This document shows, one piece after another, positions 1 through 58,817 of a stretch of 58,817 nucleotides of DNA. Origin of the DNA: Gammaproteobacteria bacterium (lineage in GTDB: Bacteria; Pseudomonadota; Gammaproteobacteria; Thiohalospirales; Thiohalospiraceae); the NCBI GenBank assembly GCA_029883105.1, contig JAOUJT010000002.1, positions 1-58,817 of the forward strand, in the 5' to 3' direction. The notes beneath the pieces were generated by a model. It saw only the letters and a program-made list of their open reading frames with translations, had not been told where the DNA came from and made no database searches. Within the stretch, counting starts at the first letter, position 1, and every line of letters begins with the position of its first letter. The position numbers and the translations under genes were made by a program.

Positions 1-224
1 GGGACCTCATTGTAGTGGAGAAGCGCGAAACTGCCAGTAATGGAGAGTCGGTGGTTGCGATGATCAACGGTGAGCAGGTCACCCTGAAAAAGTTCTATGT
101 CGAGGCAAATGGGATAAGGCTGCAACCGGCCAATCCCGATATGGAGCCTATCTATTTAAAAAATGAAGAGGTGCAAATCCTCGGTATCGTGGCCGGTGTC
201 ATCCGTATGCCCGAACAGCTGTAG
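1..224 (+). CDS. lexA: LexA repressor, C-terminal part (5' end outside window)
   Basis: This is the last quarter of the SOS repressor LexA, a DNA-binding protein that cleaves itself when activated by RecA. The reading frame is open from the window edge (first whole codon at base 3), so the DNA-binding domain and the catalytic serine lie outside. The visible part reads DLIVVEKRETASNG and then VTLKKF. The first lysine of that KK pair, codon 87-89, aligns with the catalytic lysine (K156) of E. coli LexA. The C-terminal strand ILGIVAGVIRM is typical of the family. A GTG at base 15 is an internal codon, not the start. No canonical SOS box is seen downstream. Confidence 0.9.
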   Translation, partial: DLIVVEKRETASNGESVVAMINGEQVTLKKFYVEANGIRLQPANPDMEPIYLKNEEVQILGIVAGVIRMPEQL

Positions 225-370
225 TGAAATACTGACTTTTGATCACAGTTTTTTTGTGACTTGCTCGATAGTAATCCAGGCCAATCAAACGAGAATGGAA
301 GGCCAACGCACGGACCGGCAGTAACACCCGTCAGCTGAGATAAATAAATATAAGACCAAAGGAGAATTTT

Positions 371-1780
371 ATGGGCCTAACAGATTTGCCGCAAATCGTA
401 CCAGGACAACCTGGTATCTCGTTATTGATCTGGCTGCTTATCATTGTCGTGGTGCTCTATTTTGCACGCACCCCGGCACACAAGGCGATACGTTCTGTCA
501 GCCGGTTGTTGCGTAATGCATTACATTTGTTCTCTCGATCGGTATTAATCGCCGAAGGCAGCCTAAGGAGCCGTAACCGCGAGGTACTGTTCTCTATGGG
601 CCAGGATGCATCAGAACGCCAGATTGCACGAGAATTTGAGCGCATGGAAACGGTTATTCATCGTGACCTGGCAGGCTTTCCCACCATCTATCGAAAGCTG
701 GACGAACAGATCACTCGTATGGAAGAGGATTATGCCCGTACCTCTGAAGTGCCAGATACCCCGGATGCGTGGATACGTGCGGTAGATGCTGTGGCAAATA
801 TACCCTCCAATGATTCTATGGTGGCAGATGTGCTCACCAATATTCATGAATCGATGAACAAGTCACAAAAGAACGCAGTGGAAGAGTATCGTGAGATGTT
901 CCATGAGCGTCATCATCTGTTGAAGAAACTGCTACCCAGCTGGCGTAAGGTCAACTCAGCTCTGAATGAGGTGAAAAAGAGTGTCGACAGTCTGGATGAG
1001 CGTAGTCGGGAAGTGGATGCACAGTTGTCGAAATTTGAGATGATCTGTCATGGTAAGTCAGCGGGAGAGCGGATGCTTTCATCATCATCCTTTACCCAAT
1101 TCTTTATCTCAGCCCTGGTATTGTTTATTGCTGTTGGCGGTGGGATTGTAAACTTTAATCTGATTGCCTACCCAATGCAGGAAATGGTGGGTGGTAACAG
1201 TACACTGGCGGGTTTTAAAACCTCGGATGTGGCGGCTATGGTGATCATCCTGTTGGAACTGGCCATCGGCCTGTTCTTTATGGAGTCAGCTCGCTTTACA
1301 CGATTATTCCCGGTTATTGGTGCACTGGATGACAAGATTCGTGAACGCATGAAGTGGATCACATTGGGTATATTGGTAATATTGGCTGGTTCCGAATCGG
1401 CGTTGGCCTTTATGCGTGACTTGATGGCGGCAGAAAATCAGGCTCTGACAAGAAGCCTTAGTGATGTGCCCATGGTCGTAGGGGGACAATCGTTCAGTAA
1501 CATTCCTACGATAGTACAGATGGTGATCGGCTTCATCCTGCCCTTTGTGCTAGCCCTGGCGGCTATGCCTCTGGAGTCCTTTGTGCATTCATCACGTACA
1601 GTTCTGGGTGTGATCGTCGTATCCTCATTACGGGCTATATCATTCCTGCTGCGTTTGATGGGTAATATTATTCACCATCTTGGTACAGCCCTTGTGAATG
1701 CCTATGATCTGATTATTTTTATGCCGCTATGGGTAGAAGAGAAATTTATGCATAAATCTGGCTCAGCAGTAAAACCTTAA
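371..1780 (+). CDS. Unrecognised multi-pass membrane protein with long helical domain
   Basis: I do not recognise this 469-residue protein. It has one hydrophobic helix near the N-terminus (about residues 17-33). A long hydrophilic, charged and probably coiled-coil region follows (about 60-235, many E/R/K/M heptads). Then come about five hydrophobic segments (about 240-262, 284-303, 325-345, 378-400, 408-430). A good ribosome site (AAAGGAG) lies 8 bases before the ATG. The next gene, a VWA-domain lipoprotein, starts 29 bases after the stop and is probably in the same transcript, so the two products may form an envelope complex. Function is unknown. The helical domain suggests oligomerisation or force transmission rather than transport, but this is inference. 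Confidence 0.75.
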   Translation: MGLTDLPQIVPGQPGISLLIWLLIIVVVLYFARTPAHKAIRSVSRLLRNALHLFSRSVLIAEGSLRSRNREVLFSMGQDASERQIAREFERMETVIHRDLAGFPTIYRKLDEQITRMEEDYARTSEVPDTPDAWIRAVDAVANIPSNDSMVADVLTNIHESMNKSQKNAVEEYREMFHERHHLLKKLLPSWRKVNSALNEVKKSVDSLDERSREVDAQLSKFEMICHGKSAGERMLSSSSFTQFFISALVLFIAVGGGIVNFNLIAYPMQEMVGGNSTLAGFKTSDVAAMVIILLELAIGLFFMESARFTRLFPVIGALDDKIRERMKWITLGILVILAGSESALAFMRDLMAAENQALTRSLSDVPMVVGGQSFSNIPTIVQMVIGFILPFVLALAAMPLESFVHSSRTVLGVIVVSSLRAISFLLRLMGNIIHHLGTALVNAYDLIIFMPLWVEEKFMHKSGSAVKP

Positions 1781-1809
1781 ACGATGGCTTGGATTCAGGG
1801 AGAAGAAAA

Positions 1810-2463
1810 ATGATACGAAAAATAAATGTTATTGCGGCAATTTTATTGACGCTATTCTTAGCCGGATGCAGTAAATCCACACCCAATACACATGGTGTTT
1901 ATATGTTGCTGGATACCTCGGGCACCTATACCGAGGAGATGAACAAGGCTAGTAATATTCTTAGTTTCATGTTGGTAAAACTTGGACCAGGTGATTCTCT
2001 GGCGGTAGCGCGTATAGATAGTGGTAGTTTTAGTGAAAAAGATATTATCGCCAAGGTAACATTCGACGAACGTCCCAGTGTGACTAATCAGCAAAAGCGT
2101 GGCTTCCGAGAAAAGATGGATAACTTCATTAAGACGCTGAAGGGCAGTTCATACACGGATATCACTGGCGGCATAATCCAGGCGGTACAGTTTCTGGAAG
2201 AAACCAAGAGTGGTAAAAAGACCATACTTATCTTCTCCGACATGGAAGAGGATCTGATCAAGGGGCAAGTACGTGACTTCGCTCTGGAACTGAAAGGCAG
2301 CGAGGTGATTGCCCTGAATGTCACCAAGCTGCGTAGTGACCAAGTGGACCCTCGTGACTATATGAAACGTCTGGATGCCTGGCGCTCTCGTGTTGAAGAG
2401 GGTGGAGGCACTTTCCGTGTGATCAATGATTTGGAACGCCTGGAACGTATCTTTGAGGACTAA
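1810..2463 (+). CDS. VWA-domain lipoprotein
   Basis: A 217-residue lipoprotein with a von Willebrand factor A fold. The signal peptide ends in the lipobox LAGC (Cys20), and serine follows the cysteine, which in proteobacteria favours outer-membrane sorting. The metal-ion adhesion site is visible as DTSGT (residues 35-39), with a later threonine (SSYTDITGG) and aspartate (FSDMEED). The domain should therefore bind a divalent metal and a protein partner. I chose the ATG at 1810 because GGGAGAAG lies just upstream and it yields a proper signal peptide; a TTG at 1789 would add seven residues. The gene follows the membrane protein above and is closed by a strong terminator. The partner and process are unknown. 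Confidence 0.8.
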   Translation: MIRKINVIAAILLTLFLAGCSKSTPNTHGVYMLLDTSGTYTEEMNKASNILSFMLVKLGPGDSLAVARIDSGSFSEKDIIAKVTFDERPSVTNQQKRGFREKMDNFIKTLKGSSYTDITGGIIQAVQFLEETKSGKKTILIFSDMEEDLIKGQVRDFALELKGSEVIALNVTKLRSDQVDPRDYMKRLDAWRSRVEEGGGTFRVINDLERLERIFED

Positions 2464-2487
2464 GGAACAGCGTCGGAGTAATAAATT

Positions 2488-2510
2488 GCCCCGCCAGTCG
2501 GGGCTTTTTT
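2488..2510 (+). terminator. Rho-independent terminator after VWA lipoprotein gene
   Basis: A GCCCCG/CGGGGC stem of six pairs with a 5-base loop is followed by six T. It lies 24 bases after the stop codon and closes the two-gene unit. Confidence 0.9.
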
Positions 2511-2540
2511 GTGTTTTCCCAGTAGCTCTATGTTAATACC

Positions 2541-3131
2541 ATGCCACGTGTAATTTATATTCACGGTTTCAACAGCTCGCCACAGTCGCATAAGGCAAGG
2601 ATTCTGACAGAACGTATGGCACATTTTGGTATCCTAGGCGATCTGAGGGTCCCAGAGCTTCCTGCAGATCCAGAACAGGCGATGGCACTATTACAGGGCT
2701 GTGTGGAGGCCTGCGGCGAGATAATACCGACACTTATAGGCAGTTCTTTGGGAGGCTACTACGCTGCCTGGCTGGCAGAGAAATATGATCTTAAGGCGAT
2801 ACTGGTTAATCCTGCCATCTATCCTTATCGTTTGTTGGAGGCTTATCTGGGTGAAAATGAAAATTTGTATACAGGTGAGAGATATATCCTGAAAGAGCGT
2901 CATGTGGCGGTGATGAAATCCTTCCAGATGGAAAAAATTAACAAACCGGAAAATTATTGGCTGTTACTGGAAACTGGAGATGAGATACTCGATTACCGTG
3001 ACGCAGTGAAAAAGTTCGCAGACAGCAATAAGACTATTTATCAGGGTGGAGCACACGAATTTCTCAATTTTGAAAGCATGCTGGACGATATATTAAGATG
3101 TTGCGGCTATGAGCCAGAGTCTTTCCAGTGA
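2541..3131 (+). CDS. yqiA: YqiA-like alpha/beta-hydrolase esterase
   Basis: A 196-residue serine esterase of the YqiA/UPF0227 family. The N-terminal strand and oxyanion-hole region read VIYIHGFNSS. The nucleophile elbow is GSSLG with Ser69. The acid is in ETGDEILDY and the histidine in GGAHEF near the C-terminus. E. coli YqiA hydrolyses short-chain acyl esters in vitro; its true substrate is unclear. In E. coli the neighbours are yqiB and cpdA. Here yqiB follows directly, but cpdA (cAMP phosphodiesterase) is absent from the pair. The length is normal for the family (about 190 residues). Confidence 0.88.
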   Translation: MPRVIYIHGFNSSPQSHKARILTERMAHFGILGDLRVPELPADPEQAMALLQGCVEACGEIIPTLIGSSLGGYYAAWLAEKYDLKAILVNPAIYPYRLLEAYLGENENLYTGERYILKERHVAVMKSFQMEKINKPENYWLLLETGDEILDYRDAVKKFADSNKTIYQGGAHEFLNFESMLDDILRCCGYEPESFQ

Positions 3132-3147
3132 GACAAAGAGCGGAGTG

Positions 3148-3579
3148 ATGAGAGCAAATAATCGGCCTCTATATATTTCCACTATGAGGGTATTTGAGAT
3201 GAATTATCTCAAACTCACTCAACTGATCCCGGATCTGCATGAGGCAGAAGACAATTTGTTGTACGCATTTCGTGATCCACAGGGCGTGATCAATATCCAT
3301 CTGCGAGAGCGTGGACCCTATACGGCAACCCTGGATGTAACCCACCAAACACCCGGTTTACAACGATTGATACCGGATATACAAATAGCCGTAAAGGTTT
3401 ATTATGATGCTGAGCTGGCTGAGGTGGTGTGTTACCAAAATCAGGATGGCTTCCAGCCTAAAAATAGCTATCCAAATTCACGTATGCATCATAAATATGA
3501 AAAGGCCGATCTTAATCGGTTTTTAACAGAGTGGCTGGATTATTGTCTTAAACAAAAGGCAAGTATATCCTTGGCATAA
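3148..3579 (+). CDS. yqiB: DUF1249 family protein YqiB
   Basis: A 143-residue cytoplasmic protein of the DUF1249 family, function unknown. It shares with E. coli YqiB the opening EMN..L..L.P, the central YHDA/YYDAELAEVVC strand, the YPN motif followed by H, and the C-terminal FL..WL.YCL. I chose the ATG at 3148 because GGAG lies just before it and the resulting N-terminus aligns with the E. coli protein. An earlier ATG at 3109 overlaps yqiA by 23 bases. The yqiA-yqiB pairing agrees with other gammaproteobacteria. Confidence 0.85.
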   Translation: MRANNRPLYISTMRVFEMNYLKLTQLIPDLHEAEDNLLYAFRDPQGVINIHLRERGPYTATLDVTHQTPGLQRLIPDIQIAVKVYYDAELAEVVCYQNQDGFQPKNSYPNSRMHHKYEKADLNRFLTEWLDYCLKQKASISLA

Positions 3580-3697
3580 TCTCGTTATAGAAGTAATGCC
3601 ATATATTAAAATAAACAGTGCCTATATGGTTTTATATTAAGTATAGATATATTAGATGATTCATGAATAGTTAGGGAGTGAGTATCATGGAGGGGCT

Positions 3698-5854
3698 ATG
3701 CTAAAGCGTTTACTTGCTTCAAAGTTGTTTATTATTGTGTCATTTCTAGTGGCAACACTAATTTTTTCAAGTGCCATAAGCTCGCTGACAGTTGTGAAAA
3801 GGATGGAGTTGTGGTCATTTGATACACGCATGGCATGGTTGAGAACAGATGCCGTCATTGATGATGATGTAGCCATTATATTAATTGATGAAGCCTCACT
3901 TAAAGCCATGGACTCAACATATGGCAGATTCCCTTGGCCTCGAACTGCCTATGCTGAAGTACTGGACTTCCTCTCTCTGGGCAACCCCAAGGCAGTAATA
4001 TTTGATCTGTTATTTACTCAGCGAGAATTAAATAAATTCAAAAACTCTTATAGTGGTCCCGATCAAGACTTTATTGATGCGACAGCTCGATACCCGAATG
4101 TTATTCACGCAGCACAAATGTTTCACGATTCAACAATTAAGTCAGTCAAGTCTGAGGATGTTCTGCAATTACCATCCGATCTAGTAAGGAAATTTGGCAC
4201 ACCGGGAGACTTTGAGGATACGATACAGAGAAATAATAGTTATGTTGTTCCTATGGAAGAACTTTGGCGAGCGGCATCGGGGTTAGGGATTGTAACTATC
4301 GCATCTGACATTGATGGTATCTATCGACGTGTTCCCTTCTATCATGAGTATGACAATAGTTACTACCCTTCACTATCTATAAGTCCGATTAGCCATTTAC
4401 AGACAATAGAGAATTCGCAACTTAGGGATGGCTTCGGCTTAGAGAATTATCCGCCAGGAACTGAGCATGTTATTAATATGTATGGCGACTATAAGCCATA
4501 TTCAATATCCGGTATTTTCGCCTCATGGAATCAAATAAAAAATGGTGATTTTGAAAACATATTGATTTCGCCAGAAGAGTTTGAAGGTAAATATGTGTTT
4601 GTGGGCGCGAGTGCGGTTGGACTGGATGACATAAAAGCAACTGCCATCTCAAACGTGTCACCAGGCGTAACTATACATGCGATGGCCTTGTCTAATATAC
4701 TGTCTGGGGACTCGCTGCGTGAAATATCAAGAAGATATACTACGTTTCTGGGATTATTTATTGCCGGAATATCTTTATATCTAATCCTCTACAGTAAACA
4801 TTATCTTCTTTCCTATTTGGTGCCGAGCTTATTAATTCTAACATTTGTCTACATGTCGTTTGTACTATTCTCAATGAATTACGTTATTGAAATTGTAAAT
4901 CCTTTTTTGATTGCGATCATTTCCATTTTTATGGCAGCGTCTTATAAGGCTATCACTGAAGGTAAAGATCGCCGGCGTGTAAAACATATGTTTTCACAAT
5001 ATGTATCCCATGCAGTTTTGGATAAACTTTTAGATACATACGAAGATACAATTAAAGCGGGAGATGGTACCCGCGAAAAAATAACGATACTGTTTAGCGA
5101 TATACGTGGATTTACCAATCTATCTGAGGCGCTGACACCAGAACAGGTGGTAGAGTTATTAAATATATATCTCAGTGAAATGTCCAATGTCATCATGAAA
5201 TATGAAGGTACCATCGATAAATACATCGGTGATGCAATCATGGCTTTTTGGGGGGCCCCAGTACTGATAGATGATCATGCACACAGGGCATTGGTGGCGA
5301 GTCTGGATATGATAAATGGATTAGTCAATGTCAACGAGAAACTAGCACTAAAGGGTTATGGGGAATTGAAGGTAGGTATAGGCCTTCATACAGGGAGTGC
5401 CGTATTAGGCAATATCGGTTCCGAAAATAAACTCGATTACACGGTGATTGGTGATGCGGTAAATCTTGCTTCGAGAGTTGAAAGTCTCACCAAGCAATAC
5501 GGCTGTGCCCTGTTAGTAACAGAAGATACGAAAAATGAAATCAGTGAAGATTTTCATCTGGGTGTGGTTGATGCCGTACAGGTAAAGGGTAAGAAAATCC
5601 CGATAAAGTTGTATGCCCCGCCGGTCGATATCAATGGTAGACTGCTAACAAATGATGCCGCTGAGCATGATAAAATCTGGATGGATAAAGGCTTTGAGTT
5701 GTACGTTGCACGCGACTGGTCTGCGGCGATAGATGCCTATAATAAGTTACAAAATAAAGTGTTATCAGATACTTATGTTAAAAGGTGTGAGCATTACATA
5801 CAACAAGCACCTTTAGATGAATGGGATGGAGTGTTTGTCCATACTTCGAAATAG
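3698..5854 (+). CDS. CHASE2-domain membrane adenylate cyclase
   Basis: A 718-residue class III cyclase that makes cAMP from ATP. Order: an N-terminal membrane helix (about 10-30), a periplasmic CHASE2 sensor (about 35-330), three membrane helices (about 345-425), then the cyclase domain (about 455-625). Catalytic residues are visible: metal aspartates D468 (FSDIRGF) and D512 (GDAIMAFWGAP), adenine-selecting pair K508/D580, and transition-state residues N589/R593. The K/D pair argues for ATP rather than GTP. The C-terminal tail (about 650-718) looks helical and TPR-like. GGAGGGG precedes the ATG. It heads an operon of envelope proteins, which suggests that the periplasmic sensor reads an envelope or secretion state. 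Confidence 0.92.
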   Translation: MLKRLLASKLFIIVSFLVATLIFSSAISSLTVVKRMELWSFDTRMAWLRTDAVIDDDVAIILIDEASLKAMDSTYGRFPWPRTAYAEVLDFLSLGNPKAVIFDLLFTQRELNKFKNSYSGPDQDFIDATARYPNVIHAAQMFHDSTIKSVKSEDVLQLPSDLVRKFGTPGDFEDTIQRNNSYVVPMEELWRAASGLGIVTIASDIDGIYRRVPFYHEYDNSYYPSLSISPISHLQTIENSQLRDGFGLENYPPGTEHVINMYGDYKPYSISGIFASWNQIKNGDFENILISPEEFEGKYVFVGASAVGLDDIKATAISNVSPGVTIHAMALSNILSGDSLREISRRYTTFLGLFIAGISLYLILYSKHYLLSYLVPSLLILTFVYMSFVLFSMNYVIEIVNPFLIAIISIFMAASYKAITEGKDRRRVKHMFSQYVSHAVLDKLLDTYEDTIKAGDGTREKITILFSDIRGFTNLSEALTPEQVVELLNIYLSEMSNVIMKYEGTIDKYIGDAIMAFWGAPVLIDDHAHRALVASLDMINGLVNVNEKLALKGYGELKVGIGLHTGSAVLGNIGSENKLDYTVIGDAVNLASRVESLTKQYGCALLVTEDTKNEISEDFHLGVVDAVQVKGKKIPIKLYAPPVDINGRLLTNDAAEHDKIWMDKGFELYVARDWSAAIDAYNKLQNKVLSDTYVKRCEHYIQQAPLDEWDGVFVHTSK

Positions 5855-5874
5855 CCTCAATCAGGGAGACAAAG

Positions 5875-6366
5875 ATGAAAGCTATACATAGCACAATTAT
5901 ATTATTGTTGTTGTCGATATTATCGAATGTTGTCATTGCTGCAGACACCAAGTATGTGCGTAGCAAGGTCGCAAAGATATTCAGCGAGGCCTCATTCGCC
6001 TCCTCAGCTTTAAAGACCTTAAAACAGTCAGAAGAGGTTGATCTCATCCGCCAGCAAGGCTCATGGTCGAAAGTGAAGAGTGGGAATGTCGAGGGCTGGA
6101 TGCCATCTTTACTGATTAGCAATTCTAAACCACTAGCCAGGAAGACAATCACCTCTGACCCGGAAAATTCAGATATGCAGAACAATGCTCGTCGCCGTGC
6201 ATCGACGACAACTGTAGCGGGTGCTGCTCGTGGACTTCAGTCCGACGAGAATGAGGTCAACCCTAGTAGCGCGAATTATGAACTGTTGCAGAAGATAGAG
6301 AATAACGTCTATACCGATGAAGAGATCCGGCATTTTATGGAAGAGGGTTTAAAATCAAGTGAGTAA
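5875..6366 (+). CDS. Secreted SH3-domain protein
   Basis: A 163-residue exported protein. A signal peptide spans about residues 1-22, ending near NVVIAAD. A bacterial SH3 (SH3_3-type) domain follows at about 25-80, with the WSKVKSGNVEGWMPSLLI core typical of the fold. The rest is a polar, probably disordered tail with a short helix. Bacterial SH3 domains often bind peptidoglycan or proteins in the periplasm. I chose the ATG at 5875 (AGGGAGAC upstream); an earlier in-frame ATG at 5821 lies inside the cyclase gene and gives no signal peptide. The next gene starts 8 bases before this one ends, so they are translationally coupled. Confidence 0.82.
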   Translation: MKAIHSTIILLLLSILSNVVIAADTKYVRSKVAKIFSEASFASSALKTLKQSEEVDLIRQQGSWSKVKSGNVEGWMPSLLISNSKPLARKTITSDPENSDMQNNARRRASTTTVAGAARGLQSDENEVNPSSANYELLQKIENNVYTDEEIRHFMEEGLKSSE

Positions 6367-7204
6367 AACGAAGTTCATACTACTGATGTTTTTATGCAGT
6401 GTGGTAGTACAGACGGTATATTCATCACAGCGAAATGATGCTCGCGCCCGTTTCTCTGAAGTGACAAAGACCGAAGCCGATCAGACCGCCGATATCAAGG
6501 AAGAGATCAAGGTTGGCCGTAAAATAGCAGCAACTATCCTGGGACAATACCCGTTGTATGATAAACAGGATATTAATGACTATATCTCCAGAGTGGGACA
6601 CTCCTTGACCATTAATTATGGTCGTGAGGAGTTGGAGTATTACTTTGCAATATTAGATACCGATGAGGTAAATGCCTATGCCTCACCGGGGGGCTATATC
6701 TTTGTCACAAGAGGCTTGATGCAACAGCTCAGAGACGAGTCGGAGTTGGCGGCAGTTCTGGCGCATGAAATCATCCATGTAGATAAGAAACATATCGTTA
6801 AGGCGCTTAATATTCAGGGTTATGCCGATAGCGAGCAGCGTGGTGTGGTAACATTTATCGGCGGGATTGCGGTATCGGCTCGGGTAGCCTTTAATCAGGC
6901 GGTAGAATCGGCCATTCATGTTCTATTTTCTGAAGGCCTACAGCAAGAAGACGAATTTGAATCGGATACCCTGGCACTACAGATACTCTATCAGGTGGGG
7001 TATGATCCATTTGCGTTGGAACGGGTGCTAGATAGAGTATCCAATCTGGATAACCATGAAACGGCAGTGGTAAGAAAAACCCACCCTTCTTTTAAGGAAC
7101 GAATAGAAAAGATTACCAATGATTATCCTCAACTCGGTATCACCAGCGGCCATGGGGTAAAGGGTAGGATACGGTTTAAGGACAGAACCTCTGGATTAAC
7201 ATGA
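6359..7204 (+). CDS. Periplasmic M48-family zinc metalloprotease
   Basis: A 281-residue M48 peptidase of the BepA/LoiP type. The signal peptide covers about the first 22 residues. The zinc motif HEIIH has ligands H136 and H140 with catalytic E137. The third ligand is E201 in EFESD, the usual E-x-x-x-D arrangement downstream. The family acts on misassembled outer-membrane proteins. A start at GTG 6359 overlaps the SH3 gene. The stop overlaps the start of the following outer-membrane protein gene in an ATGA junction, so a role in assembly or quality control of that porin is a reasonable inference. There is no C-terminal TPR domain, which makes it shorter than BepA. Confidence 0.88.
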   Translation: MSKTKFILLMFLCSVVVQTVYSSQRNDARARFSEVTKTEADQTADIKEEIKVGRKIAATILGQYPLYDKQDINDYISRVGHSLTINYGREELEYYFAILDTDEVNAYASPGGYIFVTRGLMQQLRDESELAAVLAHEIIHVDKKHIVKALNIQGYADSEQRGVVTFIGGIAVSARVAFNQAVESAIHVLFSEGLQQEDEFESDTLALQILYQVGYDPFALERVLDRVSNLDNHETAVVRKTHPSFKERIEKITNDYPQLGITSGHGVKGRIRFKDRTSGLT

Positions 7205-8535
7205 TAAACAGAAAAATTCTATTTTCACTGGCTCTGCTGCTAGTGATACCCGCACATGCCGATCAATTCCACTATAATGATATTCTTGTTGGCGATAGGG
7301 CCAGTGGTATGGGTGGGGCCTATACAGCCATTTCAGATGATCCTACCGGTATGTTTTACAATCCCGCGGGTATCGTCCTAGCGCCAAATCGAAGTACCTC
7401 ATCCAGTTCACTGGCTTATCAGAATAAGACCAAAAGATATGAATCGGTCATTGGTGTTAACGACTGGCTGACAACATCCAGCTCTTTTATACCAAACTTC
7501 TTTGGTATATTACAGCCCATAGGTGATGGTTACTTTGGGCTTTCCTATGTTATGAACGAGTCGGTGGATCTGTCACAGGCACAGACATTTACCTTTCCAA
7601 TTCCTGTTAATATTGATCCCAATGCCCTGCCGCCATTAGAAAAATTCTCGATCAATTATGATGAAGAGGATACGATTTATAAGGTTGGGCCCAGTTATGC
7701 ACGCCCTTTATCTGATAACCTATCCATCGGTGTAACCTTATACCTTCATGCTCGCAACCGTAATGTCAGTTTCAATCAGGTTGCCGAACTCTACAATTCA
7801 GCTCAACCCGCTGATGAACCCTATCCTGATTTGGGCTACTATGACTGGACCAATCAGCAAATCTCACAGTCAGAATTGGGTTTTAATCCCATCATTGGAT
7901 TGATGTGGTCACCGTCAGAGCACAGTTCCTTAGGCCTGACCCTACAGAAAACAATTATCTTCAGTGCGGAAACCATCACGGAATGTACAAAACAGACGCC
8001 AGATGGAATTGCGGATTTAATCTGCGGAGAAGTCGTTAATCCCGGCACGGATCCAGCTAATCCATTGGATCCAGATAATCCACCCACGGGAAATGATTAT
8101 GCGCATTTTGTTAAAACCTCGAATGGTTACGCGGATCCACCATGGCAGTTAGGGATGGGATGGGCAAGTTTCCCAAATAACAAGCAAGTATTTTCTGCCG
8201 ATGTGAATCTCTATTTTGGCGGTTCAAACTTTCCAACCTGGAATGCCGCTATGGGCTATGAACACTATTTAAGTTCCAGATGGAATACGCGCCTAGGCCT
8301 GTTTACCAATAACTCCAACCAGGGTGTTCCCACTGGGGTCAATGGCTATGAGAAAATCGATGAGTTAGGTTTGAGCCTCAGTTTAGGACGCTTCACAAGG
8401 ACCTCGTCGGTCTCTCTGGGAGTGTCGTATCTGGCTGGTAGAGGTACTAGGGGAGGGATTTCTTCTGTTTCACCTATAACGACCGTAACCAGTGACTCGT
8501 TAACGCTATATTTGACCGCATATTATACAAGCTAG
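7201..8535 (+). CDS. FadL/OmpP1-like outer-membrane protein
   Basis: A 444-residue outer-membrane beta-barrel with a signal peptide cleaved after PAHA (about residue 20). The mature N-terminus has the family signature GMGGAYTAISDDPTGMFYNPAG, seen in FadL/OmpP1 and PorV-like proteins that carry hydrophobic molecules or assist secretion. The body shows alternating polar and aromatic strands and the C-terminus ends LTLYLTAYYTS. The ATG overlaps the M48 protease stop by four bases. It is the last gene of the operon, and its stop codon touches the stop codon of the convergent HD-GYP gene with no base between. The substrate is unknown. Confidence 0.8.
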   Translation: MINRKILFSLALLLVIPAHADQFHYNDILVGDRASGMGGAYTAISDDPTGMFYNPAGIVLAPNRSTSSSSLAYQNKTKRYESVIGVNDWLTTSSSFIPNFFGILQPIGDGYFGLSYVMNESVDLSQAQTFTFPIPVNIDPNALPPLEKFSINYDEEDTIYKVGPSYARPLSDNLSIGVTLYLHARNRNVSFNQVAELYNSAQPADEPYPDLGYYDWTNQQISQSELGFNPIIGLMWSPSEHSSLGLTLQKTIIFSAETITECTKQTPDGIADLICGEVVNPGTDPANPLDPDNPPTGNDYAHFVKTSNGYADPPWQLGMGWASFPNNKQVFSADVNLYFGGSNFPTWNAAMGYEHYLSSRWNTRLGLFTNNSNQGVPTGVNGYEKIDELGLSLSLGRFTRTSSVSLGVSYLAGRGTRGGISSVSPITTVTSDSLTLYLTAYYTS

Positions 8536-10092
8536 TTAGTCTATATCTATCTGCTCATCGGATAGATACTCCTTGGCATACTGGAGATAAACCTTTTTCT
8601 GGATAAACACATCATATATATCCGGATCGATATGTCCGGTTTTCTGCATGTTATCCAGTATGTCTAAGGCCTTGGACAGTTTCATCGGCGACTTATAAGG
8701 TCGATCATTTGCTGTGAGAGCCTCAAAAATATCCGCGATGGCCATGATTCTGGCCGGTACTGACATTTCATCCCGTGTAAGTCCTTTAGGAAAACCCTTG
8801 CCATCTATTCTTTCGTGGTGTCCCCCTGCATATTCAGGGATACTCATGAGGTGCTTCGGAAAGGGAAGTGATTCAAGCATATTGATGGTGACATTGATGT
8901 GATTGTTAATCATCTTCCGTTCTTCGTCAGTGATGGTGCCTTTGTTGATCGATAGGTGATGGATTTCATCCTCAGTTAGAATTGGCTGAGGGGCTCCGCC
9001 AATGATGATGTTGTATTTTTCTGCAAAACGAAGAATCTTTTCAATCGCCTCACTGTCCGTGTATTCACCACCCTTATTCGTGTTGATGATGTGTTCCAGA
9101 GTACTATCTATTTCTTCTGCTTCACTTGGATTTGGAGCGGTGTTTGTTGTAGTGTGGCTTGTAACATTCAAGTCTCGTTTTAATATCTCAAAACGAAGCT
9201 TTATCAATTCTATTCGATCTATAGGCATTTCGAGTTTAGTGGATTTTTCCATCACCCGATCCGGTGTCGTTAATTTTCCACAATCGTGTAGCCATGCCGC
9301 AGTTTCCAGTTGATATAAATCATCTTCACTGATTCTGTAGTCAGAAAAATATCCATCAGAAGTGTTATTGACTGCATGGGCAATCATCATTGTTATAACG
9401 GGAATGCGGCGGCAATGACTGCCGGTATGTGCAGACTTTTCATCGATAGTACTGGCGATCATTTTCACCAGTGAATCGAAAAGTTCCTTCATTCCGTCAA
9501 TAAGCTGCTTATTTGTCAGGGCTACTGCTGCCTGCGAGGCCAGTGACTCTGCCAATTGTTGATCTTCATTGCTGAAGGGCTGGATGGATGTATTATCTTC
9601 AGAGCGGGCATTAATGAGTTGTAGTACACCAATGATGTCGTTTTCATGATTTTTCATTGGAATAGTTAAGAATGAAGTAGAACGATAGCCTGTTTTTTTA
9701 TCAAAATCATAGGTGCCGGTAAAATCATAGCCATTGGCATCATATGCATCAGCGATATTAATGGTTTGGTCATTTAATACCGCACTGGTTACCACCATTT
9801 GTTTATTCGGAGTGCTATCTGCAAGGTATAGGGGGATAGAGTCAAATGGGATCGAGATGCCAGTACTCCCTCCCATGGCATAATTTAGTGAGTCTGTTCT
9901 CACTATGACCATTTCTAACTCTTTATGATCATTGATTAGGTAAATGGTTCCTCCATCCGCATTGGTCAGCTCTTTAGCGCCCAGGAGGATTTTCTCAAGC
10001 AGGCGGTCTGAATCTTTCTCAGTTGATAGGGAAATTCCGATACTGTTGAGTAGGTGCACTCTATTCAACAAATTTTCATAATTAGCAATCAT
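8536..10092 (-). CDS. GAF and HD-GYP domain protein (probable c-di-GMP phosphodiesterase)
   Basis: A 518-residue cytoplasmic signalling protein. A GAF sensor domain occupies about residues 15-200. The HD-GYP phosphohydrolase follows: HDCGK (H269, D270), then HHERIDGKGFPKG beginning at H425. HD-GYP enzymes hydrolyse the second messenger c-di-GMP. Two departures are visible. The GYP triplet is GFP, which other active relatives tolerate. The HD and HHE motifs are about 155 residues apart rather than the usual 60-70, through an extra helical, Thr/Asn-rich stretch. No membrane segment is seen. The gene faces the adenylate cyclase operon, so cAMP and c-di-GMP enzymes meet here. Confidence 0.88.
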   Translation of the reverse strand: MIANYENLLNRVHLLNSIGISLSTEKDSDRLLEKILLGAKELTNADGGTIYLINDHKELEMVIVRTDSLNYAMGGSTGISIPFDSIPLYLADSTPNKQMVVTSAVLNDQTINIADAYDANGYDFTGTYDFDKKTGYRSTSFLTIPMKNHENDIIGVLQLINARSEDNTSIQPFSNEDQQLAESLASQAAVALTNKQLIDGMKELFDSLVKMIASTIDEKSAHTGSHCRRIPVITMMIAHAVNNTSDGYFSDYRISEDDLYQLETAAWLHDCGKLTTPDRVMEKSTKLEMPIDRIELIKLRFEILKRDLNVTSHTTTNTAPNPSEAEEIDSTLEHIINTNKGGEYTDSEAIEKILRFAEKYNIIIGGAPQPILTEDEIHHLSINKGTITDEERKMINNHINVTINMLESLPFPKHLMSIPEYAGGHHERIDGKGFPKGLTRDEMSVPARIMAIADIFEALTANDRPYKSPMKLSKALDILDNMQKTGHIDPDIYDVFIQKKVYLQYAKEYLSDEQIDID

Positions 10093-10575
10093 TTTACACC
10101 TGCCAAAACTAGTGATATGCCGTCAGTGTCGGAACCATTATGTTGTATACGACGTTCTAGGTACAGTGTCTTGTCGAGGGTTGTTGCGAATATATCATTT
10201 TCGTCAAAGTAACTTTATATTCTCCGACGAGTTAATCCAGATATTGAAAATGCTGAATGCATAATAGAAAGGGAATTAGCTGGTAGGTGACGCAAGCGTA
10301 TTAGTTTGTGGCCCGGATTTGTTAATTCTATTTTCTGTAGGGATTAGAATGAGTGAAGCGAAATAGTTTGTCCATAATGATTTCTGTCTGGGAATTTATG
10401 CCAGATATACATAGTCGCAGTGCGACAGCTCCTTAAATACGTAGCACATTCTTATACGGGGTCCTATGAGTCATCATTGTAACCAGTGCCAATGTGACAA
10501 TCGTTCATGATAAATTTATCGCCAGTAAACATGCCCTAGTATCCATATTTTGAGCATAAAAAAGGGTTGCCTATC

Positions 10576-10600
10576 GGCTGGGCTGGGCTGGGCTGGGCAG
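10576..10600. repeat. GGCTG pentamer tandem repeat
   Basis: Four perfect GGCTG units and a fifth altered unit (GGCAG) in direct tandem. Such short perfect tandems can vary in copy number by slipped pairing. It lies just upstream of the palindromic repeats and not near a start codon. Confidence 0.9.
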
Positions 10601-10620
10601 TGCAGTGTTGGGGGATGAAT

Positions 10621-10691
10621 CGACACTTAGAACCTCCTGCCGGAGCTTCAATAAATGTTACCCAAAGGGCACACGACCCTACGCCTCGCTA
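10621..10691 (+). repeat. Dispersed palindromic repeat, copy A
   Basis: About 71 bases starting CGACACTTAGAACCTCC and ending near CTCGCTACG. It can fold as ACACTTA...CTCC/GGAG...TAAATGT. It is about 85 per cent identical by eye to the copy at 54273-54345, including the shared stretch GTTACCCAAAGGGCAC. Confidence 0.8.
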
Positions 10692-10746
10692 CGACACTTA
10701 GAAATTCCTTCAGAGCTTCATTAAGTGCCCCTATGCTTCGCTACGG
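10692..10746 (+). repeat. Dispersed palindromic repeat, copy B (shorter)
   Basis: Directly abuts copy A in the same orientation. It has CGACACTTAGAA, then CTTCAGAG, then CATTAAGTG, and ends CTTCGCTACGG. The outer arms CACTTA/TAAGTG are perfect. It lacks the TTACCCAAAGGGCAC part, so it is an internally deleted copy. Confidence 0.75.
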
Positions 10747-10790
10747 CGACCACGGAACGTGGGCTCTCATCCACAGCGCCGGAACAATAA

Positions 10791-10820
10791 AAAAGGCCCA
10801 ACCTTTCGGCTGGGCCTTTT
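10791..10820 (-). terminator. Terminator of ssrA (works on both strands by sequence)
   Basis: GGCCCA (10795-10800) pairs with TGGGCC (10811-10816), with inner CC/GG pairs and a TTTC loop. A-runs lie on the left and T-runs on the right, so it has a T tract on either strand. It sits 9 bases past the tmRNA CCA end. Confidence 0.85.
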
Positions 10821-10828
10821 TCATTGTT

Positions 10829-11192
10829 TGGTGGAGGCGGGGGGAATCGAACCCCCGTCCGCGAGCACTCCGCCATCGGCTCTACATGCTTATCAGGTCT
10901 ATTTATTTAACTGATGGCTACCCGACAGGCAGGGAAAACTATCAGCGATTTCGGTAAAGTTTTAGCGAATCCACCCCGAACGTGTTTCATCGCGAGCTTG
11001 TTAGAGTCGACCCCTGGAATCTGATGCATACAAGCATGCTTCAGGCAGAGGGCTTTACGCTGGTGTTTAAGCAGCTAAAGCGTAGTTGTCGTCGTTGGCA
11101 ACTATAATTTTTCCAGTATTATTTACGAGGTTACTGAAATCCTCGGCATGCACCTCAGGTTTTGCTACCCACGTCGAAGCCAGGGCGCCCCC
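10829..11192 (-). ncRNA. ssrA: Transfer-messenger RNA (tmRNA)
   Basis: A one-piece tmRNA of 364 nt that rescues stalled ribosomes. On the minus strand it starts GGGGGCG, which pairs with CGCCTCC before the encoded ACCA 3' end (one G-U pair). The T arm reads GGGGGTTCGATTCCCCC. The tag frame at 11099-11067 encodes ANDDNYALAA followed by TAA, with GCC as resume codon, close to the E. coli tag ANDENYALAA. Its partner gene smpB lies 55 bases upstream on the same strand. Confidence 0.97.
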
Positions 11193-11198
11193 AAGTTG

Positions 11199-11204
11199 AA
11201 GATA
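11199..11204 (-). promoter_or_regulatory. Possible -10 element of ssrA
   Basis: TATCTT lies six bases upstream of the mature 5' end, correctly placed for a tmRNA promoter. The -35 region is weak (around CTTTGC at a 16-base spacing), so this is a tentative call. Confidence 0.4.
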
Positions 11205-11247
11205 GGACAGTGTACTGGAAGCAAAGGTTCCCGACTATAGATTTTAC

Positions 11248-11730
11248 CTAGCCGTGCTTTAACACACGTTGTTTTTCCCGTTTCCAATCCTGGTCCTTGG
11301 AGCTGGCACGTTTGTCATGGTCGGCCTTACCCTTGGCCAGGCCTATATCCATTTTCACGTAGCCGTGCTTCCAGTACATGGCCAGGGCAACAATGGTATA
11401 GCCTTTGCGCTCTACCTGACCGATGAGTTTGCTAAGCTCGGAGCGGTGTAGCAGCAGCTTACGCACACGGGTAGGTTCCGGATGGATGTGGGTAGAGGCT
11501 GACAGCAGGGGACTGATCTGCAGGCCAGAGACCCAGGCCTCGCCATTCTTGATGAAGACGTAGCTTTCGGTCAGGTTGACCTTGCCTTCGCGCAGACTTT
11601 TGACCTCCCAGCCTTGCAGGACGATGCCTGCCTCGAATCGGTCCTCGATAAAAAAGTCGTGTCTGGCCTTTTTATTCTGGGCGATGGTACTGTTGCCGGA
11701 CTTTTTGTCGTTGTTTGCTTTCTTTGCCAT
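11248..11730 (-). CDS. smpB: SsrA-binding protein SmpB
   Basis: A 160-residue partner of tmRNA that binds its tRNA-like end and takes it into stalled ribosomes. Family features: [34 protein letters not shown], the [11 protein letters not shown] segment, [12 protein letters not shown], and a basic C-terminal tail ([12 protein letters not shown]) that enters the mRNA channel. I chose the ATG giving [10 protein letters not shown], which fits the family; another ATG three codons upstream cannot be excluded and neither has a clear ribosome site. ssrA follows downstream on the same strand. Confidence 0.95.
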
Positions 11731-11834
11731 GGCGCGCATTATAACGGAGTCTGGCGCACTCTCCTATGTTCGGTTGAGCTATCGTTGGAATTCCCGCAGA
11801 ATGTATAAAATAATAAGGATCTTGGGGGAGAAGT

Positions 11835-13199
11835 ATGTCGGTGACCAGAGAATCCATGCACGGTCAGTGGTCCACACGTTGGGCCTTTATACTGGCGGCA
11901 ACCGGTTCGGCGGTAGGTTTGGGAAATATCTGGAAATTTCCCTATATCACGGGTGAGAACGGAGGTGGTGCCTTTGTAGTGGTTTATCTCATCTGTATCG
12001 CGGTGATTGGTATCCCCATCATGATGGCAGAGGTGATGATCGGTCGCCGTGGCCGCCGCAGTCCTATCAATACCATGCGCGCCCTGGCCAAGGAGGGACG
12101 ACATCATCCCAACTGGCAATGGCTGGGCTGGGCCGGTGTGGTAGCAGGTTTTCTCATTCTCTCGTATTACAGCGTCATTGCCGGTTGGGCTATGGCCTAC
12201 GTGTTCCGTGCCGGTAGCTCTGCCTTCGTTGGCGCAACGGCCGATGGCATCGGTACCATCTTCTCGGATTTGATTAGCGACCCAGAGCGCCTGTTGGCAT
12301 GGCATACCATCTTTATGGTCATAACAATGGCGGTGGTTTCGCGTGGTGTCGCCAAAGGCCTGGAGAAGGCCGTACGCTATTTGATGCCAGCTCTGCTTGT
12401 ATTATTACTCCTGCTGTTGGGATACTCCATGAACTCCGGTGCCTTTGCGGAAGGTGTGGCGTTTATGTTTGCGCCCAACTTTAGCGCCTTGAGCTGGAAT
12501 GGTGTTCTTATTGCTATGGGCCACGCTTTCTTTACCCTAAGCCTGGGTATGGGCGCGATCATGGTCTATGGTTCTTACCTGCCCAGTGACGCAAGTATTG
12601 CCAAGACCTCGGTGATCATTGCACTGGCCGATACCGGCGTCGCTTTGATTGCTGGTCTGGCCATCTTCCCTATTGTGTTTGCCAATGGTCTCCCCACTGG
12701 GTCAGGACCTGGCCTGATCTTCCAGACTCTCCCCCTGGCCTTTGGTCATATGCCTGGTGGCACCTTCTTCGGAACCCTGTTCTTTGTGCTGCTGGTGTTT
12801 GCTGCCTGGACCTCGGCGATCTCACTAATAGAGCCTGCGGTCACCTGGCTGGTGGAGACGCTCCACATGGATAGAATTAAGGCATCTGTACTGACCGGGT
12901 TTATGGCCTGGTTTATAGGCATCGGTACAGTGTTTAGCTTCAATATATGGGCCAACAACAAGGTCTTTGGCATGACCTTCTTCGATTTTCTGGACTACCT
13001 TACCGCCAACATCATGTTGCCACTGGGTGGATTGATTATTGCTGTGTTCGCCGGTTGGGTGATGGTACGAGGAACGGTTAAAGATGAGTTACAAATACGC
13101 AACCCCCGGCTGTTCCAGACCTGGTATGTGTTGGTCCGTTATGTAACGCCCTTTGCGGTTGTGCTGGTGTTTATCTTCAAATTACGGGGTGATATTTAG
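11835..13199 (+). CDS. Neurotransmitter:sodium symporter family transporter
   Basis: A 454-residue inner-membrane protein of the NSS (SNF, LeuT-fold) family, which couples Na+ entry to uptake of amino acids or related amines. The first helix has the hallmark GSAVGLGNIWKFPY, followed by NGGGAF. About 11-12 hydrophobic helices can be counted. The length is usual for bacterial members. A ribosome site GGGGGAG lies before the ATG. It stands between smpB and ratA, which are close neighbours in E. coli, and is co-directional with ratA (5-base gap), so it may be co-transcribed with it. The substrate cannot be inferred. Confidence 0.9.
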   Translation: MSVTRESMHGQWSTRWAFILAATGSAVGLGNIWKFPYITGENGGGAFVVVYLICIAVIGIPIMMAEVMIGRRGRRSPINTMRALAKEGRHHPNWQWLGWAGVVAGFLILSYYSVIAGWAMAYVFRAGSSAFVGATADGIGTIFSDLISDPERLLAWHTIFMVITMAVVSRGVAKGLEKAVRYLMPALLVLLLLLLGYSMNSGAFAEGVAFMFAPNFSALSWNGVLIAMGHAFFTLSLGMGAIMVYGSYLPSDASIAKTSVIIALADTGVALIAGLAIFPIVFANGLPTGSGPGLIFQTLPLAFGHMPGGTFFGTLFFVLLVFAAWTSAISLIEPAVTWLVETLHMDRIKASVLTGFMAWFIGIGTVFSFNIWANNKVFGMTFFDFLDYLTANIMLPLGGLIIAVFAGWVMVRGTVKDELQIRNPRLFQTWYVLVRYVTPFAVVLVFIFKLRGDI

Positions 13200-13204
13200 A
13201 TACT

Positions 13205-13642
13205 ATGGCGAGCATTAGTCGACATGCCCTGGTTGCGTATAGCGCCAGCGAGATGTATCAGTTAGTGGACGATATTCAGGCCTATCCCAAGTTTCTGCCC
13301 TGGTGCAAGGCGTCCGAGGAGATGAGTCGCGATGCAGATGAGGTGACCGCGCGTCTGGATCTTTCCCATAGTGGTTTGCAGAAATCCTTTACCACCAAGA
13401 ATCGTCTGCAGCTAGACAGGATGATCGAGATGCGACTGGTGGAAGGGCCTTTTAAACACCTACAGGGTTTTTGGCGCTTCGAGGCCTTGGGCGAAAAGGC
13501 CTGTAAGGTCTCGCTGGATATGGAGTTTGAGTTTTCAAACCGTCTCGTGGGTATGGCCATGGGGTCGGTATTCAGCCAGGCAGCAAATACCCTGGTGGAC
13601 GCCTTTTGTAAACGTGCCGAGGGTGTCTATGGCAAGCGCTGA
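13205..13642 (+). CDS. ratA: RatA family START-like protein
   Basis: A 145-residue protein of the polyketide cyclase/START-like fold, RatA (PasT) family. E. coli RatA was described as binding the 50S subunit and blocking subunit joining; eukaryotic relatives (COQ10) bind ubiquinone. Family markers are the opening ISRHALV.YSA..MY.LV.DI..YP.FLPWC and the closing FCKRAEGVYG. The next gene, rnfH, begins 14 bases before this stop. Whether its job here is in translation or in quinone handling cannot be told from sequence. Confidence 0.9.
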   Translation: MASISRHALVAYSASEMYQLVDDIQAYPKFLPWCKASEEMSRDADEVTARLDLSHSGLQKSFTTKNRLQLDRMIEMRLVEGPFKHLQGFWRFEALGEKACKVSLDMEFEFSNRLVGMAMGSVFSQAANTLVDAFCKRAEGVYGKR

Positions 13643-13976
13643 GGTAAAACAGATCCTCATAGAGGTGGCCTACGCCTTACCGGAAGAGCAGATCTTGCTG
13701 AGTCTGCAAGTGGACGAGGGCACTACGCTGGAGCAGGCGATAGAACAGTCCGGCATACTCACACAGTTTCCCGACATACAGCTGGGCAAAATCAACAAGG
13801 TCGGTATCTTCGGTAAGCTGAGTAAACTAGATGTGGTTTTGCGTGAAAAAGACCGGGTGGAGATCTACCGTCCATTGATCGCCGATCCGAAGGCGGTACG
13901 TAAACAACGTGCCGCAGAAGGCAAACAGATGCGTAAGGGTGGTGATGCTGAGGCGCTAGATATTGCCGCCGATTGA
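13629..13976 (+). CDS. rnfH: RnfH (RatB) family protein
   Basis: A 115-residue small ubiquitin-like (beta-grasp) protein of the RnfH/UPF0125 family. The family pattern EVAYALPEEQ, KINKVGIFGK and DRVEIYRPLIADPKAVRKQRA is clear. Function is poorly known; it usually follows ratA. The ATG at 13629 overlaps ratA by 14 bases and gives the standard N-terminus, while a longer frame from 13527 lies wholly inside ratA and is not used. Confidence 0.9.
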   Translation: MASAEVKQILIEVAYALPEEQILLSLQVDEGTTLEQAIEQSGILTQFPDIQLGKINKVGIFGKLSKLDVVLREKDRVEIYRPLIADPKAVRKQRAAEGKQMRKGGDAEALDIAAD

Positions 13977-13978
13977 GC

Positions 13979-14284
13979 TTATTCGGCAGCCTTGCCGGAG
14001 ATCTGAGTCAAGCGGTTCTTGTTAAATGACAAGCTGAGGTTGGTTTTCTTCACCAGTTTGCCATCTTGTTTCAGGCTGTAGAAATAATCCCAACGATCAC
14101 GTGTAAAAGCATGACGCACCATCGGCGTGCCCAATATTTTTTGTACCTCACGTTTATCCATGCCGACGCGAAGCATCGCCACAGATTCCTGACTGATGAG
14201 ATTGCCTTGTTGCAGCTCGGCTCGATAGACCGAGCAGGAGGTCAGTATGGCGAGGGAAATTATTTGAATGAGAATCTTTTGCAT
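13979..14284 (-). CDS. bamE: Outer membrane assembly lipoprotein BamE
   Basis: A lipoprotein of about 101 residues of the BamE (SmpA/OmlA) family, part of the BAM complex that inserts beta-barrels. The lipobox is LTSC. The mature part has the family core SQESVAMLRVGMDKREVQKILGTPM, then DRWDYFY and SLSFNKNRL. I chose the ATG at 14284, which gives a compact lipoprotein signal; a frame from 14323 would add 13 residues. It is divergent from fur (62 bases between starts) and convergent with rnfH (2 bases between stops), as in many gammaproteobacteria. Confidence 0.92.
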   Translation of the reverse strand: MQKILIQIISLAILTSCSVYRAELQQGNLISQESVAMLRVGMDKREVQKILGTPMVRHAFTRDRWDYFYSLKQDGKLVKKTNLSLSFNKNRLTQISGKAAE

Positions 14285-14346
14285 TTGTTTTAGGGGCTCT
14301 GTATTCTTGTGCTCGACGTTCATTATGACATAGATATGAGGCCTTC

Positions 14347-14766
14347 GTGCAAAGCCATGACCTGAAAAAGTTGGGACTGAAAGCCACCTTACCGCGACTG
14401 AAGATCCTTGAGATCCTTGAAAACACCACGCTTAGACACATGAGTGCAGAAGAGGTCTATAAGGCACTGCTGGAATCTGGAGAAGAGATCGGTTTGGCAA
14501 CGGTTTATCGTGTGTTGACTCAGTTCGAGTCTGCGGGACTGGTGACCCGCCATCACTTTGAAGGCGGACATTCTGTCTTCGAGATGGATGATGGCAAACA
14601 TCATGACCACTTGATGTGTGTGAAATGCGGCAAGATCGAAGAGTTTATCGATGACACCATCGAAGAGCGGCAAAAGGGTATTGCGGCTAAGTTTAACTTC
14701 GAGATGACCGACCATTGCCTCTATATCTATGGTGTCTGCCCAGAGTGTCAGGCTGAACTCAAATAA
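14347..14766 (+). CDS. fur: Ferric uptake regulator Fur
   Basis: A 139-residue Fe2+-dependent repressor. The winged-helix half runs from about residue 1 to 80 (LKATLPRLKILEIL, ATVYRVLTQFESAGLV). The dimer/metal half has HHDHLMCVKC (C91, C94) and a second CPEC pair (C131, C134), the structural zinc site; H123 lies between. The start is GTG at 14347. It is divergent from bamE, the common arrangement. It would repress iron uptake genes, none of which are in the window. Confidence 0.95.
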   Translation: MQSHDLKKLGLKATLPRLKILEILENTTLRHMSAEEVYKALLESGEEIGLATVYRVLTQFESAGLVTRHHFEGGHSVFEMDDGKHHDHLMCVKCGKIEEFIDDTIEERQKGIAAKFNFEMTDHCLYIYGVCPECQAELK

Positions 14767-14778
14767 ACAGTGTCCTGA

Positions 14779-16461
14779 CTAGGCCGTAATTTCCTGACTG
14801 CGGTCGATCATCTCCTTGGCATGCGACAATGTCTGCGAGGTGATCTCCACCCCTCCCAGCATACGTGCCACCTCAACCACTCTTTCCCCTTCATTGAGTA
14901 GCGCTACGCCGGTTTGCGTCATGCCATTATTATTCTGCTTGCTGACCTGCAGATGATGGTGAGCCAGAGCCGCAACCTGGGGTTGGTGGGTGACACAAAG
15001 CACCTGGGCATGCTGCCCAAGGGTACGTAGCTTGCGACCAACGATCTCGGCGATGCCGCCGCCGATGCCTACATCCACCTCGTCGAAGATTAGACTGGGG
15101 ATGCGGGCATTGGAGGCGACGATGACCTGAATCGCCAGACTGATGCGGGACAATTCACCACCAGAGGCCACCTTACTGAGCAGTCTTTCCGGCTGACCAG
15201 GGTTTGCACTGACCAGAAAGTCTACCTGTTCGGCACCATGCGCAGAGTATTTGTTAGCCTCATGTGGCGTCAGCTGAATGCTAAAGCTGCCACCCTTCAT
15301 ACCCAGTTCCTGCATGTTCTGCGTGACCAGTTTGTCCAGCTTGCCGGCTGCCTTGGTGCGGCTATCGGTTAATTTTCTGGCCGCGGCCTCATAGGTCTGA
15401 GCGGCAGAGCTGATCTCGCCTTCCAGTTGGGCCAGACGTTGGTCGGCATTTTCCATACCGGTCAGCTCCTCACTGAGGATATCCAACAGGGTATGTACCG
15501 ACTCAGGGTCTATGTGATGTTTACGCGCCAGGTCATGGACCGAGGAGATGCGTTGCTCTAGCTCCTGCAGGCGGGCTGGGTCCAGATCCAGGCTGTCCAG
15601 ATGGTGGCCCAGTTCCGAGGCCGCTTCCTGTACCTGTATTGCAGCGCTGTTAAGCAGATCTGCCATCTCACCCAGCTTGGGATCAAAGTCCCGTAACTGA
15701 TTTAATCGCGACTCTATGCTCCCCAGCTGACTATGGACCGAGCCTTCATCGTTCTCGTACAGGGCATTGCTGGCAAAGTTGCAAGCCTCAATGAGTGCGC
15801 TGGCATTGGAAAGGCGGGCATATTCCTCTTCCATTTTTTCAAATTCACCACTCTCCAGTCCCAGTGTCTCCAGCTCTTTGACTTGAAAGCTTAATAACTG
15901 CTGACGTGCAGAACGGTCTTCGTCCGCTTGGGAAAGGTTTTTGTATTCTTCGTTCAGGCGTGACCATTTAAAATAGTACTGGCCCACATCGCGTAACAGG
16001 CTCTGGTGCTGGGCATAATCGTCCAACAAGGCGCGCTGATTTTCCTTGCGCATCATGGACTGGTGTTCGTGCTGGCCATGGATATCCACCAGCTGTTCGC
16101 CCAGTTCGCGCATCAGTGCCAGGGTCGCCGGACTGCCGTTGATGTAGCCTCGCGAGCGTCCATCCTTACTGATGGTACGGCGTAGCTGGCACTGCACATC
16201 ACTGTCCAGCTCGCGTTCCTGTAACCATACCTCCACGTCCTTCATCGCGGCGACATCGAAGTCCACCGAGATCTCGGCGCGTTCAGCTCCATGGCGAACC
16301 ATGTCGCTGTCGGCACGGTCACCCAGGGCCAGACCGAGGGCATCCAGGAGGATGGATTTACCGGCACCGGTCTCTCCGGTCAACACCGACATACCCTGAT
16401 ACAGGTCCAGATCGACCTCATCGACAATGGCAAAATCTCTAATATGGATATGGTTTAACAT
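14779..16461 (-). CDS. recN: DNA repair protein RecN
   Basis: A 560-residue SMC-like ATPase acting in double-strand break repair. Walker A is GETGAGKS (residues 29-36). The long middle part is coiled coil. The ABC signature is SGGELSRISLA and Walker B is PSLIFDEVDVGIGG. The length equals that of E. coli RecN (553). It begins 15 bases after nadK on the same strand, so both are probably one transcript. recN is a strong SOS gene in E. coli, but I see no CTGT-N8-ACAG box before either gene here. Confidence 0.96.
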   Translation of the reverse strand: MLNHIHIRDFAIVDEVDLDLYQGMSVLTGETGAGKSILLDALGLALGDRADSDMVRHGAERAEISVDFDVAAMKDVEVWLQERELDSDVQCQLRRTISKDGRSRGYINGSPATLALMRELGEQLVDIHGQHEHQSMMRKENQRALLDDYAQHQSLLRDVGQYYFKWSRLNEEYKNLSQADEDRSARQQLLSFQVKELETLGLESGEFEKMEEEYARLSNASALIEACNFASNALYENDEGSVHSQLGSIESRLNQLRDFDPKLGEMADLLNSAAIQVQEAASELGHHLDSLDLDPARLQELEQRISSVHDLARKHHIDPESVHTLLDILSEELTGMENADQRLAQLEGEISSAAQTYEAAARKLTDSRTKAAGKLDKLVTQNMQELGMKGGSFSIQLTPHEANKYSAHGAEQVDFLVSANPGQPERLLSKVASGGELSRISLAIQVIVASNARIPSLIFDEVDVGIGGGIAEIVGRKLRTLGQHAQVLCVTHQPQVAALAHHHLQVSKQNNNGMTQTGVALLNEGERVVEVARMLGGVEITSQTLSHAKEMIDRSQEITA

Positions 16462-16476
16462 GATTCGCAGGCTTTT

Positions 16477-17364
16477 TTAGTGTTGGTCTTCCATGCGACC
16501 ACCCCAATTCAGTTTGGCGCGCAGGATATCAAAGTAGTCATAGGTCGCAGGGTGTAACAGACGTACCGCATTGGGGTGCTTTTGTATCACAACCCGGTCA
16601 CCGGCCACCAGCCCCAGATTGATCTGGCCGTCGCAGGTGACCTGGGCCTGGGAGTGACTGGATACCACCACTTCGATACGGCTGTTGGCATCCACCACAA
16701 TCGGGCGGTTACTCATGGTATGCGGACAGATGGGCACCAGTACCACCGCATCCAGACTGGACTGTAATATGGGGCCTCCACCGGATAGGGCGTAGGCCGT
16801 GGAACCTGTAGGGGTGGAAACGATCAGCCCGTCGGCTCGTATGGTGTGAACGAAGGCACCATCAATATAGGTATCGATCTCGATCATGCGGGCGATGTCC
16901 CACTTATGCATCACCACATCATTAAAGGCGTAGCTTTCGCTTATGTGTTCACCATTACGCAGGATCGAGGCATGCAGCAGGAAGCGCTCTTCTTCCTTAA
17001 ACTTTCCCTGTAGGATGTCATCAAGACAGACCTCCAGCATATCGGGGGAGATATCGGTAAGAAAACCCAGTCGGCCACGGTTGATACCCACCAGAGGTAC
17101 ACTGTAGTTAGCCAGGGTGCGGGCGGCATTGAGCAGGGTGCCATCGCCACCGACAACGACGATGATATCCGATTGTGCCCCCAGACTCTCTCGGTCTACG
17201 GTCTCGATATCCAGCTCAGGTATATTTTTCGCCGTACCCTCGTCCAACAGGACATTGATCTGTCTGTCGACAAAGAAGCGGTTTAGGGTACTGAGTAACT
17301 CACCGGCGCTAGAGTCGTTGTATTTGCCGATGATGCCTACATTATGAATTTGTCTTGTTGTCAT
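16477..17364 (-). CDS. nadK: NAD kinase
   Basis: A 295-residue ATP-NAD kinase that makes NADP+. The signature GGDGTLLNAAR is at residues 72-82, followed by GINRGRLGFLTD and the second family motif PTGSTAYALSGGGPI. The length is as in E. coli (292). It is divergent from hrcA with about 133 bases between starts and precedes recN, a conserved gammaproteobacterial order. Confidence 0.96.
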   Translation of the reverse strand: MTTRQIHNVGIIGKYNDSSAGELLSTLNRFFVDRQINVLLDEGTAKNIPELDIETVDRESLGAQSDIIVVVGGDGTLLNAARTLANYSVPLVGINRGRLGFLTDISPDMLEVCLDDILQGKFKEEERFLLHASILRNGEHISESYAFNDVVMHKWDIARMIEIDTYIDGAFVHTIRADGLIVSTPTGSTAYALSGGGPILQSSLDAVVLVPICPHTMSNRPIVVDANSRIEVVVSSHSQAQVTCDGQINLGLVAGDRVVIQKHPNAVRLLHPATYDYFDILRAKLNWGGRMEDQH

Positions 17365-17422
17365 GTTATATCCACCATGGCGGAAACAGTATCACGATGG
17401 ACAGGGGCCGCCAACTGTCTGC

Positions 17423-17451
17423 TTGACACCATTTGGGCAGCAACAGATAAT
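17423..17451 (+). promoter_or_regulatory. Sigma-70 promoter of hrcA
   Basis: A perfect -35 TTGACA, a 17-base spacer and a -10 GATAAT (five of six). The predicted start is near 17458, about 40 bases before the hrcA codon. No CIRCE element (TTAGCACTC-N9-GAGTGCTAA) is found near it. Confidence 0.8.
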
Positions 17452-17497
17452 TTTTCACTGTCAGCCAATTATATAGTTATCACTATCGTGGAAGTGG

Positions 17498-18535
17498 ATG
17501 TTAGACGAGAACCTTAACGAACGTGCGCAACACCTGCTCAAGACTCTGGTTGAGGGGTATATCCGTGCGGGTCAGCCGATGGGCTCCAAGGCCCTGATGG
17601 CCGAGTCTGGCTTGAGCGTCAGCTCGGCAACCGTGCGTAATGTTATGTCTGATCTGGAAGATCTGGGCCTAGTCTCTTCGCCCCATACCTCGGCCGGACG
17701 TATTCCTACTGAACAGGGGCTGCGCTTTTTTGTCGATACACTGCTGACGGTACAACCCTTATCCGGTGAGGAGGTCGACAGCATTCGTCACCACATGGGA
17801 CCGGAATCCGGGCGTGTGGAATTGCTTAGTCGTACCTCCAGCGCATTGTCCGGTGTCACACAGCTGGCGGGGCTGGTAATGCTGCCCAAAAACGAACAAC
17901 ACGCCTTTCGTCATATTGAATTCCTGCCTTTAAGTGAGCGCCGTATCCTGGTGATTTGGGTGATCAATGATCAGGATGTACAAAATCGCATCATTAGCAT
18001 GGATCGTGATTATACCAAGGAAGAGCTCCAGCATATGGCGCATTATCTTAATCGTTACTTTAGCGGACTGGGTCTGGATGAGATTCGTGACCGGGTGATC
18101 CGGGAGATGGAGCAGCAAAAGGTCGAGGCGAATCAGCTGATGCTGGCTGCCATCGAAGCCGCCAGGCAGGCCTTTGACGGTCAGGGTGAAGAGGCCGATT
18201 ACGTCTTAAATGGTGAATCCAACCTGTTTGGTTATGCCGAGATGGCCGATATGGAGAAACTGAAAAAGTTGTTTGAAGCCTTTAATCAAAAGCAGGAAGT
18301 ACTGAAACTGCTGGAAGGGGTATCAGAAGCGGACGGTATACAGATCTTTATCGGAGAGGAATCCGGCTATCAGGTCTTTGATGGCTGTTCCCTGGTGGCC
18401 TCGCCCTACAAGGTAAATGACGAAGTGATCGGGGTGCTGGGTGTTATTGGTCCAACTCGTATGGCCTACCAACGAATCATTCCCATTGTCGATGTTACTG
18501 CAAAATTGCTCTCTGCGGCCTTGAATCGACACTAA
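17498..18535 (+). CDS. hrcA: Heat-inducible transcription repressor HrcA
   Basis: A 345-residue repressor that binds CIRCE elements at chaperone genes. The N-terminal winged helix is clear (ERAQHLLKTLVEGYIRAGQPMGSKAL, then SSATVRNVMSDLEDLGLV and SPHTSAGRIPTEQGLRFFVD in sequence). A GAF-like domain and the C-terminal GVIGPTRMAYQR are also present. The start is ATG at 17498. hrcA heads the hrcA-grpE-dnaK-dnaJ cluster. The sigma-32 promoter for grpE begins within its last codons. E. coli lacks hrcA, while many other gammaproteobacteria keep it beside sigma-32. Confidence 0.95.
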   Translation: MLDENLNERAQHLLKTLVEGYIRAGQPMGSKALMAESGLSVSSATVRNVMSDLEDLGLVSSPHTSAGRIPTEQGLRFFVDTLLTVQPLSGEEVDSIRHHMGPESGRVELLSRTSSALSGVTQLAGLVMLPKNEQHAFRHIEFLPLSERRILVIWVINDQDVQNRIISMDRDYTKEELQHMAHYLNRYFSGLGLDEIRDRVIREMEQQKVEANQLMLAAIEAARQAFDGQGEEADYVLNGESNLFGYAEMADMEKLKKLFEAFNQKQEVLKLLEGVSEADGIQIFIGEESGYQVFDGCSLVASPYKVNDEVIGVLGVIGPTRMAYQRIIPIVDVTAKLLSAALNRH

Positions 18536-18547
18536 GCGTCCCCATAT
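18520..18547 (+). promoter_or_regulatory. Sigma-32 heat-shock promoter of grpE
   Basis: -35 CTTGAAT, a 13-base spacer and -10 CCCCATAT, close to the E. coli consensus CTTGAAA-N13..15-CCCCATNT. The -35 overlaps the end of hrcA. The expected start is about 18555, leaving a 65-base leader to grpE. Confidence 0.85.
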
Positions 18548-18619
18548 ATCAGCACAGAATTTAGGTTTTCCTGCCCGCTAATGGTAGGAAGGATTAAGTA
18601 TTTGTTAGCGGAGTAGAAC

Positions 18620-19177
18620 ATGTCCAACGAAGAGAAGTCAGCGCCCGTAGAAGAGAATGTGGAAACAGTAGAGGCCGAAATATTGGAAAGCGGTGATGTG
18701 GAAGTGACCGTAGGCCTGCTGGAAGACGCCCGCGCCAAGGCGGATGAACACTGGAATCTGTACCTGCGTTCACAGGCCGAAATGGACAATATGCGTCGCC
18801 GTGCCGAGAAGGATCTGGAAAGTGCACACAAGTTTGGTCTGGAAAAATTTGCCAGTGAACTGCTGCCGGTGAAGGACAGCCTGGAATTGGGTCTGGCTGC
18901 GGTGGAAGAAAACAGTGATGAAGCGGTTGAGAAGCTGCGTGAAGGTACCGAGCTGACCTTGAAGATGCTCGGCACCGCACTGGAAAAATTTGGTATAAAA
19001 GAGATAAACCCTGTGGGAGAGGTCTTTAACCCGGAGCAGCATCAGGCTATGACCATGCAGGAATCTGCCGAGGCTGCCCCTAATACGGTACTGATCGTGA
19101 TGCAGAAGGGCTACCTGTTGAATGAACGTGTGATGCGTCCGGCCCTTGTAGTGGTTTCCAAGGCAGCGGCAGAATAA
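18620..19177 (+). CDS. grpE: Nucleotide exchange factor GrpE
   Basis: A 185-residue co-chaperone that releases ADP from DnaK. It has an acidic disordered N-terminus, a long helix (about 30-85, with [20 protein letters not shown]) and a C-terminal beta domain ([34 protein letters not shown] in part). GCGGAG precedes the ATG. It lies between hrcA and dnaK and has its own sigma-32 promoter. Confidence 0.96.
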
Positions 19178-19212
19178 GAGCGAGTAAGCTCTGACCTTTT
19201 GACTTGTAGGGG

Positions 19213-19240
19213 CTTGAAATGTGTTTTCCTGGCCCCACTT
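19213..19240 (+). promoter_or_regulatory. Sigma-32 heat-shock promoter of dnaK
   Basis: -35 CTTGAAA (perfect), a 13-base spacer and -10 CCCCACTT (one change from CCCCATNT). The predicted start is about 19248, giving a leader of about 44 bases. GGGGC before and GGCCCC after could also pair as a hairpin, but no T tract follows. Confidence 0.85.
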
Positions 19241-19291
19241 AATAGACAACGTAACTTGATTTAACGAATTTGCATTTGGAGAAGGCTAGCA

Positions 19292-21211
19292 ATGGGTAAG
19301 ATAATCGGTATTGACTTGGGTACCACCAACTCCTGCGTCGCGGTGATGGAAGGTGGCAAACCACGTGTAATTGAAAACAGCGAAGGGGATCGCACCACAC
19401 CTTCCATCGTCGCCTTTGCCGAGGATGGCGAGGTATTGGTAGGACAATCGGCCAAGCGCCAGGCGGTCACCAATCCCACCAACACCCTGCATGCTGTGAA
19501 GCGCCTTATTGGTCGTCGCTTCGAAGACGACGAAGTGCAGAAAGACATCGACCTGGTGCCCTATAAGATCGTTAAGGCCGACAATGGTGATGCCTGGGTT
19601 GAGGCACGTGGCAATAAGATGGCCGCGCCGGAAATATCTGCCCGTGTATTGATGAAGATGAAGAAGACCGCTGAGGATTATTTGGGCGAAGAGGTGACCG
19701 AAGCGGTTATCACCGTGCCTGCCTACTTTAATGACTCCCAGCGTCAGGCCACAAAGGATGCAGGCAAGATTGCCGGTCTGGAGGTGAAGCGTATTATCAA
19801 CGAGCCTACCGCTGCGGCACTGGCCTTCGGAATGGACAAGAAAGAGGGTGACCGCAAGGTTGCCGTCTATGATCTGGGTGGTGGTACCTTTGATATCTCC
19901 ATTATCGAGATCGCAGAGATCGATGGCGAACACCAGATCGAGGTACTGTCTACCAATGGTGACACCTTCCTCGGCGGTGAGGATTTTGACCAGCGTCTGA
20001 TCGATTACTTGATCGAAGAGTTCCAAAAGGATCATGGGATCAACCTGAAGAATGATCCTCTGGCCCTGCAGCGTCTGAAAGAGGGCGCGGAAAAGGCCAA
20101 GATCGAACTCTCTTCTGGTCAACAGACCGAAGTGAATCTGCCTTATATCACAGCCGATGCCTCTGGTCCCAAGCACCTGAACATCAAAGTGAGCCGTGCC
20201 AAGCTGGAATCACTGGTAGACGAACTTATCAGCCGTTCCATGGAACCCTGCAAGATGGCATTGAAGGATGCCGGTTTGGCGGCCTCCGAGATCGACGACA
20301 TCATCCTCGTTGGTGGTCAGAGCCGTATGCCCAAGGTTCAGGAAGCAGTCAAAGCCCTGTTTGGAAAAGAGCCACGTCGTGACGTAAACCCCGACGAAGC
20401 TGTGGCCGTAGGTGCTGCGATCCAGGGTGGCGTACTGGGCGGTGAAGTAAAAGATGTATTGCTGCTGGATGTTACCCCTCTGTCTCTGGGTATCGAGACC
20501 ATGGGCGGCGTAATGACCAAGCTGATCGACAAGAACACCACCATTCCCACCAAGGCGAATCAGGTGTTCTCTACTGCTGATGATAATCAGACGGCGGTAA
20601 CCGTGCATGTGTTGCAGGGTGAGCGCGAACAGGCGGCCGGTAACAAGTCACTGGGTCGTTTTGACCTGCAGGATATTCCACCGGCAGCGCGTGGTGTACC
20701 ACAGATTGAAGTGGTCTTCGACATCGATGCCAACGGTATTCTGAATGTGTCCGCTAAAGACAAGGCTACCGGCAAGGAACAGTCCATTGTCATCAAGGCC
20801 TCTTCCGGTATCTCCGATACCGAGATCGAGCAGATGGTAAAGGATGCCGAGGCCCATGCGGAGGAAGATCGCAAGTTCAAGGAACTGGTGGATACCCGCA
20901 ATCAGGGTGAAGGTCTGATCCATGCGACCAAGAAGTCCATGGACGAATTGGGCGAGAAACTGGAAGCGGGTGAAAAAGAGAAGATCGAATCTGCCATCAA
21001 GGAGCTGGAAGAGGTTCTTCCCGGTGATGACAAGGAAGCCATTGACGGCAAGGTGCAAGCTTTGTCCGAGGCTTCCAGTGAAATGGCTCAGCGTCTGTAT
21101 GCTGAACAGGCTGATGCCGCTGCTGATATGTCCGGTGAGCAGGAGCCGCCTGCTGACAACAACGATGTTGTTGATGCCGAGTTCGAGGAAGTGAAAGACG
21201 AGAAAAAGTAA
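19292..21211 (+). CDS. dnaK: Molecular chaperone DnaK (Hsp70)
   Basis: A 639-residue Hsp70. The ATPase domain (1 to about 385) starts [20 protein letters not shown] and holds [13 protein letters not shown] and [13 protein letters not shown]. The linker [16 protein letters not shown] leads into the peptide-binding domain and helical lid. The C-terminus ends with an acidic EEVKDEKK tail, typical of the bacterial form. A strong GGAGAAGG site precedes the ATG. It is expressed from its own sigma-32 promoter and acts with GrpE and DnaJ encoded on either side. Confidence 0.98.
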
Positions 21212-21235
21212 GTCATCGTTTTACATGACTGAATA

Positions 21236-21274
21236 AACGGCAGGTGCACACCCGAACAGGTGCCACCTGTCGTT
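21236..21274 (+). promoter_or_regulatory. Hairpin between dnaK and dnaJ
   Basis: An 11-pair stem (AACGGCAGGTG with CACCTGTCGTT, one G-T pair) around a 17-base loop. Only a weak T-rich stretch follows, so it is probably a partial terminator or a processing/stability element that lowers dnaJ relative to dnaK. Confidence 0.6.
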
Positions 21275-21334
21275 GTTTATCCGAGATTTGAAAACAAACC
21301 GCACTCTTATACGGTTATAGGTAAGAATTCTGCT

Positions 21335-23315
<1,981 letters not shown>

Positions 23316-23342
23316 AGAGACAGTTTATCTACAGAGTTTGCG

Positions 23343-23371
23343 TGGACAGTGTGGAGCATCTTTTGTAAAAT
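23343..23371 (+). promoter_or_regulatory. Sigma-70 promoter of carAB
   Basis: -35 TGGACA, 17-base spacer, -10 TAAAAT: each hexamer is one base off consensus. The predicted start near 23378 places the hairpin at 23416-23446 inside the carA leader. Confidence 0.65.
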
Positions 23372-23415
23372 AGTCTCGGTCTGAACCAATTCACGACCAT
23401 ATCCAGAATTTCGAG

Positions 23416-23446
23416 CGGGAGTCCCTGACAGGTGACTCCCGTTTTT
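23416..23446 (+). terminator. Terminator or attenuator before carA
   Basis: CGGGAGTC pairs perfectly with GACTCCCG (8 pairs, 10-base loop), followed by five T. It lies after the predicted carA promoter and 26 bases before the carA start, so it may act as an attenuator as well as ending dapB transcripts. Confidence 0.75.
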
Positions 23447-23471
23447 GCACGCGTGTCCGACGGAGGAAGCC

Positions 23472-24620
23472 TTGAGAAAACCAGCCCTGCTCGCCCTTGA
23501 AGACGGTACCATATTCCACGGTGAAGCCATCGGTAGTGATGGGCAGACAGTAGGGGAAGTGGTCTTTAACACCGCCATGACAGGGTATCAGGAGATCCTT
23601 ACCGACCCGTCCTACAGCCAACAGATCGTTACTCTCACCTATCCCCATATCGGCAATACCGGCGTCAATATTGATGACGAGGAGTCTTCCGGCATCATGG
23701 CCGCAGGCCTGGTGATCCGGAACCTGCCGTTAACCATTAGTAGCTGGCGTGCTGAAAAGTCTCTTGATGATTATCTGCAAGAAAATAATATCGTTGCCAT
23801 TGCCGACATTGATACCCGTAAGTTGACCCGTATCCTGCGTGAGAAGGGTGCTCAGAGCGGCTGCATCATGGCCGGTGATAATATCGATGAGGCCGCAGCC
23901 ATTGCTGCCGCGAAAGGATTCCCCGGTCTGAAAGGTATGGACCTTGCCAAAGAGGTGACCACCGGCCAGCCCTATGAATGGGCTCAGGGCAGCTGGACCC
24001 TTGACGGTGGCATACCAGATGCCCCGCACCCCATAGAAGAAAAGCTTCCTCACCATGTGGTGGCCTACGATTACGGGGTGAAGCGCAATATCCTGCGTAT
24101 GCTGGTGGATCGTGGTTGCCGTGTCACTGTGATACCGGCACAGACCCCGGCCACTGAGGTGATGAAACTCAGGCCCGACGGACTGTTCTTGTCCAATGGT
24201 CCTGGTGATCCCGAGCCCTGCGATTACGCCATTGAGGCGATCAAGGAGCTGATGGAGAGCAATATTCCTACTTTCGGTATCTGTCTGGGTCACCAGTTAT
24301 TGTCGCTGGCCAGCGGTGCGAAAACTGTGAAGATGAAGTTCGGTCACCATGGGGCCAACCATCCGGTACAGGCGCTGGACTCCGGTGTGGTGATGATCAC
24401 CAGCCAGAACCACGGTTTTGCGGTGGACGAGGCAAGCCTACCGTCGAACCTTACGGCGACCCACAAATCTCTCTTCGATGGCAGCCTGCAAGGTGTCCAT
24501 CGTACCGACAAGCCAGCCTTCAGCTTTCAGGGTCATCCTGAAGCCAGTCCCGGCCCGCACGATGTGGCACCTCTGTTTGACCACTTCGTAGAACTTATTG
24601 AACAAGCTAAATCCGAGTAG
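23472..24620 (+). CDS. carA: Carbamoyl-phosphate synthase small subunit
   Basis: A 382-residue glutaminase subunit that passes ammonia to CarB for carbamoyl phosphate (arginine and pyrimidines). The N-terminal domain begins [20 protein letters not shown]. The class I amidotransferase triad is visible: Cys271 in [10 protein letters not shown], and the HPEA motif near the C-terminus. I chose the TTG at 23472 because GGAGGAAG sits just before it and the start then matches E. coli CarA; a TTG at 23445 would add nine residues encoded by the terminator T tract. carB follows after 9 bases. Confidence 0.94.
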
Positions 24621-24629
24621 TAGAACGCC

Positions 24630-27850
<3,221 letters not shown>

Positions 27851-27854
<4 letters not shown>

Positions 27855-28330
27855 GCACTAAATTTCCATTAACCGTGCGTGGTGCAGAGAAACTGCGTGT
27901 AGAGTTGGAACAGCTAAAAACTATTGAGCGTCCGCAGGTGATCCAGGACATAGCCGAGGCACGAGCTCATGGTGATCTAAAAGAAAACGCCGAGTATCAT
28001 GCCGCTCGTGAGCAACAGGGTTTTATAGAAGGTCGTATTCAGGCCATCGAAGGCAAGCTGGGCAATGCGCAGATTATTGATGTCACCACGATTAATGCTG
28101 GCGGCAAGGTGGTTTTCGGTGCCACGGTAGATCTCGTTGATGAGGAAACGGGTGATGAGGTGACCTATCAGCTGGTGGGTGATGATGAAGCCGATATCAA
28201 AGCGGGTCTGATCTCCATCAACTCGCCGGTTGCGCGTGCGCTGATCGGTAAGGAAGAAGGAGACGTCGCCGATGTACAAACCCCTGGTGGTTTGAAGAGC
28301 TTTGAGATTGTCGAGATAAAGTACATCTAG
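27851..28330 (+). CDS. greA: Transcription elongation factor GreA
   Basis: A 159-residue factor that enters the RNA polymerase secondary channel and stimulates cleavage of backtracked RNA. The N-terminal coiled coil has the tip acids in [17 protein letters not shown]. The C-terminal FKBP-like domain contains [14 protein letters not shown]-type ending. It is coupled to carB by a 4-base overlap, and faces yhbY convergently. The order carB-greA-yhbY-rlmE-ftsH is conserved in this group. Confidence 0.96.
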
Positions 28331-28368
28331 GGCAGAAGAGGTGTGCGGGGCTACAGACCCGCGTCACG

Positions 28369-28668
28369 TTACTGTAAGGGGAAACGGGTTTGCGAGCGAT
28401 CCTTTTTATGGCGGAATAGGGTGGCCACATGACCCACGGACTGGACTAATATGGAACGGGTCTGTTTGCAGAGCGCTTCGATCATGGCCTTTTTCTCTTC
28501 CTTGTCTGAGGCGCTGATACGCACCTTAATCAGCTCATGATGCTCCAACGCCGCATCGATTTCATTGATAACTGCCTCGGTAAGTCCGTGTTGTCCGGTG
28601 AGGACGACAGGTTTGAGGCTATGCGCCTGTTGGCGTAAAAAGCGAATTTGAGAACCTTTCAGAGACAT
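28369..28668 (-). CDS. yhbY: CRM-domain RNA-binding protein YhbY
   Basis: A protein of about 99 residues with one CRM (YhbY) domain, associated with pre-50S ribosomes in E. coli. The GxxG loop is GQHGLT and the ALEHHELIKVRI strand is diagnostic. I chose the ATG at 28668 (MSLKGSQIRFLRQQAH) by comparison with E. coli; a frame from 28686 adds six residues. It is divergent from the small membrane protein gene and rlmE. Confidence 0.92.
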   Translation of the reverse strand: MSLKGSQIRFLRQQAHSLKPVVLTGQHGLTEAVINEIDAALEHHELIKVRISASDKEEKKAMIEALCKQTRSILVQSVGHVATLFRHKKDRSQTRFPLQ

Positions 28669-28684
28669 GTAGGTGATTTCCGGC

Positions 28685-28939
28685 ATGAGTGAGCAAAAAA
28701 GAACGCATAGTGTAACCGTCTACACCACTCCCCTCAATGCGGTGAAATACGATTTAGGCATCTTCATCCTTTTAATACTACCGGTTTGGGCCCTGGTGGA
28801 ACGTCTGGTGCTGGATGTGGATCATCAATTTCTCTATCTGTTGGCCTATAGCGCCCTGGCTGCCCTGTGGCTGATAGTGCGCATACAACGTGCGATGGCT
28901 AGGTCTACGGTCCTGAATGGTGACAATAATGGCGCGTAG
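28685..28939 (+). CDS. Small membrane protein upstream of rlmE
   Basis: An 84-residue protein with two hydrophobic helices (about 24-42 and 50-68) and polar ends. I do not recognise a named family. The stop lies 11 bases inside rlmE, so the two are coupled. An in-frame GTG at 28673 would add four residues. The start is only 16 bases from the divergent yhbY start, so the promoters must overlap. Confidence 0.65.
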
Positions 28940-29552
28940 TAAGACCAGTGGTGACTGGCTGCAGGAACATTTCGACGACGTTTACGTTAAAAAGGCCCAG
29001 CAGGAGGGCTACCGTTCCCGTGCGGTGTACAAACTACTGGAACTAAATGACAAGGACCGCTTACTAAAGCCAGGCATGACGGTGGTGGACCTGGGAGCTG
29101 CGCCGGGAGGCTGGACCCAGGCCGCCATGCATAAGGTGGGCGATGACGGTTGTGTGGTGGCTCTGGATATCCTCAAGATGGACCCTATAGCCGGTGTTGA
29201 CTTCATCGAAGGTGATTTTCGCGAAGAATTGGTGTTGCAACAATTGATGGAAACCCTGAATGGGCGGCCGGTAGACCTTGTAATGTCGGACATGGCCCCC
29301 AATATGAGTGGTAATAAGGGTGTCGATGTACCCCGAGCTATGTATCTGGTTGAACTGGCCATTGAGCTGGCCGAGCAGGTAGTAAAGCCAAATGGCGACC
29401 TCCTGATGAAGGTATTTCAGGGTGAGGGTTTTGATGGCATGATTCAACAGCTTAAGCCGCTGTACAAAAAGGTCTTGATACGTAAACCCAAGGCCTCGCG
29501 CCCGCGTTCGAAAGAGGTGTATGTCCTCGCCAGAGGACATATTGTGGTGTAA
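28929..29552 (+). CDS. rlmE: 23S rRNA (uridine-2'-O-)-methyltransferase RlmE (FtsJ)
   Basis: A 207-residue SAM enzyme that methylates U2552 of 23S rRNA late in 50S assembly. The SAM site is [15 protein letters not shown]. The catalytic tetrad K35-D121-K161-E196 is complete. The length is that of E. coli RrmJ (209). The ATG at 28929 gives the normal [11 protein letters not shown] start. It precedes ftsH, as in E. coli. Confidence 0.96.
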
Positions 29553-29618
29553 AGTTGATAGAATTAGTCTGTTGTAAGTCGCATGCATCGTGTATGTGCT
29601 TGATTTGAGGTAGTGAAC

Positions 29619-31538
<1,920 letters not shown>

Positions 31539-31544
31539 GCAACT

Positions 31545-32405
31545 ATGACCATACTGGATTGCGGCGATAAGCCGCTGGACCTGTCTCAGCCCAGAATCAT
31601 GGGCGTACTAAATATTACCCCCGACTCCTTTTCGGACGGGGGTAATTTTTTGTCGGCACAATCTGCTTATGATCATGCCATGGCAATGGTAGAAGCAGGA
31701 GCCAGTATTATCGACATCGGTGGTGAGTCTACGCGCCCAGGTGCCGCTGAAGTCAGTGTGGATGAGGAATTGGACAGGGTTATCCCTGTGATTGAGGCCC
31801 TGCGCTCTGTACCTGCGGTGATCTCCATTGATACCAGTAAACCAGCGGTGATGAGCGCTGCGGTGAGCGCAGGTGCCGGACTGCTTAACGATGTTAGGGC
31901 ATTACAGGAGCCCGGTGCCCTGGAAGCTGTGGCTGGACTGCGGGTGCCGGTTTGCTTAATGCACATGCAGGGGCTGCCACGTACCATGCAACAAGCCCCT
32001 CACTATGACGATGTGGTGGAAGAGGTGCACGATTTTCTGCTGCAGCGGGTAGAGAGCTGCGTAGCGGCCGGGATAGACCGTAGACGTATCCTTGTGGACC
32101 CGGGTTTTGGATTTGGCAAATCACTACAGCATAATCTTACCCTGCTGGCACAACTAAACCGGTTTACCGAGATGGGTCTGCCTCTTCTGGTGGGGATGTC
32201 GCGCAAGTCGATGCTGGGAACGATTGTGGATAAGCCGGTTGATGAGCGACTCTATGCCAGCCTGGCCGTTGCCTCTCTGGCAGCCTGGCAGGGAGCAGAT
32301 ATTATCCGCGTGCATGAGGTGGCAGAGAGTGTCGATGTGATCAAGGTCGTTACCGCAGTAATGGAAAACCGGCACAATAGTCAAAACCAGAGAGCTCGGG
32401 AGTAG
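31545..32405 (+). CDS. folP: Dihydropteroate synthase
   Basis: A 286-residue TIM-barrel enzyme of folate synthesis that joins p-aminobenzoate to the pterin diphosphate. [14 protein letters not shown] and [11 protein letters not shown] are the pterin and diphosphate motifs, DPGFGFGKS and MSRKSMLG follow. The order ftsH-folP-glmM is the same as in E. coli, and the 6-9 base gaps suggest one transcript. Confidence 0.96.
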
Positions 32406-32413
32406 TTAGCGCA

Positions 32414-33751
32414 ATGAGAAAGTATTTTGGCACCGATGGTATTCGCGGCGAGGTGGGTGAGCACCCCATCACCCCAGATTTTGTCCTGCGTCTGGGCTGG
32501 GCGGCGGGCAAGGTGTTGGGCAAAGAGGGCGGAACCGTCTTAATCGGTAAGGATACGCGTATATCCGGTTATATGTTTGAGTCAGCGCTGGAGGCTGGTT
32601 TGTCGGCAGCCGGCGTGGATATCCGTCTGTTAGGGCCTATGCCAACCCCAGCCATCGCCTATCTCACCCGTACTATGCGCGCCAATGCCGGCATCGTTAT
32701 CAGTGCCTCACACAATCCGTTTCAGGATAATGGCATCAAGTTCTTCTCTGCCGAAGGGTTGAAGCTACCCGATGAGGTAGAGCTGGCCATCGAGGCTGAG
32801 TTGGACAAACCCATGGGGCCGATAGACTCGCAACGACTGGGTAAGGTCAAACGTATCGTTGATGCCGAAGGCCGATATATTGAATTTTGTAAAAGCACCA
32901 TCCCGGTGGGGATGCAGTTCCATGGCCTGAAGGTTGCTCTGGATTGTGCCAATGGCGCGACCTACCGTGTCAGCCCGAACGTGTTTCGTGAGCTGGGTGC
33001 AACGGTAGAGACACTGGGGGTGGACCCAGATGGTCTCAATATCAACGAACAGTGCGGCTCTACCCATCCGGCGGCATTAATTGAAACTGTAAAAAGTAGC
33101 GGTGCAGATATTGGCATAGCACTGGATGGGGATGGTGACCGGGTTATCCTGGTGGACGCCAACGGTGAGGTGGTGGACGGTGACGAGATCCTCTTCATCA
33201 TCGCCAAGGCACAACAGGAACGCATGAACGGTGAGTTTTCAGGCGGGGTGGTCGGGACCGTGATGAGCAACCTGGGTCTTGAGCACGCCTTTAAGAGCGA
33301 AGGTATCCCATTCCGCCGGGCTGCGGTGGGTGACCGTTATGTGATCGAGATGATGCAACAGGAAGGCTGGTTTCTGGGCGGAGAATCCTCCGGTCATATC
33401 ATCTGCCGTGATCGAATCAGTACTGGAGATGGTACCGTGTCTGCTTTACAGGTCGTCGCGGCGATGGTCGAGTCCGGTAAATCCCTGGCTGAATTAAAAT
33501 CCGGCATGAAAAAATACCCGCAGACCATGATCAATGTGCGTACCAGTAAGAGCATTGATATTTCTGCATCGGTGGAAATTTCCAGTGCTGTGGCAGAGGC
33601 TGAACAGGGATTGCAGGAGCGTGGTCGTGTGCTGTTACGGGCCTCAGGTACGGAACCTGTGATTCGGGTAATGGTAGAGGGCGAGAATGGTGCGGAGGTG
33701 AAACAGGTCGCCGAATCATTGGCAAAAGTGGTTGAAAATTCGATTGCTTGA
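32414..33751 (+). CDS. glmM: Phosphoglucosamine mutase
   Basis: A 445-residue enzyme that converts glucosamine-6-phosphate to glucosamine-1-phosphate for peptidoglycan and LPS. The phosphoserine is Ser99 in [16 protein letters not shown]. The metal loop is DGDGDR, the sugar loop GGESSGH, and the phosphate-binding C-terminal loop [12 protein letters not shown]. The start [12 protein letters not shown] is standard. Confidence 0.97.
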
Positions 33752-33985
33752 GGGAATCAAATAAATAAATCAAATCAGCAGATAAGAACTATCAGTTTGA
33801 CTAATAACTGTAAATCTTACAGTCTTTAACGCGCTGAAAGAAAAGAAAAAATATAGGCATTTAATAATATTGTCAGAACGACAGTTAAACTGGCGATAGT
33901 TGATCAGTATTTAATAAAGAAAATTGATTTATCAGGCGGGTAAAGGTATTCTGAGCCGCGTTTTTATTTTGGGAATCTAGGAGTT
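33752..33985. promoter_or_regulatory. AT-rich gap before tpiA with a perfect inverted repeat
   Basis: 234 bases, much richer in A and T than its neighbours, without a gene. ACTGTAA and TTACAGT (33807-33823, 3-base spacer) form a perfect palindrome of operator type, just after a TTGACT hexamer (33797-33802). This gap probably carries the tpiA-secG-leuU promoter, but I cannot assign hexamers with confidence. Confidence 0.45.
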
Positions 33986-34753
33986 ATGATGCGTCAACCT
34001 TTCGTTGCAGGGAACTGGAAGATGAACGGTTCCAAGCAGAGCATTAGTGCCTTGCTTGCAGGTATCAAGGGGGCCATGGCCTCTATTTCCAAGACTCAGG
34101 TGGTGGTTTGTCCGCCAGCTATTTATATTCCTGAAGTAGAAGCTTTATGTGCTGATAGTGCTGTAAAATATGGCGCTCAAGACGTAAGCTTCGAGCAGGC
34201 CGGAGCCTTTACGGGTGAGATTTCTGTCTCGATGTTGAAGGACTTTCATTGTGAATACGCCATTGTTGGCCACTCGGAGCGTCGCAGCATACATGGCGAG
34301 AGCGACGAACTTGTAGCAAAGAAGTTCGCTACGGCTCGCGCAGCCGGTATTACCCCCATCCTTTGTGTGGGTGAGTCTCTGCAAGAGCGAGAGTCCGGTA
34401 CGACAGAAGAAGTCGTCGCAAGGCAGTTGAACGCAGTGATCGATTTGCACGGTGTGGATGCCTTACAGGATTCGGTGATTGCCTATGAGCCGGTTTGGGC
34501 CATAGGTACGGGTAAAACCGCCAGCCCCGAACAGGCACAAGAAGTACATGCCTTTATTCGTAAGATGATTGCGGAAAAGAGTGCAGAAACTGCTGAAAAG
34601 GTTCAAATCCTCTACGGTGGTAGTGTTAAGGCAGATAATGCCGAACAATTGTTTTCCATGTCTGATATAGATGGTGGTCTTATCGGCGGTGCTTCACTGC
34701 AGGTAGAAGACTTTATGGCCATCTGTCGGGCTGGCGATGTATCCGTTAAGTAA
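33986..34753 (+). CDS. tpiA: Triosephosphate isomerase
   Basis: A 255-residue TIM-barrel enzyme interconverting dihydroxyacetone phosphate and glyceraldehyde-3-phosphate (glycolysis, gluconeogenesis, Calvin cycle). GNWKMNG holds the catalytic lysine, VGHSERR the histidine, AYEPVWAIGTG the glutamate, and LYGGSVK the phosphate site. Two adjacent ATG codons (33986, 33989) are possible starts; AGGAG lies 5-8 bases upstream. tpiA-secG-tRNA-Leu is a common gammaproteobacterial order. Confidence 0.97.
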   Translation: MMRQPFVAGNWKMNGSKQSISALLAGIKGAMASISKTQVVVCPPAIYIPEVEALCADSAVKYGAQDVSFEQAGAFTGEISVSMLKDFHCEYAIVGHSERRSIHGESDELVAKKFATARAAGITPILCVGESLQERESGTTEEVVARQLNAVIDLHGVDALQDSVIAYEPVWAIGTGKTASPEQAQEVHAFIRKMIAEKSAETAEKVQILYGGSVKADNAEQLFSMSDIDGGLIGGASLQVEDFMAICRAGDVSVK

Positions 34754-34768
34754 ACAAAGAGAATCGGA

Positions 34769-35134
34769 ATGTTAGAAACCATAGTTCTGGTTGTTCATGT
34801 ATTTGCAACTATTGCTCTAATTGTACTGGTCATGTTGCAGACCGGTAAGGGTGCGGAAGCTGGCGCGGCGTTTGGCGGTGGTGCATCTTCAACAGTATTT
34901 GGTAGTTCTGGTGCGGGTAGCTTTTTGTCCCGTACTACTGCGATACTGGCAACTGTATTTTTTGCAACAAGTCTCTCATTGGCTTATCTTTCCGGCAAGG
35001 AAGTAACTACCAAAAGTGTCACAGAGGTGGTAGCGCCGGTACAATCAGATAGCGACAGAGTGATGGGGCCAGCAGATGTACCTGCTGCACCAGTGGGCAA
35101 TAGCTCCGATGTCCCAACACCTGAAGGAAAGTAA
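34769..35134 (+). CDS. secG: Protein translocase subunit SecG
   Basis: A 121-residue inner-membrane subunit of the SecYEG channel. Two membrane helices (about 3-23 and 55-74) flank the conserved loop LQTGKGAEAGAAFGGGASSTVFGSSGAGSFLSR in sequence, with the hallmark G/A/S-rich run. A polar tail follows. It starts 15 bases after tpiA and is followed 9 bases after the stop by tRNA-Leu. Confidence 0.95.
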   Translation: MLETIVLVVHVFATIALIVLVMLQTGKGAEAGAAFGGGASSTVFGSSGAGSFLSRTTAILATVFFATSLSLAYLSGKEVTTKSVTEVVAPVQSDSDRVMGPADVPAAPVGNSSDVPTPEGK

Positions 35135-35143
35135 AGAACATGT

Positions 35144-35230
35144 GCCGAAGTGGTGAAATTGGTAGACACGCTACCTTGAGGGGGTAGTGGCTGTATAGTC
35201 GTGCCGGTTCGAGTCCGGCCTTCGGCACCA
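35144..35230 (+). tRNA. leuU: tRNA-Leu (anticodon GAG)
   Basis: An 87-base class II tRNA with encoded CCA. Acceptor arms GCCGAAG and CTTCGGC pair fully. The anticodon stem CTACC/GGTAG holds loop TTGAGGG, anticodon GAG at 35178-35180. A long variable arm (type II) follows, then GGTTCGAGTCC in the T arm. secG followed by leuU is as in E. coli. Confidence 0.96.
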
Positions 35231-35384
35231 TTTCTCTGTTTATGCAGGGAAAGCACGGAAGAAACAGATAAAGCATAAGCAGTCTTGAGGACTAAATCAG
35301 AAGTAGCCTGTGGTTTATTCCTAGTTGGTTCATGGTATGACTGACTCAAGGCTATAAAAAATATAAAGAGGGAGTGGTTTTCAA

Positions 35385-35741
35385 ATGTTGGAAAACTATT
35401 TACCAATACTGATCTTTCTCATCATTGGTTTCGGTCTCGCCGTTGTGTTGCTGGGACTGGGTTTCATATTGGGGCCACAAAGGCCTGATCAAGCTAAACG
35501 CTCTCCTTATGAATGCGGCTTCGAAGCCTTCGAAGATTCCCGTATGAAATTCGATGTTCGTTACTATCTCGTTGCCATCCTGTTTATCATCTTTGATCTT
35601 GAGATCGCCTTTCTCTTTCCCTGGGCGGTAGTACTTAAAGAGATCGGAATATTTGGTTATCTTGCCATGGTCCTTTTCCTTACGATCCTGGTTATTGGTT
35701 TCATTTATGAGTGGAAGAAGGGAGCCTTGGAATGGGAATAG
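35385..35741 (+). CDS. nuoA: NADH-quinone oxidoreductase subunit A
   Basis: A 118-residue membrane subunit of complex I with three helices. The loop [21 protein letters not shown] carries the conserved cysteine near the quinone site. It opens the 14-gene nuo operon, whose order A-N is complete here. GAGGGAG lies before the ATG. The next gene overlaps by 10 bases. Confidence 0.96.
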
Positions 35742-36211
35742 AGGGTGTCTTTGAAGAAGGCGTAGTAACTACGTCACTGGACAAACTCATTAACTGGGGG
35801 CGTACCGGTTCCCTGTGGCCCATGTCGTTCGGGCTTGCTTGTTGTGCGGTAGAGATGATGCACGCCGTTGCTTCGCGCTACGATATAGACCGTTTTGGTA
35901 GTGGTGTTTTTCGTGCCAGTCCCAGGCAGTCCGATGTGATGATCGTTGCCGGTACTCTGGTGAATAAGATGGCTCCAGCATTGCGTAAGGTCTATGACCA
36001 AATGGCAGAGCCTCGTTGGGTTATTTCTATGGGTTCATGTGCCAATGGTGGTGGCTACTATCACTATTCCTATTCGGTGGTGCGTGGTTGTGACCGTATT
36101 GTGCCGGTAGATGTGTATGTGCCAGGTTGTCCTCCTACTGCAGAGGCACTGCTTTATGGCTTTATACAGTTGCGTAATAAGATAAAACGCACTAACACCA
36201 TCGCAAGGTAA
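35732..36211 (+). CDS. nuoB: NADH-quinone oxidoreductase subunit B
   Basis: A 159-residue peripheral subunit carrying the terminal 4Fe-4S cluster N2, which hands electrons to quinone. The ligands are in [17 protein letters not shown] and PGCPPT. I chose the ATG at 35732 ([15 protein letters not shown]), the usual start; an earlier frame lies within nuoA. Confidence 0.96.
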
Positions 36212-36225
36212 ATGAGAGCGAAACG

Positions 36226-36828
36226 ATGTCCATACAGGTACTAGTCAAACAAATAGAACAACGCCTCTCTGGTATGGGAATCAACACCGAGCTTGCACTG
36301 GGTGAGGTGACTATTCAAGTACCGCGTGACAAGCTCATAGATGTCTGTACACGCTTGCGTGATGATACAGAATTGGGCTTTGAACAGCTCATTGATCTAT
36401 GTGGTGTTGATTACTCTGAGTATGGAGACGGCACATGGCAGGGTGATCGTTTCGCCGTGGTATATCATCTGCTTTCTATTAGTAACAATCATCGTATACG
36501 TGTACGTACCTTCCTTGATGATGAATTTCCTCTACTTACATCAGTCATCGATGTATGGGCTGCAGCCAATTGGTTTGAGCGTGAGGCCTTTGATCTCTAC
36601 GGTATTATTTTTGAGGGCCATCCTGACTTACGTCGTATTCTTACCGATTATGGTTTTGTTGGTCATCCATTTCGCAAGGATTTTCCTCTCTCCGGTAATG
36701 TGGAAATGCGCTACGATGAGGAAAAGAAGCGCGTTATCTATGAGCCCGTGAGTATCGAACCTCGTATCAATGTTCCTCGCATCATTCGTGATGATCATCG
36801 TTATGAAAAAGTAGAGAGTGGGGAATAA
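36226..36828 (+). CDS. nuoC: NADH-quinone oxidoreductase subunit C
   Basis: A 200-residue peripheral-arm subunit (30 kDa type). The signature is [20 protein letters not shown] with [18 protein letters not shown] following. It is separate from nuoD, unlike the fused NuoCD of E. coli. Confidence 0.96.
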
Positions 36829-36830
36829 GC

Positions 36831-38084
36831 ATGGCGGAGATTAACAGCTATACCATTAACTTTGGTCCCCAGCACCCTGCGGCACACGGAGTATTGCGTT
36901 TGGTGCTGGAGATGGAAGGCGAAGTGATTTTACGCGCCGACCCGCACATTGGATTGCTACACCGGGCCACAGAAAAGCTCGCCGAGACCAAGCCCTATAA
37001 TCAAAACATTCCCTACATGGACCGTCTTGATTACGTTTCCATGATGTGTAATGAACACGCCTACGTGATGTCTCTAGAGAAGATGCTGGGTGTAAAGGTG
37101 CCTATCCGAGCACAATACATCCGGGTTATGTTCGACGAAATCACTCGAATTCTGAATCACCTGTTGCAGTTGGGCACTCACGCGATGGATGTGGGGGCGA
37201 TGACAGTCTTCTTTTACACCTTCCGTGAGCGCGAAGATTTAATGGATGCCTATGAAGCCGTTTCAGGTGCACGTTTGCACGCGGCTTATTATCGTGTTGG
37301 TGGCGTTTACCGTGATCTGCCTGAAAGCATGCCCAAATACGAAGAGTCCAAGTGGCATAACAGTAAAGATGTGAAAGGTTTGAATAGTAACCGTCATGGT
37401 TCCTTGTTGGACTTCCTTGAAGATTTTACTGAACGTTTCCCCGGTCTTATCGATGAATATGAAACTCTGCTGACTGATAACCGTATCTGGAAACAGCGTA
37501 CCGTCGATATCGCTATCGTCAGTCCAGAGCGTGCCTTGCAGCTAGGTTTCAGTGGTCCCATGTTACGTGGTTCGGGTATCGAATGGGATTTACGTAAGAA
37601 GCAGCCGTACGAAGTTTATGACAAAATGGATTTTGATATTGCCGTTGGTACCAATGGTGACTGCTATGACCGTTATCTGATACGCATCGAAGAGATGCGT
37701 CAATCGAATCGTATAATTAAACAGTGTATCGACTGGCTGCGGAAGAATCCGGGTTCGGTAATGGTGGATGAACATAAGATTGCTCCACCAAAGCGTGAAG
37801 AAATGAAGGGGGATATGGAATCCCTTATCCATCACTTCAAGCTGTTTACGGAAGGTTATACGGTGCCGGCTGGTGAAGCCTATGCAGCAGTAGAACATCC
37901 CAAGGGTGAGTTTGGTGTTTATATGATGTCCGATGGTGCCAATAAGCCTTATCGCCTGAAGATTCGCGCACCAGGTTTTGCCCACTTATCTGCACTGGAT
38001 GAAATGAGCCGTGGTCATATGTTGGCCGATGTGGTTGCCATCATCGGTACCCAGGATATTGTGTTTGGGGAGATAGATCGTTGA
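36831..38084 (+). CDS. nuoD: NADH-quinone oxidoreductase subunit D
   Basis: A 417-residue subunit (49 kDa type) that forms the quinone pocket with Nuo[19 protein letters not shown] at the start, [11 protein letters not shown], and the C-terminal [18 protein letters not shown] are family hallmarks. It begins 2 bases after the nuoC stop and overlaps the nuoE start. Confidence 0.97.
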
Positions 38085-38578
38085 GTTCAGATAAGAAAAT
38101 AAATCTCCTTAATACTGAATCTCGTGCTGAGATTGATAAGTGGGTTGCCAAGTATCCACAAGGCCAACAACAATCTGCACTGATGTCTGCGCTGCGCATA
38201 GCTCAGGATCAAAACGGCGGCTGGTTGACTGATGCCTTGATGGATGCCATTGCTGAATATCTGCAGTTAGACCCGATAGCGGTCTATGAGGTGGCAACCT
38301 TTTATTCCATGTATGAATTACAACCCGTGGGTAAACACAAGATATGTGTTTGCACCAATATCTCCTGTCAGTTATGTGGTTCGGATGATGTGGTAGCGCA
38401 TCTAAAGAAGCGTCTGCGTATAGGTTTTGGTGATACCACTATTGACGGGCGTTTTACCCTCAAGGAAGTGGAATGCCTGGGTGCCTGTAGTGGAGCACCT
38501 ATGCTGCAGGTAGGTAACGATTATTATGAGAACCTGACACCGGATAAGTTGGACGAATTACTCGAGAAGTTAGACTAA
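38081..38578 (+). CDS. nuoE: NADH-quinone oxidoreductase subunit E
   Basis: A 165-residue thioredoxin-like subunit with the 2Fe-2S cluster N1a. Ligands: CTNISC and CLGACSGAP. The start is TTG at 38081, overlapping the nuoD stop by 4 bases, which implies translational coupling. Confidence 0.95.
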
Positions 38579-38609
38579 ACCGCTTATAAACCAGAGAGTA
38601 GGAAGAACA

Positions 38610-39875
38610 ATGGCAAACGAAGTCTGTTTCCGAAATATGCATCTCGACAAGCCCTGGACCATGGAGTCTTATGAGGGCAATGGCGGTTATGAGATGTGGA
38701 AAAAGATCCTCAAGGAAAAGACTCCGCCAGAAGAGATCATCGAGAAACTTAAGATCTCTGTTCTTCGAGGCCGTGGTGGTGCGGGTTTTCCTACCGGTTT
38801 GAAATGGAGTTTTATGCCCCGTAATGCCCCTGGTGATAAATTTATTGTTTGTAATTCTGATGAGGGTGAACCCGGCACCTGTAAGGATCGCGACATCCTG
38901 CGCTTCAATCCCCACCAGCTGGTCGAGGGGATGGCAATTGCGGCCTACACCTTAGGTGCCACACGTGGGTATAACTATATCCGTGGTGAATTCTGGGAAC
39001 CCTATGAGCGCTTTGAAGCTGCCCTGGAAGAGGCCTATAAGGCTGGCCTGTTAGGCAAGAATATTATGGGTGCCGGTGTAGATGTGGATCTCTATTCCCA
39101 TCTCGGTGCCGGTGCCTATGTGTGTGGCGAAGAGACCGCACTGCTGGAATCGCTGGAAGGCAAGAAGGGCCAGCCACGTTTCAAGCCTCCTTTCCCTGCC
39201 AGCTTTGGCCTTTATGGTCGACCCACAACGATTAATAATACCGAGACACTGGCATCAGTACCTGTGATTCTGAAAAACGGTGGAGAATGGTTTCTCGAAT
39301 TGGGTAAGCCCAATAATGGTGGTTCTAAATTATTTAGTGTTTCCGGGCACGTTAACAATCCTGGCAACTTCGAAGTGCCCATGGGCACGCCGTTTTCGGA
39401 GCTATTGGAAATGGCCGGTGGTGTACGTAATGGTCATAAACTAAAGGCCGTCATACCTGGTGGTTCGTCTACACCGATATTGCCTGCAGATGTGATGATG
39501 GATGTGACGATGGATTATGATTCCATCGCCAAGGCAGGTTCTATGCTGGGTGCAGGTTCCGTCATTGTCATGGATGAGACCACCTGTATGGTGCGTTCGC
39601 TGGCACGCATCGCCCACTTCTATTATGAAGAGTCGTGTGGTCAATGTACCCCATGTCGTGAAGGTACAGGATGGTTATCCCGTGTAGTAAACAGAATTGA
39701 AAATGGTCAGGGTAGTCAGGAAGACCTTGATCTACTGGATGGTGTTGCAGAAAGAATTATGGGCAATACTATTTGCGCATTGGGTGATGCTGCGGCAATG
39801 CCGGTGCGAAGTTTCCTGAAACATTTTCGTGAAGAGTTCCAGTACCATATCGATCACAAGCAGTGCATGGTTTGA
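38610..39875 (+). CDS. nuoF: NADH-quinone oxidoreductase subunit F
   Basis: A 421-residue subunit that oxidises NADH with FMN and carries cluster N3. [13 protein letters not shown] is the NADH site, [19 protein letters not shown] the FMN site, and [12 protein letters not shown] with a later cysteine near GNTICALGD the 4Fe-4S ligands. NADH use, rather than F420 or ferredoxin input, is indicated. Confidence 0.97.
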
Positions 39876-39925
39876 TGGATCGGTCTGGTTTGGCCCAGAA
39901 CACAACATAATAAACGAGATATACG

Positions 39926-42289
39926 ATGGTAAACATCGAGATAAATGGAATAGCAATACAGGCACGTGATGGTGTTATGTTGATCGAGGCTGCCGATGAG
40001 GCAGGGATCCGCGTCCCTCGTTTTTGCTATCATAAAAAGCTCTCTGTCGCTGCTAACTGTCGTATGTGTTTGGTCGAGGTCGAAAAAGCCCCCAAACCGA
40101 TGCCCGCCTGCGCCACTCCGGTGACCGAAGGCATGGTGGTGTTCACCAAATCGAAGAAGGCTTTGGCGGCTCAAAAGGCGGTGATGGAGTTTCTCCTTAT
40201 CAATCATCCGCTGGACTGTCCTATTTGTGACCAGGGTGGCGAGTGCGATTTGCAGGAGATGGCGCTGGGTTATGGTCAAGATATATCGCGCTTTAGTGAA
40301 AGCAAACGCGTGGTCTCGGCGAAGAACATCGGCCCACTGATTGCCACCGACATGACCCGTTGCATCCACTGCACCCGTTGTGTACGTTTTGGCCAGGAAG
40401 TCGCTGGTATACGTGAGATGGGAGCCACAGGTCGCGGTGAGCATACCGAGATCGGTACCTATATAGAAAAGAGTATCAGCTCCGAGGTATCGGCAAACAT
40501 TATCGATCTTTGCCCGGTTGGTGCCCTGACCTCCAAACCATTCCGCTATTCCGCCCGTCCCTGGGAGCTGAATGATCGCCCTGCGGTAGCACCACATGAC
40601 TGTCTTGGCTCCAATATCTTTGTTCAGACCCGCCGCAGTGAAGTAATGCGTGTGTTGCCGCGTGAGAATGATGAGATCAATGAAGTATGGTTGTCGGATC
40701 GTGATCGTTTCAGTTATCTGGCGGTGAATAGTCAGCAGCGCCTGAGCGTACCGATGATTAAGGTCAACGGTAAGTGGGAAGAGACTGACTGGAATACCGC
40801 ACTGGAATTTACCAAGAAGCGTTTGACCGAGGCAATGTCCGATGATGGCAACAATCTAGCCACTCTAATATCTCCTAATGCCACGGTAGAGGAGATGTTC
40901 CTGGCGCAAAAACTGGCACGCAGTCTGGGCAGTAACAATATTGATCACCGTTTACGTCAATCTGATTTTAGTGACCAGGCACTGGCTCCTGCATACCCGT
41001 CATTGGGTATGCCAATCAAGGAGCTAGAGTCTGTTGATGCGGCCTTGTTAATTGGCTGCAATGTACGCAAGGAACAACCGCTGGCGGCGATTCGTCTGCG
41101 TAAGGCTGCCATGCATGGTGCCAAGGTGATGGCGATCAATCCTGTTGATTACGGTTTCAACTTTCCTCTGAGTGAGATGGAGCTGGGTTCCACCACGGTT
41201 ATGGTCAAACAGCTGGCTGGTGTCGCCAAGGCCTTATTAAAGTTAAAGGGTGAGCAGGGACCTGCTGAGCTGGATAGGTTGTTTGCCAATATTGACAGTA
41301 ACGATATCCAATTGGCTATGGCAGAGCATCTGCACAGCGCCGATAAGGCAGTTGTGTTGATGGGCAATCTGACACAAAGCTGTGCTCAGTATGCGGATAT
41401 ACGTGCCCTGGCCAGTTTGTTGTCAAACCTGTCCGCAGCCAGCCTGGGTCAATTTACCGATGGTGCCAACGCCGCAGGTGGCTGGTTATCTGGAGCCATT
41501 CCTCATCGTTTAGCCGCCGCAGCACAAGACTGTAGTGGTATGAATGTTACCGAGAGCCTAGAACAAGTCCGCAAGGCCTATCTGCTCATTGGCCTGGAGC
41601 CCGAGCTGGATATCAACAATGCGGCACGTACTCGTGCCGCACTGCAAGCGTCCGAATGTGTCATTAGTCTGAGCAGTTTTGATAGTGACGCATTGCGTGA
41701 GCAGAGTGATGTGTTGTTGCCTATCGCTGCCTTTACGGAAACCTCGGGCACCTATGTGAACTGTGAAGGTAAGTGGCAGAGCTTTGCTGGTGCGGTTCAG
41801 CCGTCGGGTGAAGCTAGGCCTGCATGGAAGATACTGCGTGTTCTGGGTAACTTCTTCGAACTATCTGGTTTTGACTATGTGAGTTCAGAGGAGGTTAGGG
41901 ATGAATTGCACAGCGCATGTGCTGACATTCCTGCAGATAAGTTTAGCCAGGTGGCATATCCTTCCGGTTTGAGTGATGACGCTCCACTGCAACGTCTGGG
42001 TGAAATATCCATCTATGCTGTGGATGCTTATACCCGTCGCAGTGAGGCATTACAAAATACTATAGATGCCATGTCTGTGGTGGCCAGGATGAATTCACAA
42101 CTTGCCTCCAGCCATGGTATACAAACCGGCGATAAGATTATTGCTCGTCAGGGGGAGGCTTCAGCCATGCTGATCGTTGAGATCGATGAGCGGGTTGCTG
42201 ATGCTTGTGTGGTGATACCTGCGGGTGTGCAGCAGACCGCTGACTTGGGCGAAAACTTTGCCTCGGTCTCGCTGACCAAGAACGGATAA
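39926..42289 (+). CDS. nuoG: NADH-quinone oxidoreductase subunit G
   Basis: A 787-residue electron-wire subunit. N-terminal ferredoxin domain: FCYHKKLSVAANCRMCLVEV region and a later cysteine (2Fe-2S). HPLDCPICDQGGECDLQ is the histidine-cysteine 4Fe-4S site, and CIHCTRCVRF plus DLCPVGAL the next cluster. The rest is a molybdopterin-oxidoreductase-like domain with no cofactor role. The extra cysteines of cluster N7 seen in E. coli appear absent (only one cysteine in that region). Confidence 0.96.
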   Translation: MVNIEINGIAIQARDGVMLIEAADEAGIRVPRFCYHKKLSVAANCRMCLVEVEKAPKPMPACATPVTEGMVVFTKSKKALAAQKAVMEFLLINHPLDCPICDQGGECDLQEMALGYGQDISRFSESKRVVSAKNIGPLIATDMTRCIHCTRCVRFGQEVAGIREMGATGRGEHTEIGTYIEKSISSEVSANIIDLCPVGALTSKPFRYSARPWELNDRPAVAPHDCLGSNIFVQTRRSEVMRVLPRENDEINEVWLSDRDRFSYLAVNSQQRLSVPMIKVNGKWEETDWNTALEFTKKRLTEAMSDDGNNLATLISPNATVEEMFLAQKLARSLGSNNIDHRLRQSDFSDQALAPAYPSLGMPIKELESVDAALLIGCNVRKEQPLAAIRLRKAAMHGAKVMAINPVDYGFNFPLSEMELGSTTVMVKQLAGVAKALLKLKGEQGPAELDRLFANIDSNDIQLAMAEHLHSADKAVVLMGNLTQSCAQYADIRALASLLSNLSAASLGQFTDGANAAGGWLSGAIPHRLAAAAQDCSGMNVTESLEQVRKAYLLIGLEPELDINNAARTRAALQASECVISLSSFDSDALREQSDVLLPIAAFTETSGTYVNCEGKWQSFAGAVQPSGEARPAWKILRVLGNFFELSGFDYVSSEEVRDELHSACADIPADKFSQVAYPSGLSDDAPLQRLGEISIYAVDAYTRRSEALQNTIDAMSVVARMNSQLASSHGIQTGDKIIARQGEASAMLIVEIDERVADACVVIPAGVQQTADLGENFASVSLTKNG

Positions 42290-42306
42290 TAAAGGGTGAT
42301 ATGTAA

Positions 42307-43359
42307 ATGATTGAGTTCATTTCAAGTTGGGGCTTACCGGCGGGATTGGAAACGCTGATCATCATCCTGGTGAAGATCATTGCCATCTTGGTACCACTGC
42401 TTATAGCTGTTGCCTATTACACCTTTGCGGAACGAAAGATCCTGAACTATTTTCATTGTCGTGTAGGTCCACTGCATGTGGGGCCCCGAGGGTGGCTGAC
42501 GCCCATTGCTGACGCCATCAAGATGATGTTCAAAGAGATCATCATCCCTTCTGGAGCGAACCGTACACTGTTTCTGCTGAGTCCGATTTTAGCCTTCGGA
42601 CCAGCTATTGCCGCTTGGGCGGTGATCCCGTTTGATGCTGAACTCTACCTGGCCGATACAAATGCAGCACTGTTGTATGTGTTGGCACTTACCTCGTTCA
42701 GTGTTTACGGCATTATTCTCGCAGGTTGGGCCTCTAACTCAAAGTATCCATTTCTGGGCGCGATGCGTTCTGCGGCACAGGTCGTCTCCTATGAACTGGC
42801 TATGGGTTTTGCTTTGGTTGGTGTGATTATGGCCGCACACAGTTTGAATCTGAGGGAAATTGTTAACGCCCAGCAGGGTGGTTTCTGGATGTGGTTCTGG
42901 TTGCCACTATTACCCTTGTTTGTCATCTACTTTATCTCTGGTTTGGCAGAGACCAACCGTCCCCCATTTGACCTGGCAGAAGGTGAATCCGAGATTGTTG
43001 CGGGCTACCAGGTTGAGTATTCTGGTTTCGGTTTTGGTCTGTTCTTCATGGCCGAATACGCCAATATGATTTTAATTTCCATGCTGACTGCATTGATGTT
43101 TCTGGGCGGCTGGTTATCACCCTTTGAAGGTATCCCAAATCTGGAAGAGTGGTTCGCATGGGTGCCGGGTACCGTTTGGTTGTTGCTTAAGACAGCGTTC
43201 TTTATGCTGTTGTTCCTGTGGGTGCGTGCCACCTTCCCTCGTTATCGCTATGATCAGCTGATGCGCCTGGGTTGGAAGATATTAATCCCGATTACTATCG
43301 CCTGGCTGATCATACTTGGCGGGGCCATCGTCGCCGGTCTCGGTCCCTGGTTTGATTAA
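42307..43359 (+). CDS. nuoH: NADH-quinone oxidoreductase subunit H
   Basis: A 350-residue membrane subunit with about eight helices that links the quinone cavity to the proton channels. [15 protein letters not shown] and [20 protein letters not shown] are the diagnostic acidic loops. Confidence 0.97.
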
Positions 43360-43383
43360 GGGTAGAGGCAAGGAGATAGAGAT

Positions 43384-43872
43384 ATGAATACATTAGGACG
43401 TTTTATTAAGAGCCTGTTTTTGCTGGAACTGTTGCGCGGCATGCGTTTGACGGGTCGTTACCTGATCGGTAAAAAGATCACGATTATCTATCCAGACGAG
43501 AAAACACCACAGTCCAATCGTTTTCGTGGACAGCATGCATTGCGCCGTTATCCTAATGGCGAAGAACGTTGCATTGCCTGTAAGTTATGTGAAGCGGTAT
43601 GTCCGGCACTGGCGATCACCATCGAATCTGAAGAACGTGAGGATGGTTCACGCCGTACCACGCGTTATGACATTGATCTTACCAAGTGTATCTTCTGCGG
43701 TTTTTGTGAAGAGTCTTGTCCGGTCGATTCCATTGTTGAGACACGTAATTTTGAATACCATGGTGAAAAGCGTGGTGATTTGCTGATGACAAAAGAAAAG
43801 TTGTTGGCCCTAGGGGATAAGTACGAACAAGAGATTGCGGCCGATCGTGCTGAAGATGCGGCGTTTCGTTAG
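43384..43872 (+). CDS. nuoI: NADH-quinone oxidoreductase subunit I
   Basis: A 162-residue subunit with two 4Fe-4S clusters (N6a, N6b): [12 protein letters not shown] and [12 protein letters not shown]. An amphipathic N-terminal helix ([17 protein letters not shown]) lies on the membrane. Confidence 0.97.
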
Positions 43873-43894
43873 AATTTCCAGACAGGTATGAACT

Positions 43895-44491
43895 ATGGGT
43901 TTTGAACAGATCGTCTTTTATGTTTTTTCTGCAACATTACTGTTTGCAGGGACTATGGTGATTACCGTACGTAACCCGGTGCATGCCGCGATGTTTCTGG
44001 TATTGGCATTTTTCTCCAGTTCCGCTCTGTGGCTTTTGCTTGAGGCAGAGTTCCTGGCCATCGTACTGGTATTGGTTTATGTCGGTGCAGTTATGGTGTT
44101 ATTCCTGTTTGTGGTGATGATGCTGGATATCAATCTGATTCCACTAAGGGAGGGTTTCATGCGGTACCTACCCGTTGGTGTCATGATCGCACTGGTGGTC
44201 ATCGCTATGATGGCCTACGTTGTAGGCTCTGAGTTTTCCGGCCATTCTATTCCAGCGCGTCATGGTGCGGACTACAATAATATCGCTGAGCTAGGCCGTA
44301 TTCTCTATACCGATTATGTATACCCATTTGAGTTGGCGGCAGTTATTTTGTTAGTAGCCATTATCGCGGCAATCTCCCTGACCCTACGTCGTCGTCCGAT
44401 GGTTAAGCACCAGGATCCTGATGCTCAGGTCAAAGTGAAAAAAGAAGATCGCCTGCGTGTGGTGAAAATGGACGCAGAAAAGAACAATTAA
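43895..44491 (+). CDS. nuoJ: NADH-quinone oxidoreductase subunit J
   Basis: A 198-residue membrane subunit with five helices. NPVHAAMFLVLAFFSS and VLVYVGAVMVLFLFVVMML are typical, the latter including the pi-bulge helix. A charged C-terminal tail follows. Confidence 0.95.
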   Translation: MGFEQIVFYVFSATLLFAGTMVITVRNPVHAAMFLVLAFFSSSALWLLLEAEFLAIVLVLVYVGAVMVLFLFVVMMLDINLIPLREGFMRYLPVGVMIALVVIAMMAYVVGSEFSGHSIPARHGADYNNIAELGRILYTDYVYPFELAAVILLVAIIAAISLTLRRRPMVKHQDPDAQVKVKKEDRLRVVKMDAEKNN

Positions 44492-44524
44492 GAAAACGAC
44501 TGATGATAGTAATAGGACACAGTT

Positions 44525-44830
44525 ATGATTGAGTTATCCAGCTATTTGATAGTAAGCGCCATACTCTTTGCCCTTAGCATGGCCGGGATCTTCATCAATC
44601 GAAAAAATATGATTATTTTGTTGATGTCTATCGAGTTGATGCTACTGGCAGTCAATATCAATTTTGTTGCCTTCTCTTATTATTTAGGTGACACCGCAGG
44701 GCAGGTGTTTGTTTTCTTCATACTCACAGTCGCCGCTGCAGAGGCCGCCATCGGTTTGGCGATTTTGGTGGTGTTGTTCAGAAACCGCCGTACGATTAAT
44801 GTTCAAGACATGGATTCTTTGAAGGGGTAG
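44525..44830 (+). CDS. nuoK: NADH-quinone oxidoreductase subunit K
   Basis: A 101-residue, three-helix subunit. The conserved membrane glutamates are in [12 protein letters not shown] and [11 protein letters not shown]. Length is standard for NuoK. Confidence 0.96.
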
Positions 44831-44834
44831 GCCA

Positions 44835-46802
44835 GTGTTCGAAAATATGCATAACGTCTATCTCACTATCGTCCTTGCACCCTTGATGGGTGCGATAATT
44901 GCCGGACTGTTCGGTAAACAAATCGGTCGTAAAGCTTCGCATGTAGTCACCATCCTTGGCGTGGGCATTGCGACACTGCTATCTATGTATGTCTTTAAGT
45001 ATATGACTATCGATGGTAATGCTGCCTATAACGCTACGGTTTATACCTGGATGGTGGCAGATGGGATCAAGTTTGAAATAGGTTTCCTGATCGATTCTCT
45101 GTCTGCAATGATGATGGTCGTCGTGACCTTCGTTTCATTGATGGTACACATCTATACCATAGGCTACATGAAGGAAGATTTGGGCTATCAGCGTTTCTTC
45201 AGCTATATATCCCTGTTTACCTTCTCCATGCTGATGCTGGTCATGGCCAATAATTTTATGCAACTGTTCTTTGGCTGGGAAGCGGTAGGTCTGGTTTCAT
45301 ATCTGTTGATCGGTTTCTGGTATACGCGACCTACCGCTATATACGCCAATCTTAAAGCTTTCTTGGTAAATCGTGTTGGTGACTTTGGTTTCTTGTTGGG
45401 TATTGCTGCAATATTGATGTACTTCAATAGCCTTGATTATGCCGAAGTATTCACCGCCGCTCCATTAATGAAGGATTTGACTGTGGAGGTGATCCCTGGT
45501 CAGTCATGGTCGTTGATGACATTGATTGGCATCCTGCTGTTTATAGGTGCTATGGGTAAATCCGCTCAGGTTCCTCTACATGTCTGGTTGCCAGATTCGA
45601 TGGAAGGCCCGACACCGATCTCTGCCCTGATCCATGCCGCTACCATGGTTACTGCGGGTATCTTTATGGTGGCACGTATGTCGCCGTTGTTTGAGTTGTC
45701 CGAAACAGCGCTAAGTGTGATTATCACTATTGGTGCTATCACGGCACTGTTCATGGGGCTGTTGGGGCTGGTTCAAAACGACATCAAGCGTGTAGTCGCC
45801 TATTCAACCCTATCACAGCTGGGTTACATGGTCGTCGCTCTGGGAGCGTCCGCTTATGCTGCGGGTGTGTTTCATCTGATGACTCACGCCTTCTTTAAGG
45901 CTCTACTGTTCCTTGCCGCGGGCTCTGTCATTATTGCCATGCACCATGAACAGGATATGCGCAAGATGGGTGGCCTGAAGAAATACATGCCCATTACTTA
46001 CTGGACTATGTTGCTGGGATCACTGGCTTTGATCGGATTCCCAGGTTTTGCTGGATTCTTCTCCAAGGATGCGATTATAGAAGCGGTACATCATTCAACG
46101 ATTGCCGGTTCTGGCTTTGCTTACTTTTCTGTTCTGAGTGGTGTCTTTATTACCGCCTTTTACAGTTTTCGTCTATTTTTCCTTGTCTTCCACGGCAAGG
46201 AGCGCATGGATGAACATACCCGATCACATTTGCATGAGCCCCCCTGGGTTGTTACCGGCCCATTGATTGCGCTGGCTATCCCTTCGGTGATTATTGGTGC
46301 GATTTACGTTGGCCCCATGTTGTTTGGAGACTTTTTCACTGGTGTTATCTTTGTTGCGCCTGAACATGATGTATTGGCAGAGATCGGTAAGCACTTTACC
46401 AGCTGGGCTGGTTTTATCGTCCATGGTCTGCAAGGGCCTGCTGTTTATCTAGCACTTGCTGGCGTAGGTACTGCCTGGTTCTTCTATATGAAGCGTCCAG
46501 ATATTCCTGAGATGCTGCAATCTCGACTTAGCTGGTTGCATCGCATACTGGAAAACAAATACGGTTTCGACGATTTTAACGAAAAAGTTTTCGCTAATGG
46601 TAGTCGCGGACTAGGTAGCTTTTTATGGCGCATAGGCGATGTGAAGATCATTGATGGCGCCATCGTAAACGGAACCGCGCGAACTGTGGTGTGGATATCA
46701 TCACGCATCCGTCATTTGCAATCAGGTTATCTGTACCATTATGCATTTTCCATGATTATAGGCCTGCTGCTTTTAATCATGATTTTTGTGACTTTAGGAT
46801 AA
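44835..46802 (+). CDS. nuoL: NADH-quinone oxidoreductase subunit L
   Basis: A 655-residue antiporter-like proton-pumping subunit with about 16 helices and the long lateral helix at its C-terminal end. GWEAVGLVSYLLIGFW, LIHAATMVTAGIFMV and AYSTLSQLGYM mark the pump core. The start is GTG at 44835, four bases after nuoK. Confidence 0.97.
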   Translation: MFENMHNVYLTIVLAPLMGAIIAGLFGKQIGRKASHVVTILGVGIATLLSMYVFKYMTIDGNAAYNATVYTWMVADGIKFEIGFLIDSLSAMMMVVVTFVSLMVHIYTIGYMKEDLGYQRFFSYISLFTFSMLMLVMANNFMQLFFGWEAVGLVSYLLIGFWYTRPTAIYANLKAFLVNRVGDFGFLLGIAAILMYFNSLDYAEVFTAAPLMKDLTVEVIPGQSWSLMTLIGILLFIGAMGKSAQVPLHVWLPDSMEGPTPISALIHAATMVTAGIFMVARMSPLFELSETALSVIITIGAITALFMGLLGLVQNDIKRVVAYSTLSQLGYMVVALGASAYAAGVFHLMTHAFFKALLFLAAGSVIIAMHHEQDMRKMGGLKKYMPITYWTMLLGSLALIGFPGFAGFFSKDAIIEAVHHSTIAGSGFAYFSVLSGVFITAFYSFRLFFLVFHGKERMDEHTRSHLHEPPWVVTGPLIALAIPSVIIGAIYVGPMLFGDFFTGVIFVAPEHDVLAEIGKHFTSWAGFIVHGLQGPAVYLALAGVGTAWFFYMKRPDIPEMLQSRLSWLHRILENKYGFDDFNEKVFANGSRGLGSFLWRIGDVKIIDGAIVNGTARTVVWISSRIRHLQSGYLYHYAFSMIIGLLLLIMIFVTLG

Positions 46803-46820
46803 ATAAGAAGGGTCTGGCGC

Positions 46821-48341
46821 ATGTTTGCTGATTTGCCACTATTAAGCCTACTCATATGGACACCGATTCTAGGCGGTGTGCTGGTTCTCATCACCGGCAA
46901 TGACAAGAATGCCCTGGATGCCAAAGTCATCGCATTATTGGTCGTGTTGGTAACTTTCGTACTCTCACTACCTCTGTTTGGTCTATTTGATTCCAGCCTG
47001 GCGGTGATGCAGTTTGTAGAAGGACCGCATGTCTGGGTCAGTACCTTCAAGGTCAATTATCATCTTGGTGTTGATGGTATCTCCATGCCGCTGATTGTGC
47101 TGACTACCTTTACCACCGTTCTGGTTGTCTTGGCAGGCTGGGATTCAATAAAGTATAAAACGGCTCAGTACATGGCGGCATTCCTGATTATGGAAGGTCT
47201 GATGATCGGCGTGTTCGCCTCTCTGGATGTCATATTATTCTATGTATTCTGGGAGGCGATGCTCATTCCCATGTTTATCGTTATAGGTGTATGGGGTGGA
47301 GAGCGACGCGTTTACGCAACGATCAAATTCTTCCTCTATACATTTTTTGGCTCTGTATTTATGTTGGTGGCTCTGATCTATATGTATTATCAGGGAGACT
47401 CTTTTGCCATTCTTGATCTACACAGGCTGAAACTGGGGCATACCGAACAGATCCTTATTTTTTTCGCCTTCCTTATTGCCTTTGCAGTGAAGGTTCCTAT
47501 GTGGCCGGTACATACCTGGTTACCCGATGCGCACGTAGAAGCTCCCACGGGTGGTTCAGTAATACTGGCAGCCATTATGCTTAAATTAGGTGCCTACGGT
47601 TTTCTGCGCTTCAGTTTGCCCATAACCCCAGACGCCAGTAGCACACTGGATGGCATGATGATCACCTTGTCTCTGATCGCCGTTGTCTATATTGGCTTGG
47701 TGGCTTTGGTACAACAAGACATGAAGAAGCTCATCGCTTATTCGTCGATATCTCATATGGGCTTCGTCACCTTGGGCTTCTTCGTTGCCTTCAGCATATT
47801 TGAGAATACCGGCAGCTGGAATGGCGCGGCGTTGGGCATGGAAGGTGCGATAGTCCAGATGATCTCTCATGGATTTATATCAGGCGCGATGTTCCTTACC
47901 GTTGGTGTGCTGTATGACCGCATGCATTCACGCGACATAGCGGCATATGGTGGCGTGGTGAATAAAATGCCCAAGTTTGCAGCATTTGCCATGCTCTTTG
48001 CTATGGCCAATGCGGGTCTGCCTGGTACCTCGGGTTTTGTCGGTGAGTTTATGGTGATACTGAGCGCCTTTACCGCTAATTTCTGGTACGCCTTCCTGGC
48101 AGCGACCACACTCATTATTGGTGCGGCATATACGTTATGGATGGTGAAAAGGGTCTTCTTTGGTGAGGTGGCCAATGACAATGTTGCCAAACTTGAGGAT
48201 CTGAGCATTCGTGAATTCTTTATCTTGGCCATCTTGGCATTGGCAATACTAGGCCTGGGTGTATATCCCGCACCACTTTTGGATGTTATGGGACCCACCG
48301 TGGATAACCTGATTCAACATATTGGTCAATCCAAACTATAA
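46821..48341 (+). CDS. nuoM: NADH-quinone oxidoreductase subunit M
   Basis: A 506-residue antiporter-like subunit with about 14 helices. FYVFWEAMLIPMFIVIGVWG holds the key glutamate, VKVPMWPVHTWLPDAHVEAP the key lysine, and AYSSISHMGF the core loop. Confidence 0.97.
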   Translation: MFADLPLLSLLIWTPILGGVLVLITGNDKNALDAKVIALLVVLVTFVLSLPLFGLFDSSLAVMQFVEGPHVWVSTFKVNYHLGVDGISMPLIVLTTFTTVLVVLAGWDSIKYKTAQYMAAFLIMEGLMIGVFASLDVILFYVFWEAMLIPMFIVIGVWGGERRVYATIKFFLYTFFGSVFMLVALIYMYYQGDSFAILDLHRLKLGHTEQILIFFAFLIAFAVKVPMWPVHTWLPDAHVEAPTGGSVILAAIMLKLGAYGFLRFSLPITPDASSTLDGMMITLSLIAVVYIGLVALVQQDMKKLIAYSSISHMGFVTLGFFVAFSIFENTGSWNGAALGMEGAIVQMISHGFISGAMFLTVGVLYDRMHSRDIAAYGGVVNKMPKFAAFAMLFAMANAGLPGTSGFVGEFMVILSAFTANFWYAFLAATTLIIGAAYTLWMVKRVFFGEVANDNVAKLEDLSIREFFILAILALAILGLGVYPAPLLDVMGPTVDNLIQHIGQSKL

Positions 48342-48352
48342 GAGAGAAACCA

Positions 48353-49786
48353 ATGGATTTTGCAATTCCAAATTATCAAGTGGCTATACCAGAGATGTTT
48401 ATACTGGCTATGGCCTGCATCATCCTGCTAGTGGATCTGTTCCTTACTGAGCGTACTCGCTCTGTAACATATCTGCTATCACAGTCCGCCTTGTTAGGTG
48501 CCGCAGTACTGACCTTAACCACCTTTAGTGAGGGCAGCCAGCTGGCGTTTAGTGATACCTTTGTACGTGATGCAAAGGGTGACGTACTGAAGGCGTTTAT
48601 TTACCTGTCTACCTTTATGGTATTCCTCTATGCACGCTCCTACCTGCAGGTAAGGAATCTGTTTAAGGGTGAATTCTATGTATTAGGCCTGTTTGCCGTT
48701 CTGGGCATGATGGTCATGGTATCTGCGCACAATCTGCTGACGGTCTATCTGGGGCTGGAATTACTCTCCCTGGCTCTGTATGCCATGGTTGCATTGCAAC
48801 GAGATTCTATCTTTGCATCCGAGGCGGCGATGAAGTACTTCATCCTCGGAGCTTTGGCATCCGGGATGCTTCTATATGGCATGTCTATGTTGTACGGCGC
48901 TAGCGGAAGTCTCGACCTATCGGAAATTAGTAGGCAGATCACCACCAACCAAATGAGCCTGGTTACTGTGTTCGCACTGGTGTTTATTGTTGTCGGTGTA
49001 GCCTTTAAATTGGGTGCAGTACCTTTTCACATGTGGGTTCCTGATGTGTATCAGGGGGCACCTACTGCCGTTACATTATTCATTGCCAGTGCACCAAAGA
49101 TTGCCGCCTTTGCGATGATGATACGTTTACTGGTAGACGGTCTGTCGGGACTGCAATCACACTGGCAGGACATGCTGATTATTTTGTCCGTACTTTCCCT
49201 GGCTGTGGGCAACCTATTTGCCATAGCTCAAACCAACATTAAGCGTATGCTCGCTTACTCAACCATTTCTCACATGGGTTTCCTGATGCTTGGGGTCTTG
49301 ACCGGAAGCAGTGAAGGCTATGCCGCCGCGATGTTTTATACCATTAGTTACACTTTAATGAGCTTGGCTGCTTTTGGTATGGTAGTACTGTTAAGCCGCA
49401 CCGGCTTTGAAGCAGAACGAATCGATGATTTTAAGGGGTTGAATGAGAGAAGCCCGTGGTTTGCCCTGGTAATGATGTTTGTTATGTTCTCTATGGCAGG
49501 TGTGCCCGTATTCTTAGGTTTCTGGGCCAAGTTGTTTGTACTCAAAGAATTGGTTCATGCTGGAATGACATGGTTGGCCATCGTTGCAGTTATATTCTCG
49601 GTGATAGGTGTATTCTATTACCTACGTATCATCAAACTTATGTATTTTGACAAAGCCGAAGATAAGTCACCGATAGAGAAAAATTTGGATCTTCATTTTG
49701 CACTGAGTTTAAATGGTGTTGGTATTTTAGCGATGGGGATACTACCAGGCTCGTTAATGGCCCTATGTATCTCTGTGTTTGTCTAA
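48353..49786 (+). CDS. nuoN: NADH-quinone oxidoreductase subunit N
   Basis: A 477-residue antiporter-like subunit that closes the nuo operon. YLGLELLSLALYAM, FKLGAVPFHMWVPDVYQGAP and AYSTISHMGFLML are the conserved pump motifs. Confidence 0.97.
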   Translation: MDFAIPNYQVAIPEMFILAMACIILLVDLFLTERTRSVTYLLSQSALLGAAVLTLTTFSEGSQLAFSDTFVRDAKGDVLKAFIYLSTFMVFLYARSYLQVRNLFKGEFYVLGLFAVLGMMVMVSAHNLLTVYLGLELLSLALYAMVALQRDSIFASEAAMKYFILGALASGMLLYGMSMLYGASGSLDLSEISRQITTNQMSLVTVFALVFIVVGVAFKLGAVPFHMWVPDVYQGAPTAVTLFIASAPKIAAFAMMIRLLVDGLSGLQSHWQDMLIILSVLSLAVGNLFAIAQTNIKRMLAYSTISHMGFLMLGVLTGSSEGYAAAMFYTISYTLMSLAAFGMVVLLSRTGFEAERIDDFKGLNERSPWFALVMMFVMFSMAGVPVFLGFWAKLFVLKELVHAGMTWLAIVAVIFSVIGVFYYLRIIKLMYFDKAEDKSPIEKNLDLHFALSLNGVGILAMGILPGSLMALCISVFV

Positions 49787-49813
49787 TTCAAAGTATAGAT
49801 TATTGAGGTAATA

Positions 49814-50134
49814 ATGGGTTCTAGTGTTGCTATTTGGTTGCTAATAGTTGCTGCATTTTTATTGGCTAACCTGCCGTGGTTTACAGAAAAATTGTTTGCA
49901 CTTAAATCATTAAAGAAAGAGAAAGCATTTTCCATTCGTCTTATGGAATGGTTTGCACTCTATTTCATCATAGGTACTGCTGCTCTGGGTTTGGAAACCA
50001 AGTTGAATGGTGTTCGTCACGAGCAAAGTTGGGAATTCTACGTGGTTACCCTATGTCTATTCATGGTCTTTGCCTTACCTGGTGTGATCTTTCAAATTGA
50101 CCTTAAACACCATCTTCGTATAAAAACTGAGTAA
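49814..50134 (+). CDS. DUF2818 family membrane protein
   Basis: A 106-residue protein with three hydrophobic helices (about 7-24, 46-64, 75-97). It matches the DUF2818 pattern (ANLPWF near the start, GVIFQ near the end). Members sit directly after nuoN in many beta- and gammaproteobacteria, which suggests a role with complex I. No function is proven. TGAGGTAA lies before the ATG and it starts 27 bases after nuoN. Confidence 0.85.
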   Translation: MGSSVAIWLLIVAAFLLANLPWFTEKLFALKSLKKEKAFSIRLMEWFALYFIIGTAALGLETKLNGVRHEQSWEFYVVTLCLFMVFALPGVIFQIDLKHHLRIKTE

Positions 50135-50225
50135 TAACATGGTGTTATAGTGCTATCTTGACGAGATCGCTGGACGATTTCGTGTTACACTATTGCAATC
50201 TGCACCAAGATGGCAGGATGCAATT

Positions 50226-52181
50226 ATGTCAATTCGGAATCGTCTATTCCTAATCTTAACCTTGATGACTTTAGTACCATTATTAGTGCTGTTGTTTGGT
50301 GTGGTTGAGAAAGAGGAACAAGAAATACAGTTACGTACCGAACGTGAGTTGGGTACAACATTAAGTAAGATGTCAAATGAGCTACAGGCCTTACTGGATG
50401 CTCAAAAATCACTCGCCCTCGGTCTATCTAAAGTACCTGTGGTACAACACTTCGCCCGCAATGCATTAACCGCTTCTGATCAGCAGTATCAAGTGATGTC
50501 CCAGCAACTGGCGAGCTTTTTTTATGATTACCAGGCTGCGGTGCCGGGGATACAAGGTCTGCGTTTTATTGATGCTAGTGGAAAAACACTGGTAAAGGCA
50601 AAGGAAGGAAAACATATTCCCGCAGAGTTGTATGACCCGGTAATCAAGCGCGCCTATGTCGCCAATCAAATAACAAAAGATTTTTTCCAATCTGCAGTTA
50701 CTACTCAGGATGATGTAGAGATATCCAACTTTGAGTTGGGACAGGTGACGACTGAGGCTGACTTCTGTCCTGCCATGTTACGCTATTCAGTGCCCATAAG
50801 GGCGGATGGAAAGCTACTGGGTGTGTTTGTGGTAAACATGTGGGGCACACGTGTAGATACCGTGGTAGAAGCGACCCTAGGTGGACATTCAAGAAAAGCA
50901 TACATTGCGGAGTTATCTGATAATCAATCTCGAGATGGAATATATTTATACCACAGAGATACAGAGCGACGATTTGCCAACCAATTAGGCAGTAGTTTTC
51001 GTTTCCCGTCAGAAATCGGTGACAAAGAATGGCAATCACTTAAGGTTACGGGCAGTCGAGGAAAGCTACGCCTTGAAAATGGACGTCAATTTTACTTTCA
51101 AAAGATAAGACCCTATGAGAATCGTCTCACCGAGTGGTTGTTAATAATAGAAACCAACCGTGGTGAGATACTTGCCTCTACAGAAGAGATTCGAAAATCT
51201 ATTTTATATCTCCTTGTGGTTCTTCTGGTTACAAGCATTATTACGGTTCGCTGGTTATCTTCCCGTATTGCACGACCGGTGCAACAGCTGGCTACGATCA
51301 TCACAGACTATGCGGATGGCGAAAATACTGTACGTTACCAGGGCAAACGTCAGGATGAAATTGGCAGTGCTGGAAGGGCTTTTAATTACCTCGCCCAAAA
51401 TCTTGAACGTGCAGAGGAAGAGCGGGACAAGGCGGCCCATGCGGCATTACAGTCTGAGCGATTAGCTGCTTTAGGTCATTTGGCCGCAGGGATCGGACAT
51501 GAAATAAATAATCCTTTACAGAATATTCTTTCCTTAAGCTCCTTGATCGATAATTATTTGAAGAATGAAAAAAATGAGGAGATCCAGGAGGATCTTCGTC
51601 TTCTAAAGCAAGAGGGGAAACGATGTGCTCGTATCGTTCAAGGTGTTCTTAACTTTGCACGTGAAAAGGATTTAGTCTGTCAGAAATTTGATTTGGCAAA
51701 GTTGCTGGATGATACTCTGATATTGATGAAGCATAGTATTGAAGTTAACGGAATAAAATTGGATTTACATCTGGACGACAGTCTCGAACTGGAAGGCGAT
51801 CCAAATCAGATACAACAGGTTTTAGTCAATTTGATAATTAATGCTGTACATGCGTCGAAACCAGATTCAACCATCCGTATAAATGGTGAAACGTTAAATA
51901 ATGTAGTCCGACTTGAAATAATAGACCAGGGTTGTGGAATCCCGCAAAGTGAAATTACAAAGGTCTTTAATCCATTTTATACCAGCAAAAAGGAAGGCGA
52001 AGGTACGGGACTGGGTTTGTCAGTTAGTTATGGCATCGTTAACAAACACTCAGGAAGTATACATCTTGAAAATATGCCCGTAGGTGGTATTAAGGCAAGC
52101 ATAGAATTACCTATATCTTTGTCGGAGTTATCCACTTCTCCTGTGCAGCACTCTAGCGTGGATCTTAAATATGTTGGCTGA
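50226..52181 (+). CDS. Membrane sensor histidine kinase of a sigma-54 two-component system
   Basis: A 651-residue NtrB/DctB-type kinase. Two membrane helices (about 7-25 and 325-345) bracket a large periplasmic region (about 30-320) that looks like a double Cache sensor. HAMP follows (IARPVQQLATIITDYADGE region), then the H box GIGHEINNPL with His425, N box VLVNLIINAVHASK, and G boxes DQGCGIP and GEGTGLGLS. The ligand is unknown; small carboxylates or sulfur compounds are possibilities. ATG 50226 is preferred over TTG 50193 because it puts the charged SIRNR right before the first helix. It overlaps its response regulator gene. Confidence 0.92.
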   Translation: MSIRNRLFLILTLMTLVPLLVLLFGVVEKEEQEIQLRTERELGTTLSKMSNELQALLDAQKSLALGLSKVPVVQHFARNALTASDQQYQVMSQQLASFFYDYQAAVPGIQGLRFIDASGKTLVKAKEGKHIPAELYDPVIKRAYVANQITKDFFQSAVTTQDDVEISNFELGQVTTEADFCPAMLRYSVPIRADGKLLGVFVVNMWGTRVDTVVEATLGGHSRKAYIAELSDNQSRDGIYLYHRDTERRFANQLGSSFRFPSEIGDKEWQSLKVTGSRGKLRLENGRQFYFQKIRPYENRLTEWLLIIETNRGEILASTEEIRKSILYLLVVLLVTSIITVRWLSSRIARPVQQLATIITDYADGENTVRYQGKRQDEIGSAGRAFNYLAQNLERAEEERDKAAHAALQSERLAALGHLAAGIGHEINNPLQNILSLSSLIDNYLKNEKNEEIQEDLRLLKQEGKRCARIVQGVLNFAREKDLVCQKFDLAKLLDDTLILMKHSIEVNGIKLDLHLDDSLELEGDPNQIQQVLVNLIINAVHASKPDSTIRINGETLNNVVRLEIIDQGCGIPQSEITKVFNPFYTSKKEGEGTGLGLSVSYGIVNKHSGSIHLENMPVGGIKASIELPISLSELSTSPVQHSSVDLKYVG

Positions 52182-52185
52182 AAAC

Positions 52186-53547
52186 ATGAAAATACTCTTC
52201 GTTGACGATGATCCGGTTACCGGTCGAGTTATGAAACGTCAATGTGGGGATGTAGGATATACCTGTAAAATATTTCAGTCTGCAAAGGAAGGCCTCAAAG
52301 AATTTCAAGAGCATGGTGCAGATCTGATCATTACCGATCTTCGTATGCCTGAAATGAATGGCTTTGAATTACTAACTGAAGTACGTAACAGAGATCCTGA
52401 AATACCAGTCTTGGTGATGACGGGTTATTCATCGGTTGACAATGCCGTCGAAGCAATGAAATGTGGAGCGACTGATTTTATTAAAAAACCTTTTGATTTT
52501 GACGAGCTTAAACTTTTATTAGATAGAACCATGCAAGCTGTCCACTTGAAGAATGAAAATAAATTCCTCAAACAACGGCTGGTTGATTCCGAAGACCGAT
52601 TTGGCATGATAGGTAGTTCGAAGGCAATGGAGCGTCTTTATAATACAATTGATAAGGTTGCTGGTGTTGATTGCTGCGTCATCGTTAGTGGTGAATCTGG
52701 TAGTGGTAAGGAATTGGTTGCTCGCGCCTTACATGATTATAGTCCACGTGTGGAACTCGGACCGTTCGTGGTTATTGATTGTGGTGCTTTGCCCGAAACA
52801 TTGCTGGAGAGCGAGCTGTTTGGTCATGAAAAGGGTTCTTTTACTGGCGCGGTACATCGAAAAATCGGTTTAATGGAGCAGGCCAGTGGAGGCACTCTTT
52901 TTCTCGATGAAATATGCAATATCCCTGATTCCATGCAGATGAAATTAATGCGGGCGATCGAGGCGAGAAAGATAATTCGTGTTGGTGGTGTCGAAGAGAT
53001 CCCTATTGATGTAAGAATTGTCGCTGCTAGTAACCGAGATTTAGAAAAAATGGTGGCAGAGGGGAGCTTGCGACATGATTTCTACCACCGCTTAAATGTC
53101 GTGAATATTCAGGTTCCAACTCTAAATAGTAGGCGAGACGATATAGCCAGATTAATAGACATCTTTGTTCAGGAGTATGTGCAAAGGTACAACCGCAGGG
53201 TTACAGGTTTTGATACAGATTCTGTTGTTCGTTTATGTAATGCTGATTGGCCGGGAAATATTCGCCAGCTTCGGAATGTCGTCGAGCGCTGTGTAATCCT
53301 TGCTGAGTCTGAGGTTATGGAGTGGGATGATCCCGCTCAGCAATATAGTGAGGATGATATACAATCTTTATTCTATCATGGCCAGGATTTTGTCTCGCTA
53401 GATGAACTAGAACGACGCTATATAAAGCATGTACTGAAACACTGTGAGGGGAAAAAGGTCAAGGCCGCTGAACTTCTTGGCATTGATAAAACTACCTTGT
53501 GGCGCAAGTTGCAGCGTTATGAAGTGGAACAGCAGCAGAGGGTGTAA
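52186..53547 (+). CDS. Sigma-54-dependent NtrC-type response regulator
   Basis: A 453-residue activator. The receiver domain (1 to about 120) has acid pocket VDDDP and phosphorylation site Asp51 in IITDLRMPEMNG. The AAA+ domain has Walker A GESGSGKE, the sigma-54 contact loop as GSFTGA (217-222; consensus GAFTGA) and DVRIVAASNRDL. A Fis-type helix-turn-helix ends the protein (KVKAAELLGIDKTTLWRKLQRY). ATG 52171 is an alternative start five codons earlier, overlapping the kinase stop. It should act on the two -24/-12 promoters found just downstream. Confidence 0.94.
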   Translation: MKILFVDDDPVTGRVMKRQCGDVGYTCKIFQSAKEGLKEFQEHGADLIITDLRMPEMNGFELLTEVRNRDPEIPVLVMTGYSSVDNAVEAMKCGATDFIKKPFDFDELKLLLDRTMQAVHLKNENKFLKQRLVDSEDRFGMIGSSKAMERLYNTIDKVAGVDCCVIVSGESGSGKELVARALHDYSPRVELGPFVVIDCGALPETLLESELFGHEKGSFTGAVHRKIGLMEQASGGTLFLDEICNIPDSMQMKLMRAIEARKIIRVGGVEEIPIDVRIVAASNRDLEKMVAEGSLRHDFYHRLNVVNIQVPTLNSRRDDIARLIDIFVQEYVQRYNRRVTGFDTDSVVRLCNADWPGNIRQLRNVVERCVILAESEVMEWDDPAQQYSEDDIQSLFYHGQDFVSLDELERRYIKHVLKHCEGKKVKAAELLGIDKTTLWRKLQRYEVEQQQRV

Positions 53548-53563
53548 TATACACCCTCGAGTA

Positions 53564-53581
53564 TTGCAACATGCACCGCAA
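53564..53581. promoter_or_regulatory. Putative activator site (UAS) for the DsrE-like gene
   Basis: TTGCAACATGCACCGCAA, with outer arms TTGC/GCAA. It shares TGCAACATGCA exactly with the element upstream of soxY, and TGCACCGCA with that element in the other orientation. It lies about 115 bases before the predicted transcription start, a usual distance for an NtrC-type activator. Confidence 0.65.
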
Positions 53582-53620
53582 AACGTCCCGCCAAATTCTC
53601 TATTTTTGATATTATATATA

Positions 53621-53633
53621 TAACCGACTGATT
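53621..53633 (-). promoter_or_regulatory. Putative IHF site, DsrE-like gene promoter
   Basis: On the minus strand AATCAGTCGGTTA fits the IHF consensus WATCARNNNNTTR fully. It lies between the activator site and the sigma-54 promoter, where DNA bending is needed, within an AT-rich stretch. Confidence 0.6.
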
Positions 53634-53662
53634 TTATTAAATAAAGACCGATAGGTTTTGGT

Positions 53663-53679
53663 TTGGTATGACCTTTGCT
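53663..53679 (+). promoter_or_regulatory. Sigma-54 (-24/-12) promoter of the DsrE-like lipoprotein gene
   Basis: TTGGTATGACCTTTGCT against consensus YTGGCACGRNNNTTGCW: only two positions differ and the GG-N10-GC spacing is exact. The start would be near 53690, 45 bases before the codon. Confidence 0.8.
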
Positions 53680-53734
53680 TTGCATATAGCTGCATAAGTT
53701 GTAATACATATAATTCTTCTGGAGGAGTTTGAAG

Positions 53735-54199
53735 ATGATAAGAATTAAGAAGTTAATGGCACTGCTGTCTGTAGTGGGTCTTGGTGTTGTACTGTCTGCC
53801 TGCGCTACTGGCGCCAAGATGGAACCTGCCAAGAATGGCTACAACAAGCAGAAGGTTGTTTATCATTTGAACGATATCGATTCTGCTTTTGGTGCCCTGC
53901 GTAACGCTAAGAACCACCTGAATGCTCTGGGTGACGAAAATGTTGAGCTGATTGTTGTTACCCATTCCAAAGGTGCTTTCACCCTGGTTGACGGTTCCAA
54001 GGATGCCAAGGGTCGTGATATGAACGATATGGTAAACAAGCTGTCGAACCGCGGTGTAAAGTTCCAGATTTGTGCCAATACCATTCGTGGTAAGAAAATT
54101 GATAAGACCAAGATTAACTTGAACGCAGAAGTTGTGCCTTCAGGCGTAGCTCAGATCGCTCACCTGGAGCAGATGGGCTACAACTACATCAAGCCTTAA
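53735..54199 (+). CDS. DsrE-family lipoprotein
   Basis: A 154-residue exported DsrE/YchN-fold protein. The signal peptide ends with lipobox LSAC (Cys23), with alanine after it, suggesting the outer membrane facing the periplasm. The mature part has VVYHLNDID, the LIVVTHSKGAF strand, the conserved FQICANTIRG with Cys113, and the family end GYNYIKP. DsrE-like proteins often carry sulfur on such a cysteine, but the role here is inferred. GGAGGAG is ideally placed before ATG 53735; a TTG at 53729 adds two residues. The codons are strongly biased to C-ending and CTG forms, suggesting high expression. It faces soxYZ and has its own terminator. Confidence 0.87.
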   Translation: MIRIKKLMALLSVVGLGVVLSACATGAKMEPAKNGYNKQKVVYHLNDIDSAFGALRNAKNHLNALGDENVELIVVTHSKGAFTLVDGSKDAKGRDMNDMVNKLSNRGVKFQICANTIRGKKIDKTKINLNAEVVPSGVAQIAHLEQMGYNYIKP

Positions 54200-54244
54200 G
54201 CTACAAGCTCAATAAATATAAAGTTTCCTCTTCGTTGATTGTGT

Positions 54245-54269
54245 GGTGCCTTAGGGCACCATTTTTTTT
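54245..54269 (+). terminator. Terminator of the DsrE-like lipoprotein gene
   Basis: GGTGCC and GGCACC form a six-pair stem with TTAG loop, followed by A and eight T. Confidence 0.9.
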
Positions 54270-54272
54270 GCC

Positions 54273-54345
54273 CGGCACTTAGAACCTCCTTCGGAGTTTC
54301 ATTAAGTGTTACCCAAAGGGCACTCGACATTACGCGCAGCTACGG
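54273..54345 (+). repeat. Dispersed palindromic repeat, copy C
   Basis: CGGCACTTAGAACCTCCTTC, then GGAG, then CATTAAGTGTTACCC and AAAGGGCAC. Arms CACTTA/TAAGTG and CTCC/GGAG can fold into a long hairpin. It is closely related to copy A beside ssrA. The next 250 bases to the soxZ terminator hold no gene; a decayed fragment of the same repeat (ATACTTAG..CATTAAG) may lie at 54511-54541. Confidence 0.8.
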
Positions 54346-54597
54346 CAAAGTCCGAAGGGGTTCTTTGAGTTGCAGGGGATCCTGTACGCAGATACGACAC
54401 CTGGCAGCCCCTACTGAGTTTCATCAGATTGTCTCATAGAACACTCATTGTATTAGCCGTTCGGCACATGACCCCACACCTGCGGTGTCAGGGCAACCTA
54501 AGCTCCGCCTCGTCATACTTAGTCCATTAAGCATCCCTACACTCCGGCAACCTATCGGAGATAACTAGGGTCGTTAATCCACAGCTCGTCCAGGCAT

Positions 54598-54626
54598 AAA
54601 AAAAGGTGCATCGAGATGCACCTTTT
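54598..54626 (-). terminator. Terminator of soxYZ
   Basis: AGGTGCATC pairs perfectly with GATGCACCT. On the minus strand the stem is followed by seven T. It lies 21 bases after the soxZ stop. Confidence 0.88.
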
Positions 54627-54646
54627 GTATAAGCACGAGTTAAAGA

Positions 54647-54964
54647 TTACTTGATCTTTGCCTCGGTGCTCTCTTTATTTCCCTGGTTGTCTACCCAGTT
54701 GATGGAAACCGTGTCACCAGACTTGGCACCATTAAAACGGAAGGACATGAAGGGGTTTTTTGATACGGCGGTACCCCACAAGCAGTTCAGAACGGTCTTG
54801 TTGCCGTGCTTACAAATCACTTCTTTAATGAAATGCTCTGGAATCTTCTTGCCTGTCTTTTGGTCTTTGCGCAGGCCAGTTTCCATTGGGTGGAAGATTA
54901 TTGCCTTAACCATTGCACGTTCGCCATCCATCCAGGCGCGTATTTTCATAGGTTTTTGAGCCAT
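54647..54964 (-). CDS. soxZ: Thiosulfate oxidation carrier protein SoxZ
   Basis: A 105-residue partner of SoxY in the periplasmic Sox system. The immunoglobulin-like family pattern is visible: KIRAW, VKAIIFHPMETGLRKDQKTG, IPEHFIKEV, and NPFMSFRFNGAKSGDTVSINWVDNQG. It has no signal peptide, as expected, because it is exported bound to SoxY by Tat. It lies 33 bases after soxY on the same strand. Confidence 0.95.
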   Translation of the reverse strand: MAQKPMKIRAWMDGERAMVKAIIFHPMETGLRKDQKTGKKIPEHFIKEVICKHGNKTVLNCLWGTAVSKNPFMSFRFNGAKSGDTVSINWVDNQGNKESTEAKIK

Positions 54965-54997
54965 TGTTACATCCTCACTTGTAATTTGTTATCAAAC

Positions 54998-55471
54998 CTA
55001 ACCGCCACATCCACCAAGTGTTACCTTGACGGCCTTCTTTGCGGAGAAGAGTTTTCCGTTGGATTTCACAACTGCGACAACATCGGATGTTTTGCGCATT
55101 TTAACACGGAGATTGATAAAGCCATCAGTGTCTTTGCCCAGTACATACTTGGCCGCCAGCGGACTGGCATTGTTGGGTATGAGTACAGAAATGGATTCTG
55201 CACCGCTCAGGCTGGTTTCTATGCCAATAGAGACAACGGCACCGTTTTCAGCAATATCCGGGGCATCAACCTTGATGGCAGCAGAGGCCTCAGTTTTACT
55301 AATGCCTTCCAGGCTAGTTAAGGCAGCTTCCATACTGGTTGCAGCAAAGGCTGCACTGGACCACTGGGCCGCCATAACTCGTGATGGCGCAAGAAGGCCT
55401 CCACCTACAGCAATGGCTACGGTACCCACTGCCAGGGAGGCCTTTAAGAAAGTTCTACGACTTTGGTTCAT
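54998..55471 (-). CDS. soxY: Sulfur compound carrier protein SoxY
   Basis: A 157-residue carrier that holds sulfur intermediates on a C-terminal cysteine during thiosulfate oxidation. The twin-arginine signal is SRRTFLKA (residues 4-11), with cleavage near VMAAQ. The C-terminus is GGCGG with Cys155, the swinging-arm attachment site. TGAGGAG lies 9 bases before the ATG. Only soxYZ are here; soxAX and soxB, if present, must lie elsewhere, as in bacteria that use a truncated Sox route with stored sulfur. A sigma-54 promoter lies upstream. Confidence 0.96.
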   Translation of the reverse strand: MNQSRRTFLKASLAVGTVAIAVGGGLLAPSRVMAAQWSSAAFAATSMEAALTSLEGISKTEASAAIKVDAPDIAENGAVVSIGIETSLSGAESISVLIPNNASPLAAKYVLGKDTDGFINLRVKMRKTSDVVAVVKSNGKLFSAKKAVKVTLGGCGG

Positions 55472-55538
55472 TGGTATAACTCCTCACAACTTTTTTAGTC
55501 GTTATTGTTCGACATAGGTCGCACAGAATATATGGTAG

Positions 55539-55555
55539 AGCAAAAGTTATGCCAG
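55539..55555 (-). promoter_or_regulatory. Sigma-54 (-24/-12) promoter of soxYZ
   Basis: On the minus strand CTGGCATAACTTTTGCT against YTGGCACGRNNNTTGCW: two positions differ, GG-N10-GC spacing is exact. The start would be near 55528, about 57 bases before soxY. Confidence 0.8.
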
Positions 55556-55571
55556 GATACTATCTTTGATA

Positions 55572-55584
55572 AATCAAATGCTTG
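55572..55584 (+). promoter_or_regulatory. Putative IHF site, soxYZ promoter
   Basis: AATCAAATGCTTG matches the IHF consensus WATCARNNNNTTR fully. It lies between the sigma-54 promoter and the upstream element, at about -50. Confidence 0.65.
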
Positions 55585-55618
55585 AGAAAGATAAGAGTCT
55601 ATTTATTACTACTTCAGG

Positions 55619-55645
55619 TGCAACATGCAATGGTGTGCGGTGCAA
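55619..55645. promoter_or_regulatory. Putative activator site (UAS) for soxYZ
   Basis: Contains TGCAACATGCA (55619-55629) and TGCGGTGCA (55636-55644). The first is identical to part of the element before the DsrE-like gene, and the second is the reverse complement of its other half. It lies about 100 bases before the predicted soxYZ start. Confidence 0.65.
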
Positions 55646-55735
55646 ATTCTACCGTTAGTTTGGTCCAATTTGATGAGACAAAAGGTTGGGCTTTGAGTGA
55701 GAATAGGCTATACATTAAAATAAATGAAATGCTGC

Positions 55736-55764
55736 TTGTAATGTCATGAAGGTATGCGTAGTAT
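55736..55764 (+). promoter_or_regulatory. Likely promoter of the initiator tRNA gene
   Basis: TTGTAA, 17-base spacer, TAGTAT, then a GC-containing discriminator 12 bases before the mature tRNA. Each hexamer matches consensus at four of six positions, so the call rests on spacing and place. Confidence 0.45.
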
Positions 55765-55776
55765 TACGGCCTCTGT

Positions 55777-55853
<77 letters not shown>

Positions 55854-55930
55854 GTTATATGTATTACCTTACTGCTCAAGTAATACATCCATACGTTTGG
55901 GGTATTTTACCCATCGTATACTGAATAATT

Positions 55931-55957
55931 AAAAAGGCCCCATTAGGGGCCTTTTTT
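55931..55957 (+). terminator. Terminator after initiator tRNA
   Basis: GGCCCC-ATTA-GGGGCC followed by six T, 77 bases past the tRNA and before rimP. Confidence 0.9.
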
Positions 55958-56029
55958 ATAGCGGCAAGGCTTGTGAGATGTTAAATAGGGTGAAATAATC
56001 CATTAACATCAAGGACTTGTAGTATTAGG

Positions 56030-56050
56030 TGGGCCTTGGGCCCATTTTTT
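56030..56050 (+). terminator. Second terminator or attenuator in the rimP leader
   Basis: TGGGCC-TTG-GGCCCA followed by six T, ending 20 bases before the rimP start. Two tandem terminators between metY and rimP suggest attenuation of rimP-nusA-infB. Confidence 0.75.
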
Positions 56051-56070
56051 ATTTGTGGTGAATAATAGCC

Positions 56071-56529
56071 ATGCGTAAGGCATCTGACCGACTATGGTCA
56101 TTAATAGAACCGGCCGTAGAAGGCCTGGGATATGAACTGGTTGGTATCGAGCATCTGCCACAGGGCCGACACTCGGTATTGCGTATATATATAGATCATG
56201 AGAACGGCATTCTGGTTGAAGACTGTGTCAGTGTCAGTCACCAGGTTAGCGGTTTGTTGGATGTAGAGGATCCGGTTAAGGGTAACTACTCTCTGGAAGT
56301 CTCTTCGCCGGGTACAGACAGACCCTTGTTTAACCTGAAGCAGTTTTTACGTTTCACCGGTGAGCAAGTACAGTTAAAGCTGAACTCTCCGATCAATGGC
56401 AGAAGAAAGCTCACTGGAATAATTAAACAAGTGGATGGCGATACGGTAGTGATTGATATGGACGCTCAGGAGTATCGCCTGGGTTTGGATGATATCGACG
56501 CAGCACGTCTGGTGCCGGTGTTCGATTGA
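56071..56529 (+). CDS. rimP: Ribosome maturation factor RimP
   Basis: A 152-residue factor needed for 30S assembly. The family pattern is clear: EPAVEGLGYELVGIE, RIYIDHENGI, VEDCVSVSHQVSGLLDVED and SLEVSSPGTDRPL, with a C-terminal SH3-like barrel. It is followed by nusA after 38 bases. Confidence 0.96.
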   Translation: MRKASDRLWSLIEPAVEGLGYELVGIEHLPQGRHSVLRIYIDHENGILVEDCVSVSHQVSGLLDVEDPVKGNYSLEVSSPGTDRPLFNLKQFLRFTGEQVQLKLNSPINGRRKLTGIIKQVDGDTVVIDMDAQEYRLGLDDIDAARLVPVFD

Positions 56530-56567
56530 GGGAATATCCCGATAAGAGGTCATGAATAGAGGCTGAT

Positions 56568-58070
56568 ATGAGTAAAGAGATCCTGTTAGTCGTAGATGCG
56601 GTCTCCCATGAAAAAGGGGTCGATAAGGAAATCATTTTTGGTGCAATGGAGATTGCGCTGGCGACTGCTACGAAAAAACGCCACCAAGGCGAAGTCGATA
56701 TTCGTGTTGATATCGATCGTGATACTGGTGAGTACAAGACTTACCGTCGCTGGCAAGTCGTGGAAGATGATGGCGTGGAGTTTCCTGAACGTCAGATGAC
56801 CATAAGTGCCGCTCAGATCGATGAGCCTGAGATTCAGCTCGGAGACTTCACCGAAGATGAAGTGGACTCTGTAGAATTTGGCCGTATTGCGGCACAAACC
56901 GCGAAACAGGTTATCGTGCAAAAAGTACGTGAGGCTGAGCGCGCGAAAGTCGTTGATGATTATCAAGATCGTGTTGGCGATCTTATCAATGGTGTGGTTA
57001 AGCGTGTTGAACGTGGCAATGTGATTCTGGATCTGGGCAATAACGTAGAGGCCTTGATCGCCAAGGAAGATCTGATTCCTCGGGAATCGGTTCGCGCGGG
57101 TGACCGGGTTCGTGGTTATCTGCGGGAAGTACGTTCTGAAATTCGTGGTCCTCAGTTATTCATTACACGTACAGCACCGGAGTTTTTGATCGAGCTGTTT
57201 AAGCTGGAAGTCCCTGAGGCTGGTGAAGGCCTGATAGAGATCAAGAGTGCAGCACGAGATCCCGGTTCGCGTGCCAAGATTGCCGTTCACTCCACAGATT
57301 CACGCATCGATCCAGTTGGCGCGTGTGTGGGTATGCGGGGCTCTCGAGTTCAGACCGTGTCCAATGAGTTGTCTGGTGAGCGTATCGATATCGTTCTGTG
57401 GGATGAGAACGAGGCACAGTTTGTTATTAATGCCATGTCTCCGGCAGAGGTGAGCTCGATAGTCGTCGATGAAGAGTCACACAGTATGGATGTGGCTGTT
57501 GAGGAAGAGCAGTTGTCGCAGGCCATTGGTCGTAGTGGTCAAAATGTCCGTCTCGCCAGTGAAGTCACTGGCTGGAACCTCAATGTAATGACCGATGAGC
57601 AGGCGGAAGAGAAGAGTGAAGAAGAAGCACAAACACTGATTCAACTGTTTGTGGATAATCTTGATGTCGATGATAACGTTTCCGAGATTTTGGTACGCGA
57701 AGGCTTCTCCAGTCTGGAAGAGGTGGCCTACGTTCCCTCCGCCGAGATGCTGGAGATTGAAGAGTTTGATGAGGATATCGTTACCGAGTTACGTAATCGT
57801 GCTCGTGATGCTTTGCTGACTCGTGCCATTACCAGTGAAGAACATTTTGATGAAACTGAACCCGCTCAGGATTTGCTTGAAATGGAGGGGATGGACGACG
57901 CTCTGGCCAAAGAATTGGTCAAGCGTGGTGTCACCACCATGGAAGAGCTAGCTGAACAGGCAGTAGACGATCTTACCGATATTGATGGTATAGATGAAGA
58001 TAAAGCGGCAAAACTGATTATGGCTGCACGTGCGCCATGGTTTGCCGATGAAGAGGCCGTCGTCGAGTAG
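56568..58070 (+). CDS. nusA: Transcription termination/antitermination factor NusA
   Basis: A 500-residue RNA polymerase factor affecting pausing, termination and antitermination. Order: N-terminal polymerase-binding domain (1 to about 125), S1 domain (about 135-200, [18 protein letters not shown]), KH1 and KH2 (about 200-345, with [12 protein letters not shown] and [14 protein letters not shown]), and two acidic repeats (about 350-490) as in E. coli. It may control its own leader through the upstream terminators. Confidence 0.97.
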
Positions 58071-58088
58071 GGCGACAGGGGAGTTTAG

Positions 58089-58817
58089 ATGTCAGGTGTA
58101 ACTGTCAAACAATTTGCAGAGACCGTCGGTACGCCAGTTGAGCGTTTAATAGAACAGCTCAAGGAAGCCGGTGTAGATGCGTCTGGGGCTGATACCGTCC
58201 TCAGTGAAGACGACAAGCTGAAGCTATTGAATCTTCTGCGCAGCAAGCGTGGCACTGAAGATGAAGCTAGTGAGCCAAAGCGCATTACCTTAAAGCGCAA
58301 AACCACCAGTGCCTTGGCACAAAGTGGCGCCAAGACAGGTAGTAAATCGGTTACCGTTGAAGTACGCAAAAAGCGCACCTACGTGAAGCGTAGCACCATA
58401 GAAGATGAGCAAAAAGCCGAAGAGCCGCCAGTTGAAGAATTGAACGAAATTGTGGCGCCTGTCGAGGAAGAAGTGGTTGTTCATAATGAAGCCGTCATCG
58501 AAGCCGTAGCGGTTGAACCCTCCTTGGCAGAAGACGCTGTGGCGGAAATTTCTGAAGCGGTAGAAGCTGCTCCGGTCGTTGCGCCTAAGCCTAAACCCGC
58601 ACCTGTTGCGGAAGCGGTGAAGAAACCGGCCGACAAATTTGCCGGCAAGGAAGATGCCAGCAAGCGTAAAGATTCTAAAGATGATCGCCGTGGCGGCGGT
58701 GGAGGTAAGCGAGACAAGCTTTCCACTTCTGCTGGCAATAATGATCGCACTGCTCGTCGTGGTAAGAAGAAGCGTCGCGATACACGGGTTGTGGAGTCTT
58801 CAGGTACGCACGGATTC
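58089..58817 (+). CDS. infB: Translation initiation factor IF-2, N-terminal part (3' end outside window)
   Basis: The first 243 codons of infB, open to the window edge. The IF2N domain is seen at the start (VTVKQFAETVGTPVERLIEQL). A long charged, Ala/Glu/Lys-rich linker follows, then a basic RRGGGGGKR-type region. The GTPase domain lies outside the window. GGGGAG lies before ATG 58089. rimP-nusA-infB is a conserved order. Confidence 0.95.
   Translation, partial: MSGVTVKQFAETVGTPVERLIEQLKEAGVDASGADTVLSEDDKLKLLNLLRSKRGTEDEASEPKRITLKRKTTSALAQSGAKTGSKSVTVEVRKKRTYVKRSTIEDEQKAEEPPVEELNEIVAPVEEEVVVHNEAVIEAVAVEPSLAEDAVAEISEAVEAAPVVAPKPKPAPVAEAVKKPADKFAGKEDASKRKDSKDDRRGGGGGKRDKLSTSAGNNDRTARRGKKKRRDTRVVESSGTHGF

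Follow-up and report, generated by a model that had tools for sequence, protein, structure and literature searches.

The window, the whole stretch of 58,817 nucleotides analysed, carries at positions 3698–8535 four contiguous genes on the + strand, encoding a CHASE2 adenylate cyclase, an SH3 protein, an M48 protease and a FadL-fold barrel. With the gene that converges on them, the features are the following:

3698–5854, + strand: CHASE2 adenylate cyclase, 718 aa (Pfam; membrane segments from the sequence)
5875–6366, + strand: periplasmic SH3 protein, 163 aa (Pfam SH3_3 below the cut-off, motif conservation, model)
6359–7204, + strand: periplasmic M48 metalloprotease, 281 aa, GTG start (Pfam, PDB relatives, residues)
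7201–8535, + strand: FadL-fold outer-membrane barrel, 444 aa (AlphaFold model, VIA-align, residues)
8536–10092, − strand: GAF and HD-GYP protein, convergent, a recurrent neighbour (Pfam)

The tightly coupled four-gene operon proposed in the initial annotation was confirmed, the overlaps of 8 bases between the SH3 and M48 genes (6359–6366) and of 4 bases between the M48 and barrel genes (ATGA, 7201–7204) being exact. The longest SH3 reading frame (5821–6366) runs into the end of the cyclase gene. Position 5875 is the more likely start of the SH3 gene than 5821, since the ATG there is closely preceded by a Shine-Dalgarno-like AGGGAG and opens a clear signal peptide; a 20-base gap would then separate it from the cyclase gene. 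Upstream of the set lie UPF0227 and DUF1249 genes (Pfam). Downstream the GAF/HD-GYP gene, possibly an accessory part of the system, ends at the base right after the barrel gene, with zero gap and on the opposite strand. Promoter-like sites numbered 12 against 15.2 expected and terminator-like sites 7 against 3.2 expected, the latter scattered. The genome of the window comprises 3.03 Mb in 391 contigs and is 90% complete. Plasmid carriage was rejected, as a search of a plasmid collection gave no match. Further along the window, a tmRNA gene (10829–11192; tag ANDDNYALAA) lies beside an smpB-like ORF (11248–11739), and the ORF listed at 10655–10957 overlaps it and is likely spurious.

The initial annotation named, as one part of what would refute the operon, a lack of conservation beyond close relatives; the distribution of the set does not refute it. 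A named scan yielded 265 relatives of the barrel, of which the best 80, selected by barrel similarity, were kept and together with the window formed 81 loci. These loci belong to at least seven phyla as named in the sequence records: Pseudomonadota (Gammaproteobacteria and Nitrosomonadales), Nitrospirota, Nitrospinota, Desulfobacterota/Geobacter, Aquificota, Bdellovibrionota/Oligoflexia and Spirochaetota/Leptospiraceae. Among the 81 (the best 80 of 265 plus the window), the M48 gene was present in 77, the SH3 gene in 75, the cyclase gene in 61 and the full set in 60, some of the missing genes being explained by contig ends. The order cyclase–SH3–M48–barrel on one strand was found in 46 of the 60 full sets, counting L017, which appears out of order only through an M48 ORF extending further upstream. 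The barrel gene was divergent in nine sets, mostly in Nitrosomonadales-type records, the cyclase gene followed the barrel gene in two, and two more were rearranged (L063, L095). The intact set is also present in the cultured species Oceanospirillum sanctuarii and O. multiglobuliferum. Distance-matrix correlations among the four proteins ranged from 0.67 to 0.79 over 50 loci, which fits a shared history and is inseparable from the history of the species.

Also the distribution of the genes among genomes was congruent. In a class draw of 369 Gammaproteobacteria genomes, searched with models of the barrel, the SH3 protein and the cyclase, the barrel model matched 14 genomes (E 1e-20) and the SH3 model 14 genomes above 100 bits (next best 48). 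The cyclase model matched 13 genomes at 779 bits or more and G044 at 494 bits, its gene being split in two frames (cut >490 bits, next 446); the SH3 and cyclase cuts were chosen after the score gaps were visible. The three sets of 14 genomes, from nine families, were identical (G000, G033, G044, G047, G063, G111, G180, G201, G249, G251, G297, G305, G326 and G346). The models were built partly from G000, G033, G044 and G047; the other ten genomes did not contribute, and they include G249, where the cyclase was present though on a separate contig. An M48 gene adjoined the SH3 gene in 13 of the 14 genomes, as seen in a local rather than genome-wide check, the contig of G201 ending first. Within the family of the window the set is patchy: in G001, of the same genus, the set is divided within the SH3 gene, whose start shares a contig with the cyclase gene while its end shares another with the M48 and barrel genes. 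Among the nine genomes G003–G011 the barrel was found in none; at 1e-90 the cyclase search matched only G003, with 397 bits. A phylum-wide barrel search of 398 genomes matched only the genome of the window, which shows that the system is rare in that draw; as every row listed belonged to one class, it says little on other classes. Chance adjacency is ruled out by the recurrence in distant genomes together with the co-occurrence, and the four genes are a real, widespread conserved unit.

Variants of the set lacked either the barrel or an adjacent cyclase. Six weak SH3 matches (L136, L137, L138, L139, L141, L143) had an adjoining M48 gene and no barrel, and in five examined genomes (all of these except L138) the complete cyclase–SH3–M48 series was found without the barrel. 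These five genomes do not overlap with the 14 that have the barrel. In the SH3 proteins of the six matches an RGL or KGL motif is retained, L136 being the exception. Four further weak SH3 matches (L140, L142, L144, L145) had neither cyclase, M48 nor barrel partner. As the porin-less sets mean that the barrel cannot be the sole possible input, the cyclase, SH3 protein and protease look like a core to which the barrel would be one input. The cyclase gene was not adjacent in 20 of the 81 loci (best 80 of 265 plus the window), several of them cut by contig ends. A search of 12 genomes without an adjacent cyclase gave some match at 1e-30 in ten: four had a subfamily-level cyclase (699–801 bits), six had weaker matches inseparable from ordinary CHASE2 cyclases, and two had none.

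The cyclase scored above the Pfam cut-offs for both CHASE2 (157.6 bits, cut-off 26.3) and Guanylate_cyc (99.8 bits, cut-off 21.9), and the nearest solved structures to its cyclase domain are cyclases. Its layout, with the segments read from the sequence, consists of one N-terminal membrane segment, a periplasmic CHASE2 domain, three further hydrophobic segments and a class III cyclase domain. Residues were counted over 54 of the 61 cyclase-bearing loci, after removal of ORFs shorter than 500 aa. The metal-binding D468 and D512 and the transition-state N589 and R593 were present in all 54 complete homologues, and the adenine pair K508/T582, which we take to be adenylate-specific and of class IIIb, in 53. 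A second, unlinked CHASE2 cyclase of 36% identity is encoded in the genome of the window. In UBA6915 the cyclase lies in two overlapping frames (L014:4432–6542, equal to L058:6434–8544), either an assembly error or a true split, with an HD-GYP gene directly 5' of it.

The protease has a signal peptide and an HExxH motif with a downstream Glu, and scored 99.4 bits for Peptidase_M48 (Pfam cut-off 20.3). Residues H136, E137 and E199 were found in 75 of 76 homologues and H140 in all 76, so that, as far as residues can tell, both enzymes fit working catalysts. The closest solved relatives in the PDB are the M48 peptidase 3c37 and BepA; that 3c37 would be the Geobacter protease of the system was rejected, since a Geobacter member matches it only distantly. 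The NCBIfam model of BepA gave 102.5 bits against a cut-off of 570, covering only profile positions 8–251 of 483, which places the protease outside that family; the score for the LoiP model was far below its cut-off. The M48 catalytic domain and the periplasmic location are common to BepA, LoiP and the system protease, whereas the TPR domain of BepA is absent from the latter. LoiP is expected to have a lipobox, and none was seen in the sequence of the system protease.

The SH3 protein consists of a signal peptide and an SH3_3 domain (Pfam 26.2 bits, just under the cut-off of 27), followed by a near-invariant motif R.R.S...RGL at residues 106–121 (R106, R108 and G120 in 73 of 74 sequences, S110 in 72 and L121 in 71). 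In the predicted model (pLDDT 82) the SH3 domain was confident, and residues 90–130, which include the motif, were of low confidence; this segment is probably flexible. A fold search with the model produced SH3-domain matches and, for the tail, nothing informative. In the sister species of the same genus (G001; L158, last 400 bases, contig C211), the SH3 gene has an in-frame TAG near the contig end, perhaps through an error of assembly.

For the barrel no Pfam match was obtained at E 0.01, and the profile match to solved FadL was weak (E 0.00055). The FadL-like label comes from the AlphaFold model, built from an alignment of 58 barrels (pLDDT 86.3, pTM 0.83). In this predicted model the barrel, an N-terminal hatch and an NPA motif, the structural marks of the FadL superfamily, are all present, N54 and P55 being found in 80 of 80 homologues. 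The top VIA-align score was to E. coli FadL (1t16; Z 35.2, 3.9 Å over 367 residues), with which the barrel shares fold, hatch, NPA motif and the position of the mature N-terminus, residue 21 aligning with FadL residue 1; it differs in having about 13–15% identity in structural alignments, no Pfam match and other operon partners. The stretch from residue 21 to the NPA motif is, by eye, of equal length in nearly all homologues. The N-terminal tail of FadL reaches into the ligand pocket, and by analogy it is plausible that the tail of the barrel responds to a ligand.

Signalling genes recur around the set. Of the 81 loci (best 80 of 265 plus the window), 16 had an HD-GYP gene no more than 8 kb from the barrel, a count on which it was rejected as a fixed fifth part; such neighbours may point to c-di-GMP also mattering. 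A class-II cAMP-phosphodiesterase-like gene lay within 8 kb in 11 of the 81 loci (Pfam for two). PDEase_II was found in 13 of the 14 system genomes and in 118 of the 355 remaining ones (p 9e-6, Fisher test), and the association was counted as weak support because the proteins also match RNase Z models and the test ignores relatedness. The genome of the window encodes 11 cNMP-binding proteins and one PDEase_II-like protein, the latter away from the set. In two other genomes (G234:C107, G256:C2) PDEase_II-like genes lie within about 200 bases of other CHASE2 cyclase matches, so the pairing may extend beyond the four-gene system. Glycine-rich, signal-peptide-bearing proteins occur near SH3–M48–barrel genes in L027, L047, L072, L075 and L077, the two that were scanned having no Pfam match. 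Downstream of Geobacter-type triads lies a GAF-T2SSE ATPase (L027:11631–13931, Pfam), with similar ORFs in L032, L037 and L059.

As the four products together extend across both membranes, they are most simply read as a trans-envelope cAMP relay, and the set may well be a pathway reporting cell-surface events to the interior. The barrel would give the input, either through its own state or through a hydrophobic molecule that binds to or passes its pore, which the N-tail would plug. In the initial annotation, the state of the porin or a secreted product was suggested as what may be sensed. The SH3 protein and the protease would relay the signal, most likely via the conserved R.R.S...RGL segment as a possible site of binding or cleavage by the protease. 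The outcome would alter the cyclase in the inner membrane through its CHASE2 domain, and the cAMP made would serve Crp-family and other cNMP-binding proteins. Each step of the signal flow is one that we infer, including its direction, the role of the protease and its relation to the SH3 protein, the contact with CHASE2, the ligand and the output genes. As a four-component pathway from barrel through SH3 protein and protease to cyclase, this reading is held tentatively, as one that falls only somewhat short of probable. It is favoured by the conserved unit, the co-occurrence, the catalytic residues, the FadL fold with its tail, the phosphodiesterase-like neighbours, the cNMP-binding proteins and the precedent of NsrA, and weakened by the porin-less sets, the loci without an adjacent cyclase, the HD-GYP neighbours and the loose phosphodiesterase assignment. 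Its most specific form, in which the FadL-type channel is a receptor and M48 action on the SH3 segment switches the cyclase, would amount to an undescribed and widespread proteolysis-gated cAMP signalling, and is unlikely.

Alternatively, the set could serve outer-membrane surveillance, a BepA-like M48 protease clearing misassembled barrels with the SH3 protein as adaptor or substrate, and cAMP reporting assembly stress instead of an outside ligand. BepA is among the nearest solved relatives of the protease, and BamG, which belongs to the FadL family and forms part of BAM in Bacteroidota, was the first Foldseek match of the barrel, ranked about equal with FadL. However, VIA-align placed BamG (Z 31.9) below FadL and the aromatic channels, and the BamG family model NF053685 (cut-off 250) gave 27.8 bits for the L050 barrel, the barrel of the window not being among the matches listed. 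BamG is set apart from channels by an N-tail extension in the consulted parts of PMC12578637 and PMC12611786, whereas the barrel tail has the length of that of FadL. The protease also lacks the TPR domain expected of a BepA-like enzyme, no bam gene family was found among the recurrent neighbour families, and the BamE-like ORF of the window (13979–14323, by eye) lies 5 kb off amid ordinary housekeeping genes. Surveillance is rather unlikely. The earlier description of the products as outer-membrane assembly-type proteins holds in part: 3c37 and BepA are nearest to the protease, and the fold matches of the barrel include BamG, though by VIA-align FadL is the closest of them.

Substrate uptake, with the barrel importing a hydrophobic compound, the cyclase tuning metabolism and the SH3 protein and protease just maturing or anchoring the barrel, agrees with a fold closest to the fatty-acid and aromatic channels FadL, TodX, TbuX and CymD. 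The recurrent neighbour families include no catabolic gene family, though, and the porin-less sets would be left unexplained; this reading is improbable. A PorV-like device anchoring or exporting a surface protein under cAMP control, hinted at by weak PorV-family matches and by glycine-rich secreted or lipoprotein-like genes adjoining SH3–M48–barrel in L027, L047, L072 and L075 and adjoining the barrel at the contig edge in L077, is very unlikely, as the PorV/PorQ family score was 34.4 bits against a cut-off of 90 (NF033709), the PorV fold match (Z 25.8) was well below that of FadL, and the secreted neighbours vary by locus, none being seen adjoining the set of the window. Kinship with PorV and type IX systems was rejected on the same weak sequence match and fold ranking.

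The trans-envelope relay can be compared with several known systems. Full-text literature on CHASE2 together with M48, SH3, PorV or outer-membrane proteins (subscription papers and preprints being mostly outside its scope) held no description of the set, in agreement with its presumed novelty. Bacteroidota BamG and PorV are, according to the consulted parts of PMC12578637 and PMC12611786, FadL-family barrels that serve in complexes, not as channels; their structural scores against the barrel were below that of FadL. The Burkholderia BiofilmReg operon joins a CHASE2 histidine kinase to a periplasmic LysM/FecR protein of wall-binding type, and thus differs in its kinase output and, in the portion of PMC5192318 consulted, in having no protease and no barrel; the same portion describes the recognition target of CHASE2 as unknown. 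In Magnetospirillum the gene of the exported TPR/Ig-like protein MtxA adjoins a CHASE2 adenylate cyclase gene, with no SH3, M48 or barrel partner described in the consulted part of PMC4439547. In Sinorhizobium meliloti the outer-membrane beta-barrel receptor NsrA acts on the CHASE2 cyclases CyaK, CyaD1 and CyaD2 and the Crp-family regulator Clr, and the consulted parts of PMC7529298 and PMC13001267 describe no SH3 or M48 protein in this pathway; according to the part of PMC5498481 consulted, cyaD1 has the gene of a FecR-domain protein nearby. This pathway is the nearest functioning precedent, and the four-gene set appears to resemble it in layout only. In the set, CHASE2 has defined, conserved partners in the periplasm and the outer membrane, which are open to testing one gene at a time, also in cultured species, and if the relay is true, outer-membrane barrels would be coupled to cAMP in bacteria far from the rhizobia.

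Follow-up and report, generated by a model that had tools for sequence, protein, structure and literature searches.

Where the Sox system is truncated, thiosulfate's second sulfur atom is described as entering the cytoplasm "by unknown means" (PMC11582611); the regeneration of SoxYZ has been ascribed to an unknown mechanism (PMC6335251). In Paracoccus/Hyphomicrobium, SoxS, a DsbA-like protein and SoxT are proposed to move SoxYZ sulfur to the cytoplasm (PMC11582611). The DsrE/TusD proteins act in cytoplasmic heterohexamers, DsrEFH of A. vinosum and TusBCD of E. coli. Within DsrE, Cys78 carries a persulfide (binds sulfur) and is essential in vivo (PMC3397948). On the regulatory side, TspS–TspR of Acidithiobacillus caldus exerts sigma-54-dependent two-component control over sox genes (PMC6335251). 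Searches of the open-access literature brought up no account of a DsrE protein that is exported and linked to SoxYZ. Here, we analysed a 58,817-nt stretch of gammaproteobacterial DNA (the window), in which a small gene, named dsrEL here, encodes a candidate for such a protein. The gene and its main parts are as follows.

53735–54199 (+), dsrEL, a predicted DsrE-fold exported lipoprotein of 154 aa (PF02635, AlphaFold/Foldseek and orthologs)
53792–53803 (+), predicted lipobox LSAC, residues 20–23, with Cys23 as lipidation site and Ala at +2 (sequence inspection; ortholog comparison)
54071–54073 (+), codon of Cys113, the candidate persulfide cysteine, in the motif FQICANTI (ortholog alignment and alignment with TusD Cys78)
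54243–54262 (+), terminator-like hairpin 3′ of dsrEL (the position fits; hairpins are no more numerous than in shuffles)

The open reading frame is a real gene, preceded by a good Shine–Dalgarno sequence (GGAGGAG). Its product matches the Pfam DsrE family PF02635 at 4.4e-10 (40.2 bits, gathering cut-off 22.7), and an AlphaFold model built with 17 orthologs as input reaches a pLDDT of 87.6, with ~97 over most of the domain. Foldseek searches with this model returned 12 PDB matches at E<=0.001, every one a DsrE fold, including 1l1s, 2pd2, YchN, A. vinosum DsrE and one TusBCD chain, so that the modelled protein adopts the DsrE fold. The best sequence and fold matches are MTH1491 (1l1s) and ST0148 (2pd2) (1.7e-8, TM 0.92–0.95 by target), which have a Cys-x-Asn-(Thr/Ser) motif in common with DsrEL; unlike it, their solved chains lack a signal peptide, and both are uncharacterised proteins. 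DsrEL is closer to this pair than to DsrE/TusD, which it resembles in fold at Foldseek E-values of 4e-4 to 1.5e-3. DsrEFH and TusBCD are cytoplasmic and assembled from partner subunits, whereas DsrEL has a predicted signal peptide and no DsrF/TusC or DsrH/TusB neighbours at the locus; judged by partner genes and cytoplasmic location, it does not belong to this type of complex. The DsrE-like proteins of cable bacteria, also considered and set aside, form part of a YTD cluster modelled on DsrEFH. Elsewhere in the same genome, a second exported DsrE-like paralog (L066, G000:C10, 538–1035, −; 27% identical) has a Sec signal, keeps the cysteine and adjoins HD-domain and receiver-domain genes.

DsrEL contains only two cysteines, at positions 23 and 113. 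The earlier note had singled out Cys113 as a retained cysteine, and this residue, located at a strand end within FQICANTI, is invariant in the ortholog alignment (A1); every one of the 42 orthologs read has it (39 scored by pattern, the remaining three read as ICENT, ICNNT and VCRNT). Aligned with E. coli TusD in hhalign, DsrEL yields a sole block of 12 columns that puts Cys113 on Cys78 at a probability of 0.4%; because this alignment is short and weak, the placement of Cys113 at the TusD/DsrE active-site position is supported, not proven. Similarity to the TusD profile is very weak; it is PF02635 and the predicted fold that carry the family link. We infer that Cys113 may perform persulfide chemistry.

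The leader (MIRIKK...VVLSAC-A) begins with positive charge, continues with a hydrophobic stretch and ends in a lipobox closed by Cys23, which by inspection makes DsrEL a predicted lipoprotein with a type II signal peptide. An alanine at +2 directs Lol sorting to the outer membrane, and this rule, together with the lipobox, is the basis for the predicted outer-membrane placement. Of the 42 orthologs, 23 were scored as having a lipobox, and one more is borderline (L010, LVTAAC); with the latter entered as a lipobox form, three changes of label are needed on the ortholog tree. In one clade, which includes Thiohalophilus, a Sec-type leader replaces the lipobox and the same promoters are kept. As about half of the orthologs carry a lipobox and one clade an ordinary Sec signal, predicted export is constant across orthologs and lipidation variable. 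The outer-membrane lipoprotein of the earlier note is a prediction that fits the lipobox found here (LSA|C, Ala at +2) and not the orthologs as a whole; an outer-membrane anchor was rejected as the key feature and cannot be essential, since the clade just mentioned uses a cleavable Sec signal under unchanged promoters.

The surrounding genes link dsrEL to a two-component system and to soxYZ.

50193–52181 (+), sensor histidine kinase (dCache_1 below cut-off, HAMP, HisKA, HATPase_c; domain matches, syntenic in relatives)
52171–53547 (+), NtrC-type sigma-54-dependent response regulator (domain matches; position before dsrEL in relatives)
54647–54964 (−), soxZ (TIGR04490 above cut-off)
54998–55471 (−), soxY, its product bearing a Tat signal and a GGCGG arm at the C-terminus (TIGR04488 above cut-off)

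The kinase and regulator genes terminate just upstream of dsrEL, which does face soxYZ, as had been claimed: it is convergent with soxZ and soxY, whose products match the NCBIfam "true" SoxZ and SoxY models above cut-off. A scan of GTDB contigs found dsrEL orthologs in 24 further loci, and the gene is present in one described species, Thiohalophilus thiocyanatoxydans (L021); a plasmid search gave distant matches only. The order nuoM-nuoN-kinase-regulator-dsrEL, soxZ-soxY on the opposite strand and rimP-nusA is widely kept. The regulator lies directly 5′ of dsrEL in 21 of 23 loci, 15 of the 18 loci long enough to decide have convergent soxZY downstream, and dsrEL stands beside the kinase–regulator pair even where soxYZ are not adjacent. 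Extra lipoprotein dsrEL copies in genome G012 (L075, L076) are remote from any kinase–regulator pair and are flanked by genes of no known function. Other elements of the region include a DUF2818 membrane protein after nuoN (49814–50134), which several relatives retain together with the end of the nuo operon, and a tRNA-Met between soxY and rimP (55777–55853), where several relatives also have a tRNA-like sequence. The noncoding segment between dsrEL and soxZ (54255–54600) is partially repeated at window positions 10621–10727 and on contig C285 with 83–86% identity; it is a small dispersed repeat that gave no Rfam match.

The earlier note had stated that dsrEL shares the regulatory design of soxYZ, and four upstream elements agree with this.

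53565–53575 (+), putative activator dyad (UAS) of dsrEL, TGCA-ACA-TGCA (upstream-region comparison and genome scan)
53664–53679 (+), predicted sigma-54 promoter of dsrEL, TGGTATGACCTTTGCT (score 0.95 of consensus; conserved in relatives)
55539–55554 (−), predicted sigma-54 promoter of soxYZ, TGGCATAACTTTTGCT (score 0.97 of consensus; conserved in relatives)
55619–55629 (−), putative activator dyad (UAS) of soxYZ, TGCA-TGT-TGCA (upstream-region comparison and genome scan)

Both predicted promoters, at 53664 (+) and 55554 (−), have the GG(N10)GC -24/-12 layout, an upstream TGCA-N3-TGCA dyad conserved in relatives and an NtrC-type regulator encoded at the locus; sites of such score are expected ~0.25 times per whole window. 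Among 40 dsrEL and soxY upstream regions of relatives, the dyad occurs in 35, against 0.4 expected from shuffles, and no other spacing between 0 and 12 exceeds 7, although these counts are not independent because the loci sampled are related. Dyad and -24 element mostly lie 86–90 nt apart at dsrEL (some lineages range from 73 to 109) and 63–66 nt apart at soxY. Independent evidence for the pairing of dyad and sigma-54 site is provided by the genome scan: a loosened pattern occurs exactly twice in the 3.03-Mb genome, before dsrEL and before soxYZ, and zero times in the reversed control. A stricter pattern, applied to 56 relatives, gave eight sites; seven stand before dsrEL or soxY, and one, in G026, before an operon extending to SoxB. 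The strongest result of this work is that dsrEL and soxYZ appear to form a two-target regulon in this genome, as judged by exact matches, which degenerate sites would escape. Their joint control by sigma-54 is very probable.

This arrangement is like TspS–TspR in using a sigma-54-dependent two-component system to control sox genes. TspR differs in having the activator site TGTCCCAAATGGGACA and in driving the entire downstream sox-II cluster, with no DsrE target reported (PMC6335251). A TspR-type regulon was rejected for the present locus, where TGTCCCAAATGGGACA is not matched and the sites are TGCA-N3-TGCA. Control of the second sox cluster of this genome (soxXYZA, contig C370) by the same regulator was likewise dismissed; it has no pair of UAS and sigma-54 site, just TGCA-like half matches upstream of soxX. 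Related kinase–regulator pairs are found directly upstream of soxYZ in G030 (L071) and G003 (L079), and upstream of the DUF302-cytochrome operon that extends to SoxB in G026 (L072), all with the same TGCA-N3-TGCA and sigma-54 layout; the G030 pair, beside soxYZ, is far from dsrEL. These pairs would constitute a wider family of sox regulators.

To place dsrEL in its metabolic setting, we used 369 Gammaproteobacteria and an ortholog threshold of >=150 bits. Orthologs are present in 24 of these genomes, 21 of which have SoxY and 20 dsrA; all 24 have SoxY, SoxB or dsrA, and SoxY or dsrA occurs in ~200 of the 369 overall (all counts uncorrected for kinship). Among 39 searched handles, several of which are the same genome reached twice, SoxB was found in 35 and SoxC, whose presence would make the unloading of SoxY unnecessary, in just 8, in support of a relay. 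The cytoplasmic end of the pathway in most relatives appears to be reverse Dsr. No dsrA was found in the window's own genome, which is 90% complete. Here, the second sox cluster (L065, G000:C370:4000-23000, 2700–11062), ordered soxX-soxY-soxZ-soxA, adjoins lipoate-ligase (lipoate-assembly), radical SAM, GcvH-like, DsrE2-like and rhodanese genes. Genes of these kinds are typical of the sHdr-LbpA pathway, and cytoplasmic sulfur oxidation in this genome probably proceeds by sHdr and lipoate.

Several genomes count against a relay that depends on SoxYZ. SoxY and SoxB were not found in G066, which has the kinase, regulator, dsrEL and dsrA; SoxB is absent from three further dsrEL carriers (G268, G383, G389), and G003 has the kinase–regulator–soxYZ module without a close DsrEL ortholog. 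Strict dependence of DsrEL on SoxYZ is ruled out by G066 and the SoxB-negative genomes. As G066 keeps kinase, regulator and dsrEL without detected SoxY or SoxB, DsrEL serves at least one lineage in the absence of SoxYZ, and since some carriers lack SoxB, one of them also SoxY, SoxYZ cannot be its sole partner. A 5-kb contig of the same genome as the window (L082, G000:C31) carries soxC (572–1846) and then a soxD-like cytochrome (1–609), so the sulfur on SoxY might be oxidised where it is bound in this genome, which also counts against the relay. This soxC may be a recent gain or a binning error, because the same-genus genome G001 lacks it.

The codon use of dsrEL had been described as that of a highly expressed gene, and the comparison with ribosomal genes of the same genome agrees: the CAI of dsrEL is 0.83, the top of the window genes, compared with 0.63–0.81 for ribosomal proteins and 0.77 for DnaK. 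Of 20 genomes compared, 16 have a dsrEL CAI above the leave-one-out ribosomal mean and 11 one that equals or exceeds the highest ribosomal value (printed values rounded). With codon use as a proxy for expression level, the product is predicted to be abundant, and a CAI above that of ribosomal proteins speaks for a carrier made in stoichiometric amounts. Alternatively, DsrEL may be a sensory accessory of the envelope, binding a sulfane-sulfur signal on Cys113, modulating the adjacent kinase and so feeding back on soxYZ expression. Its position beside the kinase–regulator pair in 21 of 23 relatives, even without adjacent soxYZ, would suit this role, as would the weak Cache sensor domain match of the kinase and the retention of all three genes in G066. 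However, the codon adaptation implies far more copies than a sensor accessory requires, kinase–regulator–soxYZ modules occur without adjacent dsrEL (L071, L079), and the extra dsrEL copies of L075 and L076 lie away from such pairs; we consider an accessory of the kinase distinctly unlikely.

Very strong codon adaptation would also suit a sulfur-binding or storage-associated protein of the envelope that binds sulfur globules or polysulfide on the outer membrane and has no specific exchange with SoxY. The lipid anchor of many orthologs and the persistence of dsrEL in G066, with dsrA present and SoxY/SoxB not found, are consistent with storage, but the regulon found in this genome comprises dsrEL and soxYZ only, which weighs against it, and the soluble Sec forms of one clade are unfit for a fixed structural coat. 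We regard this role as unlikely, if still credible. Another role would be catalysis on low-molecular-weight sulfur, such as periplasmic persulfide or thiosulfate conversion, with DsrEL merely co-expressed with SoxYZ. Exported DsrE-like proteins are widely distributed, and the C-terminus of NF052225 (thiosulfate dehydrogenase family) matches the last 21 DsrEL residues in register (E 0.032). This match reaches 13.6 bits against a cut-off of 300, and no NF052225 member was found in this genome; kinship with thiosulfate dehydrogenase was rejected on these grounds, and a catalytic role seems improbable.

We return to DsrEL as an abundant, inducible periplasmic sulfane-sulfur carrier that works with SoxYZ upstream of cytoplasmic oxidation, a reading we hold to be about evenly balanced between right and wrong. 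In this model, DsrEL would be tethered to the outer membrane by lipid in this species. The kinase would detect a reduced sulfur signal and phosphorylate the NtrC-type regulator, which would bind TGCA-N3-TGCA upstream of dsrEL and soxYZ and switch on both sigma-54 promoters. SoxXA and SoxB would load thiosulfate on SoxY and release sulfate; Cys113 of DsrEL would then take the remaining sulfane sulfur from SoxY (or polysulfide) as a persulfide and pass it toward import or storage, freeing SoxYZ. The cytoplasmic end would be sHdr–lipoate here (probably) and reverse Dsr in most relatives. Predicted export and fold, Cys113 in all orthologs read, joint regulation and codon adaptation are well supported, and SoxY as donor, the direction of transfer, the next acceptor and the kinase signal are our suggestions. 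The nearest solved relatives, MTH1491 and ST0148, have no assigned function and count against the relay.

Of the periplasmic relay proposed in the earlier note, a DsrE-fold protein that is exported and joined to soxYZ through gene neighbourhood and a two-target regulon stands, and an essential outer-membrane anchor (Sec-signal clade) and strict SoxYZ dependence (G066) do not; sulfur exchange of DsrEL with SoxY or stored sulfur is plausible. Being codon-adapted, predicted to be exported and under one dedicated switch in common with SoxYZ, DsrEL is a good candidate for a protein that unloads SoxYZ outside the cytoplasm. It would share with SoxS, the DsbA-like protein and SoxT a proposed removal of sulfur from SoxYZ, whereas these are thiol-disulfide oxidoreductases and a membrane transporter, not DsrE-fold proteins, in another regulatory setting. 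It is possible, though on the doubtful side, that the missing periplasmic acceptor of SoxYZ sulfane sulfur, in gammaproteobacteria finishing sulfur in the cytoplasm by rDsr or sHdr, is DsrEL. It would then be the first DsrE-family relay known outside the cytoplasm, with an outer-membrane anchor in some family members and under the control of a two-target sigma-54 regulon. The question of how SoxYZ is unloaded thereby gains a concrete gene, dsrEL, a residue, Cys113, and a regulator.
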